From the NCBI GenBank assembly GCA_016125225.1, contig WGME01000005.1, forward strand, positions 1-64,000: a stretch of DNA of 64,000 bases, written 5' to 3'. The notes beneath the pieces are model-generated. The model was given only the letters and a program-made list of their open reading frames with translations, made no database searches and was not told where the DNA came from. Below are positions 1 through 64,000 of this stretch, one piece after another. Both the position numbers and the translations under genes were made by a program. Source of the stretch: a bacterium (GTDB taxonomy: Bacteria; Planctomycetota; Planctomycetia; Planctomycetales; Planctomycetaceae). The first letter of the stretch is position 1. Each line of letters starts with the position of its first letter.

Positions 1-128
1 AAGTGGAACGCACCATCTCCTGGCTGGGTAACTACCGACGGCTCTTGGTGCGACACGAATACCATATTCACATGTTCCAGGGGTTTATTACACTCGCCTG
101 CCTGATGTTATGCCTCAAACGGTTTTGA
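1..128 (+). pseudogene. IS5-type transposase, C-terminal tail (cut by window edge)
   Basis: An open frame enters from the left edge (codons from base 3) and stops at 126-128. The 41 visible residues include VERTISWLGNYRRLLVRHEY, the signature end of IS5-group DDE transposases, where the catalytic E of the triad sits in a VERTxxWL context. Only the tail is visible, so an intact element to the left cannot be excluded. Its last codons overlap the 3' end of the next gene, which is on the opposite strand, by about 20 bases. No terminal inverted repeat could be defined because the other end is outside the window. Confidence 0.75.
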
Positions 129-587
129 AACCGCCTCTAGCGTACTTCGATGCGGGTCAGTAAAGACCCTCTTGAAGATCCGCCACTTTCCATTCTTGGC
201 CGTTGTCGTCACTTCCCACGTCAGTGACCGATTATCGACCAGGCGAACATGGGCGTACTGCCTACGTTCTTCAGCGTCTTCCACACCCCACGTACCCTGC
301 GTATCAAGCACGAGGAATTGAAGGTCGGTCTGCTGTGCTTGATCGAGCGTTGGATAGAAGACCTCAGTGACAACACTTTGGGCTCCCGTGAAATAGACGC
401 GACACTCATCAGACGTTGAGGTGCCTAAGAACTCTTTTGCCGCTAAGGGCCACTTGGACGCACCCCCGGGAGATGACGGCGCATCTTCGCATCGAGCATC
501 GACCGTGATGCCGAGTGTCAGAACAAGGCTGACGATAATTGATTTTGAGCAGAAGACTGTTCCCATGCGGATCCGTAAAGCAACCAT
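108..587 (-). CDS. Small secreted protein of unknown function
   Basis: A 159-residue protein. I choose the ATG at 587 because AAAGGAG lies just upstream; a longer frame to 695 lacks such a site. The N-terminus (basic MVALRIRMG, then hydrophobic SIIVSLVLTLGITVDA) looks like a Sec signal peptide, so the product is probably exported. The mature part has no motif I can assign; it is mixed alpha/beta with two cysteines and a WEVTTTAKNGKWRIFKRVF segment. Its stop codon overlaps the IS5-type tail on the other strand, so the 3' end may have been altered by the insertion. Function unknown. Confidence 0.6.
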   Translation of the reverse strand: MVALRIRMGTVFCSKSIIVSLVLTLGITVDARCEDAPSSPGGASKWPLAAKEFLGTSTSDECRVYFTGAQSVVTEVFYPTLDQAQQTDLQFLVLDTQGTWGVEDAEERRQYAHVRLVDNRSLTWEVTTTAKNGKWRIFKRVFTDPHRSTLEAVSKPFEA

Positions 588-1330
588 GACTGCTCCTTTG
601 GCCAGGATACTATTGTGTCGGCCAGAAACAAATTCGCTACGGCACAGAGCAAAAAGTGATCCCAAGATGGCTACCAAACGAGGGGGTTGACACATCGCGA
701 GTCAAAACTCAATGGTAAGCCAACGTTGGGTATGGGTGACTGCCTGGAAACACACGAACGGCTCGACTCGCGGGTTTCAAGTAGAGGACGCCACAACGGA
801 TGAATCAGATAGAACCCCACGACTCAAAAAATATTGTACTTTGACCACCCGCTTTGTGGGAGTCAGAAGTAGGGATCGGATCCGTTGAAGAGTGGAAGGG
901 CTGTTGCATCCGTGGTTGTGTATCCGCGGCGACCGGCAAACTGGTCTCTGCAAAGCCTTCGACAACTCACCTGCGCCTTTATTGCCTTTCGACAATTAAC
1001 GGCAGAGTAATTTTTATCACACGCTATTAATTTCTCCAAATGTTGCAGAGTTCCACTCTACATTCAGCAGTGGCGATGCCTATGGAGTGATTATCATTAT
1101 GGCGATGAATGTACCGGTGAGGAATAATCTGAGATTAAGTAATGATGCAAAATGTCTACAAAAGTAGAGGTCTTCTCATGTGTGAGGTGATCCCTGCAGT
1201 AGCATGCGAATTAAAGAAGTCCGTCTTGCGGTATGGAATTGTCGTCGTACACTTTTCAGGCTCGCTTCGCATCGTGCTGAAGTTGTGAGCCGCTTGACAC
1301 GGATGGATCCTCTCGGAAGGCTGACGAATC
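588..1330. other. Intergenic region, no convincing gene
   Basis: A stretch of about 740 bases between divergent genes. Short open frames exist (for example 777-995 minus) but have no ribosome site or recognisable product. Bases 990-1180 are clearly A+T-richer than their surroundings and probably hold the promoter of the giant surface-protein gene. I could not define a confident -35/-10 pair. Confidence 0.4.
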
Positions 1331-4300
1331 ATGGGACGTGACTGGTTGCAGGCCCTGCGGAACCGCGGTTTGTTTCAGAGCACATCACGTCGAGCGAGAC
1401 AGAGACGTTTGAGAACATCGACAGTCCCCGCTTGCATCCAAGTCTATGAACCCCGTGTGATGCTGTCAGCGTCTCCCGCCGGGAGTGAGTTTCGAGTCAA
1501 TACCGTCACCACAGGCAGTCAGGAATTCTTCAGCCAGGGAGGTCGAGCCACCGCCATGGATGCCGATGGCGACTTTGTGGTGACCTGGACCAGTCAAGAT
1601 GGTACCGGCAGCCTGGGAATCTGGGCGCAGCGCTATAATTCTAGTGGAGTGGCCCAAGGCGGTGAGTTTCGAGTCAATTCGTTCACTTCGGGGCAACAGC
1701 TGTATTCCAGTGTGGCCATGGATGCGGATGGCGACTTTGTCGTGGTCTGGAGCAGCAATGGTCAAGACGGACAAAGCTATGGGATTTATGGTCAGCGATA
1801 CAATGCCCTGGGGGTCGCTGTCGGCAATGAGTTCCAGATCAATTCGTTCACAACCGGGAGCCAGAACCTCGCGCGGGTTGCCATGGATGCCGACGGAGAC
1901 TTTATCGTCACCTGGCAGAGCGACTCACAGGATGGCAATGATTATGGAATTTATGCGCGGCGTTACACCGATCAAGGTGTCGCGATTGGAAGTGAATTCC
2001 GCGTCAACACAGTGACTTCTCAGGCCCAGTCTCAGGCCAATGTCGCTGCGGCGGCAGACGGTGCCTTTGTCATTTCCTGGCAAAGCCATCTGCAAGACGG
2101 CAGTTCTGATGGGATTTATGCCCAGCGTTACAATTCCCAAGGGATCGCCGAGGGAGGTGAGTTCCGCGTTAACACATTCACGACCCAGAGCCAGAGCAAT
2201 TCCACCCTGGCGATGGATGCGGACGGAGACTTCATCGTCGCCTGGCAAAGCGATGGTCAGGATGGAAGTCTCTATGGCATTTATGCTCAAAGATACGACG
2301 CCCTGGGTGTCGCACAGGGGAGCGAATTCCTCGTCAATTCGTTCACCACGAACTTTCAATATCTGCCGAGCGTCGCAATGAATGCCGGTGGCGACTTCGT
2401 CGTCAGTTGGGCCAGTCAGGGGCAAGATGGCAGCGGTTTGGGGATCTATGCGAAACAGTACAATTCTCTGGGTGTTGTTCAGGGGAGCGCTTTCCGCGTG
2501 AATTCGTTCACGACGGGAACACAAGCCTTTCCCAGTATCGCCATGGATGCCGAGGGCGACTTCGTCGTCGTCTGGCAATCCAGTAATCAGGATGGTGATA
2601 GCTACGGCATTTACGCCCAGCGGTATGCAGAATCGAATGATGTTGTCGGTCCGTTTGTAACCAGCATCGTTGTTGATGGTCATGGACTATCGGCCGGCGC
2701 TCGACTGGCCAGCGCGCCCGACACACTGACCGTCGTCTTCTCGGAAGAGGTCTCGGTGACTGGTGGCACAACGGGGGCTGACAGCGTCACGAATCCTGCT
2801 AATTGGACGTTACTGCGTGACGGCGAGGATGTTTCCTCCCTGATTACTGGCGTGACGTTCGGATTCAATGCCGCGACGAATAAATATGAAGCCGTATTGA
2901 CCTTCGCCACACCGCTGAGTGATGGTGAATACCAATTAACGACCAAGAATCCGGGCCAGGTTCAAATCACACGCGATGCACGCGCAGGATTCACCCAACT
3001 CCTCAGCCTGCAGGGGACTTCGCAGTTGACCTTCCTGGACGCGCGAGCCACTTCCACCGTGGGTGATCCGTCGCAGCTTGGCGGAGATATTTTCGTTGTT
3101 CTGGCGAACTCGACCAACAATGATCTCACCGCCTCTGTCACCAGCGTTGCCCAGGATGGCAATGGCGACTACACCGTCACAATTGAACTCGCCGACCTGC
3201 TCGGAATTCCCATCAGTACCCTTCTGGACATTCAACTGGCGATCGCGAATTCGGGCGGTGCTTCTTCGCTGATTTCTGCCACCGCGACGGCAGCCGGCGG
3301 CTTTGGATTGCCGATTGCCCTGGATACCTACGGCGTGACAGGGGCTGTGCAGTTGTTGGGAGGTGAGAACACCAGCAATAACGATGTGACTTTCACAGAT
3401 GCCCGGCCCCTCGCAGACCGCGACAGTTATGAGCTCTCCGTCGAATTCGTCGCGGCGGCCCCCAATCAGACGTTATCAGTCAACGTGACCACCATCGGTA
3501 TGGGTGACAAACTAGTCAGCGTGATGCTGGCGACGGATGCCTTGGGGAACGTCACCTCCACAGCCGCAGAAGTGGCTGCGTTGATCAACTCGAACTCCAC
3601 CGCAAGTGGTGAACTCTCGGCTGTGGCTGCGGGCAACGGATCGGGGTTCGTTCAGTCGGCCAGCGCCACACCTCTGGCCGACCTGCATACGATTCGAGAT
3701 CTCGCAGGAAATGCACTGGACGGCAACCGGGACGGCATGCCCGGCGGCGATCTCACGACAGATTTCAACACCCAGGTTCCAGTCCCGACAGGAGCGGAAT
3801 TCCAGATCAACTCCACCACAACCGGGAACCAGGGATTTGAGAACGGTCCCGGGCGCTCCGTGGCGATGGATGCCAGTGGCAATTTTGTCGTTGTCTGGAC
3901 GAGCGATGGGCAGGACGGCAGCAATCTCGGCGTGTTTGCCCAACGCTTTACAGCGCCGGGATCTCCGCAGGGGAGCGAGTTCCGGGTCAATACCTTCACC
4001 ACGGGGGCACAGTCCAATCATGCCATTGCGATGGACACTGATGGCGATTTTGTGGTCGTGTGGGCCAGTCTGGGGCAGGACGGCGACAACTATGGCATTT
4101 ATGCTCAACGATACAACTCTCAAGGTGTCGCTCAAGGCAGCGAATTCCGCGTCAACTCGATCACAACAGGCGCCCAAAACCTGCCCAAGGTTGCCATGGA
4201 TACCGATGGCGACTTCGTGATTACCTGGCAGAGCAATAACCAGGATGGCAGCGGCTACGGCATTTATGCCCAACGATACAACTCGCAAGGCGTCGCTCAA

Positions 4301-6223
4301 GGCAGCGAATTCCGTGTCAACACGATAACCACCGGCAGTCAGCGCGACGCCAATCTTGCGATGGATGACAACGGCGACTTTGTCATCACCTGGCAAAGCT
4401 TTGGCCAGGACGGTAGTAACTATGGAATCTATGCACAGCGATACAATGCCCAGGGCATCGCACAAGGCAGCGAGTTTCAAGTCAATACTTATACGACACT
4501 CGCACAGCGCAGCCCCACGATCGCCATGGACGCGGACGGCGATTTTGTGATCAGTTGGAGCAGCTTGAATCAGGACGGCAGCTCTTACGGGATCTATGCT
4601 CAGCGATACAACGCGCTGGGAATGCCGCAGGGAACGGAATTCCGTGTCAACACGTTCACCACCGGCTCGCAGCTCAATCCCAGCGTCTCGATGAATGCTG
4701 ATGGCGACTTCCTGATCGCCTGGAGCAGCAATGGCCAGGACGGCAGCGGATATGGCGTGTATGCCCAGCGCTTCAATGCACTAGGCGAGCCACAGGGTGC
4801 AGAATTCCTGGTGAACAGCTTCACTACAAACGCCCAGCGTGATGTCAGCACTGCCATGAACCCATCTGGGGATTTCGTCATGATCTGGGAAAGCACGGGT
4901 CAGGATGGCAGCGGCAATGGCATTTTTGCCCAGCGATTCTTCGCCAATACTCCGCCCATGATCGCGAATCAGTCTTTTGCAGTCGACGAACTGGCCGCCG
5001 TGGGGACCGTGGTGGGGAATGTGATCGCGACAGACCCTGATGCTTTCAGCACCCTCACTTACAGTCTGACGGGCGGCAATGTCAACAAAGCCTTCAACAT
5101 CAACGCCAGCACCGGGCAAATCTCCGTTCGACGTTCTTATGCCCTCGATTTTGAATCTCTGGCCACGTTTGTATTGCGCGTGCAGGTGACCGACCAGCAC
5201 GGCGCATCACGAAAAGCCAATGTCACCGTCGATCTCAGTGATGTCGACGATGTCCCCGACATGCTGCCGCAGACTTTCTCGCTTTCCCCTCATGCTCCCA
5301 ACAACACCGTTGTAGGCACTGTGATCGCCACGGATCAGGACACTGGTGATTCTCTCACCTATTCGATTACCGGCGGAAATGTCGGGAAGGTGTTCGCCAT
5401 TGATGCTACGACCGGCGTGATTCGCGTCATCAAGGCCTCTGCACTCGATCCCGACACGGTGCCTGTCTATGCACTCACTGTCCAGGCGACAGACAATCTG
5501 GGAGCAAACCGAAAAGCCGTCATGTCGATCAGTCTGATCAACCACCAGCCGCAGATGTCCCCCCAGACTTTTACCGTGTCTGAGGACGCGCCGATCTATA
5601 GTGTTGTCGGAACCGTGGTGGCCAGTGATCCAGATGCCGGAGACACGTTGACCTACTCGATTACGGGGGGAAATGTCAGCAAGGCTTTCAACATCAATCC
5701 GACCACAGGGGCTTTGTTCATCCGTCGCGCTTATGCTCTCGACTTTGAAACTCTGCCAGTTTTCTATCTCACAATTCAAGTCAAAGATTTGAGCGGTGCC
5801 ACCCGAAAAGCCGTGATGACAATCAATGTTACAGACGCCAACGATGCACCGATCGTGCAGCCGCAGACCTTCTCAGTAAATGAGAACAGCCCCAATGGGA
5901 CGGTGGTCGGAACCGTCACAGCCAGCGACCAGGATGCCGGGAGTTCGCTCGCCTACTCCATCACGGGGGGTAATGTCAGCAGTGCCTTCGCCATCCACAG
6001 CGCGACAGGGCAGATCACCGTCAACAACTCTGCAGCTCTCGACTTTGAAACCACGCCGACGTTCAATATCACCGTCCGGGTGGTCGATAACACGGGGATG
6101 TCTCGCAAAGCGGTCATGACCATCAATCTCAACAATCTCCCTGATTTGAATAGCGGTCTCCGTGCTGATGAGGATGACAGCCTCTTCAGTTCCATGCCCA
6201 GCCTGTTGAGTTTTCCCGTCTGA
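1331..6223 (+). CDS. Giant repeat/cadherin surface protein with EPR-x-LLSA-like N-terminus
   Basis: A 1630-residue, probably exported envelope protein. The N-terminus is basic (SRRARQRRLRTS) and is followed by YEPRVMLSAS, close to the LEPR-x-LL motif heading many very large planctomycete surface proteins. Residues about 50-440 hold seven repeats of about 56 residues of the type EFRVN-TFTTGSQ-(V)AMDADGDFVVTW-QDG-YGIYAQRYN. Residues about 445-815 are a linker with a Big/SwmB-like bacterial-surface segment (TLTVVFSEEV). Residues about 820-1205 hold seven more of the same repeats. Residues about 1210-1605 are four cadherin-like domains (VxGTVxATDxD, LTYSITGGN, RRxYALDFE). Seven repeats per block suggests two seven-bladed propellers, which is inference. 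No C-terminal anchor is evident; the tail is acidic. Probable role is adhesion or surface structure. Confidence 0.85.
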   Translation: MGRDWLQALRNRGLFQSTSRRARQRRLRTSTVPACIQVYEPRVMLSASPAGSEFRVNTVTTGSQEFFSQGGRATAMDADGDFVVTWTSQDGTGSLGIWAQRYNSSGVAQGGEFRVNSFTSGQQLYSSVAMDADGDFVVVWSSNGQDGQSYGIYGQRYNALGVAVGNEFQINSFTTGSQNLARVAMDADGDFIVTWQSDSQDGNDYGIYARRYTDQGVAIGSEFRVNTVTSQAQSQANVAAAADGAFVISWQSHLQDGSSDGIYAQRYNSQGIAEGGEFRVNTFTTQSQSNSTLAMDADGDFIVAWQSDGQDGSLYGIYAQRYDALGVAQGSEFLVNSFTTNFQYLPSVAMNAGGDFVVSWASQGQDGSGLGIYAKQYNSLGVVQGSAFRVNSFTTGTQAFPSIAMDAEGDFVVVWQSSNQDGDSYGIYAQRYAESNDVVGPFVTSIVVDGHGLSAGARLASAPDTLTVVFSEEVSVTGGTTGADSVTNPANWTLLRDGEDVSSLITGVTFGFNAATNKYEAVLTFATPLSDGEYQLTTKNPGQVQITRDARAGFTQLLSLQGTSQLTFLDARATSTVGDPSQLGGDIFVVLANSTNNDLTASVTSVAQDGNGDYTVTIELADLLGIPISTLLDIQLAIANSGGASSLISATATAAGGFGLPIALDTYGVTGAVQLLGGENTSNNDVTFTDARPLADRDSYELSVEFVAAAPNQTLSVNVTTIGMGDKLVSVMLATDALGNVTSTAAEVAALINSNSTASGELSAVAAGNGSGFVQSASATPLADLHTIRDLAGNALDGNRDGMPGGDLTTDFNTQVPVPTGAEFQINSTTTGNQGFENGPGRSVAMDASGNFVVVWTSDGQDGSNLGVFAQRFTAPGSPQGSEFRVNTFTTGAQSNHAIAMDTDGDFVVVWASLGQDGDNYGIYAQRYNSQGVAQGSEFRVNSITTGAQNLPKVAMDTDGDFVITWQSNNQDGSGYGIYAQRYNSQGVAQGSEFRVNTITTGSQRDANLAMDDNGDFVITWQSFGQDGSNYGIYAQRYNAQGIAQGSEFQVNTYTTLAQRSPTIAMDADGDFVISWSSLNQDGSSYGIYAQRYNALGMPQGTEFRVNTFTTGSQLNPSVSMNADGDFLIAWSSNGQDGSGYGVYAQRFNALGEPQGAEFLVNSFTTNAQRDVSTAMNPSGDFVMIWESTGQDGSGNGIFAQRFFANTPPMIANQSFAVDELAAVGTVVGNVIATDPDAFSTLTYSLTGGNVNKAFNINASTGQISVRRSYALDFESLATFVLRVQVTDQHGASRKANVTVDLSDVDDVPDMLPQTFSLSPHAPNNTVVGTVIATDQDTGDSLTYSITGGNVGKVFAIDATTGVIRVIKASALDPDTVPVYALTVQATDNLGANRKAVMSISLINHQPQMSPQTFTVSEDAPIYSVVGTVVASDPDAGDTLTYSITGGNVSKAFNINPTTGALFIRRAYALDFETLPVFYLTIQVKDLSGATRKAVMTINVTDANDAPIVQPQTFSVNENSPNGTVVGTVTASDQDAGSSLAYSITGGNVSSAFAIHSATGQITVNNSAALDFETTPTFNITVRVVDNTGMSRKAVMTINLNNLPDLNSGLRADEDDSLFSSMPSLLSFPV
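1484..2655 (+). repeat. First block of seven ~168-bp coding repeats
   Basis: Seven imperfect in-frame repeats, each encoding about 56 residues, recognised by recurring codons for GSEFRVN, AMDADGDFVV, QDGS and GIYAQRYN. Copy four is degenerate (AAAADGAFVISW). The phase matches the second block at 3795-4950, so the two blocks look like products of one internal duplication. Confidence 0.8.
3795..4950 (+). repeat. Second block of seven ~168-bp coding repeats
   Basis: Seven in-frame repeats of the same 56-residue family as 1484-2655. Copies 2-4 (about 3970-4470) are the most alike, so recent expansion or gene conversion is likely there. The first copy carries a short insertion (NQGFENGPGRS), mirroring the insertion in the first copy of the first block (EFFSQGGRA). 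Confidence 0.8.
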
Positions 6224-6642
6224 GACGCGGTACTTACTCTCACAAATTGCAATCGTTGGTATTCGTCCACGGAGGCTTCAGGTCTTTTCGAAATTGGATG
6301 CCTCCGAGGAACAGGGCTCGTGCATTAGACCTCAAGATTGTTTATCACTCACTCCGGCTCACGTCACAGTTGCTGAGCGCCGTCAGCAGCTCTGCCACTG
6401 CGGACAGACGCGGATTTATCAACTGCGAAATCCGCACCGGAAGGTCCATTTCAATCATGGGATCATACTGCGGCTGAGGACGCAACTTCCTGTGGGAATG
6501 GAGAATTCGTACCGGCTCGTAAGAGATCTCTTTGATTGATATCAACGGCGGGTTGCGATTCTTGGGGTGACCGTCAACACTACGAGAAACGTCATCCTGA
6601 AATCGCGCCGGTCTCGGGAGATCTCGATGCGAAGGTCAATCC
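6224..6642. other. Intergenic region, no gene recognised
   Basis: About 420 bases between the surface-protein gene and the enolase-superfamily gene. Overlapping short frames on both strands have no recognisable product. I found no strong hairpin with a T-run. It presumably carries the promoter of the downstream gene. Confidence 0.35.
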
Positions 6643-7914
6643 ATGGCAGACCGTTTCAATTCCCAGGAGTTTTTCACCCTCTCTCGTCGTGAGTGGGGCC
6701 GACAGAGTTTGGGCCTGCTTGGTGCCGGAATCGGTTTCGGTGCTCCGTCAACAAGCACTGCACTGGCCTTCGACAAGCCCGCGACTGAGTCGGTCAAAAT
6801 CACGGCCGTGAAGACCTACCTCCTGCGGCATCAGCTAAAGCGAGCCTTTGGTGTTTCGGTCTCGGTTCCCCTCGACAAAACGCGGACGACGCTGCTGGTA
6901 AAAATTGAGACGGATGCCGGGCACGTGGGTTGGGGAGAAACCGCGGCGGTCAGCGGAGCGCGCGGAGCCATCACTGATCAGTTGGGACCACGGCTCATTG
7001 GCGAGAATCCCTGTGACTATCGTCGATTGTGGCGGATGATGTGGGGAGCAAACTTCGGGCATCCGTTCGCCGTCGGTGCTCTAGATATGGCTCTGTTAGA
7101 CCTGCGGGGGAAGATTTTAGATCTTCCTGTCGCAGAACTTTTTGGCGGCCGTCTCCGTGACAAGGTGCCCGCGTACGCCTCCGCCATGAACTATGTCGAA
7201 GGCGAAGAGCCGGAAACATTGTATCCCCGTGAGGCAACGCAGTTGGTAGCCGCAGGCTACAAGGCATTAAAGATGCGGTTGGGCCGCTATTCTGTCTCTC
7301 GCGAGGCGAAAGTGGCTGCGGCTGTGCGCCAAGCCGTGGGGCCTGAAATTCGACTGATGGTTGACGGGAATGCCGCCTACACGCTCGGATCGGCCTTGCG
7401 CATGGGTGACGTCTTGCACGAACTTGGCTTCGAGTTCTTTGAAGAACCGTTGCCACAATCGCCAAAATACGCTGGCTATGAGGACCTCAAAGAGAAATTG
7501 CCCTTGCCGCTGGCGGGTGGCGAAGGCGTTGATTCGCGAGCCTCGGCGAAGCAGCTAATCGATCGCCGCTGTTTTCATATCATCCAGCCAGATATCAGTC
7601 TCTGCGGCGGGTTTGGCGAGACATTGTTTATCGCGGAAATGGCGGCCTTGGCTGGTATTCCCTGCATACCCCATTGCTGGGGCGGCGCGATTTTGATGGC
7701 TGCCACCACGCATTTGTTGTCACTGTTGGCCGATCCGCACTGGGGTTTTCCCACGGATACCCCACCTTTGGAACTGGATCAGTCGGAAAATCCCTGGCGC
7801 TCCGAGATCGTTGAAGCCCCCCTTCTCTTCCAGGACGGCTTTGTCACCGTTCCCCGAACCCCTGGTTGGGGAATCACCGTCAAGGAAGATGTGGTCCAAC
7901 GCTATGCCGTTTGA
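6643..7914 (+). CDS. Mandelate racemase/muconate lactonizing enzyme family protein, exported
   Basis: A 423-residue enolase-superfamily protein. The N-terminus (FTLSRREWGRQSLGLLG then a Gly/Ala-rich stretch) resembles the twin-arginine-like leaders common in planctomycete enzymes, so it is probably exported. A capping domain precedes a TIM barrel. Metal ligands are visible as D241 in MVDGNAAY, the Glu pair at 267-268 in FFEEPL, and Glu in AGGEG near residue 296. The first acid/base motif is K210-M-R212 (KxR rather than KxK) and the opposite face offers H344 in IPHCWGG, as in the mandelate-racemase/sugar-acid-dehydratase subgroup. Substrate cannot be told; an acid-sugar dehydratase or racemase is likely. 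GAAGG precedes the ATG by 8 bases. Apparently monocistronic. Confidence 0.8.
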   Translation: MADRFNSQEFFTLSRREWGRQSLGLLGAGIGFGAPSTSTALAFDKPATESVKITAVKTYLLRHQLKRAFGVSVSVPLDKTRTTLLVKIETDAGHVGWGETAAVSGARGAITDQLGPRLIGENPCDYRRLWRMMWGANFGHPFAVGALDMALLDLRGKILDLPVAELFGGRLRDKVPAYASAMNYVEGEEPETLYPREATQLVAAGYKALKMRLGRYSVSREAKVAAAVRQAVGPEIRLMVDGNAAYTLGSALRMGDVLHELGFEFFEEPLPQSPKYAGYEDLKEKLPLPLAGGEGVDSRASAKQLIDRRCFHIIQPDISLCGGFGETLFIAEMAALAGIPCIPHCWGGAILMAATTHLLSLLADPHWGFPTDTPPLELDQSENPWRSEIVEAPLLFQDGFVTVPRTPGWGITVKEDVVQRYAV

Positions 7915-8139
7915 TCCACGGAGATTTTTGCTTTGACCAGCATAAGCGACGCAGCCTGCCTGCAGTGAAGAATCAGCCTCGGCTCCATAGCAGGACGCTC
8001 GAACTGGCAGCCCTGAACCGAAAAGTCTTTGGGGCGTGGCAGCTCGGAAGCGTCGCAGACGAGTCTCTACTCGCTTGCATAAATTCCTGGTTTTACTCTG
8101 GCTTATGGCAGATTCCAGCCGGTTCTGTGACAAATCTAG

Positions 8140-8238
8140 CTGGAACGATTGCCGCGTTACGCTCCCGAACTGAATCTCAATGAATCCGTCTGGCAACACA
8201 TAAAGAGCCTGCAGTTGGCCAATGTCTGGAGTTGCGAC
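8140..8238 (+). pseudogene. IS630-type transposase remnant
   Basis: Frame 8140 onward reads LERLPRYAPELNLNESVWQH and continues IKSLQLANV. This is the C-terminal core of IS630/Tc1-like DDE transposases, where LPxYAPELNPxExVW carries the last catalytic acid (E in NESVW). The frame is closed by TAG at 8137-8139 on the left, and homology stops around 8238 next to the dispersed repeat. Only about 33 codons survive. Confidence 0.65.
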
Positions 8239-8252
8239 GCGCTGGCGCGGAT

Positions 8253-8420
8253 CCTTCGGTTCCATAGGTCATCGCGCAGAACGTCGACTGGCGACTAAAA
8301 ACAGCGGGAATGCAGGCCTTTTTCAGAGAATCGCGAGAGCCGGAGACGCTCCCAAACTTTTCAAATCTTACCGGCTTTTCCATCCCGTTCCAGACTTTTT
8401 CTGACACAAACTCTGACAAA
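8253..8420. repeat. Dispersed non-coding repeat, copy A
   Basis: About 168 bases that align almost end to end with 41698-41862. Shared blocks include CCTTCGGTTCC, TTTTTCAGAGAATCGCGAG, CAAATCTTAC, TTTTCCATCCCGT and CTCTGACAA. The changes are scattered substitutions and single-base indels, as in an old duplicated element rather than coding DNA. It follows the IS630-type remnant directly. Confidence 0.75.
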
Positions 8421-8721
8421 GAGCGAGCAACGGTGAAAGTGACAACTGCTCGCACTGACCGACGCCGCTGCGCTGTCAGTCCGCCATTCCGGGTTTACGC
8501 CACTCACTGCCTTGAAACCGATACAGCCTCTCGACACCGAGACGCACGCAGCGATGACCTGCACACGTTCTTAGAGCGTTTATCGGAGGGCTGAAACCAA
8601 TTCCACAAACGGAACGCGCGACCGCACTCGCAAACATGGGGCCAACCAGTTATTGCTAGTGCCGCAGCGATGACCTTGCCCCCGACTTGAGTCCAATCGG
8701 GATGTTAGGAACAAGGACGCT

Positions 8722-8870
8722 GACCTTGGAATCGATCAACATGCCCGCCAGCTCACGATTTCTCTGCGAGATGAACAGGGCAATGTCGTTCAGGCCCGGC
8801 AGGTGAAGGCCAGTTGTCTCAGCGACCGCCGACCTGCACTTCCACGAAAATCTGAAAAACTTCCGACTGA
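8722..8870 (+). pseudogene. IS110-type transposase remnant (N-terminal part)
   Basis: The frame from 8722 reads DLGIDQHARQLTISLRDEQG then NVVQARQV. This matches the start of IS110-family (DEDD, RuvC-like) transposases, in which the first catalytic Asp lies in a GIDxHxxxL context. The similarity fades after about 8825, the frame closes with TAG at 8908-8910, and no downstream transposase sequence remains. No start codon is present in the conserved frame. Confidence 0.6.
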
Positions 8871-9001
8871 CCTGTCAGGAAACTGGCCCGGCGTCCGCTT
8901 GCCCAAATAGGGCAGACAAATCTAGCCCATCTGCCGGGGAGTTCTTAAGATGCGTATCCTGAGTCATACACTGAGGTTCCGACCCAGAAAGTCCCAAACG
9001 T

Positions 9002-9580
9002 ATGGGAGATTCCCCGGCCAATACCGTCCAGTTGCAAGCGTTGCTCGATCAGGGCGACGAGGCTGCCTACGGGGAATTACTGTCCGTCGCCTCATTCCGG
9101 TTGCAAAAACTGGCTCGCAAGATGCTCCGCGGCTTTCCCCGGCTCAGGCGGTGGGAACAGACCGACGACGTATTTCAGACCGCGGCTTTGCGTCTGCATC
9201 GCTCGTTGTCCGAAGTCAAACCCGAGTCAGTCAGGCAATTCTTAGGGCTGGCGGCGACTCAAATTCGACGCACCTTGATCGATCTGTCTCGGCAGCATTA
9301 CGGGCCGGAAGGCCAAGCCGCCAAGCACGAGTCCGGTACGAACAACGACCACCCAGGCCACACCGACTCACCGGAGTCGCTCGAATCATGGGCGGACTTT
9401 CATGAGCAGGTGGACCAGCTACCTCACGATGAGCGAGAAGTGTTCCAGCTTCTCTGGTATTCGGGAACGACTCAGCGGGAAGCTGCGGAACTCCTCAGCA
9501 TTTCAGAACGCACCGTCTTGCGACGATACTGCCGTGCAAGGCTGCGACTCAAAGACTCTTTGCATCAGATCGACGGGTAA
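9002..9580 (+). CDS. ECF-type RNA polymerase sigma factor
   Basis: A 192-residue sigma factor with the two-domain ECF layout. Region 2 spans roughly residues 20-95 ([20 protein letters not shown], then [15 protein letters not shown], the core-binding helix). Region 4 spans roughly 135-185 ([20 protein letters not shown], then the recognition helix [17 protein letters not shown]). It directs transcription from a dedicated promoter set not visible here. The next gene, a Ser/Thr kinase, begins 10 bases after its stop. This ECF-sigma plus kinase pairing is common in planctomycetes, where the kinase is thought to control the sigma factor. No anti-sigma gene is adjacent. Confidence 0.85.
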
Positions 9581-9590
9581 GGAATCGTGT

Positions 9591-12353
9591 ATGGACAAGC
9601 GGGATCAACTCGAAGAATTGCTGGTCGATTGGGAACAGCAACGGCGACAAGGGAACGAGTTGACCATCGAGGAACTCTGCAAAGAGCATCCTGAGCTTGT
9701 CGCTGACTTGTCGCGGTTGATTGCCGACTTCAAGGCCACAGACTGGCTGGAACAAGACGACGACTCGGCTGACGACTTCCTGCACCTGCCCGACTTCAGC
9801 ACGATCACCAACCGTGCTGACGATACTCGCCTGCCCGCTTCCAGCATCCCGCTCGATCAGTTCTGCCAGCGGCTCGTGGCATCGGGACTGATGGATGACG
9901 ACGGCATTGCGAAGTATCGCAACCTCTACCCCGCAACAGATTCCCTCGCTTTCGCTCAGCAGGTTGTCAGCAGCAAGAAGCTCACCCGCTTTCAGGCGAC
10001 CGTCCTTTTGGAAGGGCGTGACCTGCCGCTGGTGCTGGATCGCTATGTGATCCTTGACGAGATCGGTGCTGGTGGCATGGGAGCGGTCTACAAGGCTCTC
10101 CATCAGCAGATGGACCGCATCGTCGCACTCAAGATTCTTCCCAAGTCGGCTGTCGATTCCTCAGAGAAGATCAAACGCTTCCAGCGGGAAGTCAAAGCCG
10201 CTGCCAAGCTCGAACATGCCAACATCGTCACGGCCTTTGATGCTCATGAGTCAAAGGGAATTCATTTCCTTGTGATGTCCTATGTGGACGGGCAGGACCT
10301 TGCCAAGCTGGTCCGCAATAACGGCCCGCTCCCGGTTGCCAAGGCGGTCCATTACATCGCACAGGCCGCCCGAGGACTGGAACACGCCCACGGCATGGGG
10401 ATCGTCCACCGGGACATCAAACCGGCCAACCTGCTGCTCGACAAGAAGGGAGTCGTCAAGATTCTGGACATGGGCCTTGCCCGTATGGAATCGACCGAAC
10501 CGGAAACTGAACATACCGTTTCTCAGGAACTGACTCAGGCCGGAATGGTGATGGGAACCATTGCCTATCTCGCCCCCGAGCAAGCCCTTGATACTCGCCA
10601 CGCCGATGCCCGCAGCGACATGTATTCGCTGGGCTGCACGCTCTACTTCCTGCTCACCGGACGCCCGCTGTTCACCGAAGACACCTTGATGAAAACACTG
10701 CTCGCCCACCGGGAACAGGACATCCCCTCGCTCGACACCGACCGGGTTCCTGCGGAACTCAATCGGGTGTTCCACCGCATGGTCGCCAAGAAACCGGTAG
10801 ACCGTTATCAGAGCATGACCGAACTGCTCGATGCCTTGGAGCAACTGACGCTGCCGGATGAGCAAGCCCAGGTGACTCGGCAGATCGTTCCCCCTTCAGA
10901 GGCGCAGCACAACACAGCCACGTTCATCGACACCAGCCGGGAGGTGAAAGCACCTCAACTGGCTGCTGCTCAAACTCCGAGAAAGAGCAGCGGGAACTGG
11001 TGGGCACTGACTGTCTGCTTGTTGGGGTTCCTCTGGGCAGGGTGGTGGGCCTTGGCATCAGGCATCTTCCTCAAGGTGGAGACCAAGGCCGGAACGATCA
11101 TTCTGGAGATCGACCAACCCGAATTGGCTGGGGCGGAAGTCTCGGTGGACGGTCAACAGACAATCACGATCAACACCGGCATGGGGCAGGAACCAATTGA
11201 GGTGATGGCGGACGAGAAGACCCACACGCTTAAAGTGGTTAAGGGCGGGTTCGAGACGTTCACGCAAGAGTTCACCGTCAAGGCGGGGATGAACCAGCCG
11301 ATCCGGGTGCGACTGGAGCCGCTGAAGGCGGAGCTAAGTTCCAATGGCAGGCACAGCTGGCCAGCCGGCTTTCCGCCTTCGGCGCAAGTTCCCTTCGATG
11401 CCGCACAGGCTCGCGCGCATCAAGAGGCGTGGGCCAGGCATCTCGGCACGACGGTCGAGACGACGAACAGCGTCGGCATGAAGATGATTCTGATTCCGCC
11501 CGGAGAATTCCTGATGGGCAGCACCGACGCACAGGTTGCGACGGCGCTGGCGATGATTGACGCTAACCAGAAGGCCGATGGCCGCATTACTGGTCGTATT
11601 GAGGCTGAACGGCCGCAGCACAAGGTGATTCTCACTAAACCCTGGCAGATGAGCGCGACCGAAGTGACGGTGGGGCAATTCCGCAAGTTCATCGAGGTAG
11701 CGAAGTACGTGACTGAAACGGAGGAGTCCGGCTTTGGCAATGCGGCCAGCAGGACGGCGGATGCAAGCAGCACGGAAGACAAAAAGGGAATGAGCTGGCA
11801 TTCCCCCGGGTATCCAGTAACGGACGATTCTCCGGTTGCACAAATCACCTGGAACGACGCGACCGCCTTTTGCCAGTGGCTGTCGGCTCAGGAAAAACGC
11901 ACCTATCGGTTGCCGACCGAGGCGGAATGGGAATTCGCCTGCCGCGCGGGAACGACGTCGCTCTACTCTTTTGGCGACGATGAGTCGCTCCTCGAGCGAC
12001 ACGCCTGGTACGTCAGAAACCTTGGGAGTGGTCAGCGACATCCGGTCGCGACGAGACTGCCGAACCCGTTCGGCTTGTTCGATATGCACGGCAGTCTGCA
12101 GGAGTGGTGCAGCGATGGCTACGAGCCCGAATGGTATGCCCAAAGCCCGACCAATGATCCGATCGCTCCATCCAGCAACATGCGACGCGTTCAGCGCGGC
12201 GGGCTTTGTCAGAGCACGGCGGTTCGGTGCCGGTCCGCCTATCGGAACGACGGCCCCGCAATATTGCGCGATCTCAATCTGGGCTTTCGCGCCGTCGCAG
12301 AACTGCCTGCGCCGGCGACAAAATCGACTTCGCCCGATTCCGCCGTTCCATAA
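9591..12353 (+). CDS. Membrane Ser/Thr protein kinase fused to FGE-sulfatase domain
   Basis: A 920-residue protein; I take the ATG at 9591 (GGGTAAGGA upstream) over the longer frame that runs through the sigma gene. An alpha-helical N-terminus (1-150) is followed by a Hanks-type kinase at about 151-415: glycine loop [16 protein letters not shown] lysine, catalytic [11 protein letters not shown]. The Mg-binding motif is DMG (ILDMGLA) instead of the usual DFG. One membrane segment lies at about 470-494 ([20 protein letters not shown]). A PEGA-like beta domain (about 497-585) and a formylglycine-generating-enzyme/sulfatase-modifying domain (about 626-910: [19 protein letters not shown] ... GFRAVAEL) follow, probably outside the membrane. 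It likely transmits an envelope signal to the upstream sigma factor, which is inference. The FGE domain may be a carbohydrate- or ligand-binding relic rather than an active enzyme. Confidence 0.85.
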
Positions 12354-12795
12354 ACAACCAGCAAAACTTCAGCCGCCCGGAACTCGACGCCAATGCTGCC
12401 GGCTGGGGCCGATCCTCAATGTGTGAGGGTCGACAACCAATTCAACGAATCAGCTCCGAGTGTCAAGGCAGGCCTACCCAGCACTGAGAAATCAGGCTGG
12501 CACGGCTGGCCTGCTGATGCTTTAAAGCCAGCGATTGCCCCGTTCCATGCCGAGCAAGCAAAAAAGCACCAGGAAGAATGGGCGAAGCATTTGAGTGTGC
12601 CCGTTGAGTATCCTGCTCCAACAAAGCACATATTCGATAAAACTCGCATAAACGGAAAGCGAGATCCGTGTTGTGGTGATTGGGAAGCATCGCATTCGAC
12701 TTGGAGTCATTTAACGCAAGCTACGCTTCTTCAAGTGTTATCCCTCATGATCCTGGTAGTTTGCCGCACGGACAGACTCGCAAAGTCTTCTGCCA
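12354..12795. other. Intergenic region with a kinase-FGE linker remnant
   Basis: About 440 bases. Apart from the linker-like remnant at 12489-12611 (listed separately), I see no gene, terminator or clear promoter. It separates the sigma/kinase pair from the next operon. Confidence 0.4.
12489..12611 (+). pseudogene. Remnant of a kinase-FGE linker segment
   Basis: The frame reads KSGWHGWPADALKPAIAPF then HAEQAKKHQEEWAKHLSVPV and EY. The intact kinase 1.1 kb upstream has the equivalent linker: [20 protein letters not shown] then [18 protein letters not shown], just before its FGE domain. The shared pattern is W-WPA-APF-AQA-HQE-WA-HL. Similarity ends where the FGE domain should start, so this is a leftover of a second, related gene or of a partial duplication. 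Confidence 0.55.
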
Positions 12796-13485
12796 ATGAC
12801 GTATCCACCAACGAAGTCGATAATTTGGACATGTTTAATTGTCACTTGGTCGTCTGCTGTTCTGGGCGGATGGGTGTGGTCGACTCAGTACGAGTTTTCC
12901 ACGAACCAGAATGACTGCTCAGCTGAGGCAACTAGCTGGCCAGTGAATACGTCTCTGAAACTGGCAACTGACCGACCGACGTTACTGCTCTTTGTTCATC
13001 CCCGCTGCCCATGTACCAGAGCGACGATTCGCGAGTTGGAACGGACCCTCAGCGGGCATAAATGGACCGATCAACAACTGCCTGACACGATTGTCGTATC
13101 GACTCTCCCGGACTCCGCCACATCTGAATGGCGCGAAACAGTCACTCTCCGTCACGCCGGTCAATTGCCTCGTGCTAGCCTGTTCTGGGATATCGGTGGC
13201 ATAGAGGCGAAACGCTTCGGCGTGAAGACCAGCGGCATGGTCATGCTTTTTCGGCATGATGGACAACTGCTACTGGCCGGTGGTGTCACGGTTTCACGCG
13301 GGCATGAAGGTAAAAGCATTGGCACCGATCGACTCGATGAACTGATAAGCCAGAATTCTACAGAGCCTCTGCAATCCACCCCCGTGTTTGGCTGCCGCTT
13401 GTGCGTCGATAATAACGTGCTGCCATTTTCGAATAGTTGCCAGATTTGCCAGGAGTCGGGCAGCTCCGCGAAGGTTGAACAATGA
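12796..13485 (+). CDS. Membrane-anchored thioredoxin-like (RedB-like) protein
   Basis: A 229-residue protein with one N-terminal membrane segment (residues about 9-30, IIWTCLIVTWSSAVLGGWVW), predicted to face the periplasm. Residues about 60-175 look like a thioredoxin fold: LLLFVHPRCPCTRATIREL carries a CPC pair where thioredoxins have CxxC. The layout resembles RedB-type proteins, but that name rests on pattern memory. The tail has two further cysteine pairs (GCRLCVDN, CQICQ), which could bind metal or form disulfides. The stop overlaps the start of the histidine kinase by 4 bases (ATGA), so the two are translationally coupled. A redox input to the downstream kinase is plausible inference. 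Confidence 0.65.
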   Translation: MTYPPTKSIIWTCLIVTWSSAVLGGWVWSTQYEFSTNQNDCSAEATSWPVNTSLKLATDRPTLLLFVHPRCPCTRATIRELERTLSGHKWTDQQLPDTIVVSTLPDSATSEWRETVTLRHAGQLPRASLFWDIGGIEAKRFGVKTSGMVMLFRHDGQLLLAGGVTVSRGHEGKSIGTDRLDELISQNSTEPLQSTPVFGCRLCVDNNVLPFSNSCQICQESGSSAKVEQ

Positions 13486-16382
13486 GATCGTTCCTCAACG
13501 CGCCGATGTACGATACTTCCGAAGCAACCCCAGCGATGCGGGAGCGATTGGCGGAGCACTTTCAATCGATCTATTGCCGCACGGATCGCATGTTTGCCGT
13601 GTTGATCTTCCTGCAATGGCTGGGGGGGATTGTCGCTGCGTTGGTGATCTCACCACGTACGTGGGCTGGTGCAGAAAGCCATGTGCACCCGCATTTGATC
13701 CTGGCAATTGTCGGTGGTGGTGTTCTTGCGTCATTGCCGATTGCCATGGCACTTCTCCAGCCCGGCCGCCGCATGACTCGGTACACCATCGCATGTAGCC
13801 AGGTGCTGTTTTCTTCGTTGTTGATTCACTTGAGTGGCGGTCGTATCGAGACCCATTTCCATGTGTTTGTGTCACTCGCATTTCTGGCGGCTTATCGAGA
13901 TCCCTGGGTACTGGCCCCGGCGACTTTGATTGTCGCACTCGATCACCTGATCCGTGGAATCTGGTGGCCTGAGTCCGTGTTCGGCGTTTCCACATCCTCT
14001 GAGTGGCGGTGGCTCGAGCACGCGGGCTGGGTGGTATTCGAAGTGGTCATTCTATTGATTGTTATCCGCCAGAGTGTCTCGGAAATGCGATTGCTCGCAC
14101 GCAACTCCGTCGAACTGTCGGTCGCATTAAAAAAGGCGGAAGAAGGGGAACGGCTCTTTCGCGAGGGCTTCAGTCAGGCCGCAATTGGCATGGCGGTCAA
14201 GCGGTTAGACGGCACTTATCTGCGGGTCAACGATCGTTACTGCGAGATGACCGGGTACAGCGAGAAAGAACTATTTACCAAGCGATTTCAGGATATCACC
14301 CATGCGGATGACATTCTGCTGCACTCAGCCGCCATGGAGAAACTCTTATCGGGAGTGCAATCGAGCTTTCAGATCGATAAGCGATACATTCATAAACTCG
14401 GACATGACGTCTGGGTGAGGCTAACACTCTCGATGGTGCTGGATGACCGGGGACGACCGGACCACCTCATTGCGGCCGCTCAAGACATCACTGAAGAGCG
14501 AGCATCCCAGGAACAGATTGCCAAGTTATCGCTCGTTGCCAGTAAAACTCGGCATTCGGTCATCATTTCGGGGTCTGATGGATCGATTCAATGGGTCAAC
14601 GAAGGGTTTGTAAACCTGACCGGTTTCACCCAGGAAGAGGCTCTGGGACGAAAGCCTGGGGAACTGCTTCAGGGACCGGGTACCGACCCAGCGACCAAGG
14701 CACTGATTCGGGAACGGGTTCGCAATTGCCAGGCAGTCAGCGTGGAGATCCTGAACTATCACAAGAACCGACAGCCATATTGGATCAGCCTCGAAATCGA
14801 TCCCGTCTTTGATCGGGATGGAAAACTCACCTACTTTGTGGCGACACAATCAGATATCAGCGAACGGAAAAAGCGTGCTGAGGAACTGGAAGAAGCCACA
14901 AGAACAGCCGAGACAGCCAACAGGGCGAAAAGCCAGTTCTTGGCGAATATGAGCCACGAAATCCGCACCCCGCTCAACGGCATATTGGGCTTCACAGAAG
15001 TTCTGCTCCGCGACCGTGAGAGTATGTCGGCAGACGAGGTTGACGAATATCTGGGAACGATCAGTCGCAGCGGAAAACACCTGCATACGCTGATCAATGA
15101 TGTTCTCGACCTATCAAAGATCGAAGCCGATCAACTGCAGGTCGAGGCGATTCGATGCTCGCCAGACCGGGTACTGTGTGACGCCGTTTCTGTTTTGCGT
15201 GTGGCGGCGATGGAGAAAGGGATTGGGTTGGATTATCGCTGGGACTCTCATGTTCCCGAAGCAATTGTGACCGATCCTTACAGGCTGAAGCAGTTGCTCC
15301 TGAACTTGATCGGAAATGCCATCAAGTTCACCGATCAAGGGGCGGTCGTCGTCGTGTCACGAATTGAAGAGATCGCGAATGAATCGGAGCTTGTTGTCGA
15401 GGTGCGTGATACCGGCATCGGGATTCCTCCGGACAAATTGACCACGATTTTCAGTCCCTTCACGCAGGCAGACAATACCGTTACCAGAAAGTACGGTGGT
15501 ACGGGACTGGGGCTGACAATCAGTCAACGGATTGCCGAGGCACTGGGCGGCGGAGTGAGTGTCCAAAGTACCGTAGGACAGGGAAGTACTTTCACTGCTC
15601 GCGTATCGACGGGCAATTGCACCATCGAAGACGGCTATGATCCAACTGTGGCTCATCCCGGTGCTGATGTGAGAGATGATGGCGTGATGAACTGCAATCT
15701 TGAAAGTGTGCGGGTCCTGGTCGTAGACGACGGTGATACCAACCGCAAACTGATTCGCTTGCTGCTGGAACGCAACGGCGCAAAAGTCCGTATGGCGGAG
15801 AACGGCCAGATTGCCTTGAACATGGCAGCCGGAGCGGACTTCGACCTGATTTTGATGGACATGCAAATGCCCGTGCTCGATGGATATTCGGCTACCGCGC
15901 GACTGCGAGAGCAAGGGTTTACAGGGCCCATTATTGCTTTGACCGCGAACGCGATGACAGGTGATCGAGAGAAGTGCGAACAGGCCGGCTGCTCGGGTTA
16001 TCTTTCCAAGCCTGTCGAAGCAACGCAACTGTATGCGGTCGTGAACGAAAGCCGTAAGTCCATCGAACGGCCAGTTACGTCGCGTGAGCCGATTCGGTCA
16101 TTGCTTCCGACCGACGATGCTGAAATCCGTGAAATCGTGCAGCAGTTCTGCGAAACGCTGGAATTGAAGTACACAGAAATGGAGCAGGCCTGGAGCCAGG
16201 GAGACATGTCTCAACTGGCCCAACTCGCTCATTGGCTCAAGGGGGCCGCCGGGACTGTCGGTTTTGGATGTTTCACATCCCCGGCTGCAGATCTGGAAAA
16301 AGTCGCGATGGAAAAGAGCACCGCTCATGCTCGTGAGACTCTGAAACAGATCAGCGAACTGAAGCAGCGATTAGCGATTTAG
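13482..16382 (+). CDS. Hybrid sensor histidine kinase (TM-PAS-PAS-HisKA-HATPase-REC-HPt)
   Basis: A 966-residue phosphorelay protein. Several membrane helices lie at about 25-200. Two PAS domains follow (about 220-345 and 345-465; GYSEKELF, GFTQEEALGR). The HisKA H-box NMSHEIRTPLNGILGF places the phosphorylated His at residue 492. The HATPase has its N box (LLLNLIGNAIKFTD) and G boxes (DTGIGIP, GTGLGL). A receiver domain (VLVVDDGDTNRKL) has the acceptor Asp at about 793 (LMDMQMP), and a C-terminal HPt domain has its His at about 917 (AHWLKGAAG). Phosphate can thus move His-Asp-His within one chain, probably onward to the HD-GYP regulator encoded 14 bases downstream. Signal unknown; the redox-like partner upstream is a candidate. 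Confidence 0.9.
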   Translation: MRSFLNAPMYDTSEATPAMRERLAEHFQSIYCRTDRMFAVLIFLQWLGGIVAALVISPRTWAGAESHVHPHLILAIVGGGVLASLPIAMALLQPGRRMTRYTIACSQVLFSSLLIHLSGGRIETHFHVFVSLAFLAAYRDPWVLAPATLIVALDHLIRGIWWPESVFGVSTSSEWRWLEHAGWVVFEVVILLIVIRQSVSEMRLLARNSVELSVALKKAEEGERLFREGFSQAAIGMAVKRLDGTYLRVNDRYCEMTGYSEKELFTKRFQDITHADDILLHSAAMEKLLSGVQSSFQIDKRYIHKLGHDVWVRLTLSMVLDDRGRPDHLIAAAQDITEERASQEQIAKLSLVASKTRHSVIISGSDGSIQWVNEGFVNLTGFTQEEALGRKPGELLQGPGTDPATKALIRERVRNCQAVSVEILNYHKNRQPYWISLEIDPVFDRDGKLTYFVATQSDISERKKRAEELEEATRTAETANRAKSQFLANMSHEIRTPLNGILGFTEVLLRDRESMSADEVDEYLGTISRSGKHLHTLINDVLDLSKIEADQLQVEAIRCSPDRVLCDAVSVLRVAAMEKGIGLDYRWDSHVPEAIVTDPYRLKQLLLNLIGNAIKFTDQGAVVVVSRIEEIANESELVVEVRDTGIGIPPDKLTTIFSPFTQADNTVTRKYGGTGLGLTISQRIAEALGGGVSVQSTVGQGSTFTARVSTGNCTIEDGYDPTVAHPGADVRDDGVMNCNLESVRVLVVDDGDTNRKLIRLLLERNGAKVRMAENGQIALNMAAGADFDLILMDMQMPVLDGYSATARLREQGFTGPIIALTANAMTGDREKCEQAGCSGYLSKPVEATQLYAVVNESRKSIERPVTSREPIRSLLPTDDAEIREIVQQFCETLELKYTEMEQAWSQGDMSQLAQLAHWLKGAAGTVGFGCFTSPAADLEKVAMEKSTAHARETLKQISELKQRLAI

Positions 16383-16396
16383 AATTCACCCAGCGG

Positions 16397-17614
16397 ATGA
16401 GAAAACGGTCCATGATCAGCGAAAGTACTGATGAAGTGGCGACGATGACGTCTTCAGAGGCAACGGTCCGCAACGGTCGAATTCTCGGCACAAAATGCCC
16501 CGTGCCAGACGCCCGGATCGTCGTCATTGACGATGAACCGGTCAACATCAAAGTTGTAACGCGTCTCTTGAGGCTCGAAGGTTATTCACACTTCGTGAAC
16601 ACCAATGAATCGCGCGACGCCTTGAATCTGATCCGTCGTGAATCGCCAGACCTCGTGCTGCTCGATCTCATGATGCCTCATCACAGCGGGTTGGACATCT
16701 TGTCGGAACTGCGGAGTCATGAGTCCACCCAGCATGTCCCTGTGATTATTCTCACGGCCGCTACGGACCGTGTAACTCGTGTGAACGTACTACAGGCGGG
16801 TGCCAACGACTTCTTGAATAAGCCAATTGATCCTAGTGAATTAGCCCCGCGCGTGGGCAATTTGCTGGCTTTGAAACGCCATCGAGACGAACTGCAAAAC
16901 CATTCGCGACAATTAGAAGCCGCTGTTCAAGAGCGGACCGCAGAGCTTGAGGCCTCACGACGCGACTTGTTGCATTGCCTGGCTCGCGCAGCGGAATTCC
17001 GTGACGACGATACGGGCCATCATGTCTTGCGTGTTGGTCGCTACGCAAGAATTGTTGCAGAAGCACTCGGGCTGGATTCGAAATATCTGGATTGCATCGA
17101 GCAGGCTGCCCAGTTACACGATGTTGGCAAAATTGGGATTGAAGACAGCATTCTCAAGAAGCCCGGTCGACTGACCGAAGACGAATTCGAGATCATGCGA
17201 AAGCATGCCAGCCTTGGCAAGCGGATTCTCCAGCGATTTTCGCCGCAAGAAGAAATGATCATTCGCCACCATACCGATATCGGCGCCAAGGTTCTTGGTG
17301 CGGCTCGCTCTCCGACTCTGGAAATGGCGACACGAATCGCCTTGACTCATCACGAATGGTGGGACGGATCGGGATATCCGCTCGGCTTAAAAGGGGAAGA
17401 TATTCCTCTTGAAGGACGAATTACCGCCGTCGCGGATGTGTTCGACGCGTTAAGTACCAAGCGGTGCTACAAAAACGCCATCCCGGTCGACAAATGCTTT
17501 GAGATCATTTCAGGAGAATCGGGGACACACTTCGACCCACGAATTCTCGATGCCTTTTTTTCGAGACGTAACGAAATCGTCGAGGTACAAGTTCGCTATG
17601 CTGATGAGAGGTAA
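16397..17614 (+). CDS. Response regulator with HD-GYP cyclic-di-GMP phosphodiesterase domain
   Basis: A 405-residue cytoplasmic output protein. The receiver domain (about 36-155) has VVIDDEPVN and the acceptor Asp at about residue 90 (LLDLMMP). A coiled-coil linker (about 160-195) leads to an HD-GYP domain (about 195-395). The HD dyad is at 241-242 (LHDVGKIGI), and the class motif reads HHEWWDGSGYPLG, with GSGYP for GYP. HD-GYP proteins hydrolyse cyclic-di-GMP, so the operon probably links an envelope or redox cue to lower c-di-GMP. An alternative start is the ATG at 16412. It follows the hybrid kinase in the same orientation, its likely phosphodonor. Confidence 0.9.
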   Translation: MRKRSMISESTDEVATMTSSEATVRNGRILGTKCPVPDARIVVIDDEPVNIKVVTRLLRLEGYSHFVNTNESRDALNLIRRESPDLVLLDLMMPHHSGLDILSELRSHESTQHVPVIILTAATDRVTRVNVLQAGANDFLNKPIDPSELAPRVGNLLALKRHRDELQNHSRQLEAAVQERTAELEASRRDLLHCLARAAEFRDDDTGHHVLRVGRYARIVAEALGLDSKYLDCIEQAAQLHDVGKIGIEDSILKKPGRLTEDEFEIMRKHASLGKRILQRFSPQEEMIIRHHTDIGAKVLGAARSPTLEMATRIALTHHEWWDGSGYPLGLKGEDIPLEGRITAVADVFDALSTKRCYKNAIPVDKCFEIISGESGTHFDPRILDAFFSRRNEIVEVQVRYADER

Positions 17615-17995
17615 TCTGAGAAAAAATTATCACATCCGAGCCATCAGCTCCGAAGATCGCATTTTATAAAGCAGATGTCATTGAGATTGGTACCCAACAC
17701 ATCGTTTTATTGGAATTGACCTCACATGCCGAGGCGCCGAAGTCTACGACATCCTTCGGTTCCGTAGGCGGGATGCGGCTTTCAGTCCGAGCGGTCTCAA
17801 GACTCGGGACGATAGGATTTTACGTCATACCATGCGTTTTGCAAGGCGTTGCAAAACCTCACAAATACATGCGTATATGCACCGTAATTGGGCCACTTCT
17901 CCGTAATTTTCCGTAGAGAAATCAGAACGTAAGTTTGGCCAGTGTGAGGTAGGAAAAATGATGCTGTTTGCGATCACTCAGAAAGGTTGATGCTG
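17615..17995. other. Convergent intergenic region with hairpin and short direct repeats
   Basis: About 380 bases between the 3' ends of the HD-GYP gene (plus) and the RND gene (minus). It contains a perfect hairpin at 17836-17857, three CCGTA-type direct repeats at 17882-17915, and 17753-17767, which repeats the CCTTCGGTTCCGTAG that opens the dispersed repeat. No gene is evident. Confidence 0.45.
17836..17857. repeat. Perfect 9-bp inverted repeat (GTTTTGCAA/TTGCAAAAC)
   Basis: GTTTTGCAA at 17836-17844 and TTGCAAAAC at 17849-17857 form a perfect stem around GGCG. No T-run follows on either strand, so it is not a standard intrinsic terminator, though its place between convergent genes would suit one. 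It could also be a recombinase site. Confidence 0.5.
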
Positions 17996-20900
17996 TCATT
18001 GTTTGGGGATTATCGTGGCAGCTTCTTCGGCAATGACCGGAGACGGATTCAGTGTCGGATCGCTGGTTGGTTGAGATTCAGGTAATGGCGTCTGTATACC
18101 GACAGATATCGGATTTGAAGGTGGTTCAATCCCGTCGGAGTGGGGCTGTTTGTGTTCGTAAACCTTGCGGCCAAACTTGAAGAACAATGCCGGCGTGACG
18201 ACTTGGTCGAGGATCGTCGACGTGAGCATGCCCCCGAAGACAACCAACGCCAGCGGGTACAGTATCTCCTTGCCAGTCTGGCCTGCTCCGAACAGCAGAG
18301 GCAAGAGGCCGATGAAACTGGTCATCGCGGTCATCATCACGGGGGCGAGGCGTTCCAGGCTGCCACGCACGATCATCTGTTCGGAGAAGGCTTCACCTTC
18401 ATGCTGCATCAGGTGGATGTAGTGCGAGATCATCATGATGCCATTGCGACTCACGACGCCGATGAGAGTGATGAAGCCGACCCAGTGGGCGACGGACAGA
18501 CTGGTGGCACTGACCCACACACGTGGCCAGTCCCACCAGGGGGCGGCTTGCAATGCGGACCACTCGGGACGGTTGACGATCAACAACGTCAGCACCGAAC
18601 CGAATGCAGCGAGAGGGATGTTGACCAGGACTTGCACAGCGGCCCTCCAAGAATCGAGCGCTTTGCAGAGCAGCAGGAAGACACCGAGGATGCTGAGCGT
18701 GCCGAGTATTGCCAAGCGGCGGTTGGCTTCCTGCTGTGCCTCAAACTGTCCGCTGAATTCGACGTAGTAGCTGCCGGGAAGTTGTTGGAGACTCTCTTCG
18801 ACGGGGGCGACAGCCGCCTTGATGTCGCTCACTACGCTCGCGAGGTCACGCCCCTGCACGTTGCAGAAGACAACGATCCGGCGTTGGACGTTCTCGCGGT
18901 TGAGCGTGTTCGGGCCAGTGGTGTCCAGCACTTCCGCGACCTGTCCCAGCGCAACGCGGCGGCCGGAGGGAGTCTCCAGAATCGTCTCATTGATTGTTTC
19001 GGGATCGCTGCGCGAGGCTTCGTCGTACCAGACGACCAGCCCGAAATAGCGGTCTTCGTCCAGCACTTGCGAGACGACTTGCCCCCTATAGGCCGTTTCC
19101 AACAGATCGGCAACATCGCCCGGAGCGAGTCCGTAGCGGGCGGCCTCGTCGCGCTTGACCCGCAGGCGAATCTGCGAAATCTCGATCTGCGGCTCGATCT
19201 GCAAATCAACAATGCCAGGGATCGTCTGCATTCGCTCCTGCATATTGCTGGCGGCGGTACGCAACTCGCGCAGGTCTTGTCCGAAAATCTTCACGGCGAT
19301 CTGGGCGCGGATGCCCGACATCATGTGGTCCAGTCGGTGCGAGATCGGCTGGCCGATATTGACTGCCGCACCAGGGATGTTTGAGATGCGGTCGCGCACG
19401 TCGGCGATCACCTCGGCGCGCGGACGCCCCACGGAATCGAAGCCCCACAGATGAGCAATCGGGATCAGCCGCAGGGCCGCATAACCCCAGCCAGGTTTCG
19501 GCGGACGGTGTTCCGCGAGTCGCACATCGATCTCGGATGAGTTGACTCCCTCGGCGTGTTCGTCCAGTTCCGCCCGACCTGTTCGGCGTGAGACCGACAA
19601 CACTTCGGGAATATCGAGGATCAACCCCTCGGCGCGTGCGGCGATGCGTTGGCTTTCGTCGAGGCTTGTCCCTGGTTCCATACGCAGGCTGATTGTCAGC
19701 GTACCTTCATTGAATGGCGGCAGAAACTCGCCGCCCATCCACAGGATGCTGGCACACGAGAGTGTGACCAAAACGGCGACACCACTCAGAACCAGCGTCG
19801 CGTGACGCAGTGTGAACCTCAATACCACTTCATCCAGTCGCTTGAGCCAGCGAAGGACCAGCGGGTCGGCTCCCTCGTCCAGCAACTTGGCTTTCGACAG
19901 CAGTACCGAGCCGAATGCGGGAGTGAAGGTCAGTGACACGACCAGCGAACAGAGCAGCGCGGTGATATACGCCACTCCCAGCGGAGCAAACATACGGCCT
20001 TCCAGCCCGGCCATCGAAAACAACGGGAACATGACCAGAATGACAATCAGTGTGGCATAGACAATCGAGTTGCGCACTTCGTACGAGGCGTCGTAGATCA
20101 CGTCCAAAGGTGAACGCTGCTGGTCCACTGGCAGGTGCCGGTTTTCCTTCAAACGGCGATAAATGTTCTCGATATCAACGATGGAGTCGTCCACCAGATC
20201 GCCGATCGCCACCGCGATCCCACCCAGCGTCATCGTATTGATCGTGATGCCAAACCAGTGGAACACCAGGATCGTGAGCAGAATCGACAGCGGCATCGAC
20301 GTGAGCGAACTGAGGCTCGTGCGGAAATTGCCCATCATCAGGAACAGAATGACGACCACCCACAAGGCCCCGTCGCGCACCGCTTCAGTGACGTTCTCCA
20401 CGGCGGCTGCGATGAAGTCGGCCTGCTTGAAGATGCGGCGCTCGATGACGACATCGGGCGGCAATTCCTTCTGCAACGACTCCAGTACGTCGTCGATCAT
20501 GCGGTCCAAAGCCAGCGTATCGGCGTTGGGTTGTTTCTGCACCGTGATGATGACGGCTGGGCCACCGCTGACTTTTGTTGTCGCATGTACCTCTTCGGGC
20601 TGGTCGCCGCCGTCATGCTCATGGGCTGCCGGTACCGGAGTGTGCGGATGCGTCGATTGCTCGTCGTGACTCCCGTTCGAGTGTCCGTCCTCGCCGTGAC
20701 TTTCGTCGTGCGCAGAGGAGGCTGGATGTTCGTGCGGCAGTGATTCGCGAACGGCAGCATTCACATCGGGTTCGAGCTTCACCCACGCGCTGCCATCACC
20801 CCGTTTGACCGGTCCGCCGAAACGGACTTCGGCCACGTCCTTGATCCGGACCGGCATCGGGTCACGCCACAGAACGGGCGTGTTTTCAATCTCCTCCAGC

Positions 20901-21637
20901 GTGAGGCTCTGCCCATTGATGCGTAACAGAGACTCTTTCGGTGAGCGGACTACGATGCCACCACCGGCGATCACGTTCGCCTTTTTCGCGGCCGTGACAA
21001 GTTGATCCAGTGTCACGTTCTGAGCGGCCAGCCGCGCGGGTGACGTGACGATCTGATACTGCTTGAAGATCCCGCCCATGACCGTGACCTGCGACACGCC
21101 ACCCACCGCCAGCAACCGGTTGCGCAGCGTGAACTCCCCCAGCGTGCGCAGTTCCATCGCCTTGGCGTTTTGTTCTTCGGTGGTCTTCAATTCCGCGTTG
21201 GAGCGCAGGCCGAGAAGCATGATCTCGCCCATGATCGACGAGATCGGAGCCATCACCGGATTCGTCCCCGCGGGCAGTCGCTCGCGGGCGAGTTGCAGCT
21301 TCTCGGACACAATCTGCCGGTCGCGAAAGATGTCGGTCCCCCAATCGAACTCGACCCACACAATCGACAGTCCGATTCCCGATGCCGACCGGACTCGTTT
21401 CACGTCGGTCGCACCGTTCAGCAGGAACTCAAGAGGTCGGGTGACCAGCACCTCGACCTCTTCGGGGGCCAGACCAGTGGCTTCGGTCATAATCGTGACC
21501 GTCGGTCGGTTCAAATCCGGAAACACATCGACTGGCATCTCGCGCAGCTGGTTGGCTCCAAATACCATGACGACGAGCGCCCCGATCAGCACCAGCGCCC
21601 GGTTTTTCAGTGAGAAGGAGATGATCCCATTCAGCAT
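17996..21637 (-). CDS. cusA: CusA-type heavy-metal RND efflux pump with His-rich periplasmic insert
   Basis: A 1213-residue inner-membrane proton-driven pump; start ATG at 21637 (MLNGIISFSLKNRALVLIGA), 16 bases after the adaptor gene. The N-terminal helix, VDVFPDLNRPTV, EVEVLVTRPLE and the TM4 acidic motif GDLVDDSIVDIENIYRRL are typical of the heavy-metal (HME) branch; TM10 reads GVVSRNGIMMI as in CusA/CzcA. It should export Cu(I)/Ag(I), given the P-type copper ATPase in the same operon. It is longer than CusA of E. coli (about 1047 residues), partly because of a His-rich loop at about residues 296-350 (11 His; PHEHPASSAHDESHGEDG onward) and a Pro/Thr-rich C-terminal tail. Zinc or cobalt (CzcA-like) is a less likely substrate. 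Confidence 0.85.
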   Translation of the reverse strand: MLNGIISFSLKNRALVLIGALVVMVFGANQLREMPVDVFPDLNRPTVTIMTEATGLAPEEVEVLVTRPLEFLLNGATDVKRVRSASGIGLSIVWVEFDWGTDIFRDRQIVSEKLQLARERLPAGTNPVMAPISSIMGEIMLLGLRSNAELKTTEEQNAKAMELRTLGEFTLRNRLLAVGGVSQVTVMGGIFKQYQIVTSPARLAAQNVTLDQLVTAAKKANVIAGGGIVVRSPKESLLRINGQSLTLEEIENTPVLWRDPMPVRIKDVAEVRFGGPVKRGDGSAWVKLEPDVNAAVRESLPHEHPASSAHDESHGEDGHSNGSHDEQSTHPHTPVPAAHEHDGGDQPEEVHATTKVSGGPAVIITVQKQPNADTLALDRMIDDVLESLQKELPPDVVIERRIFKQADFIAAAVENVTEAVRDGALWVVVILFLMMGNFRTSLSSLTSMPLSILLTILVFHWFGITINTMTLGGIAVAIGDLVDDSIVDIENIYRRLKENRHLPVDQQRSPLDVIYDASYEVRNSIVYATLIVILVMFPLFSMAGLEGRMFAPLGVAYITALLCSLVVSLTFTPAFGSVLLSKAKLLDEGADPLVLRWLKRLDEVVLRFTLRHATLVLSGVAVLVTLSCASILWMGGEFLPPFNEGTLTISLRMEPGTSLDESQRIAARAEGLILDIPEVLSVSRRTGRAELDEHAEGVNSSEIDVRLAEHRPPKPGWGYAALRLIPIAHLWGFDSVGRPRAEVIADVRDRISNIPGAAVNIGQPISHRLDHMMSGIRAQIAVKIFGQDLRELRTAASNMQERMQTIPGIVDLQIEPQIEISQIRLRVKRDEAARYGLAPGDVADLLETAYRGQVVSQVLDEDRYFGLVVWYDEASRSDPETINETILETPSGRRVALGQVAEVLDTTGPNTLNRENVQRRIVVFCNVQGRDLASVVSDIKAAVAPVEESLQQLPGSYYVEFSGQFEAQQEANRRLAILGTLSILGVFLLLCKALDSWRAAVQVLVNIPLAAFGSVLTLLIVNRPEWSALQAAPWWDWPRVWVSATSLSVAHWVGFITLIGVVSRNGIMMISHYIHLMQHEGEAFSEQMIVRGSLERLAPVMMTAMTSFIGLLPLLFGAGQTGKEILYPLALVVFGGMLTSTILDQVVTPALFFKFGRKVYEHKQPHSDGIEPPSNPISVGIQTPLPESQPTSDPTLNPSPVIAEEAATIIPKQ

Positions 21638-21653
21638 GACGTACTTTCTGGCA

Positions 21654-23846
21654 TCAGCGCACGGCCGCATACGCGGTTTGCAATTGTGGAACTCCGCCGG
21701 TGGCAATGTTCTCGCCGCGGAAGAGACCGCTCTTCACTTCGAAAAACCGATCGTCGGCCCGTCCCAATTCGATGCGACGCCGCTCGAATGTGCCGTCAGG
21801 CTTCCGGACGAAGACAAAGCTCCGCAGCCCATCACGAATGACGGCCTCCAATGGGACGGCCAGTGTCGCGGGTGGCCGGTCGGCGGTCAGAGTGACTCGC
21901 GCCGCCATGTTGTGTTGCAGAGCCACGGGTGGCAGCGACTGGAATTCGAGCCACGCGGCTTGTGTGCGACTGTCGGCTCCCACCACCGGTCCAATCCGCG
22001 TCACGGTTCCCTCGGCTGTGAGATCGGGATACGCCACCAATCGGATGCGGGCCTTCTGCCCCGGTTGGACGAGAACCGAATCCCGTTCTCCAACAAACAC
22101 CTGGACTCGAATCTGTGAAACGTCATGAATTTCGAACAGCGGTTCGTCGGCTCGCACGACCTGACCGAACTTCCGATCCAGGTCTGCGACCAGTCCGTCA
22201 ATCGGCGCTCGCACGGGCAACGTGTCGATCACGCGGCCCGTTTTGAGCATGTCCTCGATCTGCGCCGCTGTGATGCCCAGCGTGAGCAGTTTCTGCCGCA
22301 AACCGGCAATCTGAGTGTCGAACGACTTCACCTGTCCCTCCGTTTCGAGGATCGTCCGACGTGAAATCGCATCGCCCACGCCGCGGCGACGGGCCAGCGT
22401 GTCACGCCACATCACACCATCGAGATGTGCCTGTAACAGACCCAATTGAATGTCACGTAGTTCGAGGCTGGCGATTTCGGCGAGAACGTCTCCGGCTTTG
22501 ACGGACTGTCCACGGTCGACGTGAATGCCGACCAGCTTGCCCCCGAGTTGAGACGATGCCTGCGTGCGATGATCGGACGGGATGTCGAGTCCGCCATCGA
22601 AGCTCTGGATGCGTTCGACGACATGCTCGGAGACGGGCTCCAACTTCAATCCGATCGTCCGTGCCGTCTCTGGTCCGATGCGCAGCACACCGAGAAAGAA
22701 CAGGCTCGACAGGGAATGACCGCCCCGCGTGACCACGCGATCCCCTGGCAGTAGTTTGCCCGCCAGAATCTCTACCCGACCTGACCATTGTCGCCCGACG
22801 ACAACTGCGACCTTCTGGTATTGCGAGCCGTTCTTCAGTTCAGACTCCTCGATCAGGACATAGCGTTCTGCTCCATCACTTTGCACCGCTTCCGAGGGCA
22901 CGGACATGACCGACTTGCGACTGATCCAGGTCACTTCTGCCTGACCGTTCATGCCCGGTCGAAACACGGGCGAGTCCTTTGGGTTTTGGACCTCAGCCCA
23001 GGCGGTGCTCTGATGCGTGAGCGGGTCGAGCATCGCGCCGAGTTTGTCGATCTTCGTCTCAAACACCTGACCCGGCAGTCCGCTTAGCGATAACCGCACC
23101 GATTGGCCGGTCGCCACCCGATGCCAGTCCCGTTCGAGGACACCAATTTTCACCCACACGGTCGAGAGATCGACGACCTCCATCAGATGTTCGGTCGGTT
23201 CGACGAATTTGCCGATCGCCAGGTCTGAATGCACGACTACACCACTCATCAGACTTTGTACCGGCAGCCGCAGCGGTTCTTTCTGATCGGTCGTCAACAA
23301 GTCCTCGGCGACACCCAGTGCAGCCGCCTTGGATTGCAAGACACGCAATGCGTTCAAGTTCTGCTGGTGGGCCAGTTGCGCTTCAAGCAATCGCTGTCCC
23401 GCAACAGCCCCCACTTTGGCTGCCGGTTCCAAGCCTTCGAGGATTTTTCCGGTGAGGTCGATGTCGTTCTGAGCCTGTTGATAGTCCAAACGCAGCGTGT
23501 GCAGATCGAGACTGTCGAGTTCAGCCACAATCTGTCCCGCCTCCACGACATCACCGGGACGTACCGGCAGAGTGACCACCCGTCCCGCCAGCCGCGATGT
23601 GACGACGGCGTACCTGGTCCACGGAGCGACAAGCGTTGCGTAGGCCCGCAACCGTTCGGTTCCCTCGCGCTGCTCGACCTCCGCTGTCTGTACGTCGATC
23701 AAATCGCGGGCCGCCTTGCTCAACGTGATCCGTCCTTGGGCAAGGTCGACCTGAAGACCCTTGGTCGGCAACGGCTGATGCCCTTCGTGCCCAAACGCCG
23801 AGGCAGTCAACGCACCCACGAGCACCAAACAGACAACCCGCTTCAT
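21654..23846 (-). CDS. Tandem (double) periplasmic adaptor of the RND metal pump
   Basis: A 730-residue protein, nearly twice the usual CusB length. The ATG at 23846 opens a signal peptide (MKRVVCLVLVGALTASAFG) followed by HEGHQ. It contains two complete membrane-fusion-protein modules. Module one (about 30-390) has a biotinyl-lipoyl half SRLAGRVVTLPVRPGDVV, a hairpin, then VVHSDLAIGKFVEP and beta-barrel sequence. Module two (about 395-730) has SSQLGGKLVGIHVDRGQSVK, a hairpin, then PVRAPIDGLVADLDRKFGQV. The product should bridge the CusA-type pump (next gene) and an outer-membrane channel. No TolC-like gene is in this operon; the one at 34.6-36.2 kb belongs to the other efflux cluster. Gene fusion after duplication is the simplest origin. 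Confidence 0.8.
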   Translation of the reverse strand: MKRVVCLVLVGALTASAFGHEGHQPLPTKGLQVDLAQGRITLSKAARDLIDVQTAEVEQREGTERLRAYATLVAPWTRYAVVTSRLAGRVVTLPVRPGDVVEAGQIVAELDSLDLHTLRLDYQQAQNDIDLTGKILEGLEPAAKVGAVAGQRLLEAQLAHQQNLNALRVLQSKAAALGVAEDLLTTDQKEPLRLPVQSLMSGVVVHSDLAIGKFVEPTEHLMEVVDLSTVWVKIGVLERDWHRVATGQSVRLSLSGLPGQVFETKIDKLGAMLDPLTHQSTAWAEVQNPKDSPVFRPGMNGQAEVTWISRKSVMSVPSEAVQSDGAERYVLIEESELKNGSQYQKVAVVVGRQWSGRVEILAGKLLPGDRVVTRGGHSLSSLFFLGVLRIGPETARTIGLKLEPVSEHVVERIQSFDGGLDIPSDHRTQASSQLGGKLVGIHVDRGQSVKAGDVLAEIASLELRDIQLGLLQAHLDGVMWRDTLARRRGVGDAISRRTILETEGQVKSFDTQIAGLRQKLLTLGITAAQIEDMLKTGRVIDTLPVRAPIDGLVADLDRKFGQVVRADEPLFEIHDVSQIRVQVFVGERDSVLVQPGQKARIRLVAYPDLTAEGTVTRIGPVVGADSRTQAAWLEFQSLPPVALQHNMAARVTLTADRPPATLAVPLEAVIRDGLRSFVFVRKPDGTFERRRIELGRADDRFFEVKSGLFRGENIATGGVPQLQTAYAAVR

Positions 23847-23893
23847 AATCGAGTTTCCTGTCAGCACTGTGTTCCCATTGTCATGTGGATATG

Positions 23894-26518
23894 TCACAGC
23901 TTGACCCTCCTCAAGCGGAGTGCGTTGCCCACCACGGACAAGGAACTAAAGCTCATGGCCACACTGGCCCAGACAGGTGAGATCAACAGGCCGATGAACG
24001 GATACAGCAACCCGGCCGCCACAGGGACGCTGGCCACGTTGTAGACGAACGCCAGGAACAAGTTCTGGCGGATGTTGGCCATCGTGGCACGGCTCAACCG
24101 GAGCGCACGAACCAGCGACCGCAGGTCGCCGTGAACCAGGGTGATCCCGGCACTCTCCATCGCCACATCCGTCCCCGAACCCATCGCGATGCCGATGTGG
24201 GCCTGAGCGAGCGCAGGGGCGTCGTTGATTCCGTCTCCCGCCATCGCGACCACACGCCCCTCAGCTTGCAGACGCTTCACCACGTCGAGCTTCTGATTCG
24301 GCAGCACCTCGGCAATGACTTCGTCGATGCCCAGCGATCTGGCAACCGCATCGGCTGTGCGGCGACTGTCGCCGGTCAACATCATGATTCTCAATCCCGC
24401 CTCATGGAGCGAGCGGATCGCGTCTGCCGTGGTGGGCTTGATCCGATCCGCCACGCCAATCATCCCCGCGAGGCGTCCGTCGATGGCGACACACATCACG
24501 GTCTGCCCTTCGCCGCGCATTTCATCCATGCGAGCGGCATGGTCCGCGAGGTCGATCGCGTGATCGGCCATCAACCCTGCATTTCCCAAGGCGACAGGCA
24601 GTCCCTCCACGACGCCGGTAACGCCCTTGCCGGTAACGGACTGGAATTCATCCGTTTGGGCCAGTGTCACACCACGTTCATTGGCCCCCTTGACGATGGC
24701 ATCGGCCAGTGGATGCTCGCTGCCCCGCTCCAGAGACGCTGCCAGACGTAGCACCTCGTCTGCCGTGAAGCCTGGAGTTGGTTCGACATTGATCAGACGC
24801 GGCTTGCCTTCGGTCAGAGTCCCGGTCTTGTCCACAACGAGTGTGTCGGCACGTTGCAGGACTTCCAGCGATTCTGCATTCTTGATGAGGACACCGTTCT
24901 CCGCACCGCGACCGACTCCCACCATGATTGACATCGGTGTCGCCAACCCCAACGCACACGGACAGGCGATAATCAGAACCGCGACGGCATTCACCAGAGC
25001 ATGAGCCAGTCGTGGTTCGGCTCCGAACAGACTCCAGGCGATGAACGTCAGGATGCTCACACCAATGACAACCGGGACGAAGTACCGCGATACCTGATCG
25101 ACGACGCGCTCGATGGGCGCACGGGTCCGCTGGGCGTCACCCACCATGCGGACGATCTGTGCGAGCAACGTCTCGGAGCCAACTTTTTCAGCGCGGATTA
25201 GCAGACTGCCTGTGCCGTTGATGGTGGCTGAGATTACCTTGTCACCCGACTGCTTCTCGACCGGCAACGGCTCGCCCGAGATCATCGACTCATCGACGGA
25301 ACTGCGTCCCTCGACAACGATGCCGTCAGCGGTGACCTTCTCGCCGGGGCGGACGCGGAGCAGATCGCCACGCCGAATCAACTCCAGAGATACATCTTCT
25401 TCCTTTCCGTCAGCAGTGACTCGACGGGCCATCTTTGGAGCGAGGCCCAGCAGCCGTTTGATCGCTCCACTCGTCTGGCTCCGAGCTTTTAACTCCAGGA
25501 CCTGTCCGAGCAAAATCAGCACCGTGACGACGACGGCCGTATCGAAATAGGGCATCACCGAACCGTTTGCATGGCGAAAGCCTTCAGGAAAGACGCCTGG
25601 AGTGACGGTGGCAATCAGGCTGTAGAGATACGCTGAGCCAACACCCAGCGCGATCAGGGTGAACATGTTCGGGCTGAGGTTCCGAATCGACAGCCAGGCC
25701 CGCTCGAAGAAGGGCCAGCCGCACCAGAAAACGATCGGAGTTGCGAGGAGCAGTTGTCCCCAGTTCAGCCCAGCCGCCCAGTGGTGAAGCGGATTGTTGG
25801 GGAGCATGTCGGCCATCGCCACCACGAACACCGGCAGCCCCAGGATCAGACCCACCCAGAATCGCCGCGTCATATCCACTTGTTCGTGGCTTGGTCCGTC
25901 TTGTAACTCGACAGTGCGCGGCTCCAGAGCCATCCCGCATTTCGAGCAGGAGCCGGGATGATCGCTCACCACTTCCGGGTGCATCGGACAAACATATTCC
26001 ACTTTCGAAGTCGCAGGCTGATCGAGTGGCTCCAGCCCCATGCCACATTTCGTACAGATGCCGGGGCCAACCTGTCGCACCTCGGGGTGCATCGGACAGG
26101 TGTATTCGACACCGTCCTTCGCTGCCGCAACTGGGGCGACTTCCTTCAAGTATTGCGAGGGATCGGCCACAAACTTCTGCTGGCAGAGCGTACTGCAAAA
26201 ATAGTACGCACGCCCGGCATGATTCGTGCTTGCTACGGCCTTGCGGGGATCAACCGCCATGCCACATACGGGATCATGTGCCGTCATCGGATCGTGCGAC
26301 TGGTGTTCACAGCATGAGTGCTCCTCTGTCTTCATCAGAAAGCGATCGGGAGCCGCACTGAATTTTCGGTGACACGACATCGAGCAAAAAAAGTAAGTGG
26401 TCCCATCGTGGAGATACGAACCGGCCGCGCGAGCCGGGTCGACGGTCATGCCGCACACGGGGTCAACCGCGGGCGTTGAGCCTGCATCAAGGATGGGAAG
26501 AGCGGAGCCGATGTTCAT
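23894..26518 (-). CDS. copA: Copper-translocating P1B-type ATPase with YHS and YxCPMHP metal domains
   Basis: An 874-residue inner-membrane pump; the ATG at 26518 with AAAGGCAG upstream is preferred to the upstream TTG. The N-terminus has no GMxCxxC domain. Instead it has two YHS/TRASH-type modules ([15 protein letters not shown] ... FFCSMSC at about 18-60; [14 protein letters not shown] ... YFCSTLC at about 80-122) and two heavy-metal-binding modules (YTCPMHPEV ... [19 protein letters not shown] ... [10 protein letters not shown]). The transport motif is CPC (IIACPCALG), the phosphorylation loop [11 protein letters not shown], and the hinge [13 protein letters not shown]. It exports Cu(I) (or Ag) from the cytoplasm and lies in one minus-strand run with the periplasmic pump genes. 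Confidence 0.9.
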
Positions 26519-26554
26519 GACACTGCCTTTGAGAGAGTTCTTCTTCAATCCGAA

Positions 26555-27400
26555 TCAATCCACTTGCAGGACCGCCGGGATCGTGAAGACCTGCCCTTGA
26601 CGCTGAAACTGTCCCCAAGCCTTGTAGATACCGGGCTGGGCGATGTGAGCCGCGAATCTCACCTGTCCATCGGGTGCCGACTCTGTTTCCGCATGAGCGT
26701 GGATGTACTCGCCCGTCCCCGCACCGATCACCACTAGATGACCCATCGCGCCGAGATACGGCTCCAGATCCGTCACCGCTTGACCGTCGGGATGGCGGTG
26801 TGAGAACGTCACCAGCCACTCACTTTCACCCTGCTGCGCGGAGACTTCCGTTTTCACATTGCCTGCGGTGACGACCACCGGCACGTTCGCCTTCAGTTCG
26901 GGCGCGGCAGTCGGGTCGCCAGTGACACGTAGCTCATGCCGAATGGTCTGTTGCTCCTCTCCTTTGGCTTGGCAATCCACGAAGAGCCAGTATGTTCCGG
27001 CCGTGGGAAAGGCGATCTCAATCGTGGCCTGACCATCATTGGCCACGGTCGGATGCAGATGCTGAAACTCGTCGAGGGCATCTCGCGCTACGATGAGGTG
27101 CATGACTCGTTCGTGCAGCAGGTCGAACTCGCGCAGCGTCTTGCCATCTCGCTCTAGATGAAATTGGAGCTTCGTGGGCATGCCGGGCTTCAGATTGTCA
27201 CCACCGGCGTCCATCACGAATGTTGCAGGCGCGGCTATGCCATTCATTCCCGACATTTTCTGATGTCCACCATGATCGCCAGACGGAGTTGTTGGTCCGC
27301 CGTGTGAGGAATGGTCTGCGGATGGCGTTACCGGCGTGGTCGTTTGTTGTCCACAACCGAGTAAGCTCAGAACGATGAGTGCCACACTGGAACGAAACAT
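26555..27400 (-). CDS. His-rich lipoprotein of the copper operon
   Basis: A 281-residue protein; start ATG at 27400 with GGAG six bases upstream. The leader MFRSSVALIVLSLLGCGQQ ends in a lipobox, so it is a lipoprotein. A low-complexity stretch follows (ADHSSHGGP, SGDHGGHQKMSGMNG), rich in His and Met and suited to copper. The folded part has two beta-sandwich-like halves: LHERVMHLIVARDALDEFQH with LHP, and LEPYLGAMGHLVVIGAG with YIHAHAE. The repeated MHLIV/GHLVVI...H pattern is seen in proteins annotated near copper-resistance genes. It lies 36 bases upstream of copA. Probable periplasmic copper binding or chaperone role (inference). Confidence 0.65.
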   Translation of the reverse strand: MFRSSVALIVLSLLGCGQQTTTPVTPSADHSSHGGPTTPSGDHGGHQKMSGMNGIAAPATFVMDAGGDNLKPGMPTKLQFHLERDGKTLREFDLLHERVMHLIVARDALDEFQHLHPTVANDGQATIEIAFPTAGTYWLFVDCQAKGEEQQTIRHELRVTGDPTAAPELKANVPVVVTAGNVKTEVSAQQGESEWLVTFSHRHPDGQAVTDLEPYLGAMGHLVVIGAGTGEYIHAHAETESAPDGQVRFAAHIAQPGIYKAWGQFQRQGQVFTIPAVLQVD

Positions 27401-27441
27401 GGAAGACTCCTGGCCTGAAGATAAGGACCAAGCATTTGGCA

Positions 27442-28584
27442 TTAGCGGGACTTCGGTTTGCCGACATCGATACGAGTGGCCAATACCACGGGCTGCCCAT
27501 TGATTTTGGACTCCCAGCAGGCGATGACTGGTCCTTCACCGTTGGTGGCGGAACTGACCATCGGATCGCGCGCGGCTCCGGCCAGTTTTTGTGGCTGGTT
27601 CGAGGCGGGACTCTGTACAAGTAAATCGCCTTCGCGACCGGTGGTCCAGACGATGACTGGTCCATTGGACGAGGAAGCGATCCACGGTTGCTCGCCACGT
27701 CCCAGCAACTGTTCACGTCCGCCTGTGCTGGCGGCGGAGTAGACCTCGCCATTCCTGCGCCAGACGGTAACGAGCGAGCCCTTGGGACCTGCGGCCAGCA
27801 TCCCACCGTCCATCGGGCAGGCGTTGAGCTTCCAGCTTCCTTGACCGACTTTTTTCGCAGTTGCAAACGTCTTACCGTCGTCTTTGGACGTGGCGACATA
27901 CATGTCCCGGTTCCCTGCCAGCGAATTGCGGAACATGACATGCACGGCGTCGTCACTCACCATGATGGACGGATGACAGCATTCGCAGACGTTGCCATCC
28001 GGCGAACGATAGACCCGCACGTTGGCTTGCCAGGTCTCGCCACCATCGGTGGACTTGGACGCATAGACCTCGGATCGCTTCTCGCGCAGATCAAGCCAGG
28101 TCGCCCATACCGAGCCATCGGGGCCAGACGCCATGCCGTGCAGTCCTTCGCGAGCCGAGTCGGCCGCGTCGTTGACGCGCACCGGTCCCTGCCATGTCGC
28201 TCCACTATCGGTAGAATGCCAGGCGAGCACATCACCGTCGCGGCCTTTTCCCTGCATTCCTCCCACGGCTGTCACCACCACGGCATTTCCCGCAACACTG
28301 ATGCGCGGCCCGCGTCGCATTCCCAGCGACATATTTGTGACGCGAAACGCCTCTTGCGGTTTCGTGAACGTGGTCCCGGCATCCGTCGATCGGCAGTGAA
28401 ATACCGCGTCACCCGATCCGTAAATGAGATGAACAGTGCCATCCGTGGCCACCGCAACCTGCGGCTGTTTGGGGGACTGTCCAGCACCACTGGTTGCAAT
28501 CACGACCGGCTCGGCGGCCAACACGGGCATGGTCAGATGGACTACAACCAAGCAGGTCAGACTTCGATAGAGAAGTGTCTTCAT
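27442..28584 (-). CDS. Secreted Asp-box (sialidase-like) beta-propeller protein
   Basis: A 380-residue protein with a signal peptide (MKTLLYRSLTCLVVVHLTMP VLAA). Four Asp-box motifs (STDAGTTF, STDSGATW, STDGGETW, SKDDGKTF) mark a six-bladed sialidase/BNR-type propeller. The sialidase Arg triad and Tyr/Glu nucleophile are not evident, so enzymatic activity is doubtful. A Cys-rich insert (GNVCECCHPSIM) could bind metal and, with the gene's place in the copper operon, suggests a periplasmic metal-related role. It precedes the His-rich lipoprotein gene by about 40 bases. Confidence 0.7.
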   Translation of the reverse strand: MKTLLYRSLTCLVVVHLTMPVLAAEPVVIATSGAGQSPKQPQVAVATDGTVHLIYGSGDAVFHCRSTDAGTTFTKPQEAFRVTNMSLGMRRGPRISVAGNAVVVTAVGGMQGKGRDGDVLAWHSTDSGATWQGPVRVNDAADSAREGLHGMASGPDGSVWATWLDLREKRSEVYASKSTDGGETWQANVRVYRSPDGNVCECCHPSIMVSDDAVHVMFRNSLAGNRDMYVATSKDDGKTFATAKKVGQGSWKLNACPMDGGMLAAGPKGSLVTVWRRNGEVYSAASTGGREQLLGRGEQPWIASSSNGPVIVWTTGREGDLLVQSPASNQPQKLAGAARDPMVSSATNGEGPVIACWESKINGQPVVLATRIDVGKPKSR

Positions 28585-28705
28585 AGTGATCGCCTTGGAG
28601 GAAATGAGTGCTTGCTAATGTGCGTTTGCAGTAGAACCAGCCATTTCAGAGAGCCGGTCCAAGACCTGCTCCCACGCTTCTGACTTCGACGAAATCGCAC
28701 CACGG

Positions 28706-29098
28706 CTACTGATCCGCCGTGTTGCCGGCCTTCAATGCCGCGACCTTCGCCAGCGTCTCGTCGGGGTTCTTGAGGGCCTTCGCCTTGCAGCCGGAACAGC
28801 AGACGAAGACGGGTTCGCCTTTGATCTCGAACTTGATGGGTGTTCCCATCGAACCCAGACGGGACTGATTCATCAGGGCACAGAACTGCTGGGCCTTCGC
28901 CAAGGCCTGGTCCTGCGGGCTCAGCCTGGCCAGCGAGGCCAAGACTTTGGAATCGTCAGCTTCAGCAGAATGATCGCCGTGACTGGCCTGCGCTGACGAA
29001 GCCGGTGTCGCGGGTGGAGTCTGTGTCTGACAGCCCACAGCCAGCGCAACAGCGACAAGTGGTAAGAATGTGATGGCCAACTTCCGCGAATGAAACAT
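28706..29098 (-). CDS. Small lipoprotein with a C-terminal CCxxC site
   Basis: A 130-residue protein. MFHSRKLAITFLPLVAVALA VGC is a lipoprotein leader. The mature part has a short His-containing linker (ASHGDHSAEADD), a helical stretch, then FVCCSGCKAKALKNPDETLA. This ending is close to YHS/TRASH-like metal sites and to the C-terminal part of the neighbouring lipoprotein (FCCPPCVDEFVKLAKEHPEE). Copper or other soft-metal binding at the membrane is the likely role. The gap to the next gene downstream is about 120 bases with nothing recognised in it. Confidence 0.65.
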   Translation of the reverse strand: MFHSRKLAITFLPLVAVALAVGCQTQTPPATPASSAQASHGDHSAEADDSKVLASLARLSPQDQALAKAQQFCALMNQSRLGSMGTPIKFEIKGEPVFVCCSGCKAKALKNPDETLAKVAALKAGNTADQ

Positions 29099-29152
29099 GA
29101 TTTGGTCTCCGATGAATGGTCCTTGTGTCGGTGCCGCAAGTAAGGACGGAAA

Positions 29153-30070
29153 TTACTTGATGTAGGTATCCGGGGTCTTGACTTCTTCGGGATGCTCTTT
29201 GGCGAGCTTCACAAACTCATCCACGCAGGGTGGGCAGCAGAACTGGTACGGCATTCCGCCGATGATCCAGGTGAACTTGGAATTGGCCTTGGTCATCGAG
29301 ATGGGGCAAATCTTGTCACCGGGATTTGGCTTTGCGTTGTGTGACGACAACATCCCCTTGAATTTCTGAGAGGCGGTCACATTGCCGTTGGCCGCGATGT
29401 CAGCCTCCGTGTACTTGCCACCCGGTGTCAGATACAGCGTCTGCTCCTCAGCGGCTGGCAAACTGGCGGGCATTTCTTCCGAAAGGGTCTCCGTCTGCGT
29501 CGTAAATCCCACGCGGAATCGCTCGCCATTGATTCGGATGTTCGGAATCGTGATTTCCAGACTCTGGCCCCTCAGTTCCTCCGGTAACTCCCCTGAGAAC
29601 TGAGAAGTTTGGCCTGGCGCGTCCCCCTCCTGCGGCGTCGCGATTAAATCCACCGGCACAGCATCGGGCTGTCCGACAACTTTGACATACGCCTTGATCG
29701 GCTGCTCGTCGACTTCTTGTATCCGCGACTCATCCTTGCCGAGCGTGAGCAGTCGGAAAGCTCCCCCCTTCTCAATCACCGCTTCAGCGTGATAGCTGTC
29801 CGTTCCGATGGGGACGATGATTCCACCATGTGAGCCCGGCTTGTGTGCGTGATCACTCTCGGCTGGCATGGCGATCCCACCGGGGTTGCTAGTGACGATG
29901 GCAGGGTTTGGATTTGCTGGCGCGGTCGCCGCTGCCCCCTGCGAAGACGTGGTTGTTGGAGACGTGGCATCAGTCCGTAGAGCAGGGTTCTGGCCGCAGC
30001 CGATCACGAACAGAAACGAAATGCTCAACAGCGCAAAGCCGGTGAGAGAAAACGCGTTGCGTGTAGACAT
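29153..30070 (-). CDS. Lipoprotein with a TRASH-like CCxxC domain
   Basis: A 305-residue protein with an excellent ribosome site (GGAGGAACTCAACC before the ATG at 30070). The leader ends in a lipobox (SFLFVIGCGQ). The middle has an SDHAHKPGSHGGII segment and a beta-rich domain. The C-terminal 70 residues read KICPISMTKANSKFTWIIGG ... YQFCCPPCVDEFVKLAKEHP, a YHS/TRASH-like cysteine cluster that may bind copper or nickel. This C-terminus resembles the shorter lipoprotein that follows 54 bases downstream. Confidence 0.65.
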   Translation of the reverse strand: MSTRNAFSLTGFALLSISFLFVIGCGQNPALRTDATSPTTTSSQGAAATAPANPNPAIVTSNPGGIAMPAESDHAHKPGSHGGIIVPIGTDSYHAEAVIEKGGAFRLLTLGKDESRIQEVDEQPIKAYVKVVGQPDAVPVDLIATPQEGDAPGQTSQFSGELPEELRGQSLEITIPNIRINGERFRVGFTTQTETLSEEMPASLPAAEEQTLYLTPGGKYTEADIAANGNVTASQKFKGMLSSHNAKPNPGDKICPISMTKANSKFTWIIGGMPYQFCCPPCVDEFVKLAKEHPEEVKTPDTYIK

Positions 30071-30243
30071 GGTTGAGTTCCTCCGTTTCGCTCGCGCAGC
30101 ATCAAGCAGCGGTCGAAACAGCCAAATTGCATTGGGAAAGAAAGCGACAGCACGGCAAACTGCCGAACAATCACTACTGCAAAGCCAGAACTGTTTGGGC
30201 TACCACTCTGCTCAGCAGAGGAGCCTGACAGGGCGAGAAGAGA

Positions 30244-30693
30244 TCAGCAGCGGAGTGAGTTCACCGCGCGCAAAATGCCAACGCCATCCAAGCGAGGAAA
30301 GGCTGTGGGCCAGCAGAAGGTTGCCTTCAATGGAGCAACTTCTACCAAGGACGGCCATTCATGATGTGGCGCAACGATAAGCTGGCGTGCCCATCCGTCG
30401 TGCGAAATGGATGGAACGACCACGTCGCTGGCCAGGTTGGCCGAAACGACTTTCCCGTTCTTACAGGGGCATTCGTGTCCAGGCCGATCCGAAGAATTGG
30501 GGCATTGATCCGTCGAATCGTCTGGATTATGGCAACAGCACGAATCGGCCGCTGTCTGGCTCAGCACGACTGGTCCCAAGGCCGCAAACGTGCAGCAACA
30601 GAACGACGGCCCGAAGAGCGTCGTTACCATCAGCAGCAGCGAAAGAGCCTGGCGTCCCACGATTATTGTCCCTAGGGGCGAGTTCGAACTCAC
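30244..30693 (-). CDS. Cys-rich secreted protein at the head of the copper operon
   Basis: A 149-residue protein. The frame opens with GTG at 30693; an alternative GTG lies at 30660. The N-terminal hydrophobic segment (RQALSLLLMVTTLFGPSF) is a signal peptide or anchor and is followed by a dense cysteine array: CCCTF, DSCCCHNPDD, CPNSSDRPGHECPC. Twelve Cys lie within the region, and a copper-binding or metal-sensing role is plausible. Upstream of its start there are only about 30 bases before the remnant of a transposase on the other strand, so its native promoter may have been displaced. Confidence 0.55.
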   Translation of the reverse strand: MSSNSPLGTIIVGRQALSLLLMVTTLFGPSFCCCTFAALGPVVLSQTAADSCCCHNPDDSTDQCPNSSDRPGHECPCKNGKVVSANLASDVVVPSISHDGWARQLIVAPHHEWPSLVEVAPLKATFCWPTAFPRLDGVGILRAVNSLRC

Positions 30694-30721
30694 ATGATCG
30701 AAACGCTTTCATTCTATCGAT

Positions 30722-31135
30722 GACCTGTCAAGGCGGGAAGAGCAGAAACATCCCAAACTGCTGATGCACGACCGGGACACGAAGTTTACGAAAGCGTTTG
30801 ATGCGGTCTTCGACGCGGCGGGGGCGGAAGGGAAACAGACGGCGTTTCGATCCCCGAACACCAACGCCTTCGTCGAGCGGTTCATTCAGACATTGCAGCA
30901 GGAAGTGCTCGATCACTTCATCGTGTGCGACGAGCAGCACATGGATCATCTGGTGTCGGAGACCGTTGAGCATTACCACGAGGAAAGACCACACCTGTCT
31001 TTGGGGAATGAGCCGCCGGTATATCGCCAGACGACGGAAACCCCAGGCAGCGACAGCGACGAGACCAAGCTGCGGATCGTCTGCCGCGAGCGGTTGGGCG
31101 GACGGCTCAAACACTACGCTCTGAGGGCGGCGTGA
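30722..31135 (+). pseudogene. IS3-type transposase, 5'-truncated
   Basis: The integrase-core frame is open through 30722 and ends at 31135. It contains [15 protein letters not shown] (second catalytic Asp), [15 protein letters not shown] (catalytic Glu), and [12 protein letters not shown] near the end. The first catalytic Asp and all the N-terminal half are missing. The same family is intact at 42030-43088 ([19 protein letters not shown]), but residues differ throughout, so it is a relative and not the same element. The truncation abuts the start of the copper operon on the other strand. Confidence 0.75.
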
Positions 31136-31551
31136 CTGTACCATAACTCCACACTCGCCAATCCAAATTCCGTCCCAACCACTTGTTTTGACGGTAGCGA
31201 AACTGGTCTACCGGCGGGTTACACGAAAGGCTGCCATCTTCGGATGGCGGCCTTTTCGCGTTATATCGCCAGTTCTCGCAACCACTTCTAGAATCGTTCG
31301 GCGTCTCAAAGTCTCCGTCTCCGCCCGCCGCGCGACGATCTAGTCGTCCACACGCGTCGGCTTTCTGGGCCAATCTCGCCCGAAGCTCTCGGTTGTCTCC
31401 ACGTCTCGCGTCGTCCGGGTTAACGACCGTTGCGAGCGCTCGACCGGTCACTGATGACATGGTTGCGATCCGGCCCTCGCGGACCGTAAGGCCATTCTCC
31501 ATCTCACCATGATGGTTGCGACCGCATCCTTCGGCGAATCCGGGAGGCCAG
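31136..31551. other. Intergenic region with a strong terminator-like hairpin
   Basis: About 415 bases between the truncated transposase and the VOC gene. Apart from the hairpin at 31226-31256 I see no gene. Minus-strand open frames in this stretch do not resemble anything I know. Confidence 0.4.
31226..31256. terminator. Bidirectional intrinsic terminator
   Basis: AAAGGC-T-GCCATC (31226-31238), a TTCG loop (31239-31242) and GATGGC-G-GCCTTTT (31243-31256) form a stem with a single internal T/G pair, flanked by A and T runs that serve either strand. It lies between the transposase remnant (plus) and the VOC gene (minus), and would end both transcripts. Confidence 0.75.
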
Positions 31552-31929
31552 TCAGCTCCTTCTGGGTTGAAAGAGCTCAACGGGATTGCCAGATGGATCA
31601 TCCAGAACGATTTGGGAACCGCCTGGTCCGGTGATGATGTCGTTGCGAAATAGAACTCCTGCTTCTCGGAGCCGCTTGACCTCAGCGACGAGATCCTCCA
31701 CCTGGATATGGATGCGGTTCCAGCCGCCAGGAACAGGCTCGCGGCCATCCGGCATCGTCCGTCGACCGGAACTCGTCTTGCCGCTCAGCAGCAGCCGCAC
31801 GCCGTCGCGGCTGACGGAAGCAAATGCAGGGCTGGCGTCCTGATCGACGGTGAAGCCGAGGTGAGTGGTGTAGAAAGTGATTGCGTCCGGAACGTCGTCG
31901 ATCATGTAGCGAATGCTGACCGTGGACAT
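31552..31929 (-). CDS. VOC-superfamily (glyoxalase/bleomycin-resistance type) protein
   Basis: A 125-residue cytoplasmic protein; I take the ATG at 31929 with AAGGGAG upstream. Two beta-alpha-beta-beta-beta modules are visible: SIRYMIDDVPDAITFYTTHL with GFTV...ASPAFASVSRDG, and NRIHIQVEDLVAEVKRLREA with DPSGNPVELFQP. The last carries the conserved metal-ligand Glu. The substrate is unknown. The gene follows the di-haem peroxidase gene by about 75 bases on the same strand and may be the last gene of that cluster. Confidence 0.75.
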   Translation of the reverse strand: MSTVSIRYMIDDVPDAITFYTTHLGFTVDQDASPAFASVSRDGVRLLLSGKTSSGRRTMPDGREPVPGGWNRIHIQVEDLVAEVKRLREAGVLFRNDIITGPGGSQIVLDDPSGNPVELFQPRRS

Positions 31930-32005
31930 TGCCTTGTGCTCCCTTCTGGTTCGATTCCTTTGATAAGCCGCCGTTTGAAAGCCGTCTGTCGGCTTGGTCG
32001 GCAAG

Positions 32006-33052
32006 TCAGGGCTTCTTGTAGTTCTTCGGCACGTCGCCCGTCAGCGCGTTGAGGAACGCCACGATAGCGGCTGCGTCGTCGTCATTCAGATCCGCACCAA
32101 GCTGAACAGAAGACATGATTCTCACGGCTTCATCGAGGGTCTTGACGGAACCGTCGTGGAAATAGGGGGCGGTCTTGCCAATGTTCCGCAGCATCGAAAC
32201 GCGGAACTTGTATCGGTCCGCTTCGTCCTTGGTTGTCTCGAACCGGCCGACGTCTTTGTTCTCCGACTTCGTTGCGAGCCAGTAGTCCTTGACCACGCCG
32301 AACTTCTCAAACGATCCCCCGCCGAGAAGTTTCCCCTTGTGGCAGCCGGCGCACCCCATCGACAGAAACAGTTTCAAGCCATCTTTCTGTTTGACATCGA
32401 GGGCATCGTCGGCCCCCGCCAGGTAGAGGTCAATTGGTGCGGGAGTCAGCAGGGTCGCTTCATACGCCTGCACAGCAAGCGCATAGTTGGCGGGAGAGAC
32501 CGGATCGGACTCCTGGGGAAATGCTCGCAAGAACCCATCTGTGTAACCATGCTTCTTGAGCAGCGGGACCACGTCTTCAGCGGCTGAGAAGCCCATCGAA
32601 CCGGTGAGAGACCGCTCCGCCTGATGAGCCCCTGACTTGCGATCACCGGTCCACCGCAATGTCGGTTGCAGGACCGCGTTGAAGATTGTCTGCGAGTTGC
32701 GGGACGTGTCCTTTCCACGGGCGTCAACGGAAAATCGCTTGTGATCGGCTCCCCAGTCCTCCACCCGATGGCAGCTGGCACAGGCGATCTTGCCATTGCC
32801 GGACAGACGCTGATCCCAGAACAGGGATTGTCCGAGGAGCACTGCTGGCTCACTCAGTTTTTCCTCCCGCACCGCTTCCAGTATTCCAAACTGCTTGAGG
32901 GCATCTTGCCTGAGCGGATCTTCAGCACTTACGGGCGTTGACAGCCACAGGCATGAAGCTAAAGCGAGGAGCATCGCCAGCCGGAGCGATCTCTTGATCG
33001 ACAGGTGAATCGCCCGCTGCTGGCAGGATTGGAATTCGGCATCCTGGGGCAT
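32006..33052 (-). CDS. Di-haem cytochrome c peroxidase, exported
   Basis: A 348-residue periplasmic protein. The signal peptide (IKRSLRLAMLLALASCLWLS) follows a hydrophilic N-terminus. Two c-type haem sites are visible: IACASCHRVEDWG and GCAGCHKGKLLGG. The family motif SFEKFGV and the C-terminal MLRNIGKTAPYFHDGSVKTL are also present. It reduces peroxide using electrons from cytochrome c or another donor. The ATG at 33052 touches the TGA of the upstream permease gene (TGAATG), so the two are translationally coupled. Confidence 0.85.
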   Translation of the reverse strand: MPQDAEFQSCQQRAIHLSIKRSLRLAMLLALASCLWLSTPVSAEDPLRQDALKQFGILEAVREEKLSEPAVLLGQSLFWDQRLSGNGKIACASCHRVEDWGADHKRFSVDARGKDTSRNSQTIFNAVLQPTLRWTGDRKSGAHQAERSLTGSMGFSAAEDVVPLLKKHGYTDGFLRAFPQESDPVSPANYALAVQAYEATLLTPAPIDLYLAGADDALDVKQKDGLKLFLSMGCAGCHKGKLLGGGSFEKFGVVKDYWLATKSENKDVGRFETTKDEADRYKFRVSMLRNIGKTAPYFHDGSVKTLDEAVRIMSSVQLGADLNDDDAAAIVAFLNALTGDVPKNYKKP

Positions 33053-34381
33053 TCAATTCTCCATTTTCCGGGCCGCAAACAGTAGCTTGCTGAACTGCTG
33101 CCAGACCAGACCGGCGGCGATGATTCCAAGGCCTAGGATCCAGACGAACCGGTCGACCCAGAACGCAAGGAACAGGCACGAGAGCAGTCCCATCCACGCA
33201 ACCACTCGCGGGAATTGCCTATCGGGCTCACGCAATTGCAGTGCCGCAAAGTTAGTTAAGGCGTAGTACACCAGCACGGTAAACGCACTGAACGACCAGG
33301 TCGTCTTCACGTCACCGGAAAGGACCAGCGTGGCAATGGCGAGCCCCACACCGATGACGGCAGCGAAGGGAGTGCTTCCCGACCGATCGATGGCTGCCAG
33401 GCATGTCGGCAAGTCTCCCCGCCGTCCCATTGCGAGGGCGACGCGCGAGAGGCCAAGCACAAGGTTCAGCAATACGCCCAGCATCGACGTGACGGCCCCT
33501 ATCGCGATGACCAGGTCGATTCCGGGGATGTCGAATCGCCGGGCAACGACTTCCAAGGGCGCGGCTTCCTGTTGAGCGGCCCGGTGCAACGCGTCTGCTC
33601 CCAGGGTGGCGATGGAGACCCATGCGACCGCCGCGTACAGCAGCAATGACGCCATCAAGGTGAGGATGATTGCGGCGGGGATATTCCGTCGTGGCTCGCG
33701 GACTTCCTCACCCAGAGTAGCGATCCGTCCGTATCCGGTGTAAGCCACAAACATGAGGGCGCATGCCTCCAGAAACCCACCCGGCGCGAACTCGGGCGGA
33801 GAACCGAAGCGAGCAAGTTCTCGGGTTTGTGGCCGGAGCGCTGCGGGCAGTCCTGCCGCCACAAAAATCGCCAGCGACAAGAGCGTGACAGAGACCACAG
33901 CCGCATTGAACGCTTTGCTCCAACGAAGGCCACCTAACACGAAGCCCGTCACCAGAATCACCGCTGCCAGAGCCAGGGGAACTCGCCACTCTGTGGCGGT
34001 CAGCCCCAGGACGTTCAGACCGTAACCGGCAAAGCCGAGCGCTGCCGTCGCGGCTGATGCACTCTTTGCACAGAGAAACATCCAACCGGCCGTGAAGCCG
34101 AGACTCGGATGCAACCACCGGTAGCCGTATTCATAAGTGCCGCCGCTGACGGGATGGGCGGCTGCCAGTTGCGCACTGCTCAACCCATTCAATCCAGCAA
34201 CCAGCGAGGCCACGCCAATCGCAGTGACAAGCCATGAGCCGGCGCTGCCGGCGGCGGTCCCCACACTCACGAAGATGCCTGTGCCGACAATGGACCCCAA
34301 CCCCATCATCGTTCCACCAAGAATTCCGATTTCCCGACGGAGAGACGGCTGACGGATTGTCTGTGAACCTACGGATGCCAC
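33053..34381 (-). CDS. APC-family amino-acid/polyamine permease
   Basis: A roughly 442-residue inner-membrane transporter. I prefer GTG at 34381, with GGGAG five bases upstream, over the longer TTG at 34459. SLRREIGILGGTMMGLGSIV then GTGIFVSVGTAAG is the classic first-helix motif (unwound TM1 with GTGIF), and about twelve hydrophobic segments follow. SSAQLAAAHPVSGGTYEYGY is the conserved region between TM2 and TM3. Substrate cannot be told. It is coupled to the peroxidase gene downstream. A perfect 11-bp inverted repeat containing the PadR-type operator lies about 80 bases upstream of the chosen start. Confidence 0.8.
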   Translation of the reverse strand: MASVGSQTIRQPSLRREIGILGGTMMGLGSIVGTGIFVSVGTAAGSAGSWLVTAIGVASLVAGLNGLSSAQLAAAHPVSGGTYEYGYRWLHPSLGFTAGWMFLCAKSASAATAALGFAGYGLNVLGLTATEWRVPLALAAVILVTGFVLGGLRWSKAFNAAVVSVTLLSLAIFVAAGLPAALRPQTRELARFGSPPEFAPGGFLEACALMFVAYTGYGRIATLGEEVREPRRNIPAAIILTLMASLLLYAAVAWVSIATLGADALHRAAQQEAAPLEVVARRFDIPGIDLVIAIGAVTSMLGVLLNLVLGLSRVALAMGRRGDLPTCLAAIDRSGSTPFAAVIGVGLAIATLVLSGDVKTTWSFSAFTVLVYYALTNFAALQLREPDRQFPRVVAWMGLLSCLFLAFWVDRFVWILGLGIIAAGLVWQQFSKLLFAARKMEN

Positions 34382-34463
34382 AGCGACTCCCTGAAGTTGT
34401 CCAGCGGACAAAGCGTCAGGGGAGTTGCCACCCCCGACACTCCAGGAATCGTACCCCAACCGC

Positions 34464-34491
34464 TATCGGACTTCAATATCGAAGTCCGATA
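34464..34491. promoter_or_regulatory. Operator-like palindrome upstream of the APC permease gene
   Basis: TATCGGACTTC (34464-34474) and GAAGTCCGATA (34481-34491) form a perfect 11-bp inverted repeat with a 6-base spacer. The right half also contains TATCG-N5-CGATA (34477-34491), the same motif found at 36295-36309 and 41168-41182. On the minus strand, TTGAGC followed 17 bases later by AATATC could serve as -35/-10, with the operator over the -10. Confidence 0.65.
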
Positions 34492-34580
34492 TTTAATGTC
34501 TGTGATTCGTGCTCAACTTGCCGATCCGGTAGAGCGTGAGTGGCCAGCCATCGCAGCATGGGGATCGGAGGGTCATTCAC

Positions 34581-36245
34581 TCAGCTTTCGACGAACCAGC
34601 CGATGGCGCGGCTCAATTCAAACTGAGCGACGTTGTAGTCGACGACCGCGTTCAGATAGGCTCGCTGGGCAGTGGCCAGCGCTTGAATCGACTGCAAAGT
34701 TTCAATGGGAAGACCTTGAGCATTCTCGATGCGTTGGACATTCAGAGCATAAGACTTCTGAGCGGCTTCGACGCCGCGGCGCGTCAGTTCGATGCGTTGT
34801 TGGCGCTTGGTCACTTGAGCGTGCGCCTCCGCCACCTCACTAGCCACGCGATCCATGATGGCCACCTCGCGCATCTGCGCCTGGCGTTGCATCGAACTGG
34901 TCTCATCCCGCGCGGCCCGTTCCCCAAATCCGAGATTGCGAATTTCCCAGTAAGCGACGGCATCCGCGTCCCAACGGTCATTGGAATTCACGATCGAACT
35001 CCCCAGCCCGCCTCCCATTCCTCCGTAGCTCATCCCTAATAAGACACTGGGCACCAGCGGGGCGTACTTCTCCCGACGTAAACGCTCGACGGCCTCGCAG
35101 ACCAGATGTCTTTGCTCCGCCAGTTCCGGACGACGCGACAAGCCGGTTGCGACGTAGGAGGCCGGTCCCCCGTCCAACGTCATAACTTCCAACGGGATGA
35201 CGCTCGGTTCGCCACTCTGGATTAAAACCGAGGGATCGGCATGGAGAACCTGTGCGAGACGTGCGGAAGCAACCTGGACGGTTTCTTCACGCGACACCAG
35301 TTCTTCCTGTCGGAGAGCCAGTTCCGCTTCCGACCGTTGATGATCGGATTGCAAGCCTTGTCCCGTTTCGGCGTACTGCCGGGTCAGATCCGTCAACTTC
35401 TCGGTATTTGCCAAGGCTTCCCTGGCGATCGCCAGGGCATGTTCGGCGCGCACCAGTTCCAGATAGGCGACTGCGGCATCCCGCAGTGTATCGTTCCTGG
35501 CCGCGGTGGCTCCGAACTGTCGGGCGGAAGCCTGATGGGCGGTAATCTTGGGCTGGAAGATTGCGTCCGTCAGATGGAACTGTGCGACGACTCCCGGCAC
35601 AGCGGGCGATCCGGCCCCCACCGCATTCGCCCCCATTCCGCCGTAGAACGAACTGCGTGTGGTATTGAAGACGTTGCCTGCCACGTCCTGAATCGCCCCT
35701 TCGTGGTGGTTGTAATTCAACCCGGCACGCAACGACGGTATCCAGAGCGTTTCGGCGCGCTCAACTCGCGCATAGGCTTCGTTGATGCGCTCTCGGGCAA
35801 CTGCGACGTTCGGATTCTGAGAATCCGCGAGGTGCAGGACATTCCCAAGGTTGAGGGTATAGGTTCCGGTGTCAATCACCGTTGCAGGGGGGACGGGAAC
35901 CGGCACTTCCTCGCTGTTCGAGGCGAGAACGGTCTTCGTATTTGTATCGGCTTCATCGGTTGGCGCGCTCTCTTGAGTCGCACCGACCGGAGTCAATGGC
36001 CGATCTGTCGCTTCGATGTGAGGTTTCTGCCATCGTGCTGACGGTACGGATGGGGAACGTGCGTCGGACTGACCGGTCGGGTTTTGCGCCGGACGGCCAG
36101 TAATACTTGCGAGGGGGGCCGACGCGCTGACGGACTTCGTCGATTGCTGAGTTAATGCGTCATGCCGCCGGTCCAACGGAACTGCGGTGCAGCCAGTGAC
36201 GCCAAAGACGAGTCCCATCAGGCAAGACAAGAGTTTCTGCGCCAT
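34581..36245 (-). CDS. TolC-family outer-membrane efflux lipoprotein
   Basis: A 554-residue outer-membrane channel; start ATG at 36245 opens a lipoprotein leader (MAQKLLSCLMGLVFGVTGC). A Ser/Pro/Thr-rich linker of about 120 residues precedes the channel part, longer than in usual TolC proteins. Two outer-membrane-factor repeats follow: NVLHLADSQNPNVAVARERI with NEAYARVERAETLWIPSL, and SRRPELAEQRHLVCEAVERL with YAPLVPSVLLGMSYGG. It should form the tunnel for the RND pump and adaptor encoded upstream on the same strand. An operator-like TATCG-N5-CGATA sits about 50 bases before its start, so it probably has its own PadR-controlled promoter in addition to readthrough. Confidence 0.85.
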   Translation of the reverse strand: MAQKLLSCLMGLVFGVTGCTAVPLDRRHDALTQQSTKSVSASAPLASITGRPAQNPTGQSDARSPSVPSARWQKPHIEATDRPLTPVGATQESAPTDEADTNTKTVLASNSEEVPVPVPPATVIDTGTYTLNLGNVLHLADSQNPNVAVARERINEAYARVERAETLWIPSLRAGLNYNHHEGAIQDVAGNVFNTTRSSFYGGMGANAVGAGSPAVPGVVAQFHLTDAIFQPKITAHQASARQFGATAARNDTLRDAAVAYLELVRAEHALAIAREALANTEKLTDLTRQYAETGQGLQSDHQRSEAELALRQEELVSREETVQVASARLAQVLHADPSVLIQSGEPSVIPLEVMTLDGGPASYVATGLSRRPELAEQRHLVCEAVERLRREKYAPLVPSVLLGMSYGGMGGGLGSSIVNSNDRWDADAVAYWEIRNLGFGERAARDETSSMQRQAQMREVAIMDRVASEVAEAHAQVTKRQQRIELTRRGVEAAQKSYALNVQRIENAQGLPIETLQSIQALATAQRAYLNAVVDYNVAQFELSRAIGWFVES

Positions 36246-36294
36246 GCGACCATCCTTGGCCAACTAAAACCAGTGCGGAATTCTTCTCCTGAAT

Positions 36295-36309
36295 TATCGA
36301 AAACCGATA
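36295..36309. promoter_or_regulatory. Operator-like TATCG-N5-CGATA before the TolC-family gene
   Basis: TATCG (36295-36299), AAAAC, CGATA (36305-36309): a perfect 5-bp inverted repeat with a 5-base spacer. It lies in the 179-base gap between the adaptor and TolC-family genes, about 50 bases upstream of the latter. The same motif flanks the padR-like gene. Confidence 0.65.
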
Positions 36310-36424
36310 TTGCGATCCTGAGCAAGTTCTCCCGACGATTCATGACGACGGCACCGGATGGTCCACCTATTCCGTTTAGGCAAGTTGCGTAGGCTGCCGG
36401 GCCACAGGCTCGGACGATCCAGAA

Positions 36425-37771
36425 TCACTTGGATGGTGGAGCTGCGGTCACGACCTGCCCCTCTCGATATGCACTGGCATTGACACTGATGACCTGTTCG
36501 CTACCAGTTAGCCCTTCACGAATTTCGACATCCGCGCCAGCCTGGAGTCCCAGCGAAATAGGGAGACGCACCACCTTGCCGTCACTCTCGACTGCGAAGC
36601 AGTATGTCTGCTTATCCTGGGTGATGACGGCGGATTTCGGGAGGCTCAAACAGTTCTCCACTTCGGCCGTCGTCAGTTTGGCTTGAACATACTGTCCCGG
36701 TCGCCAGGTCTCTTTGGCGTTCGGCAGATGCACCTCGGCCGACATCGTTCGCGACGTGGAGTTGAGCGACCAGCTCGACCGGGTGATCGTGCCGACATGC
36801 GAACTGCCAGGGATCGCTGGGATTTTGATCTCCACCTTGGTCTGGGGCGTAATGTGGACCGCATCGATTTCCGGAACATCGATCATGATGCGGACTGGGT
36901 CGGTCCGCATGACGATGAACAGCGGCTTTGGGTTGCTCGTACCAGCATGCACCAGATGTCCCGTGTGGATGTTTCTTTCCACGACCACGCCGTCGAAGGG
37001 GGCGCGAATCAGGGTGTAATCCAGCATGGCAGACACTCGCCGTTCGTCAGCTTCTGCTACCGCCAATCTGGACCTTGCGGCTACGGCATCGGCCTTGGCC
37101 TTTTCCAGATCGGCGGCCGCTTCCTGCTGCTGGGCTTCCACCGACACGATGCGGGCCGCGACTTCCTTGCGTCCCGCATCGGCAGCATCGCGCTGGGCGC
37201 GGGTTTCGTCGGCGACCTTCTTCGTGACCGCTCCGGATTCCGCGAGTTGGGCGACCCGTTGGAACTCCGATTCCCACCGCAAATAGAGCGACTCTTCCCG
37301 GTCAATCGCGGCCTTGGACTCCGCCACTTTGGCGTTGGCGGATCGAACGGAAGCCTCGGCCACTTTCACGCTCGCATCCGACTGTAGGATTTCCGCGTTC
37401 GCCTGCGACACGGCAGCAGACTTCTGTGCCAGTTCCTCTTTCAACTCGGGAACTTGCAATTCACACACGAGTGTTCCAGGCTCATCGTCTTTCGGACCGC
37501 GAATCTCATCGCCGACATCCACCGGAATCTTCATGACGTACCCCGTAGCTTTGGCATGCAGCGGTGTCACTTCGTAGGCTTCGACTCGTCCCGGCAGTTC
37601 GATCTGACGGACCAGCGGCTTGCGTTGCGGCTGGATTACCGTGGCACGTGCGGGAGCCTGGCTGCCGGAAGCGTCCCCATGTGCTTCAGGACCGTGCTGC
37701 CCACACCCGGTGAGTGCGGACAGGGCGCACAAGCTGACCCACCAACCCGAGGGTATCGACAACCGATTCAT
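36425..37771 (-). CDS. RND efflux periplasmic adaptor, lipoprotein
   Basis: A 448-residue membrane-fusion protein. MNRLSIPSGWWVSLCALSAL then TGCGQ is a lipoprotein leader; start ATG at 37771 with GAAAGAG upstream. The order is lipoyl half-motif (LPGRVEAYEVTPLHAKATGY), a long alpha-hairpin coiled coil (about 110-235, rich in Ala/Glu/Lys), a second lipoyl half (IRAPFDGVVVERNIHTGHLV), a beta-barrel and a membrane-proximal domain. It couples the RND pump upstream (51-base gap) with the TolC-family channel downstream. Confidence 0.85.
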   Translation of the reverse strand: MNRLSIPSGWWVSLCALSALTGCGQHGPEAHGDASGSQAPARATVIQPQRKPLVRQIELPGRVEAYEVTPLHAKATGYVMKIPVDVGDEIRGPKDDEPGTLVCELQVPELKEELAQKSAAVSQANAEILQSDASVKVAEASVRSANAKVAESKAAIDREESLYLRWESEFQRVAQLAESGAVTKKVADETRAQRDAADAGRKEVAARIVSVEAQQQEAAADLEKAKADAVAARSRLAVAEADERRVSAMLDYTLIRAPFDGVVVERNIHTGHLVHAGTSNPKPLFIVMRTDPVRIMIDVPEIDAVHITPQTKVEIKIPAIPGSSHVGTITRSSWSLNSTSRTMSAEVHLPNAKETWRPGQYVQAKLTTAEVENCLSLPKSAVITQDKQTYCFAVESDGKVVRLPISLGLQAGADVEIREGLTGSEQVISVNASAYREGQVVTAAPPSK

Positions 37772-37822
37772 GTGTTCTCTTTCTGCGGCATACGACAGTT
37801 TCAACGGGGGCGATATCCTTGG

Positions 37823-40800
37823 TTACTCGGCTCCGAGCAACTGGCCAGCCTCCTGCCGGTATTGCGGGCTGTGTACGTCCACGGGGTCCAGTGACGCCGA
37901 CCGATTGGGGGCACGTCGCTGGATCAGTGCAAAGACGGAAGGCAACACCAGCAGAGTCGCCATCGTCGCGGCCACCAAACCACCGATGACTGCCCGCCCC
38001 AGCGGAGCGGTCTGTGCTCCTTCCTCACCCAGGCCCAAGGCCATCGGAACCATCCCGACACCCATCGCGAGACTGGTCATCAGAATCGCCCGCAGTCGTC
38101 GCTCCCCCGCTTCGATGGCCCCCACTTTCGAATCACCGCTTCGCCGTCGCGATCCTTCGGCGAAGGTGACCAACAGAATTGCGTTGGCCATTGCCACTCC
38201 AACCGCCATGATCGCGCCGATAAACGATTGAATGTTGAGTGTCGAGCCGGTGAACCAGAGCGAGAGCACCACGCCCGCCAGGACGGCTGGTACCGTGGAC
38301 ACCGTCGTCAGTGCCAGCCGCAGCGATTGATAGTTGGCGGTCAGCAGCAGAAAGATCACGAGGATCGCCAGTGCCAGGCCAACTCCCAGGCCACTGACAA
38401 TCTGCCGCATCGGAGGAATCTGCCCTCGCAGTTCGGTCGTGACGCTTTTGGGACGCTTCCCATCGGCTTCGAGTTTCGCCAAAACCCGGTTGACGTCGCT
38501 CGATACCGATCCGAGATCCTGGCCGCTGATGTTCGCCGTCAGCGTGATCTCACGTTTCATGTTATATCGGTCAAATTGACCGGCCATCGTTCCCGGAGAA
38601 ATCTGGGCCACGTCTCGCAGCAGCAAGGGCTGACCGTCGCGGTAGTTGATCGGAATCGTCGCCAAATCCTCGGGCTGAGTCATCACCGGTTGCGGAATCT
38701 CGACTTGCACCTGATAGCCGATGCCCGTCTTGGGATCAGGCCAGTAGTTCTGCACGACAAATCGCGTGGACGATGTCGCAGCCACCACTGACCGAGCGAT
38801 CTGCGATGCCGTGGTGCCGGTGTAGGACGCCTTCTCGCGATCGAGCACGACATTCACCGTGGGATAGTCCAGCGACTGAGCAATCTGCACATCACGCAGG
38901 GCGGGAATGGATTTCAGTTCCTGATGAACGGCCAGCATGTATTCGCGACTTTCCATCAGGTTGGCACCACGGGCGGCGACCTCCAATGGCGTCGGAGAAC
39001 CAAAGCTCATCACCTCGCTGACAATGTCGGCAGGCTCGAACGAAAACCGCAACTCCGGGTACTGCTGCGCGAGAACGCCCCGCAGTTCGTCCTTAGTACG
39101 TTCCGGGTTAATGCCGCTGCCGTGCTTCGTGGCAATCCGTAACAGCCCTTCCTCCGGTCCGCGCGACCATTGATAGACGCCGTTAATCGGAAAGCTGGAC
39201 GGAATCGTGCCGACGTACCCCAACGTGATGTCGACGTTCTGCGGACCAACGTGCTTGCCGATGGCGTCGAGAATGCCCAGTGCATACTGTTCGGTTGTGT
39301 CGAAGTGAGTTCCATCGGGAGCACGGAACCGCAGCCGAAATTCACCCACTCCGGTACTCGGAAAGATTTCGACTCCCAGCCTTAACCCTACGCCTACCAC
39401 GATCGCCGCCGCGAGGGCCAGGTATGCCGGCACGACGATCCAACGGGCCGCGACCAGTCCCCCCAGGACGCGCGCATACAGCCCGGTCACACGATCGAAC
39501 AGGGTTCTCCGCGTCTGCGTGTGCCCCTGCCCGTGGTGGCGCAACAGCCAGACAGACATCACCGGCACGAATGTGCTCGAGAGAATATACGAAGCAATCA
39601 TCGAGAAACCGACTGCCAGCGACAGCGGCACGAACAGGTTGCGGGCCGCTCCCTGCATGAAGAACGACGGGACGAACACCGCGAGAATGCAGAGCATCGC
39701 GAGTAGCCGCGGGATCGCCGTTTCAGCATTACCCAATCGCACCGCCAATGCGATGGAGTCCGTTTTTGAGTACTGCGTGTGGATGTTCTCGATTTCAACC
39801 GTGGCCTCATCCACCAGAATCCCGACCGACAGCGCCAGTCCGCCCAGCGTCATCAGGTTGATGGTATGGCCACACAGCCACAGCCCCAAAATGGAGGCCA
39901 TGATCGCCAACGGAATGTTCAGCACGACGACCAGCGCGCTGCGCCAATCGCGGAGAAACAGCAGCACCATCAATCCCGTGAGCACAGCACCCAGCACGCC
40001 TTCGGTGAACAGGCTGTTGATGGCACGGGTCACGTAGGGAGACTGATCGAACTCGAATGACACCTTGATGTCACTGGGCAATTCTGCCTGCATCGTCGGG
40101 AGCGCCTTCTTGATCTCATCGATCACACTCATCGTCGAGGCTTCGGCCCGCTTCGTGGCCAGGATGTACACCGCCCGGCGACCATTTACGAGCGCGTAAC
40201 CCGTCTGCAAGTCGGTCGCATCCTCGATTGAGCCGATGTCACGCACATACACGGGCGGTCCGTGATTGGTCCGAATGGGGATGCTACCCAGATCGCGAAT
40301 ATCCTTGACCAGGGCATTCGTAGGAACGACCGGATAACTCGAACCGACGTGCAGGTTGCCGGACGGGCTGACCGCATTTCCCGCCGCCAACGCGGTCACG
40401 ACTTCATCGGGGGAAATGCTATACGACCGCAGTCGCTCCGGGTCGGCACGGATCACAATCGTGCGCGCACTGCCACCGAAAGGGGGCGGAGCCGAGACGC
40501 CCGGCAACGCTGAAAACATGGGGCGTACTTTGAAGAGGGCCTGATCCTGAATTTCACCCACCGTCCGCGATTCGCTCGACAGGACGAGATAACCGACGGG
40601 AACGCTGCCGGTGTCAAACCGCATCACGAACGGGGACACCGTTCCCGGCGGCATGAAGGCCCGCGAACGGTTGACATAGTTGATTGTCTCCGCCATCGCT
40701 TGGGCCATATCGGTGCCCGCGTGGAAGTACAGTTTCATCAGGGCCATGCCCTGGATGTTCCGGCTTTCGACGTGATGGATGCCGCTGATGTAGAGAAAGT

Positions 40801-41062
40801 GATACTCGTAATAGTTGGTCAGCAGACCTTCCATTTGGGCGGGGTCCATCCCTCCGTAGGGCTGACAGACATACACGACCGGCAGGTTCAAGGCCGGGAA
40901 AATGTCGACCTTCATTGTCTGAAGCGGAAATTCGACTCCGAAGGTCCGTAGCGACTGATCGACCCACTTGGGACGGAGAGCCACCGAACACGCCAGCACC
41001 ACAGCCACAACGCCAACCATCACGGTGAAGGGACGTCGCAGTGCAAATGCGATGGGGTTCAT
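37823..41062 (-). CDS. RND-family efflux pump permease
   Basis: A 1079-residue proton-driven inner-membrane pump; start ATG at 41062 (MNPIAFALRRPFTVMVGVVA). Typical features are VDIFPALNLPVVYV, the TM4 motif LALSVGILVDEATVEIENIH with its acidic residues, and the TM10 motif VGVAMANAILLVTFAEGSRR. The latter lacks the Lys expected at this site in AcrB-type pumps (KNAI). It is not of the CusA type (no GxxSRNGI), so the substrate is more likely an organic compound or drug than copper. The gene heads a minus-strand run with adaptor and TolC-family genes and faces a divergent padR-like gene with a shared operator. Confidence 0.85.
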   Translation of the reverse strand: MNPIAFALRRPFTVMVGVVAVVLACSVALRPKWVDQSLRTFGVEFPLQTMKVDIFPALNLPVVYVCQPYGGMDPAQMEGLLTNYYEYHFLYISGIHHVESRNIQGMALMKLYFHAGTDMAQAMAETINYVNRSRAFMPPGTVSPFVMRFDTGSVPVGYLVLSSESRTVGEIQDQALFKVRPMFSALPGVSAPPPFGGSARTIVIRADPERLRSYSISPDEVVTALAAGNAVSPSGNLHVGSSYPVVPTNALVKDIRDLGSIPIRTNHGPPVYVRDIGSIEDATDLQTGYALVNGRRAVYILATKRAEASTMSVIDEIKKALPTMQAELPSDIKVSFEFDQSPYVTRAINSLFTEGVLGAVLTGLMVLLFLRDWRSALVVVLNIPLAIMASILGLWLCGHTINLMTLGGLALSVGILVDEATVEIENIHTQYSKTDSIALAVRLGNAETAIPRLLAMLCILAVFVPSFFMQGAARNLFVPLSLAVGFSMIASYILSSTFVPVMSVWLLRHHGQGHTQTRRTLFDRVTGLYARVLGGLVAARWIVVPAYLALAAAIVVGVGLRLGVEIFPSTGVGEFRLRFRAPDGTHFDTTEQYALGILDAIGKHVGPQNVDITLGYVGTIPSSFPINGVYQWSRGPEEGLLRIATKHGSGINPERTKDELRGVLAQQYPELRFSFEPADIVSEVMSFGSPTPLEVAARGANLMESREYMLAVHQELKSIPALRDVQIAQSLDYPTVNVVLDREKASYTGTTASQIARSVVAATSSTRFVVQNYWPDPKTGIGYQVQVEIPQPVMTQPEDLATIPINYRDGQPLLLRDVAQISPGTMAGQFDRYNMKREITLTANISGQDLGSVSSDVNRVLAKLEADGKRPKSVTTELRGQIPPMRQIVSGLGVGLALAILVIFLLLTANYQSLRLALTTVSTVPAVLAGVVLSLWFTGSTLNIQSFIGAIMAVGVAMANAILLVTFAEGSRRRSGDSKVGAIEAGERRLRAILMTSLAMGVGMVPMALGLGEEGAQTAPLGRAVIGGLVAATMATLLVLPSVFALIQRRAPNRSASLDPVDVHSPQYRQEAGQLLGAE

Positions 41063-41197
41063 TGAGAGAGGACTTTCGTTAGAATCAGGCAACGGCGGTT
41101 CTGGCCAACTCACGCAATTGACACGATGTGATACAGTTAGGCGCTATCCAACCCTATCTGGTCACGATATCGTACTTCGATACAGGAGACGAAGCAA
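41063..41197. promoter_or_regulatory. Divergent promoter region of the RND pump and padR-like genes
   Basis: A 135-base region. On the minus strand, TTGCTT (rc of 41191-41196) and TACGAT, 17 bases apart, make a good -35/-10 pair for the pump operon, and the operator (41168-41182) overlaps the spacer and -10. On the plus strand TTGACA at 41118-41123 could be a -35 for the regulator, but its -10 is unclear. The operator would also sit just before the regulator's AGGAG site, allowing autoregulation. Confidence 0.6.
41168..41182. promoter_or_regulatory. Operator-like TATCG-N5-CGATA between the pump and padR-like genes
   Basis: TATCG (41168-41172), TACTT, CGATA (41178-41182), a perfect inverted repeat. 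One of three such sites in the window, all upstream of genes in the same cluster and one next to the regulator gene. Confidence 0.7.
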
Positions 41198-41524
41198 ATG
41201 CCGGGCGACGATTTGCTGAAACACTTTTTCGGCGGGTTCGTGCGCCTCCACATCCTGCACCATGCGGTTCTGGAACCGATTTATGGCGTGGAGATGATCG
41301 AAGAGTTGGGCCGACATGGCTACAAACTCAGCCCCGGCACGCTCTACCCCATTTTGCACGGCCTGGCAGAGGGTGGCTATCTCACCAGTGAAGACGAAGT
41401 GGTCGAGGGGAAGCGCCGCAAGAATTACCGGGCGACCAAAAAGGGCGAAAAACTGTTGCGGGAAGGCCGCGAGAAACTGCGTGAACTGTTCCGTGAAGTC
41501 GTCGAAGAAGGTCCGGCTTCATAA
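41198..41524 (+). CDS. PadR-family transcriptional regulator
   Basis: A 108-residue DNA-binding protein; AGGAGACG precedes the ATG. The winged helix-turn-helix has the PadR signature: FVRLHILHHAVLEPIYGVEM, then LSPGTLYPILHGLAEGGYLT (recognition helix and wing) and GKRRKNYRATKKGEKLL. Size and lack of a long C-terminal helix domain put it in the short (s1) subgroup. It is divergent from the RND pump, with the TATCG-N5-CGATA site between them, so it probably represses the efflux cluster and itself. Confidence 0.85.
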   Translation: MPGDDLLKHFFGGFVRLHILHHAVLEPIYGVEMIEELGRHGYKLSPGTLYPILHGLAEGGYLTSEDEVVEGKRRKNYRATKKGEKLLREGREKLRELFREVVEEGPAS

Positions 41525-42029
41525 GCATGCTGGATTCTGTGGATGAACTGATTCAGCTACGCTGAAATGTTTTCCGTCCTCAGGACAATTCCACCTCGCG
41601 AGGCAGGAAGAAGTCCTTGCCCAGGCTTTCCGGGTGGTCCAGGCGGTGGGGCCGAATGCGAGTCCGTAGCCACTTCCGATCGGACTCCGCTTCGCGGCCT
41701 TCGGTTCCGTAGATCATCGCACGGAATGGCGATTGAGGACCGAAAACAGCGGAAATGCAGGCTTTTTCAGAGAATCGCGAGCGTCGGAACCGCTCCCTGA
41801 CTTTCCAAATCTTACGGGATTTTCCATCCCGTACCAGTGTTTCTCTGACACAACTCTGACAAGCCGGTTCGGGCCTCGACTCCGCCTGTTATGCGGGCTG
41901 TAAGGCGCGTCGTCAGCAGTTTCTGAACGGTGGCTTTCAAGCCCCCTTCGATCGGCTTTTTTCGTGGTCGAAGCGGGGTACAAGGAATGTGCAACCCGTT
42001 CCAGAATACGAAGTCACGACAATACACCG
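41525..42029. other. Intergenic region with dispersed repeat copy B
   Basis: About 505 bases between the padR-like gene and the IS3-type transposase. It is largely occupied by repeat copy B (41698-41862). No gene is recognised in the rest, and no clear transposon terminal repeat was found. Confidence 0.45.
41698..41862. repeat. Dispersed non-coding repeat, copy B
   Basis: About 165 bases aligning with 8253-8420. It contains two hairpins: TTCCGT (41704-41709) with ACGGAA, and ACGGGAT (41814-41820) with ATCCCGT (41826-41832) around a 5-base loop. Copy A keeps both in weaker form. It lies about 170 bases upstream of the intact IS3-type transposase. Confidence 0.75.
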
Positions 42030-43088
42030 ATGGCGAAGATTTTCCACCCCTTGCTGGCGCTCATCGCCTCCTGCACGGATCGGGAGTTGGCCAAGCATGT
42101 CCAGTTCCTCAAGGAAGAAAATAAGATCCTTCGGAAACGAGTGAAGGGAGAGATCCACACCAGGCCCGAGGAGCGCCAGCGACTCTTGGAGTTCGGGAAG
42201 TCGCTCGGGCGTGCGATCGAAGAACTCATCACGATCGTCAGTCCCGGCACGTTCTATCGCTGGATGCGGGAAGACGGCGGCAAGAAGAAACCGAATCCCA
42301 AGGGGGGGCAACGCAAACCCCGCGAGATACGGGAACTGGTCATCGAGATCGCGAAGACCACAGGATTCGGATACACGCGGATCTTGGGCGAACTCCGAAA
42401 GATCGGAATCAAGAAGATTAGCCGGCAGACGGTACGGAACATCCTCAAGGAAGAAGGGATCGTGCCCGGTCCTGACCGGACTTCCGATAGCTGGGAGAAT
42501 TTCGTCAAACGGCACGGGGAGACGCTTTGGGCCGTGGATTTCTTCACGGTTAAAGCGGTCACCTCGCGCGGCATCCGAAACATGTATCTGATGACCTTCC
42601 TGTGTATGAAGACGCGGGAAGCGATCGTCTCGACCAGCACGGCTCGGCCGCATTCCGCCTGGGTGACGCAGCAGACGAAGCGGTTCATCGAGCAGACGTC
42701 AGACCGGAAAGAGAAGCCGGCGATCGTCATGCACGACCGGGATACGAAGTTCTCTCGGAAGTTCGTGGAGACGCTGCAGAAGAACGGGATCGAGACGAAC
42801 CCCCTGCCGGTGGCTTCCCCGAACCTCAACGGCCGCGTGGAGCGGTTCATCCAGACGATCAAGCACGAGTGCCTGTTCCGGTTCATTCTGTTCGGCCGCA
42901 AGCACCTCGACCACATCGTGAGCCAGTGGGTGGCCTACTACAACACGACCAGATCGCATATGGAGCGCGGGCATCTGCCGCCAGTGACGGAGATGCCGGA
43001 AGAGGTATCCACGTTGGACCGCAGCCAAATCGCGGTACGCTCATACGTCGGCGGATTAGTGAAGTCGTTCGAGCGGATAGCTGCATAA
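42030..43088 (+). CDS. IS3-type transposase (integrase-core DDE), intact
   Basis: A 352-residue transposase; ATG at 42030 (MAKIFHPLLALIASCTDREL). The N-terminal part has a leucine-rich helix (LAKHVQFLKEENKILRKRVK), then an HTH-like region (GFGYTRILGELRKIGIKKIS). The catalytic core is complete: first Asp in LWAVDFFTVKAV, second Asp in [14 protein letters not shown], Glu in NLNGRVERFIQTIKHECL. It is a single-ORF relative of the IS3/rve group rather than the two-ORF frameshifting type. No flanking inverted repeats were identified, so the element boundaries are open. A truncated relative sits at 30722-31135. Confidence 0.85.
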   Translation: MAKIFHPLLALIASCTDRELAKHVQFLKEENKILRKRVKGEIHTRPEERQRLLEFGKSLGRAIEELITIVSPGTFYRWMREDGGKKKPNPKGGQRKPREIRELVIEIAKTTGFGYTRILGELRKIGIKKISRQTVRNILKEEGIVPGPDRTSDSWENFVKRHGETLWAVDFFTVKAVTSRGIRNMYLMTFLCMKTREAIVSTSTARPHSAWVTQQTKRFIEQTSDRKEKPAIVMHDRDTKFSRKFVETLQKNGIETNPLPVASPNLNGRVERFIQTIKHECLFRFILFGRKHLDHIVSQWVAYYNTTRSHMERGHLPPVTEMPEEVSTLDRSQIAVRSYVGGLVKSFERIAA

Positions 43089-43353
43089 CGGCAACCCTCG
43101 AGACACGGCTTCTCCCAACAAGTATCATCGCGGCATCTCCCACAGCTACGAGCGTGCTTTTCAGCTCGCAGCCGATTCGCGATTTCGGGTGCGTCTCTAG
43201 CTTCAGCAATCGAACGAGTAACCGACAAAGCACCGTTTGGGACCAGTATGAATTCCGAATCATGCCAGCGACTGATCAAGCTACGCGAAAATCACCCTGC
43301 GGTCGCCCCCACATCAGGACGACTTTGTTTTCAAAGGTAATGTTCATGGTGGT

Positions 43354-44265
43354 TTACCCGATACCAACCATTGTTGCACTCTCGCGCCACAGCTGATCCT
43401 GGGCATCTTGGCGTTGTGCCAGCTCTGAAGGATCGGGATACGTCGGTTGGCCTTTGACCAGTGAAATGTAAATCCGGTTGGGCGGAGGCCTGATCTTTCC
43501 TAGCGAGACGTCGGCCAACATTCTGCCCGAGTGTTCGGGCGTATTCATGACAAACTCAGGACGAAATAAGCCAATCAAGGGAAAGAGTGTCCGCGTCAGC
43601 AGTTTGACGAACACTTTTTGCAAAATGGAGGCGTCACGCCCCGAAGCACCGTCAGTGAGACCCGGATTGAATGCAATCACGTCGATCTGACGAGCCTTCA
43701 CTTCATTCTGCCGAGCAAATGACAGGGCGGTCATCAGGTTGCACAGCTTCGAGGCTGCATAGGAGCGTATGCCGGTGCCAGAACCATTTTCAGTGGGATG
43801 CGCCCACTCGTGCAGGTCGAGGATCTTGGGGGCGATCCGCTTGATGGGAGGGTCATGCATGTTGCTTGAAGTAATTACAAGACGACCATGATCGGCCATC
43901 TTCGGCAACAAAAGGCGAGCCAACAGATAGTGGGCAAGATGGTTGACTGCAAACGTAAGTCCAAAACCCTCTGCACTTCGCTGTTTCGCATTGGAACCGT
44001 GGATGCCAGCGTTGAGAATCAAGATGTCGATGCATTCGTCACCGAGCATCGTGATCACTGTATTAGCGAAGTCACGCACGCTCGCGAGGGAGGCGAGATC
44101 AAGTCCCAGAACCTCGACGCCGGGTGGAACAATTCGGTCGTTTCCCCGTGCACCGATGATGACCCGCGTGCCCGGAGCGGCCGCAATGTCCTTAAGCGTG
44201 CATTCACCAAAGCCTCCAGTTGCGCCCGTCATGACAACAACTTGTTGCGGTGTCGCGTTGTTCAT
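43354..44265 (-). CDS. Short-chain dehydrogenase/reductase (SDR)
   Basis: A 303-residue cytoplasmic oxidoreductase. The Rossmann glycine motif is TGATGGFGE (TGxxxGxG), followed by DILILNAG (NAG motif), VITSSNMHDPP (catalytic Ser) and the YAASK active site (IRSYAASKLCNLMTALS). It is close in layout to extended light-dependent-protochlorophyllide-reductase/retinol-dehydrogenase-like SDRs. Substrate unknown. It starts 2 bases after the stop of the TetR-family gene and is very likely cotranscribed with it. Confidence 0.85.
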   Translation of the reverse strand: MNNATPQQVVVMTGATGGFGECTLKDIAAAPGTRVIIGARGNDRIVPPGVEVLGLDLASLASVRDFANTVITMLGDECIDILILNAGIHGSNAKQRSAEGFGLTFAVNHLAHYLLARLLLPKMADHGRLVITSSNMHDPPIKRIAPKILDLHEWAHPTENGSGTGIRSYAASKLCNLMTALSFARQNEVKARQIDVIAFNPGLTDGASGRDASILQKVFVKLLTRTLFPLIGLFRPEFVMNTPEHSGRMLADVSLGKIRPPPNRIYISLVKGQPTYPDPSELAQRQDAQDQLWRESATMVGIG

Positions 44266-44267
44266 GT

Positions 44268-44957
44268 CTATCGGCCCTTGCCATGCTGTACGTCGTTAGC
44301 CACGGCAGCAAGGCCGGCGAGCGCGAATTGAACCATGTGCTGAAGAAGATCTGGCGCGCTCTCGGGCTTGAGGCTGAACTGAGGAAGTGCCTGTCGAAGC
44401 ATATGACGATCACAAAGCAACAGCATGAAGCAGGGCGCAACGATACTGACACAGCCGCGGGCGACTGCGGGATGCTCCTCGGGCAAACCCATCAACTCGC
44501 TGATGATTCCTTTGAGAACTCTGGCTTTCTCGGCAGGCGCCTCTCGATGCTGTGTTTGATTCGTGAGTGTTGGGGCTGTGAATTCGCGAATGAGGACGCG
44601 AAGTCTCCAGGAAGAGGCGGCCGGACTTGTCAGGACTTGCACAAATTGTCTCAGATAGGCTTCCAATTTGGCTTTGGCATCGAGTTGGCCCGCGACAGCT
44701 GCCTGCAAGTCCGCGGACTTCACTCGAAGACTGGCGGCCTCCTCAAGTACGGCAGCATAAAGTCCCTCGATTCCGCCGAAGTGGTAATTGACCGCAGCGC
44801 TGTTGGCACCGGCCTGCTCCGTGATCTCCTTGCTAGTAGTTCTGTCGAAGCCCTTTTCGGCGAAGAGTTGTCCGGCCACGTCGAGTAACCGCTCGCGGGT
44901 TTTAGAATTTTCCGCAGTGATTTCGGGCGGCGGCGACTGGCGTTTACTTTTCTTCAT
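44268..44957 (-). CDS. TetR-family regulator, CerR-like
   Basis: A 229-residue repressor. The N-terminal HTH spans about residues 20-65: TRERLLDVAGQLFAEKGFDR, TTSKEITEQAGANSAAVNYH, FGGIEGLYAAVL. The C-terminal ligand domain resembles CerR/DUF1956-type regulators (YLRQFVQVLTSPAASSWRLR, VLIREFTAPT). It is cotranscribed with an SDR gene and divergent from the 45.3-48.2 kb operon; a near-palindromic operator sits in between. It probably represses its own operon and the divergent transport genes, which would be induced by its ligand (inference). Confidence 0.85.
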   Translation of the reverse strand: MKKSKRQSPPPEITAENSKTRERLLDVAGQLFAEKGFDRTTSKEITEQAGANSAAVNYHFGGIEGLYAAVLEEAASLRVKSADLQAAVAGQLDAKAKLEAYLRQFVQVLTSPAASSWRLRVLIREFTAPTLTNQTQHREAPAEKARVLKGIISELMGLPEEHPAVARGCVSIVAPCFMLLLCDRHMLRQALPQFSLKPESAPDLLQHMVQFALAGLAAVANDVQHGKGR

Positions 44958-45045
44958 TCCGTTTTCGCATCACAAAAGTACATGAGAACACCCAATGCTC
45001 CGACGCGGGGTGTGATGAATCCTGATCTTACCCACCTCTCCCCCA

Positions 45046-45117
45046 TGAATATCAGAATGCAACCAAAATGTCAATTTGAAATTTGAATTTGACTCATGCT
45101 CGGCGGGATGCTATTTT
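45046..45117. promoter_or_regulatory. Divergent promoters with a TetR-type operator (site 1)
   Basis: The operator 45070-45093 is a 24-base near-palindrome (20 of 24 bases match its own complement). Plus strand: TTGACT (45089-45094), 17 bases, TATTTT (45112-45117). Minus strand: TTGACA (rc of 45069-45074), 17 bases, TATTCA (rc of 45046-45051). So one operator overlaps the -35 box of both divergent promoters, for the TetR/SDR pair and the propeller-protein operon. Confidence 0.75.
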
Positions 45118-45273
45118 CGCTGACTGACGCACGCTCCGCTCGGAAGTGATTCCACAAAGCCTTCGGTTGCGGCGCCTGCTGCAAGTCTCCTTAGCGTGGA
45201 GGCAGATGGGGCCAGCACCGGCCTTGGCCGCTTCTCCCGCTACAACGAGTCACGCTCCACAGGAATCCCACGC

Positions 45274-47163
45274 ATGAGTTCTATTTCGCCGGAGACGGTT
45301 CAGCCCGTGGGGGTAGAAGGGTCGCGTCCGATACGCCTTTGGCCCGCATTCATCATCGTGGCACTCATGCTGGGTGCTGGATACTTGTTTTCGCAACTCC
45401 AATTCGACAATCCCGGCATTACTCATCTGGCACAGCTAGCCATCCCGCTTTTGGCGGCGATGTCGTTGATGGTGTGGTGGCTCTTCTTCAGCTGCCTGAA
45501 GTGGAGAGACCGGCTGGTCGTCCCGGCCATCATCATGGCCTGCTATTTCGGCACGTTTCTTGTCGCTGACGCGAGCATGCCGATTGCGCTCATCTTGTCC
45601 GCCTTGCCTCGGCTGATCCTCGTGGGAATCGTCTGGCTTGTGATCTCGATCCCACTGAAATGGCCACTTCGTCGCGCCGGCCTGGTACTCGCCGTTTTCC
45701 TGACGTGCGGGTATTACACGCTGCTCCGTTTTGAAGGGATTTCGGGAGAATTCTCGCTGAAACTGGATTACCGGTGGAAGCAGACGGCCGAAGAGAATTA
45801 CGTCACGTCACAAGTGCATCTGCCGACATCCGATACGGTCATGGGCGGGGACGGCAACATGGCAAGGCCGGGACTCGTCGCGACAAAAGGCGATTGGACA
45901 GCGTTTCGTGGAGCAGACGGCGTTTCCGTCTATCAAGGGCCACCGATCCCGGAAGATTGGTCGAAACATCCCCTGCAATTGCTTTGGAAGCGACGGATCG
46001 GTCCCGGCTGGGGCTCAGTTGTGATCGTCGGCTCTATCGGCTTCACCCAGGAGCAACGCGGACATCAGGAGGTCGTCACCGCATTCCAGATCGACACCGG
46101 CGAACCGATCTGGGAATTCGCCGAAGAAGCCCGCTTTGAGGAAGCCTTATCAGGGGCGGGACCGCGATCGACTCCATTGTTCCAAGGTGGGAAGCTCTAC
46201 TCGGTGGGGGCGACTGGACGCTTAAACTGTCTTGAAGCCCTCACTGGTGAGAAGGTCTGGGGAACTTCTATCGTCCGCGGAGAGAACATCGAAGTGCCCC
46301 AGTGGGGATATGCCTGCTCTCCCATTATCGTGGGGGATGTGGTGATCGTGCTGCCGGGAAAACCAGACGGCGCCGCGATCACGGCGTTCGATGCCAAGAC
46401 GGGTAATCCCCTTTGGGCCGCTGCGGACGGCGACCACTCTTATACGTCGGCACAGTACGCCACCATGTGCGATATCCCTCAGATCCTGGCGTTTACGAGT
46501 GTCGGACTGACAGGGATTTTGCCGGACAGTGGAAAGGTACTATGGAAGCATGAGTGGTCCGCTGGTGGTTATGCCCGCTGTGTCCAGCCTTACGTGCAGG
46601 ATGACACGATCGTGATTTCGACCTATTTCGGGCTGGGCATTCGCAAGGTGAAAGTGACGAGAGATGGAGAGACCTGGAAAGACGAAATCGTCTGGGATTC
46701 CAAAGGATTCAAGCCCTATTTCAACGATATGGTTGTCGTCGGCAAATATGCTTATGGTTTTGATAATACGATTTTTGCCTGCCTGGATCTGGCAACAGGG
46801 CAGCGCCAATGGAAGGGGGGACGATACGGTTGCGGTCAAGTTCTCCTGCTCGAAAAACAGCGGAAGTTGCTTGTGATTTCGGAGCAAGGGGAAGCCGTTC
46901 TGCTTGATGCGAACTCCGAACGGCACGTGGAACTCGCGAAGTTTCAGGCACTCGATGGCAAGACCTGGAATCACCCTGTGATCGCTCACGGCAAATTGTT
47001 TGTTCGCAATAGTGAAGAGATGGCCTGTTATGACGTCCGTCCGACGGTGGGTGTACCCGCTGAGTCGTTGACGCAACGGTCTGAAATACAGGACACCGCA
47101 GTTCGGAATCCAGGCGGACTCGTCGATGCGGGAGCCGTTCAAAGCTCGCGAGGATTGGAGTGA
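45274..47163 (+). CDS. Membrane protein with PQQ-like beta-propeller
   Basis: A 629-residue protein; ATG at 45274 with AGGA upstream. The N-terminal 160 residues hold about six hydrophobic helices (FIIVALMLGAGYLFSQL, LAIPLLAAMSLMVWWLFFS, VVPAIIMACYFGTFLVADAS). From about residue 205 an eight-bladed PQQ/WD40-like propeller follows: DWTAFRGADGVS, then repeated blades (VTAFQIDTGEPIWEF, LNCLEALTGEKVWG, ITAFDAKTGNPLWAA, DSGKVLWKHEWSAGGY, IFACLDLATGQRQWKGGRYG). Ligands for PQQ are not evident, so it may be a structural or assembly protein. It lies in an operon with a DUF1207-type protein and is probably repressed by the TetR-type regulator. Confidence 0.75.
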   Translation: MSSISPETVQPVGVEGSRPIRLWPAFIIVALMLGAGYLFSQLQFDNPGITHLAQLAIPLLAAMSLMVWWLFFSCLKWRDRLVVPAIIMACYFGTFLVADASMPIALILSALPRLILVGIVWLVISIPLKWPLRRAGLVLAVFLTCGYYTLLRFEGISGEFSLKLDYRWKQTAEENYVTSQVHLPTSDTVMGGDGNMARPGLVATKGDWTAFRGADGVSVYQGPPIPEDWSKHPLQLLWKRRIGPGWGSVVIVGSIGFTQEQRGHQEVVTAFQIDTGEPIWEFAEEARFEEALSGAGPRSTPLFQGGKLYSVGATGRLNCLEALTGEKVWGTSIVRGENIEVPQWGYACSPIIVGDVVIVLPGKPDGAAITAFDAKTGNPLWAAADGDHSYTSAQYATMCDIPQILAFTSVGLTGILPDSGKVLWKHEWSAGGYARCVQPYVQDDTIVISTYFGLGIRKVKVTRDGETWKDEIVWDSKGFKPYFNDMVVVGKYAYGFDNTIFACLDLATGQRQWKGGRYGCGQVLLLEKQRKLLVISEQGEAVLLDANSERHVELAKFQALDGKTWNHPVIAHGKLFVRNSEEMACYDVRPTVGVPAESLTQRSEIQDTAVRNPGGLVDAGAVQSSRGLE

Positions 47164-47166
47164 ATC

Positions 47167-48222
47167 ATGGATGGTGACACACCGACACGGCGGGTATGCG
47201 GCCTGATGCCGCGCGTGATTCGTGCTTTGTTACTCCTCGTCGCCTGGCTCGAGTGCGAGTTCTTCGACTCGAATGTTCTGAAAGCTCAATCTCAGCCGCT
47301 TTCGAATAACTCGCTTCCGTTTGACGATCGGCCATTATTTGGCTCGGCCTTTGAGGCCGACCTCATGAGCGCCGGAGAGTTTTCCCACGAGTTGTCTCCT
47401 TTTCTGGGCGAGAACCAGGTGGAATCGGTCGCCGTTTCGACATTCTCGTCAGCTCCGCCTGCTGAGTGGCAGTGGAAATTCCTGCCGCAGGGATTTCTGT
47501 ATCACACCTATTGGGCCAGTACGGCCGAACCGCGGTTGTCGACTCGCGCGATCAGCGATGTCGGAGGTCACAACTCTCTCGACTCGCAGATCGGGGCGCG
47601 GATCGGCCTTGTCCGCTTCGGCGATGCCGATGCCGAAGAGGGGTTCCAGTTCGACTTGCTTGGGGGGGCGAACCTGCGGCAGAACATCGATACGTACGAC
47701 TGGGATATGACTGGGACGGACTACCGTTATGACATCCCGTTGACGTACCGGAGGGGCCGGCATGCCTGGAAGTTCGGCTTCTACCACGTGAGTTCTCATA
47801 TGGGTGACGAATTCCTGAAATACAACCCTGCCATCTCGCGGATCGATTACTACCGCGACGCGATCTACCTCGGCTATTCGTACTACGCCACTCCTGAATT
47901 GCGACTGTATGGAGAAATTGATTATGCCCTGCGCTCCGATTTCGCAGAACCCCTGCATTTTCAGTTCGGTTTCGACTGGGGACCCGTCTCTCCGACCGGC
48001 GTTCGCGGCGCTCCCTTCGTCGCGGCCAACGTCCACCTTCGGGAAGAACTCGACTTCAGCGGCAACGTGAGTTTGCAGGCCGGATGGGCCTGGAAGGGCG
48101 AAGGGACGATGGCGGGAACACTGAGGACAGGTCTGCATTTCTACAATGGGGGGAGCCCGCAGTATTCCTTCTACCGCGAAAACGAACAGCAGATCGGCTG
48201 GGGCCTCTGGTACGACTTCTGA
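47167..48222 (+). CDS. DUF1207-type envelope protein
   Basis: A 351-residue protein starting 3 bases after the previous stop. It has an N-terminal signal or anchor (RVIRALLLLVAWLECEFF) and a beta-rich domain with the conserved layout FLPQGFLYHTYWASTAEPRL, QIGARIGLVRFGD, RHAWKFGFYHVSSHMGDEF, ISRIDYYRDAIYLGYSYYAT, ending in IGWGLWYDF. The terminal aromatic residue and alternating hydrophobic strands suggest an outer-membrane beta-barrel. DUF1207 proteins are frequent in planctomycetes and have no assigned function. Confidence 0.8.
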   Translation: MDGDTPTRRVCGLMPRVIRALLLLVAWLECEFFDSNVLKAQSQPLSNNSLPFDDRPLFGSAFEADLMSAGEFSHELSPFLGENQVESVAVSTFSSAPPAEWQWKFLPQGFLYHTYWASTAEPRLSTRAISDVGGHNSLDSQIGARIGLVRFGDADAEEGFQFDLLGGANLRQNIDTYDWDMTGTDYRYDIPLTYRRGRHAWKFGFYHVSSHMGDEFLKYNPAISRIDYYRDAIYLGYSYYATPELRLYGEIDYALRSDFAEPLHFQFGFDWGPVSPTGVRGAPFVAANVHLREELDFSGNVSLQAGWAWKGEGTMAGTLRTGLHFYNGGSPQYSFYRENEQQIGWGLWYDF

Positions 48223-48576
48223 TCAGGGCGGGCGATTCATATGAGTCATGGATGCGAACTAACAACTGGTGCGGTCAAGATCACAGCAACGAATTCCTGA
48301 AGGCTATTAGCAGAACTGAACACTCAGTCGCGGCTGCGTGATCCTTCCCACGATATTCGCTGAATCCAATGCGACCGGAGTGAGTCTCTTCTGAAGGCTC
48401 GGCCAGCAGCCGGCTAATTGGTTGATCTTTCGACACACGGGCCATTCAGAATAAAATTGAAATTTGAATTTGACTCAGATTCATGATTCATTTATAGTCG
48501 TTATCCGTCCGCTCGACCCAGAGCCAGTGTCACGGTTCAACACAATCTCACTGCTAAAGCTCTTTGAGGCCCGGAT
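48223..48576. other. Intergenic region carrying the promoter of the ABC exporter operon
   Basis: About 350 bases. The only clear element is the TetR-type operator and promoter at 48451-48498. The rest has no recognised gene and no strong terminator. Confidence 0.45.
48451..48498 (+). promoter_or_regulatory. TetR-type operator and promoter of the ABC exporter operon (site 2)
   Basis: The operator 48451-48474 matches site 1 (45070-45093) at 20 of 24 positions; a 19-base core from TTGAAATTTG to TTGACTCA is identical in both. TTGACT (48470-48475), 17 bases, TATAGT (48493-48498) make a strong -35/-10 pair with the operator over the -35. The first gene begins at 48577. Confidence 0.75.
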
Positions 48577-49701
48577 ATGGCGACCGCCACACTCGATAAA
48601 TCGACACCGCAGGCGCGACAACCAGTATTCCCCAAGAAGGCCCCCCATGGCCGTCGGCGATGGGTCTGGACTGGATTGTGGTTGTTAGTGATTTCCGTGG
48701 GACTGGTGATCGGCAGAACGTGGGTTTTTCCCCCACCCGTGCCTCTCCCTGTGCCGCGGGATCTCCCCCCAACTGTTGGTGGGCTAGGGCGTCTTACTCC
48801 CGAAGGCGACGTGATCAGCGTCGCTCCTCCAACACCCACTGGCGCCATGTCAGGGGCACGCGTGGAGAAACTGCTAGTCTCCGTCGGTGACGAGGTTAAA
48901 GTGGGGCAAGTTCTGGCACTTCTGGATACCCACCGCGGACGCGCTGCCTCCGTCCGGCAATTTCAGGCAATGATCGCGGTCGCCAAGGCGAAACTGGCTC
49001 TCATCAAGGCCGGGCCGAAATTAGAGGACATTCGAGTTCAGGAAGCCGTGATTCGGCATTCTCAGGCTGATCTCGCGGACGCGGTGTCGAGTTACGAACG
49101 AGCAGAAATACTCGCAACGAAGAATACCTTCACCCGTGAAGAGTTGGAGACCCGTCGGTTGAGGCGCGATCAGGCACAGGCCTCGCTTGAGCAGCAGCAG
49201 GCCCGCCTCGAAGCCATGAAGGCGATCCGACCAGAAGATGTGCAAGCCGCCGAAGCCGAGCTTGCGCAGGCCGAAGCCAGCCTAGAGATTGGGGAAGAAG
49301 ATCTGCGAAACACGGAAGTGCGTTCCCCGGTTGTCGGACGAATTCTGAGAATTCATGCCAGGGCCGGAGAACGAGTCGGGGACGAAGGGCTCCTCGATGT
49401 GGGGAATACTGGTGTCATGCATGTGATCGCGGAGATCTATGAGGCGGATATCGATAAGGTTCGGGTCGGCCAGAAAGCGAAGGCAAGAGTTCCGACGCTC
49501 GGAGACGTCTGGCTGACAGGGGAAGTTGTTGGCAAGGATCTGGTGATCGCCCGTCAGGACCTGTTCGACAACGACCCCGTTGCTGACATCGATTCCCGAA
49601 TCGTTGAAGTCCGCATTCAGCTTTCTCAGGAAGATAGCGCAAGAGTGGCCGGCTTGTCCAATGCCCGCGCGCAGGTCGTTATCGACATCGGGCAGGAGTA
49701 A
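48577..49701 (+). CDS. HlyD/DevB-type adaptor of an ABC exporter
   Basis: A 374-residue membrane-fusion protein. The N-terminal membrane helix (WVWTGLWLLVISVGLVIGRT) precedes GGLGRLTPEGDVISVAPPTP, then a lipoyl half-motif (LVSVGDEVKVGQVLALLDT), a long coiled-coil hairpin (about 130-240; QQQARLEAMKAI) and a second lipoyl half (RSPVVGRILRIHARAGERVG). The C-terminal barrel includes IAEIYEADIDKVRVGQKAKA. Its neighbours are a DevC-like permease and a DevA-like ATPase, so together they form a DevBCA-type exporter. Substrate unknown. Confidence 0.85.
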   Translation: MATATLDKSTPQARQPVFPKKAPHGRRRWVWTGLWLLVISVGLVIGRTWVFPPPVPLPVPRDLPPTVGGLGRLTPEGDVISVAPPTPTGAMSGARVEKLLVSVGDEVKVGQVLALLDTHRGRAASVRQFQAMIAVAKAKLALIKAGPKLEDIRVQEAVIRHSQADLADAVSSYERAEILATKNTFTREELETRRLRRDQAQASLEQQQARLEAMKAIRPEDVQAAEAELAQAEASLEIGEEDLRNTEVRSPVVGRILRIHARAGERVGDEGLLDVGNTGVMHVIAEIYEADIDKVRVGQKAKARVPTLGDVWLTGEVVGKDLVIARQDLFDNDPVADIDSRIVEVRIQLSQEDSARVAGLSNARAQVVIDIGQE

Positions 49702-49703
49702 CC

Positions 49704-50879
49704 ATGACATTCCTGTTTCGAGATCTGCCCATTGCCTGGCTGTCACTCAGCCACGGGCGGACGAAGTTAATCGCCGCGGTCATCGGCGTCGTCTTCGCTG
49801 ACCTGCTGATGTGGATGCAACTCGGCTTCATGACGGCAGCCATCCAGGGTGCGACCTTCATCCACAACCTGCTGGTTGGCGATCTGGTCGTCGTCAATCC
49901 GCAGTCTGAAATCTTGATGCAAGCAAAGCCGTTCCCACGAGTCTATCTGGCACGCGCTCTCAGCCATCCAGATGTCGCAACCATTTCTTTGCTGCGAGTC
50001 GGCGGAGTGGCCTGGAAGAACCCTCCAGGTTTGGGGACGGCCAGTGGAGAAAAACGCAATTTGACCATCTACAGCATTGAGCCGCATTCTCCCGCAATTG
50101 CTGCACCGGGCGTTGAGGAGTATGCGACACAGCTAACTGCCGCAGACACAGTCCTGTTCGACAGGCTGTCCCGCCCCGAGTTCGCTCCCGTCATCGCCAA
50201 ATACGAGTCGGGTGAACCGGTGGAGGCCGAGATCAACGGACGGCAGGTTCGCGTAGTGGGCTCTACGGCCATCGGTGCAAGTTTCCAGGTCGACGGGAAT
50301 CTCATCACGAGCGATCTGAATTTCCAACGTTTTACGAACCGCCCTCCCGGCTCAGCGGATGCCGGAATTATCCGCCTACGCCCGGAAGCCGATCCGGCGC
50401 AGGTCAAGGCCGAACTTCAGAAATCGCTGGGCAAGGACCTGCTGGTTCTCACCAAGAGCGAGTACATCGCGCGTGATCGGAGCTACTTGTCGCGACGCAG
50501 CCCCGTCAACTTCATCTTCGGCCTAGGGACTGCAGTCGGTTTTCTCGTCGGTTTTGCCATCGTTTATCAGGTGCTCTTCACCGACGTCAGCAATAATCTG
50601 CCGCAGTTCGCAACGCTGAAAGCCATCGGCTATTCAGACGGTTACTTGCAGCAGGTGGTGTTGCAAGAGGCCATCATCCTGTCAATCTTCGGATTCTTGC
50701 CAGGCACAATTCTGGCGAGCGGGCTTTATACAGCGGCGCGAGCGGCGACGAGATTACCGATGTCGTTGACCTGGGACCGCGGTTTGTTGGTCTTTGGTCT
50801 GACCGTCGTGATGTGCAGTCTTTCCGGACTGCTGGCGATTCGAAAACTTCGACAGGCAGACCCTGCAGACGTCTTCTAA
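49704..50879 (+). CDS. DevC/FtsX-type ABC exporter permease
   Basis: A 391-residue inner-membrane protein with AGGAG before its ATG. It has an N-terminal helix (LIAAVIGVVFADLLMWMQLG), a large periplasmic domain (about 45-270), and three C-terminal helices (INFIFGLGTAVGFLVGFAIV, ILSIFGFLPGTILASGLYTA, GLLVFGLTVVMCSLSGLLAI). The loop LPQFATLKAIGYSDGYLQQV is the coupling region typical of FtsX/MacB permeases. It forms an operon with adaptor and ATPase. Confidence 0.85.
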   Translation: MTFLFRDLPIAWLSLSHGRTKLIAAVIGVVFADLLMWMQLGFMTAAIQGATFIHNLLVGDLVVVNPQSEILMQAKPFPRVYLARALSHPDVATISLLRVGGVAWKNPPGLGTASGEKRNLTIYSIEPHSPAIAAPGVEEYATQLTAADTVLFDRLSRPEFAPVIAKYESGEPVEAEINGRQVRVVGSTAIGASFQVDGNLITSDLNFQRFTNRPPGSADAGIIRLRPEADPAQVKAELQKSLGKDLLVLTKSEYIARDRSYLSRRSPVNFIFGLGTAVGFLVGFAIVYQVLFTDVSNNLPQFATLKAIGYSDGYLQQVVLQEAIILSIFGFLPGTILASGLYTAARAATRLPMSLTWDRGLLVFGLTVVMCSLSGLLAIRKLRQADPADVF

Positions 50880-50892
50880 AGGAATGGCACTG

Positions 50893-51681
50893 ATGGGACA
50901 ATCACCTGTCACGAACTTCATGGCCGCGCGACCTGGATCCTTTGATCCTCCAGCAAGCATACGTGCTGGGCGGAATGGTGATCGGCGTCGCTTCGATGCC
51001 GCCGATCCGGCTGTCACCGTTCGGAACCTCGACTTTTCCTACGAAGAGGCCGGGGCGATGAAGCAGGTGTTGTTTGATATCGATCTGGACATCTGGCCGG
51101 GTGAAATCGTTCTCCTGACCGGTCCCTCCGGCTGTGGCAAGACCACGCTCCTGTCCTTGATCGGAGGCCTCCGCACGGTGCAATCCGGCGAACTCACCGT
51201 CCTGGGACACTCACTTCATGGTAGTCCGGCAGGGGAATTGGTCGAAGTTCGACGGCATATTGGCTTTATCTTCCAGATGCACAACCTGATGGAGTTCCTG
51301 ACGGCGCGCCAAAATGTGCAGATGACGCTCCAGTTGCACCCAGGACTGACCCGCGCAGAGATGGAAGAACGTGCCAATCAGGCACTTGATGAGGTTGGCC
51401 TGGGTCATCGGCGTGCTGCGTATCCAGCCAACATGTCCGGCGGGCAAAAACAGCGGGTATCCATCGCTCGTGCTCTGGTGAATCATCCCCGACTTGTGTT
51501 GGCTGACGAGCCGACGTCGGCACTGGACAGCAAAACTGGGCACGAAGTCATTGACATTCTGGTGCGACTCGCGCGTGAACAGGGCTGTGCCATCCTGATG
51601 GTGACGCACGATACTCGTATCTCCGATATGGCGGATCGAATCATTGCGATGGAGGACGGCCATATCATCTCTGATGAATGA
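50893..51681 (+). CDS. DevA-type ABC exporter ATPase
   Basis: A roughly 262-residue cytoplasmic ATPase. AAAGGA sits nine bases before the ATG at 50893; the ATG at 50884 is an alternative. Walker A is GPSGCGKTTLL, the signature MSGGQKQRVSIARAL, Walker B LVLADEPTSALDS and the H-loop VTHD. It belongs to the MacB/LolD-like subgroup. The N-terminal 45 residues before VTVRNLDFSYEEAG are unusual and poorly conserved in look. It powers the DevC-like permease. Its stop precedes the next start by about 100 bases. Confidence 0.85.
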   Translation: MGQSPVTNFMAARPGSFDPPASIRAGRNGDRRRFDAADPAVTVRNLDFSYEEAGAMKQVLFDIDLDIWPGEIVLLTGPSGCGKTTLLSLIGGLRTVQSGELTVLGHSLHGSPAGELVEVRRHIGFIFQMHNLMEFLTARQNVQMTLQLHPGLTRAEMEERANQALDEVGLGHRRAAYPANMSGGQKQRVSIARALVNHPRLVLADEPTSALDSKTGHEVIDILVRLAREQGCAILMVTHDTRISDMADRIIAMEDGHIISDE

Positions 51682-51778
51682 CGCCACCCCAATTTACGGT
51701 GAGGTACTGAACCACCGGCACCTTATTCAAGCAGACGGCGCAGGCCTAGCGTTTCTATGCCACGGAAGGCTGAAAACA

Positions 51779-53005
51779 ATGAAACGACAGTGGTGCCTTC
51801 CGGCGATACTTCCGAACCAGCTGTCTTCTCAAGCGTTAACGCCGCACGATCGGCCTCGAAATTATGACAAGGCACCGGTTCGGCTGTGCTGGATATCGCT
51901 TCCGACGATCCTGTTGATTGCTCTATCTGGCAACCATCTATTTGCGAGTGATAATGATGACATCAACGTCAGGGACGGTGAAGCATCGGGATTCGTGCTG
52001 ACCCCCGATGAGGTCTTTGGGGAAGAGCAGAGTTCGGACGAAATTGGACCGGTCACTCCGCTCACACGTAGTCACCGACAGAGAGGACCGCTTGGACCTG
52101 GACCCAGCGGCCGCCGAGGGAGTATGGGAGGCCGAGGAAGGCAGCCCGGATACACAATGACCTGGTACCCTTCGCAGGCTGTTTCCGGGCAATCCGGCGA
52201 GCTTGGAATGCTGCGCCAAAGCATCTCTGCCCCTGTGCCCATTTGGATGGGAGAAGGACAAGCGGTTTTAATGAATGTGAGCGTGGGGAACATCCACTTC
52301 ACGGGGAACGTAATTCTTCCAGATAGCAGCCGTTTATTTCCTGAGAATCTGTGGAACGTGAATGTCGGCCTGAATTACGTGCGTCAGTTCGATAACGGAT
52401 GGACCGGCATGTTGATGACGGGCATCGGTGCCTTGGGCGATGCCCCGTTCCAGAGAAGCGACGAGATCAACCTCATGTTGGGCGGGACTCTGACGATTCC
52501 GGCTCGAAACGACCGAGACTTCTGGAATCTCGGAGTCATCTTTTCTTCCGGAGGCACGCTCAACTTTCCGATTCCAATCGTCGGATACAACTGGAATCCA
52601 TCGGAAACATTTCAAATGACAATCGGGCTGCCTATGTCAATGCATTGGGAGCCTGCGGACGATTGGTCCGTGGATATGTCTTACGTCCCTCTAACCAATG
52701 TCAACGCGAGAGTTACTTACTCGGCGGTGGAGAAGTTGTCCTTCTACGGAGGTTACGAGAACATCACGGAATCCTATTTCCTGTCGGACCGCATCAATTC
52801 TGACCACCGTTTCTTTGTCTTCGAACAACGGGTGATATGTGGCGCTCAATGGAAATTTTCCGATCACTTCACGGCGGACTTGCATGCTGGCTATGCATTC
52901 GAGCGCAGATTCGGCGAAGGTGAGAATCAGGGTTCATCTCTCCAGGACGAAGTCACCGTCTCACCAGGAGCCTTCTTGGGTCTGAACATCCGTCTTGATT
53001 TTTGA
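51779..53005 (+). CDS. DUF6268-type outer-membrane protein
   Basis: A 408-residue protein; ATG at 51779 preceded by GGAAGG. The N-terminal hydrophobic stretch after LCWISLP (TILLIALSGNHLFA) looks like a signal peptide with a long n-region. A low-complexity linker (GPLGPGPSGRRGSMGGRGRQ) precedes a beta-barrel-like domain: WNVNVGLNYVRQFDNGWTGM, GIGALGDAPFQRSDEINLML, LNFPIPIVGYNWNPSETFQM, ending in FLGLNIRLDF. The pattern of alternating strands and the terminal Phe are typical of outer-membrane barrels and of DUF6268. It may be an outer-membrane partner of the DevBCA exporter. Confidence 0.75.
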   Translation: MKRQWCLPAILPNQLSSQALTPHDRPRNYDKAPVRLCWISLPTILLIALSGNHLFASDNDDINVRDGEASGFVLTPDEVFGEEQSSDEIGPVTPLTRSHRQRGPLGPGPSGRRGSMGGRGRQPGYTMTWYPSQAVSGQSGELGMLRQSISAPVPIWMGEGQAVLMNVSVGNIHFTGNVILPDSSRLFPENLWNVNVGLNYVRQFDNGWTGMLMTGIGALGDAPFQRSDEINLMLGGTLTIPARNDRDFWNLGVIFSSGGTLNFPIPIVGYNWNPSETFQMTIGLPMSMHWEPADDWSVDMSYVPLTNVNARVTYSAVEKLSFYGGYENITESYFLSDRINSDHRFFVFEQRVICGAQWKFSDHFTADLHAGYAFERRFGEGENQGSSLQDEVTVSPGAFLGLNIRLDF

Positions 53006-53540
53006 TTTTGGCGAGGTCCTGTCTCGGTCATGACGCTCGAAGCCAACGGTGCGTACTCTGCGAAGGTCGGAGTGCCCTACAACGAGGCACGCAGTCGAGA
53101 GATGAAGAAACGCTGGGGGAGCGGCGTTAGGGCCGACACCTAACGTTCAACTGGCGAATCATCATGGCCCCTCGCCGACTGATCGAATATGTCGTCACCC
53201 ACGAACTCTGCCACACGGTCTACCCCGACCACTCCCGATATTTCTGGCGGCTGCTGGAGAAGGTCATGCCCGACTATGAACGACGCCGACAGGCACTGGC
53301 CATCAATGGGGCGAAGTATGACCAGAGAGAAAGTCGATAAACACGTCAAGGGCCAGAATGTGCAAGTTTTGAAAGGCCTTCCGCATCACGATGGGGGTGA
53401 TGTGCATCTATCCAGAATACCACTAACGATGCTCATCACTTCAATCTCCATATAGCAGCAACTTGTTCCCTATATCACCGAAGACATGCCCCTAGTTATT
53501 GTCCTTGCCAAGCTAGTTGCGGGTGGTACGCTTCCGACGC
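53006..53540. other. Intergenic region with a broken metallopeptidase gene
   Basis: About 535 bases. A frameshifted YgjP/DUF45-type metallopeptidase remnant occupies about 53090-53340. The rest holds no recognised gene. It marks the left border of the plasmid-like region. Confidence 0.45.
53090..53340 (+). pseudogene. YgjP/DUF45-type metallopeptidase remnant, frameshifted
   Basis: One frame reads SREMKKRWGSG (about 53090-53130). A second frame, from about 53146 to the stop at 53338-53340, reads NWRIIMAPRRLIEYVVTHEL then CHTVYPDHSRYFWRLLEKVM and PDYERRR. Together these are the C-terminal half of the M48-like DUF45 family, with its RWGSC, HExxH (HELCH) and DHS-FW motifs. The two blocks are in different frames and the N-terminal half is absent. 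The gene is inactive. Such peptidases often sit next to type I restriction genes, none of which is seen here. Confidence 0.65.
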
Positions 53541-54083
53541 ATGTCGGAATTCCACTCCATTCGCGAGGCGACCACGGTCACGGGGGTGTCCGTGACCACG
53601 CTCAGGCGGTTCATCCGGGCCATTGTTGCTGACGAGGGGCATCCGGATCGGGAGCATCTGCTGCCCACCGTCGAAGACGTCCGCCGTATGAAAGCGGCTG
53701 GTGAGCAGTTCACTTGGAAGATCAGCGGGGAATTGCTGCAGCGGGAATATGGCGAGCGGGCGCGGCCGAAAGTCAGTTCCGGCGAGGACTTTGGCCCCTT
53801 GGGCGAAATCGTGGCTCTGCTCCGCAATCAGTTGCAGTCGGCGGATGAGCAGCTCAAGGTCAAAGACCAGCAGATTGCCAGCCAGGTGGAGATCATCCAC
53901 AGCTTGAATGAACGTATCCACGAAGGCAATGTGCTGATGGCGACCGTGCAGAAGCAGATGGCGTTGCCGGAACCTGAGAAACCGAAGGATGTCCCACCGG
54001 TGAAATCAGCAAAGGTGGCGGAAAAGCACGCCGCACCAAAAAGCTCGAAGCGGAAAGGGCTGATCGCTCGCCTGTTTCGGTAA
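53541..54083 (+). CDS. HTH plus coiled-coil protein next to the replication initiator
   Basis: A 180-residue protein. I take the ATG at 53541 rather than an upstream frame start. MSEFHSIREATTVTGVSVTT then LRRFIRA is a helix-turn-helix of the MerR/excisionase-like type. Residues about 85-135 form a coiled coil (LLRNQLQSADEQLKVKDQQI, EIIHSLNERIHEGN). The C-terminus is basic (KSSKRKGLIARLFR). The arrangement resembles plasmid proteins that bind an origin or centromere-like site. It precedes the initiator gene by 21 bases (to the ATG at 54105). Copy control or partition is likely but unproven. Confidence 0.6.
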   Translation: MSEFHSIREATTVTGVSVTTLRRFIRAIVADEGHPDREHLLPTVEDVRRMKAAGEQFTWKISGELLQREYGERARPKVSSGEDFGPLGEIVALLRNQLQSADEQLKVKDQQIASQVEIIHSLNERIHEGNVLMATVQKQMALPEPEKPKDVPPVKSAKVAEKHAAPKSSKRKGLIARLFR

Positions 54084-54104
54084 GTCGGCGTAATCTTGGC
54101 AGCG

Positions 54105-55589
54105 ATGCCGACCACGACAGGACCAGGCGCTGGCTCGCCGAAGAATTCAATGGAGAAGCGATACCGTCTGCCGGGAATTGAACTCGAAGGCATCGCTCAA
54201 TTGTCCCTGTTGGAGACGGCCCTCTGGCCGCTTGATGGGACACGACGACGGACCACTGAGTATCGCACGGCCTATGTCTTTGGCTCGGGTCAGGAACAGC
54301 GTCAGGCTCAGGTCACTATGCGCTCGGCGCTCGGGCTGCAGCCGATTGATGAGTACGTGTTGTGGGGACTGCTCGGCACCTCGCTCGACCGCCGCGAAGA
54401 CAACGACGGCGTCCTGATTGCGAAGCCGCGCTGGATGCTCAAGCGGCTGGGCCTGCGGAACGGCGGGTCGCAGTATGCAGAGTTGCGCGCGTCGCTGCTC
54501 CGGCTGTCGACGGCCAGTTACCAGAACACCGGCTTCTACAATCCGGAGACGCAGGAACACGAATACGTTTCGTTCCAGTTCCTGAGTTTTCTGCTGCCGA
54601 CCGTGGGCGGCCTCGGTCGCGAAGTCGACAATGATCGCTGCTGGCGGATTGAATGGAACCCGGCCTTCTACCGCTTCAGCCAATTGACCGGCGGTAGTCT
54701 CCTGTTCGACCTCGACCTGTACCGTCAACTCACGCCGGCGTCTCGTCGACTGTTTCTGAAGCTGAAGGATCGCTTCTGGCGGACGAAAGTCGTCCATCTG
54801 AATGTCGAGGATCTGACCATCAACGGCCTTGGCTTCTCGGCCGACCGCCCGCTGTTTAAGCGCAAGTACGATCTCACGGTGTGTCTGAGGGAATTGCTGG
54901 AGCACCGCATCATTGCTCTGGGCCGGGGCCAGACCGACGTCAAGCAACTGTTCTGGAAGCGTTCCAAGGGCTGCTACGTCGTCGTGTGTTACGAAGGGGA
55001 GTATTTCCGCCAGCCTCAGGCGGCACGCACCCAAAGCCAGCAGAAAGCGATCCAGGCCGATCCCCTCTTCGAGCCGCTCCGCCAACTGGGACTGGACGCA
55101 GCCGCCATTCGACGCGTGTTCGCCGAACATGCCCGGGGCCGGATCCAGCAATGGCTGACCATCACCGAGGCGGCGCTGCACGAAAAACCTCGTGGCTTCC
55201 CCGGTTTCCGTGTCTCACCCGCCGCGTTCCTGATCGACGGGCTGCAGCACAATCGCCTGCCGCCCGATTGGATGCACGCCCATGAGAAGCGGCAACGGGA
55301 GTTACAGTGGGAACAAGAACGGATCGCCGTAGCGGCGCAGGAACAACAACTGCAGCCGCAGTATGTCGCCGAACGGGCGGCAGCGCTGCAGGTCTATCTG
55401 CGGTCACCGGCAGGACGTCAGCAATATGACGCCGCCTATGGTCCCCTGCTGGCGCTGCATCAACGGAGCCAGCCGCACGATCCGGCGACGGCGGCAGCAG
55501 CCGCCACACGGGCCTACGTCGAAGAGCATCATTTCCAGTTTCCGAACTTCGCGGAATGGTCGCTAGATCGGTCCGGCAGCCTGAGCTAG
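54105..55589 (+). CDS. Plasmid-type replication initiator protein
   Basis: A 494-residue protein from the ATG at 54105; the ATG at 54150 is an alternative start. Residues about 30-300 match the RPA/TrfA-like initiator layout: TEYRTAYVFGSGQEQRQAQV, LQPIDEYVLWGLLG, PRWMLKRLGLRNGGSQYAEL (winged helix), FDLDLYRQLTPASRRLFLKL and LKRKYDLTVCLRELLEHRII (in the sequence FKRKYDL). The C-terminal 170 residues are Gln/Ala-rich helices of unknown role. It should bind iterons and open the origin; iteron-like repeats lie directly downstream (55604-55675). Confidence 0.75.
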   Translation: MPTTTGPGAGSPKNSMEKRYRLPGIELEGIAQLSLLETALWPLDGTRRRTTEYRTAYVFGSGQEQRQAQVTMRSALGLQPIDEYVLWGLLGTSLDRREDNDGVLIAKPRWMLKRLGLRNGGSQYAELRASLLRLSTASYQNTGFYNPETQEHEYVSFQFLSFLLPTVGGLGREVDNDRCWRIEWNPAFYRFSQLTGGSLLFDLDLYRQLTPASRRLFLKLKDRFWRTKVVHLNVEDLTINGLGFSADRPLFKRKYDLTVCLRELLEHRIIALGRGQTDVKQLFWKRSKGCYVVVCYEGEYFRQPQAARTQSQQKAIQADPLFEPLRQLGLDAAAIRRVFAEHARGRIQQWLTITEAALHEKPRGFPGFRVSPAAFLIDGLQHNRLPPDWMHAHEKRQRELQWEQERIAVAAQEQQLQPQYVAERAAALQVYLRSPAGRQQYDAAYGPLLALHQRSQPHDPATAAAAATRAYVEEHHFQFPNFAEWSLDRSGSLS

Positions 55590-55603
55590 GCGTCCTGATC
55601 GAC

Positions 55604-55675
55604 ACGGCATTCGCCGGATGTTTTTGGGGAGCACCCCACGGCATCCGCCGGATAAAGATACGGCATTTGCCGGAT
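55604..55675. repeat. Three iteron-like direct repeats
   Basis: ACGGCATTCGCCGGAT starts at 55604, ACGGCATCCGCCGGAT at 55638 and ACGGCATTTGCCGGAT at 55660. They differ only at two central bases. Copies one and three are both followed by GTTTTT. Spacings are 34 and 22 bases, close to whole helical turns (22 being typical of iterons). Each copy contains the small inverted repeat CGGC-N4-GCCG. Confidence 0.75.
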
Positions 55676-55701
55676 GTTTTTCTCCCGAGTGAACGGGACT
55701 T

Positions 55702-55721
55702 CTTGGCTCTCCCGAGCCAAG
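55702..55721. repeat. Perfect 8-bp hairpin in the origin-like region
   Basis: CTTGGCTC (55702-55709) and GAGCCAAG (55714-55721) pair perfectly around a TCCC loop. It could be the initiator gene's terminator, though only TTTC follows, or an origin structure. Confidence 0.5.
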
Positions 55722-56036
55722 TTTCGGACTCTCATGAGACGTCCTACAAAGCGTACGTTCAAAGCGTTCTTGTAAAGCAAAGGGTTGCGGGCTTTCGCCC
55801 GCCTGCTAAAAAAACAACGGGGCAACTAACGACGGGGTTCGTCAACAGGACGCAGAGTTATTCCGGCCGGCCCGGCGGAGCGGGCCGCCTGCCCGTCGAG
55901 AAGATCAACTCGGGAGAGAAGAGAGGGCGTGCGTCAGGGAGTGGCGTCCGAGATCCGATTCCGCTACCTGACAGCTTATGCTAAAGCCGCTATATTCCGC
56001 GGGTAAAGACGAATCATAGATCTTCGGAGTAGCCAT

Positions 56037-57167
56037 ATGTGGCGCATGCAGTCGGGCAATCGGGTTTTGTCCCCCGCGGAATGGGCCTGTTTCTGCCAGG
56101 GGTTGGGCCATCTTCGGGATTCAATCGAATCAGACTTGGAATACGACTCCAATGACCACGAAACAGGGATCGCGATTTTCGATCGGCTCTCCGCAGAACA
56201 GAAACTGGCCTTATTGGCCGAAGTATCCCTCGCGCTGACCGATCCGACGATCCAGATGCCTCGTCTGACAGCAGCCAACGAAGGAGCAATTGCTGCCGTC
56301 CTACGAACGTTCTGGTTTCTACTCTGTTTGGAATTGGAAAACGAACGCCACCCCATGCCAGAAATCGAGATCACGCGAGACTATCGCAGCCTGCTCCTTG
56401 CTGCGTGTGCCTACGAATCGGAAAGTCCCGATTGCGTGCCCCTCTCGGAAACCGATGAAACCGAGTGGTCTTGTTTGTACGAGGAGTTTGAATCCTACAT
56501 CCTCTGGGATGACGATTTCTCGATGGCTGATGACCTCCTCGACTTGCCTCCCGATGAAATGGAGTCACGGCTGAGATTCCTGACCATCGAGCGGGATTAC
56601 TTCGTGACTGTCCCCCACGAGCCAAATCCAGCCGAACTCATCGCTGCCCGGCAGGTTTTAGCCAGAATGATTGGCGTGCCCGTGATCGATGACGAGGGGT
56701 TGTATCCATTCTTGGACGATCTTTATCACGGGCTGGCGATCGGCCCCTGTCCAGAATCGGCGATCGCCGTTTGGCAGGACAATCCGTGGGTCCAAGTCGC
56801 CCGATGTACGACTCCCAATTGGGAGTGCAGTTATGAGATTTGGCAGACCGACTTCTTTCCCGCGATTCCTACGCAACCTTTCGCCATCGATCCTGACGAA
56901 ATACTCCCGGCGATCGGGCTGTCCGCTGAGGTGACGATTGAACAACTCGATGATCAGTGGGTCGTGCGCGACCGGCAAGACGGGTATTGGTGCAGCTTAC
57001 TCGACAACGGCTGGACTGATTCACCAAACAGCGAGGAACCGGCACTGAGTTTTCCATCCGAAGCGGAAGCAGTGTCGGCCTTTCTGCAAGCTGACCGCAT
57101 GTACGATGAGCGTGCCGAACGCCGCCGAGTGGTTTTGGAGCGATTGGGGCGACCAGACCAAGTCTGA
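56037..57167 (+). CDS. Acidic cytoplasmic protein of unknown function
   Basis: A 376-residue protein with a clear GGAG eight bases before the ATG. It is acidic and rich in Trp, Asp and Glu, with no signal peptide or membrane helix. I see no known motif. The segments LYPFLDDLYHGLAIGP, EICWQTDFFP-like (EIWQTDFFPAIP) and DDQWVVRDRQDGYWCSLLDN look like a compact alpha/beta fold. The C-terminus ends in a basic helix (ERRRVVLERLGRPDQV). It lies between the origin-like region and the defence cargo, so it may itself be an accessory or conflict-system gene. Function unknown. Confidence 0.6.
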   Translation: MWRMQSGNRVLSPAEWACFCQGLGHLRDSIESDLEYDSNDHETGIAIFDRLSAEQKLALLAEVSLALTDPTIQMPRLTAANEGAIAAVLRTFWFLLCLELENERHPMPEIEITRDYRSLLLAACAYESESPDCVPLSETDETEWSCLYEEFESYILWDDDFSMADDLLDLPPDEMESRLRFLTIERDYFVTVPHEPNPAELIAARQVLARMIGVPVIDDEGLYPFLDDLYHGLAIGPCPESAIAVWQDNPWVQVARCTTPNWECSYEIWQTDFFPAIPTQPFAIDPDEILPAIGLSAEVTIEQLDDQWVVRDRQDGYWCSLLDNGWTDSPNSEEPALSFPSEAEAVSAFLQADRMYDERAERRRVVLERLGRPDQV

Positions 57168-57686
57168 ATGGCAACCGGTGAAGCCGCGCCGTCGCCGAGA
57201 GATCGCCGCCACAGCCGGGCGGGCGGCGGTCGCGGGGCGGTCAGAGACCGACCCACAGAATCGCTCGGGAGAGCGGCGGAGAGGGCCACGCTGTGAGGGA
57301 GACCACGTCGCGGCCTGCGCCGCGACCCCCGGCCCAGACGACACGCACGCCCCTCGCTCCCTCGTTGACGTATTGCGGCGCAGTGCCGGGGGTCGCTGCC
57401 GCCTACCGGCGGCCCGCGACGTCGCTCCGCACCACACGCCCGGCGGCGGCACAACCGCGGAGCGGGGCGACACGGTCGATCTGACCGAAGCATCGCCAAG
57501 GGCAAACATGTACGATATCCTAGAAGCTAGCTGCTGTCGGCGATTCTCTCAGAACGCAGCAACGTCAAACCTCGTTTTCAGCTCGGATACGCCGTTGCAC
57601 CGGTTGCGAAACGCAGCAGATACCTGAGTTCTTGTATTGCGTAGAATTTAATGGCCGTTGCGTTTTTGGACATCTAGGCGAAGACT
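57168..57686. other. GC-rich structured intergenic region
   Basis: About 520 bases. Bases 57170-57480 are visibly richer in G+C than either neighbour and carry perfect hairpins: GTCGCGGC/GCCGCGAC at 57307-57326 and GCCGCC/GGCGGC at 57398-57413. A 42-codon frame (57168-57296; MATGEAAPSPRDRRHSRAGG onward) starts directly after the previous TGA but looks like low-complexity GC-rich sequence. From 57490 the sequence becomes A+T-richer and leads into the ABC-3C operon, whose promoter must lie here. Confidence 0.45.
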
Positions 57687-58643
57687 ATGCACATCGAGTA
57701 TCACGATCTGAGCGCAAAGGACTTCGAGCGTCTAGTCGTGGCCATTTGTATCGAAATTCTCGGGCCAGGAGTTGCATCGTTCTGCGCTGGCAAGGATGGC
57801 TCCCGTGATGCCCGGTTTGAAGGTACAGCCAATCACTTTCCGAGCTCGGCTAACCCCTACAAAGGTAAATTCATAATTCAGGCTAAGCACACCGAAGATC
57901 CGGTGGCGAAGTACAGCGATCCTGATTTCTCCAGCGAACGTGATTCATCGGTTATATCTGGTGAATGCCTGGGAGTGAAGAAACTTGTGGATGACGGCCA
58001 CTTGGACATCTATTTCCTATTTTCGAATCGCAAAATGTCCGGGGTGGCAGAAGAGCCGATTCGATCGAGGATCACGAGGGATACTGGAGCGAAGACGATC
58101 GAATTGTTTGGCATCGAGCGGATCGACAACCTGTTGAAGAAATTCAAGCAGGCATTGCAGACATTTGGCGCCGAGCCAATGAATCTACCGCTGCTTGTTA
58201 CGTGTGAAGACTTGTCCGAAGTGATTTTGGCCATTAGCCAAAACAAGGCTGCGTTCACTGACGCGTTTATGCCGGACGATCTTCAGCGAGTTTCATTCAA
58301 GCGAAAAAATGAAAACAATGGACTGAGCAGCGACCTGGCCGAATACATTCGCCGCCAGTACGTGCCACAATTCGACAACGTTAAGAAATTTCTCGCCAGA
58401 CCGGGAAATGAGGCGGTACGGGAGAGATACGAGGCTGCTGCGTTAGAGTTTGAAGAACAAATTGCGATTCACCGAAAGGCATACGGATCATTCGACGATG
58501 TTTTGATCAGGGTGAAAAGTCTTTTGGCCAAACGTGACGGAGACTTGGCGAGAAACAAGGCATTGACCAACTTAGTCGTATACTACATGTACTGGAATTG
58601 TGACATCGGCTCGAAGGTGGAATCGGATGTTGAGGCCGAATAA
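57687..58643 (+). CDS. ABC-3C effector: nuclease-like domain plus ABC-3C C-terminal domain
   Basis: A 318-residue protein. Residues about 10-130 look like a Mrr/PD-(D/E)xK restriction-endonuclease fold: AKDFERLVVAICIEIL, then GKDGSRDARFEG (acidic residue) and KFIIQAKHTEDP (QxK in place of ExK). The C-terminal third carries the ABC-three-component C-terminal domain (FDNVKKFLARPGNEAVRERY, TNLVVYYMYWNCDIGSKVE; the family ends with a YMYFNCDIG-type motif). ABC-3C systems are proposed conflict systems in which a SMC-like ATPase and a middle component activate such effectors. Nuclease action on invading DNA is inference. The next gene begins inside its last codons (58627). Confidence 0.8.
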   Translation: MHIEYHDLSAKDFERLVVAICIEILGPGVASFCAGKDGSRDARFEGTANHFPSSANPYKGKFIIQAKHTEDPVAKYSDPDFSSERDSSVISGECLGVKKLVDDGHLDIYFLFSNRKMSGVAEEPIRSRITRDTGAKTIELFGIERIDNLLKKFKQALQTFGAEPMNLPLLVTCEDLSEVILAISQNKAAFTDAFMPDDLQRVSFKRKNENNGLSSDLAEYIRRQYVPQFDNVKKFLARPGNEAVRERYEAAALEFEEQIAIHRKAYGSFDDVLIRVKSLLAKRDGDLARNKALTNLVVYYMYWNCDIGSKVESDVEAE

Positions 58644-58896
58644 ACACTCTGATCCTCAACTGACAATTTTGCCGGTCGCTGGCGAATTGCTGAAGAAGCT
58701 GCGTTCCAAACGCTCCTGCAGCGTCGCGGACTTGCGAAAGCATATTGAGGGCATCGGTGCCGATCGCCTCCCGCTTCTAGAACCGTCAATTGCCTTGCTC
58801 TATCTCCTCGGCCTAGTCGAGTACCGACGCAAGACAGACTCAATGGAGTACGTCGGCCGACGCAAGACAGACTCAATGGAGTACGTCGGCCCATGA
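58627..58896 (+). CDS. ABC-3C middle component with a duplicated C-terminal tail
   Basis: An 89-residue protein; the ATG at 58627 overlaps the end of the effector gene by 17 bases. The body is a small winged-helix-like fold: LTILPVAGELLKKLRSKRSC, SVADLRKHIEGIGADRLPLL, EPSIALLYLLGLVEY, matching the short middle components of ABC-3C systems (LxxLGLIEY near the end). It then has RRKTDSMEYVG twice, encoded by a perfect 33-base tandem repeat. The stop (TGA at 58894-58896) overlaps the ATPase start (ATGA), so translation is coupled. It is thought to bridge ATPase and effector. Confidence 0.75.
   Translation: MLRPNKHSDPQLTILPVAGELLKKLRSKRSCSVADLRKHIEGIGADRLPLLEPSIALLYLLGLVEYRRKTDSMEYVGRRKTDSMEYVGP
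58825..58890 (+). repeat. Perfect 33-bp tandem duplication at the middle-component/ATPase junction
   Basis: Copy one is 58825-58857 and copy two 58858-58890, identical base for base. Each copy encodes RRKTDSMEYVG in frame and contains GGAG; the second GGAG (58878-58881) sits 11 bases before the ATPase start at 58893. The identity suggests a recent event. Confidence 0.95.
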
Positions 58897-60668
58897 AACT
58901 AATCAAGCTCTACTCCAATTTCCCAAAGAAATTTCACCCGGTCACATTCCGTGAGGGCCTTAATGTTGTCTTAGGCAAGATCACCAACCCTGCTGCTCGC
59001 GACAAGGATACCCACAACCTCGGCAAGACTCTGTTTGCGCAGATAATCGACTTCTGCCTCATGAAAGGGAAGGATTCAGGTTTCTTTCTCTTCAAGCACA
59101 CGCAGTTTGAAGAGTTTGTTTTCTTTCTTGAATTGCGAATACAGACAGGCGAGTACATCACGATACGTCGGTCAGTGAACGAAGGAAGCAAGGGCTCCTT
59201 CATGCGGCATTCAACACCGAATCACGACTTCACAGAATGGTCGGAAGACGAGTGGGACCATTGGCTTCTTCCTTTCGAGGCGTCAAGGCAGCTTTTGGAC
59301 GGGATTCTGGATTTGACTGTTCTGAGCCCTTGGTCCTATCGACAGGCTGTATCTTATTCCCTGCGATCCCAGAAGGATTATGATGAGCCGTTCAAGCTCG
59401 CGAAATTTGCGGGAAGCCACGCTGACTGGAAGCCGTTTCTTGCCCATATTCTGGGCTTCAGTGGCGAAGTGGTCGCTACCGGATACGAGATCGAAGAGGA
59501 ACTTGCGAATCTTGAAAAAGATGAAAGACAACTAATCGCAAGAGCGAGCGGTATTGAGGATGTAGACCAGCTTCGCGGACAGATACAAATCATCGAGCAA
59601 GACGTCCAAACGGTCGAGCAAGAGATCGAGAAGTTTGACTTCTCGCCTACTGATGAGCGTATAACCCGTGCTTTAGTGGCTGACATTGATAATCGAATCG
59701 TTCAGCTAAACGAAGCTCGCTATTCGCTTGCATCAGACAAAGCTCGAATTGAATCGGCGCTCGGCGTTAGGTTGTCAATAAACTTGAAGGGGCTCGAAAA
59801 ACTGTTTAAAGAGGCGCAGATATACTTCTCCGATCAAGTGAAGAAGGACTACAAATCGCTTGAAGAGTTCAACAAAGAGCTTGCTGAAGAACGCGACGAG
59901 TACCTTCGGAAGGATCTCGAAGAGATCGAGATACAGCTTATCACGATCAACACTGAGCTAGCCGATTTGAATAGCAAGCGGTCTGCGGCCCTCACGTCAT
60001 TGGCCGATGCGGAGTCGCTGTCCAAGTACAAGCGATTGACCAAACAGCTTGTCGGACGGCAAGCAGACCTTGAAACATTGCGTCGACTGGAAAGTGTCGT
60101 GGACGAACTGACGACTAAGAGATCGGACATTCGGAGCAAAAAAGCAAGTCTTGAGAAGATAAGGGCAACACTGGAACAGTCCATCAAGAATCCACCTTCA
60201 CGTTATGCCACCATCCGACAATACTTCGACCAGATCGTATTCAAGGTAATTAACCAGCACGCTAATTTGTTCTCTAGGGTAAATAAAGAAAATCATCTAG
60301 AAGTCGAGGTGGACATACTAAACGAGAGCGCGAAGCCTTCGAGCGCCGGAGAAGGATTTTCCTACGGGCGTTTACTTTGCATTGCATTCGATCTTGCAAT
60401 TATGCGTACATATGTCAGCGAGCCCTTTCCCCACTTTGTCTTCCATGACGGATTGTTGGAGACTCTCGACGACCGAAAGAAGCTCAATTTAATTGATGTG
60501 TCACGAGAATACTGCGCGCTAGGAATTCAACACATCGTGACTGTGATTGAATCGGAAATGCCCTCATTGGCCAACGGCAGGAAGTTTGCATTTGATTCGT
60601 CAGAAATTATTCTGACGCTCTCTGATGAAGGCGACAGTGGGCGACTATTTAAGATGCCTTCTTGGTAA
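58893..60668 (+). CDS. ABC-3C SMC/Rad50-like ATPase (DUF2326-type)
   Basis: A 591-residue protein. The N-terminal ATPase half reads MKLIKLYSNFPKKFHPVTFR, EGLNVVLGKI, then a degenerate Walker A (NLGKTLFAQIIDFCL). Residues about 200-435 form a long coiled coil (two strands around LEKLFKEAQIYFSDQVKKDY). The C-terminal half has the ABC-signature-like region SSAGEGFSYGRLLCIAFDLA and a Walker B-like FPHFVFHDGLLETLDDRKKL with its Asp/Glu. This matches the DUF2326 branch of SMC-like ATPases used in ABC-3C systems. It should sense foreign or damaged DNA and license the effector. It converges on the primase gene with a gap of 5 bases. Confidence 0.8.
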   Translation: MKLIKLYSNFPKKFHPVTFREGLNVVLGKITNPAARDKDTHNLGKTLFAQIIDFCLMKGKDSGFFLFKHTQFEEFVFFLELRIQTGEYITIRRSVNEGSKGSFMRHSTPNHDFTEWSEDEWDHWLLPFEASRQLLDGILDLTVLSPWSYRQAVSYSLRSQKDYDEPFKLAKFAGSHADWKPFLAHILGFSGEVVATGYEIEEELANLEKDERQLIARASGIEDVDQLRGQIQIIEQDVQTVEQEIEKFDFSPTDERITRALVADIDNRIVQLNEARYSLASDKARIESALGVRLSINLKGLEKLFKEAQIYFSDQVKKDYKSLEEFNKELAEERDEYLRKDLEEIEIQLITINTELADLNSKRSAALTSLADAESLSKYKRLTKQLVGRQADLETLRRLESVVDELTTKRSDIRSKKASLEKIRATLEQSIKNPPSRYATIRQYFDQIVFKVINQHANLFSRVNKENHLEVEVDILNESAKPSSAGEGFSYGRLLCIAFDLAIMRTYVSEPFPHFVFHDGLLETLDDRKKLNLIDVSREYCALGIQHIVTVIESEMPSLANGRKFAFDSSEIILTLSDEGDSGRLFKMPSW

Positions 60669-60673
60669 CGTGA

Positions 60674-61879
60674 TTATCTTCGCCAGAGTCTCGGCCGAAT
60701 GCTTTGCTCCCACTGCTCTGTAATAAGGTGCTCGGGTTGGATCTCTGCGAAAGTACCATTGTTCAAACTGCGGCTCCAGCCGAGGCGAACTTCGAGATTG
60801 CGTTGGGTAAGTAGCCAGAGGGTTTCTTGCGCCCCTTCATCACCGGGTCCATCGGCATCATATAGCAGCGACACGCGGCCTTGAGCGAGCTGATGTGACC
60901 ATCGTTCGATCTTGTCAGCCTGTTCCACCGTGATCTTGTTCGACATGATCGCCACGGCGGGGATGCCGAGTTGATCGAGGGCGAGCACATCGTTGAAGCC
61001 CTCGACGATGATGGGGCCGCAATGGGCGAGGATCTCCCGGTAGCCCGGTTCGTGGAGGCGGCTGGCCTGTTGACCGAAGAGTTCCAAACCGCGGTGGAAG
61101 CCGGCCGGGACTTTGTGTTTGTGCGGCGGTTTCTCGCGGGAGCGCTGATCGGGCGGTAGGGCCAGAAAGGCGCGTTCCTTCTCCTCGAAGCTGGGATCGC
61201 GGGCGATCCAGGCGAGGAGTTTTCCGTCTTCGCTATGGATCGGATAGACGACGTGACCCCGCAGGGACCAGCCACGTTTGTCGTCCCCGCCGGTCGGCAG
61301 AACGCCGACGGACCATTTGCGGAGCAACTCAAGAGAAGTCAGGCAGGGATGGCGGCGGACGTAGCTCGCGGCTGCGGGCGGCATCTGGGCGACGTCGACG
61401 ATCAGCCGCTCGTGGAGATGGATCAGGTCACGGGCTTTGGGATTGTCGCTGTCAGCCAGCGGGACGTTGCGAAGCGGAGCTGGCTCGGGTGCCGTCGGTG
61501 CTGGCTGGACCTTGGACTGCGGTGTCGGCTGGGGTTCGGGAGTTCCGGTGAGCACCTTGCGGACGCGGCTGAATTCCCCGCCGGTGAGCTTGTCACCGGT
61601 CGGTTTGGCTCCCGTTAACATGCCGTGCATCAGCGTCAACAGATTTCCCCTAAACTGGCAGCCGTAGGCATGGCAGCAGAAAACTTTCTGCGGATTGCCG
61701 GTGTTGACCGCGATGTCCCGCTTGCCCGCATGGTCGCCGGGGCAGCCGAACAGGCAATCGAGCCGGACTTCCTGGCCATTACCGTGGATGTCGAGCGGGA
61801 AGCCGCACCGGGCCGCCGCGTCGGCGAGGCTGGTCTGGGCCTGGAGCGAGTCGACGTCGATGTACGAGGACGGTTTCAT
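60674..61879 (-). CDS. Plasmid-type DNA primase (CHC2 zinc finger and Toprim)
   Basis: A 401-residue protein. An N-terminal zinc-binding domain has a CHC2-like arrangement (RLDCLFGCPGDHAGKRD, VFCCHAYGCQFRGNLLTL). A Pro/Ala-rich linker (about 105-140) precedes the Toprim catalytic domain: PIIVEGFNDVLALDQLGIPA (catalytic Glu) and VSLLYDADGPGDEGAQETL (DxD). It should synthesise RNA primers for the element's replication or transfer. It is divergent from the replication-relaxation gene across 41 bases. Alternatively it could be a Toprim-containing helicase-loader fragment, but the CHC2 part favours a primase. Confidence 0.8.
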   Translation of the reverse strand: MKPSSYIDVDSLQAQTSLADAAARCGFPLDIHGNGQEVRLDCLFGCPGDHAGKRDIAVNTGNPQKVFCCHAYGCQFRGNLLTLMHGMLTGAKPTGDKLTGGEFSRVRKVLTGTPEPQPTPQSKVQPAPTAPEPAPLRNVPLADSDNPKARDLIHLHERLIVDVAQMPPAAASYVRRHPCLTSLELLRKWSVGVLPTGGDDKRGWSLRGHVVYPIHSEDGKLLAWIARDPSFEEKERAFLALPPDQRSREKPPHKHKVPAGFHRGLELFGQQASRLHEPGYREILAHCGPIIVEGFNDVLALDQLGIPAVAIMSNKITVEQADKIERWSHQLAQGRVSLLYDADGPGDEGAQETLWLLTQRNLEVRLGWSRSLNNGTFAEIQPEHLITEQWEQSIRPRLWRR

Positions 61880-61920
61880 GGCAGGAGGAGGCGGGGCAAT
61901 GCTACGCTCGCAGCCGCCTC

Positions 61921-62829
61921 ATGACAAACACCCCGCAGCTGTCGCCGCGCGATCTGTCCCTGTTGCAGCTTTTGAGTTGGACGCCCGCCACCACGGCCTT
62001 ACTCCTGACCGCCAGCCGCAGTTTCGACGGCGGCGGATTTGCGGACGAACGACGGTTGCGGGAACGGCTGCAGGTGCTCGAGCGAGCGGGATTCACCCGG
62101 CACTGGTCCGCCGCCACCATCGGCGGTGGCCTGCAGAACTACTACAAGCTGACGCCCGCCGGATTTCAGGCATTGTTTGGATCGGATGCCACTCCCCCAC
62201 CCCGCTCGTTTTTCGCCGAGATCGCGCCGAGCCAGCTGGCGCATACCCTGGCCCTGGCTCAGGTCATCGTGACGACGAAGTGCGCGGCTTATGAACGCCG
62301 GATCGTCATCGAACGCTTCTACCGTGAGAATGAATTGACGTTTGCGGTCGGCGATGCCCAGGTTCAACCGGACTGTTTCGTTCGGTTCACGGCGAGCGGT
62401 AGGTCCTTCAACGTCGCCTTCGAGATCGATCGCAGCACTGAGACGGTCGACTCGCCGCGGGAATCGAGCTTGCGGCACCGGCTGATGACCTACGAGGCCT
62501 ATCAGACGCAACTGCTGACGGATTGGCACGCAGGCGGCCGGGCTTGGGAGCGACCGCGGTTTCGGGTGGTGTTTCTGACGCTCTCGGTGGCGCGTGCCTA
62601 TCACCTGTTGGCCGTGACAGCCCGGATCAACGGCGGTTCCGCACGGCGGCTGGTCTACGCGGCGACGCAGGACAGTTATCTCGGCGATCCGGAGCCGCTC
62701 ACCGATCCCCTCTTCCTGGACCATCATGGCCACTGGCAGGCCCTGGTCAACCTGCATCCGTCGTCGAAGGCATTACGAGCCCCTGTTCGGTTGCGGCCGG
62801 CAATCCCCGCTGACGGAGCCGTCTGGTAG
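61921..62829 (+). CDS. Replication-relaxation family protein
   Basis: A 302-residue protein of the family found beside mobilisation genes of plasmids and conjugative elements. The N-terminal winged helix is LSPRDLSLLQLLSWTPATTA with RRLRERLQVLERAGFTRHWS and NYYKLTPAGFQAL. The central part, LAQVIVTTKCAAYERRIVIE then PDCFVRFTASGRSFNVAFEI, is nuclease-like (D...ExD pattern). Its role is thought to be origin or oriT relaxation and control, but biochemical proof is sparse. It starts 41 bases from the divergent primase gene and points toward the conjugation-type gene. Confidence 0.75.
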   Translation: MTNTPQLSPRDLSLLQLLSWTPATTALLLTASRSFDGGGFADERRLRERLQVLERAGFTRHWSAATIGGGLQNYYKLTPAGFQALFGSDATPPPRSFFAEIAPSQLAHTLALAQVIVTTKCAAYERRIVIERFYRENELTFAVGDAQVQPDCFVRFTASGRSFNVAFEIDRSTETVDSPRESSLRHRLMTYEAYQTQLLTDWHAGGRAWERPRFRVVFLTLSVARAYHLLAVTARINGGSARRLVYAATQDSYLGDPEPLTDPLFLDHHGHWQALVNLHPSSKALRAPVRLRPAIPADGAVW

Positions 62830-63012
62830 CCTGTCCCCCACGCCTGCGTACGACTGCGGACCCCGCACGGCTATTATCCCGTGCCCCTTCGCCGTGACGG
62901 CCGAGGAGGTCGGGCCGCAGGACCGAGACAGGGCGGGCATCCGCTTCGAGCAGGGGGCACACACTGACCGGAGCGGTTTTGCCGTGCGGGCGTGCCGCGC
63001 TACGCTGGCGGC

Positions 63013-64000
63013 ATGCAGTGGCTGTGGACCGCACCGGCCGACAATGCACGCGGTCCGCGTTACATGGAGAAGGCGCTCGCGGCCATTCATCAGGCACTGG
63101 AACCGGGGCAACGGGTGACTTTGGCGTACGGCACGCTGGATGGCCGCGTGGGTTTGCAGATTTCTTGTGCGAACGAGATTGCCACCCAGGTGGCCGGGCC
63201 GCTGGTCGCGAATTATCCCCAGTGTCCACTGACCATGGTCGCGAACGGAGATCAGACCACGATCTCTGGGCAGACTTGGATCATGGCCGCGGAGTTGGTG
63301 CCAGAGTTGTTTCCGTTGCTGCGGCATCCGCAATTCGAGGACCAGCTCAATCGGAACTTCGCCGATCCGATTGACAGTCTGCTGCGGGCCGTCCGACCGG
63401 ACCAAGGTCTGGACGTACGTCTGACACTGGTCGTGACCCCCGCCACGGATCGCCGGGTGATCCAGGCCCGCGAGGCGGTCCAACTCCTCGATCGCAGGTT
63501 CTTTCGCCGTCATCCCCGATTGGCGGACTACTTTGCCCGGACCGTGAGCCGCCCCGGCGGATGGTGGCGAGCGGGTTGGCTCGGTTGGCTGGCCTATCAC
63601 TCCCCTCTTCCTGACCATAGCCTGCTGGACACCTCAGCGAGCCGGCTGCACGAGCGTGAAGACCATCTGCAGGCAGCCGCCGCGAAAGTCGGCGGTCATC
63701 TGTTCGATGTCCAGCTGACCGTTGCCGTGACCAGTGCCAACGGTAACCATGACCAGGCTCAGGCCCGTCTGTCGCAACTGATCGGCGCACTGGGTGTGTT
63801 TTCGTCGCAGCGACTGACCAGGCTGCAGTGGCGTCGGGCGAGAGCTGGAAGCAGGGGAGTGCCGGCACCAAGATTCCTGTTGGCCCATGACGAAGTGGCG
63901 ACGTTGTTTCATCCGCCGACAGCGAGCGTCTCCGCCGAAGGCTTGCAGACCAGTGAGTTCACCGAACTGGAACCGCCGGCCGTGTTGTCGTCGGTTGAGA
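63013..64000 (+). CDS. Conjugative-transfer ATPase, N-terminal part (runs off the window)
   Basis: A frame open from the ATG at 63013 to the right edge gives 329 residues without a stop. MQWLWTAPADNARGPRYMEK starts it, and a hydrophobic pair (GGWWRAGWLGWLAYHSPLPD) lies near residue 190. The end reads RFLLAHDEVATLFHPPTASV then SAEGLQTSEFTELEPPAVL, the segment that precedes the Walker A region in many TraG/VirD4- and HerA/VirB4-like transfer ATPases of planctomycetes and Gram-positives. The nucleotide-binding part would be beyond the window. It supports a conjugative or mobilisable element. Confidence 0.6.
   Translation, partial: MQWLWTAPADNARGPRYMEKALAAIHQALEPGQRVTLAYGTLDGRVGLQISCANEIATQVAGPLVANYPQCPLTMVANGDQTTISGQTWIMAAELVPELFPLLRHPQFEDQLNRNFADPIDSLLRAVRPDQGLDVRLTLVVTPATDRRVIQAREAVQLLDRRFFRRHPRLADYFARTVSRPGGWWRAGWLGWLAYHSPLPDHSLLDTSASRLHEREDHLQAAAAKVGGHLFDVQLTVAVTSANGNHDQAQARLSQLIGALGVFSSQRLTRLQWRRARAGSRGVPAPRFLLAHDEVATLFHPPTASVSAEGLQTSEFTELEPPAVLSSVE

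Follow-up and report, generated by a model that had tools for sequence, protein, structure and literature searches.

A Predicted PhlH/PltZ-Type Repressor With a Duplicated Operator, One Copy Over a DevBCA Exporter Operon, in a Planctomycete

In a planctomycete DNA stretch of 64,000 nucleotides (hereafter the window), comparisons of sequences indicate that a TetR-family protein of the PhlH/PltZ type regulates its own gene and represses two further operons, PQQ-DUF1207 and DevBCA-DUF6268, from which a ligand would release it; we assign this reading a probability of approximately 0.87. The two operator sites, their conservation together with the regulator clade, their match to the PhlH/PltZ motif, and the geometry of the surrounding promoters were seen directly. 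Since the operator was recovered in three independent ways (a weight matrix, the published motif, and clade conservation), the interpretation is supported, and so is the regulon put forward in the original prediction (TetR, SDR, PQQ-like propeller, DUF1207, DevBCA, and DUF6268).

Regulator and Genes of the Proposed Regulon

The genes considered here are as follows:

43354..44265, minus strand: SDR (short-chain dehydrogenase), beginning 2 bases past the TetR stop
44268..44957, minus strand: TetR-family repressor with a CecR_C (DUF1956) domain, PhlH/PltZ type, predicted by domain and homology searches
45274..47163, plus strand: PQQ_2/BamB-like beta-propeller protein, membrane anchor judged by eye
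47167..48222, plus strand: DUF1207 protein, whose homologues adjoin the operator in G148 and G343
48577..49701, plus strand: DevB-family membrane fusion protein (TIGR02971, 216.8 bits, cut-off 129)
49704..50879, plus strand: DevC permease (TIGR01185, 389.4 bits, cut-off 290.35)
50884..51681, plus strand: DevA ATPase (TIGR02982, 334 bits, cut-off 295.8)
51773..53005, plus strand: DUF6268 protein, start codon uncertain (the ORF opens at 51644)

By homology, the window regulator is classed as a PhlH/PltZ-type TetR repressor. Both of its domains passed the Pfam cut-off of 24 bits (TetR_N with 48.5 bits and CecR_C with 42.3 bits), and among solved structures PDB 7e1l/7e1n is by far its nearest relative; of these, 7e1n is PhlH from Pseudomonas fluorescens 2P24 complexed with 2,4-DAPG (PMC11878095). 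The phmmer match to PhlH (E 1.5e-38) covers residues 13-221, nearly the full length, the recognition-helix stretch ANSAAVNYHF is identical in the two proteins, and the tree places the window TetR in one 17-member clade with PhlH (support 100/99). The E. coli CecR equivalog (NF008587) was rejected as an assignment, with 31 bits against a cut-off of 365.

DevB, DevC, and DevA are encoded by adjacent genes that all score above curated cut-offs and, by these models, form a DevBCA exporter. The SDR gene is probably on the same transcript as TetR, and close spacing and orientation suggest that the PQQ gene, the SDR gene, and the DUF6268 gene are regulon members, as previously claimed; co-transcription of the PQQ and DUF6268 genes with their operons is likewise suggested by gene spacing. 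An IS481/IS3-like transposase gene (41964-43088, plus strand) is located downstream of the SDR gene, and a few kb from the regulator are an RND-type efflux permease gene (37823-41113, minus strand) and a short ORF that appears PadR-like by eye (41198-41524, plus strand), at neither of which was an operator found.

The Operator Pair and the Published Motif

The two sites are:

45070..45093: operator 1, GTCAATTTGAAATTTGAATTTGAC, near-palindrome, putative binding site
48451..48474: operator 2, ATAAAATTGAAATTTGAATTTGAC, putative binding site

A 24-base near-palindrome does recur at both coordinates, as first proposed, with complementary arm pairs at 10/12 positions in operator 1 and 9/12 in operator 2. 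The similarity of the sites was likewise found, with a corrected count: 21 of the 24 bases are identical, where 20 had been given, and a 3-base shift of the frame (45073-45096 and 48454-48477) raises the identity to 23/24. A genome scan for further copies (6.35 Mb) located the 18-mer common to both operators in exact form only at these two places, and the other matches obtained genome-wide with 3 mismatches were unconvincing as further operators.

The motif TNNAATTNNAATTNNA is common to PltZ and PhlH, and for PltZ it was established by gel shift and mutation (PMC7360687). Three exact matches are present in the window (0.05 expected), all of which are within the two operators: one at 45077-45092 in operator 1, in the divergent intergenic region between the TetR and PQQ genes, and two at 48452-48467 and 48458-48473 in operator 2. 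The motif occurs at three other places in the genome, each inside a long open coding frame (417-aa, 628-aa, and RpoB-like), which makes them unconvincing as further operators. The consensus for the family, GTCAAATTCAAATTTGAATTTGAC, forms a longer palindrome in which AATT boxes, three in all, stand six bases apart; by inspection, it contains TNNAATTNNAATTNNA twice.

Conservation of the Operator Beside Related Regulators

Relatives of the regulator were sought in genome contigs and in samples of the window's family, class, and phylum; the phylum sample yielded no further relative, and wider taxon searches added one planctomycete, G343. The operator adjoins the regulator in all 16 members of one clade (support 100/97), which comprises the window and 15 relatives from Planctomycetota and Alphaproteobacteria. 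The identity of these regulators to that of the window is 68% in G148, 60% in G343, 57% in L024 (labelled Rhodopirellula), 48-49% in three g9 genomes, 43% in Reyranella (L025), and 37-40% in eight Rhizobiaceae and related contigs. A weight matrix made from the relatives' sites only, with the window excluded, gave scores of 35.9 for operator 1 and 35.0 for operator 2, the next best site in the window scoring 17.3. Because the clade's own sites served to train the matrix, their scores express coherence; the independent tests are the window, G343, and the published motif.

No operator was detected in the regions read around distant CecR-like regulators (about 30% identity, including the genome's paralogue). 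Among the best hits to DevC, PQQ, and DUF1207 homologues, with about 1.5 kb of flank, it was absent unless the regulator adjoins. The paralogue itself (L108; G000 contig C25, about 38460-41930) is a CecR-like regulator beside DevC-DevA-DevB-type genes. Two overlapping operators 13 bases apart were observed in the g9 genomes (L105:3085-3121, L106:2937-2973, and L107:7752-7788), and the same offset was found in Rhizobium (L027:9951 and 9964), which suggests the binding of two dimers.

Promoters and Proposed Mechanism

Three promoters were predicted over the operators:

45089..45117, plus strand: predicted promoter of the PQQ-DUF1207 operon, TTGACT-N17-TATTTT, -35 within operator 1
48470..48498, plus strand: predicted promoter of the DevBCA-DUF6268 operon, TTGACT-N17-TATAGT, -35 within operator 2
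45046..45074, minus strand: predicted divergent TetR-SDR promoter, TTGACA-N17-TATTCA, -35 within operator 1, weak -10

The operators overlap these predicted promoters of their targets, which were called with the sigma-70 consensus of E. coli. At each site, the operator end TTTGAC supplies the -35 of a TTGACT-N17-TAnnnT promoter, and both plus-strand promoters fit TTGACT-N17-TATNNT exactly. The last T of the -10 element is conserved, and the divergent TetR/SDR promoter is considered weaker because TATTCA lacks it. To speak of three matching promoters, as had been done, was thus slightly generous, since only the two plus-strand ones are exact; the TTGACT of both plus-strand promoters does lie within the operators, and operator 1 also covers the divergent TTGACA box on the minus strand. 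That the arrangement is too exact for chance holds for the 24-mer match in simulations but not for the promoters alone, whose pattern matches are not significant by themselves (7 found versus 4.2 expected).

Among clade members, ten sites have the operator end as the -35 and TAnnnT at exactly N17 (two in the window, one in G148, two in G343, one each in L024 and Reyranella, and three in g9); the three g9 genomes are near-copies, so these promoters amount to about 8 independent cases, and several of the -10 elements match only 3/6 bases. G343 also carries TTGCAA-N17-TATTCT at the place equivalent to the divergent TetR promoter. The -35 geometry is not universal, because in Rhizobiaceae a -10-like TATAAT closely follows the operator; in Rhizobium this is five bases beyond the operator's TTGACA, a spacing unlike that of the N17 sites, and the operator would therefore sit between -35 and -10. 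A second promoter-like match in the window (TCGACA-N16-TAAAAT, 48430-48457) has a -10 that overlaps the left edge of operator 2.

In the proposed mechanism, a dimer of the PhlH/PltZ-type TetR repressor would bind the 24-bp near-palindrome at both sites. Occupation of operator 1 would block the -35 of the PQQ-DUF1207 promoter and of the repressor's own TetR-SDR promoter (autoregulation), and occupation of operator 2 would block that of the DevBCA-DUF6268 exporter operon, until a hydrophobic ligand, probably phenolic or antibiotic-like, frees the repressor and the exporter, envelope proteins, and SDR are induced jointly. The binding, the regulatory direction, the starts of the transcripts, and the class of ligand are what we infer here. 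Such a ligand is a reasonable guess because PltZ and PhlH are released by 2,4-DAPG; clade members have only about 40% identity to PhlH, so the ligand need not be the same.

Alternative Explanations

The direction of regulation could be different if the window TetR were an activator, or a dual regulator at one site, as some TetR proteins activate and E. coli CecR is annotated as a dual regulator. However, the operator covers the -35 at both sites, which is a repressing position, and PhlH and PltZ, the nearest relatives that have been characterised, are repressors, so we regard this as improbable. Conceivably, too, the site at 48451 is the target of another TetR, such as the CecR-like paralogue on contig C25, which is 29% identical and has its own DevCAB-type genes beside it. 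Such an operator was found neither around this paralogue nor near its close relatives, and it is the window TetR whose recognition helix matches PhlH; a second regulator is accordingly very improbable.

Chance, or an AT-rich repeat with no regulatory role, might be suspected from the AT-rich, low-complexity core of the operators, and the palindrome by itself is only modestly unusual: when both intergenic regions were simulated 3000 times with a first-order Markov model, 41 runs reached 10/12. In these runs, the closest pair of 24-mers averaged 16 identical bases, reached 20 once, and never reached 22 or the level observed. The match of both operators to a published binding motif argues against coincidence, and their cross-phylum conservation with the regulator does so strongly, leaving this explanation hardly any credibility. 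Repression by the PhlH/PltZ-type regulator is the reading that we prefer.

Different Targets Under One Operator

The genes beside the operator in relatives include a DUF1207 gene in G148 (product 74% identical to that of the window); DUF2141 together with HlyD, an FtsX-type permease, and an ABC ATPase (MacB-like ABC) in g9; an MFP-RND pair in L024; HlyD and a double-ABC protein in Rhizobium; and cytochrome b561, a VOC-like protein (by eye), and an SDR in Reyranella. G343, which belongs to another family of the same class, has the two-operator plan of the window with a different exporter (TetR, operator, DUF1207, second operator, DUF6268, MFP, and RND), and its DUF1207 protein is 82% identical to that of the window over 268 residues. 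The G343 sites share the local variant AAATG and the two window sites share TTGAAA, as expected if the sites of one genome drift together. A weaker, third operator-like site in G343 (L208:12061-12084) has TTTACT-N17-TAACTT toward a 242-aa protein without a Pfam match.

The window system is a well supported, fairly ordinary drug-response-style switch of the known PhlH/PltZ type; what is new is its planctomycete host, the duplication of its operator, and the presence of a DevBCA exporter, and its most interesting part is an operator that is constant across phyla while the exporter changes. It offers a specific operator for an exporter regulator in the planctomycetes, where few regulons have been mapped, connects the uncharacterised proteins DUF1207 and DUF6268 with exporter induction, and extends the spread of the PhlH/PltZ operator far beyond the Pseudomonas antibiotic clusters of its first description. 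We tentatively suggest, with more doubt than confidence, that the regulator-operator pair of Planctomycetota and Alphaproteobacteria is a portable cassette whose ready-made -35 captures genes with a -10 located 17 bases downstream. If true, this would explain the exchange of DevBCA, RND, MacB-like, double-ABC, and redox genes under one switch.

Comparison With Known Systems

In the PltZ-pltIJKNOP system of Pseudomonas aeruginosa, the repressor PltZ controls an ABC/MFP exporter operon, with 2,4-DAPG as the releasing ligand (PMC7360687). As in the window, the TetR repressor gene is divergent from the MFP and ABC exporter operon, and the TNNAATTNNAATTNNA bound by PltZ is contained in both window operators. 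However, the PltZ site overlaps the -10 whereas the window operators overlap the -35, the ABC exporter is of a type other than DevBCA, and the operator in the window, a 24-bp palindrome that includes three AATT-like boxes, is longer and has another copy over a second operon. PhlH-phlG of Pseudomonas fluorescens (7e1l, 7e1n; PMC11878095) has a regulator of the same clade and a similar operator, and PhlH is also a repressor released by 2,4-DAPG; its target is a hydrolase gene, in contrast to the exporter of the window, and its ligands are 2,4-DAPG/pyoluteorin, whereas for the window a ligand class can only be suggested.

The CecR (YbiH)-ybhGFSR/rhlE system of E. coli resembles that of the window in the CecR_C domain and in the control of an MFP/ABC exporter. 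The E. coli rhlE-cecR spacer was rejected as an instance of the same operator, as it has a different palindrome-like sequence. With regard to the cyanobacterial DevBCA, the DevB, DevC, and DevA proteins of the window pass the same curated models, whereas the window exporter, unlike its cyanobacterial counterpart, has a PhlH/PltZ-type operator and a DUF6268 gene following the exporter genes.
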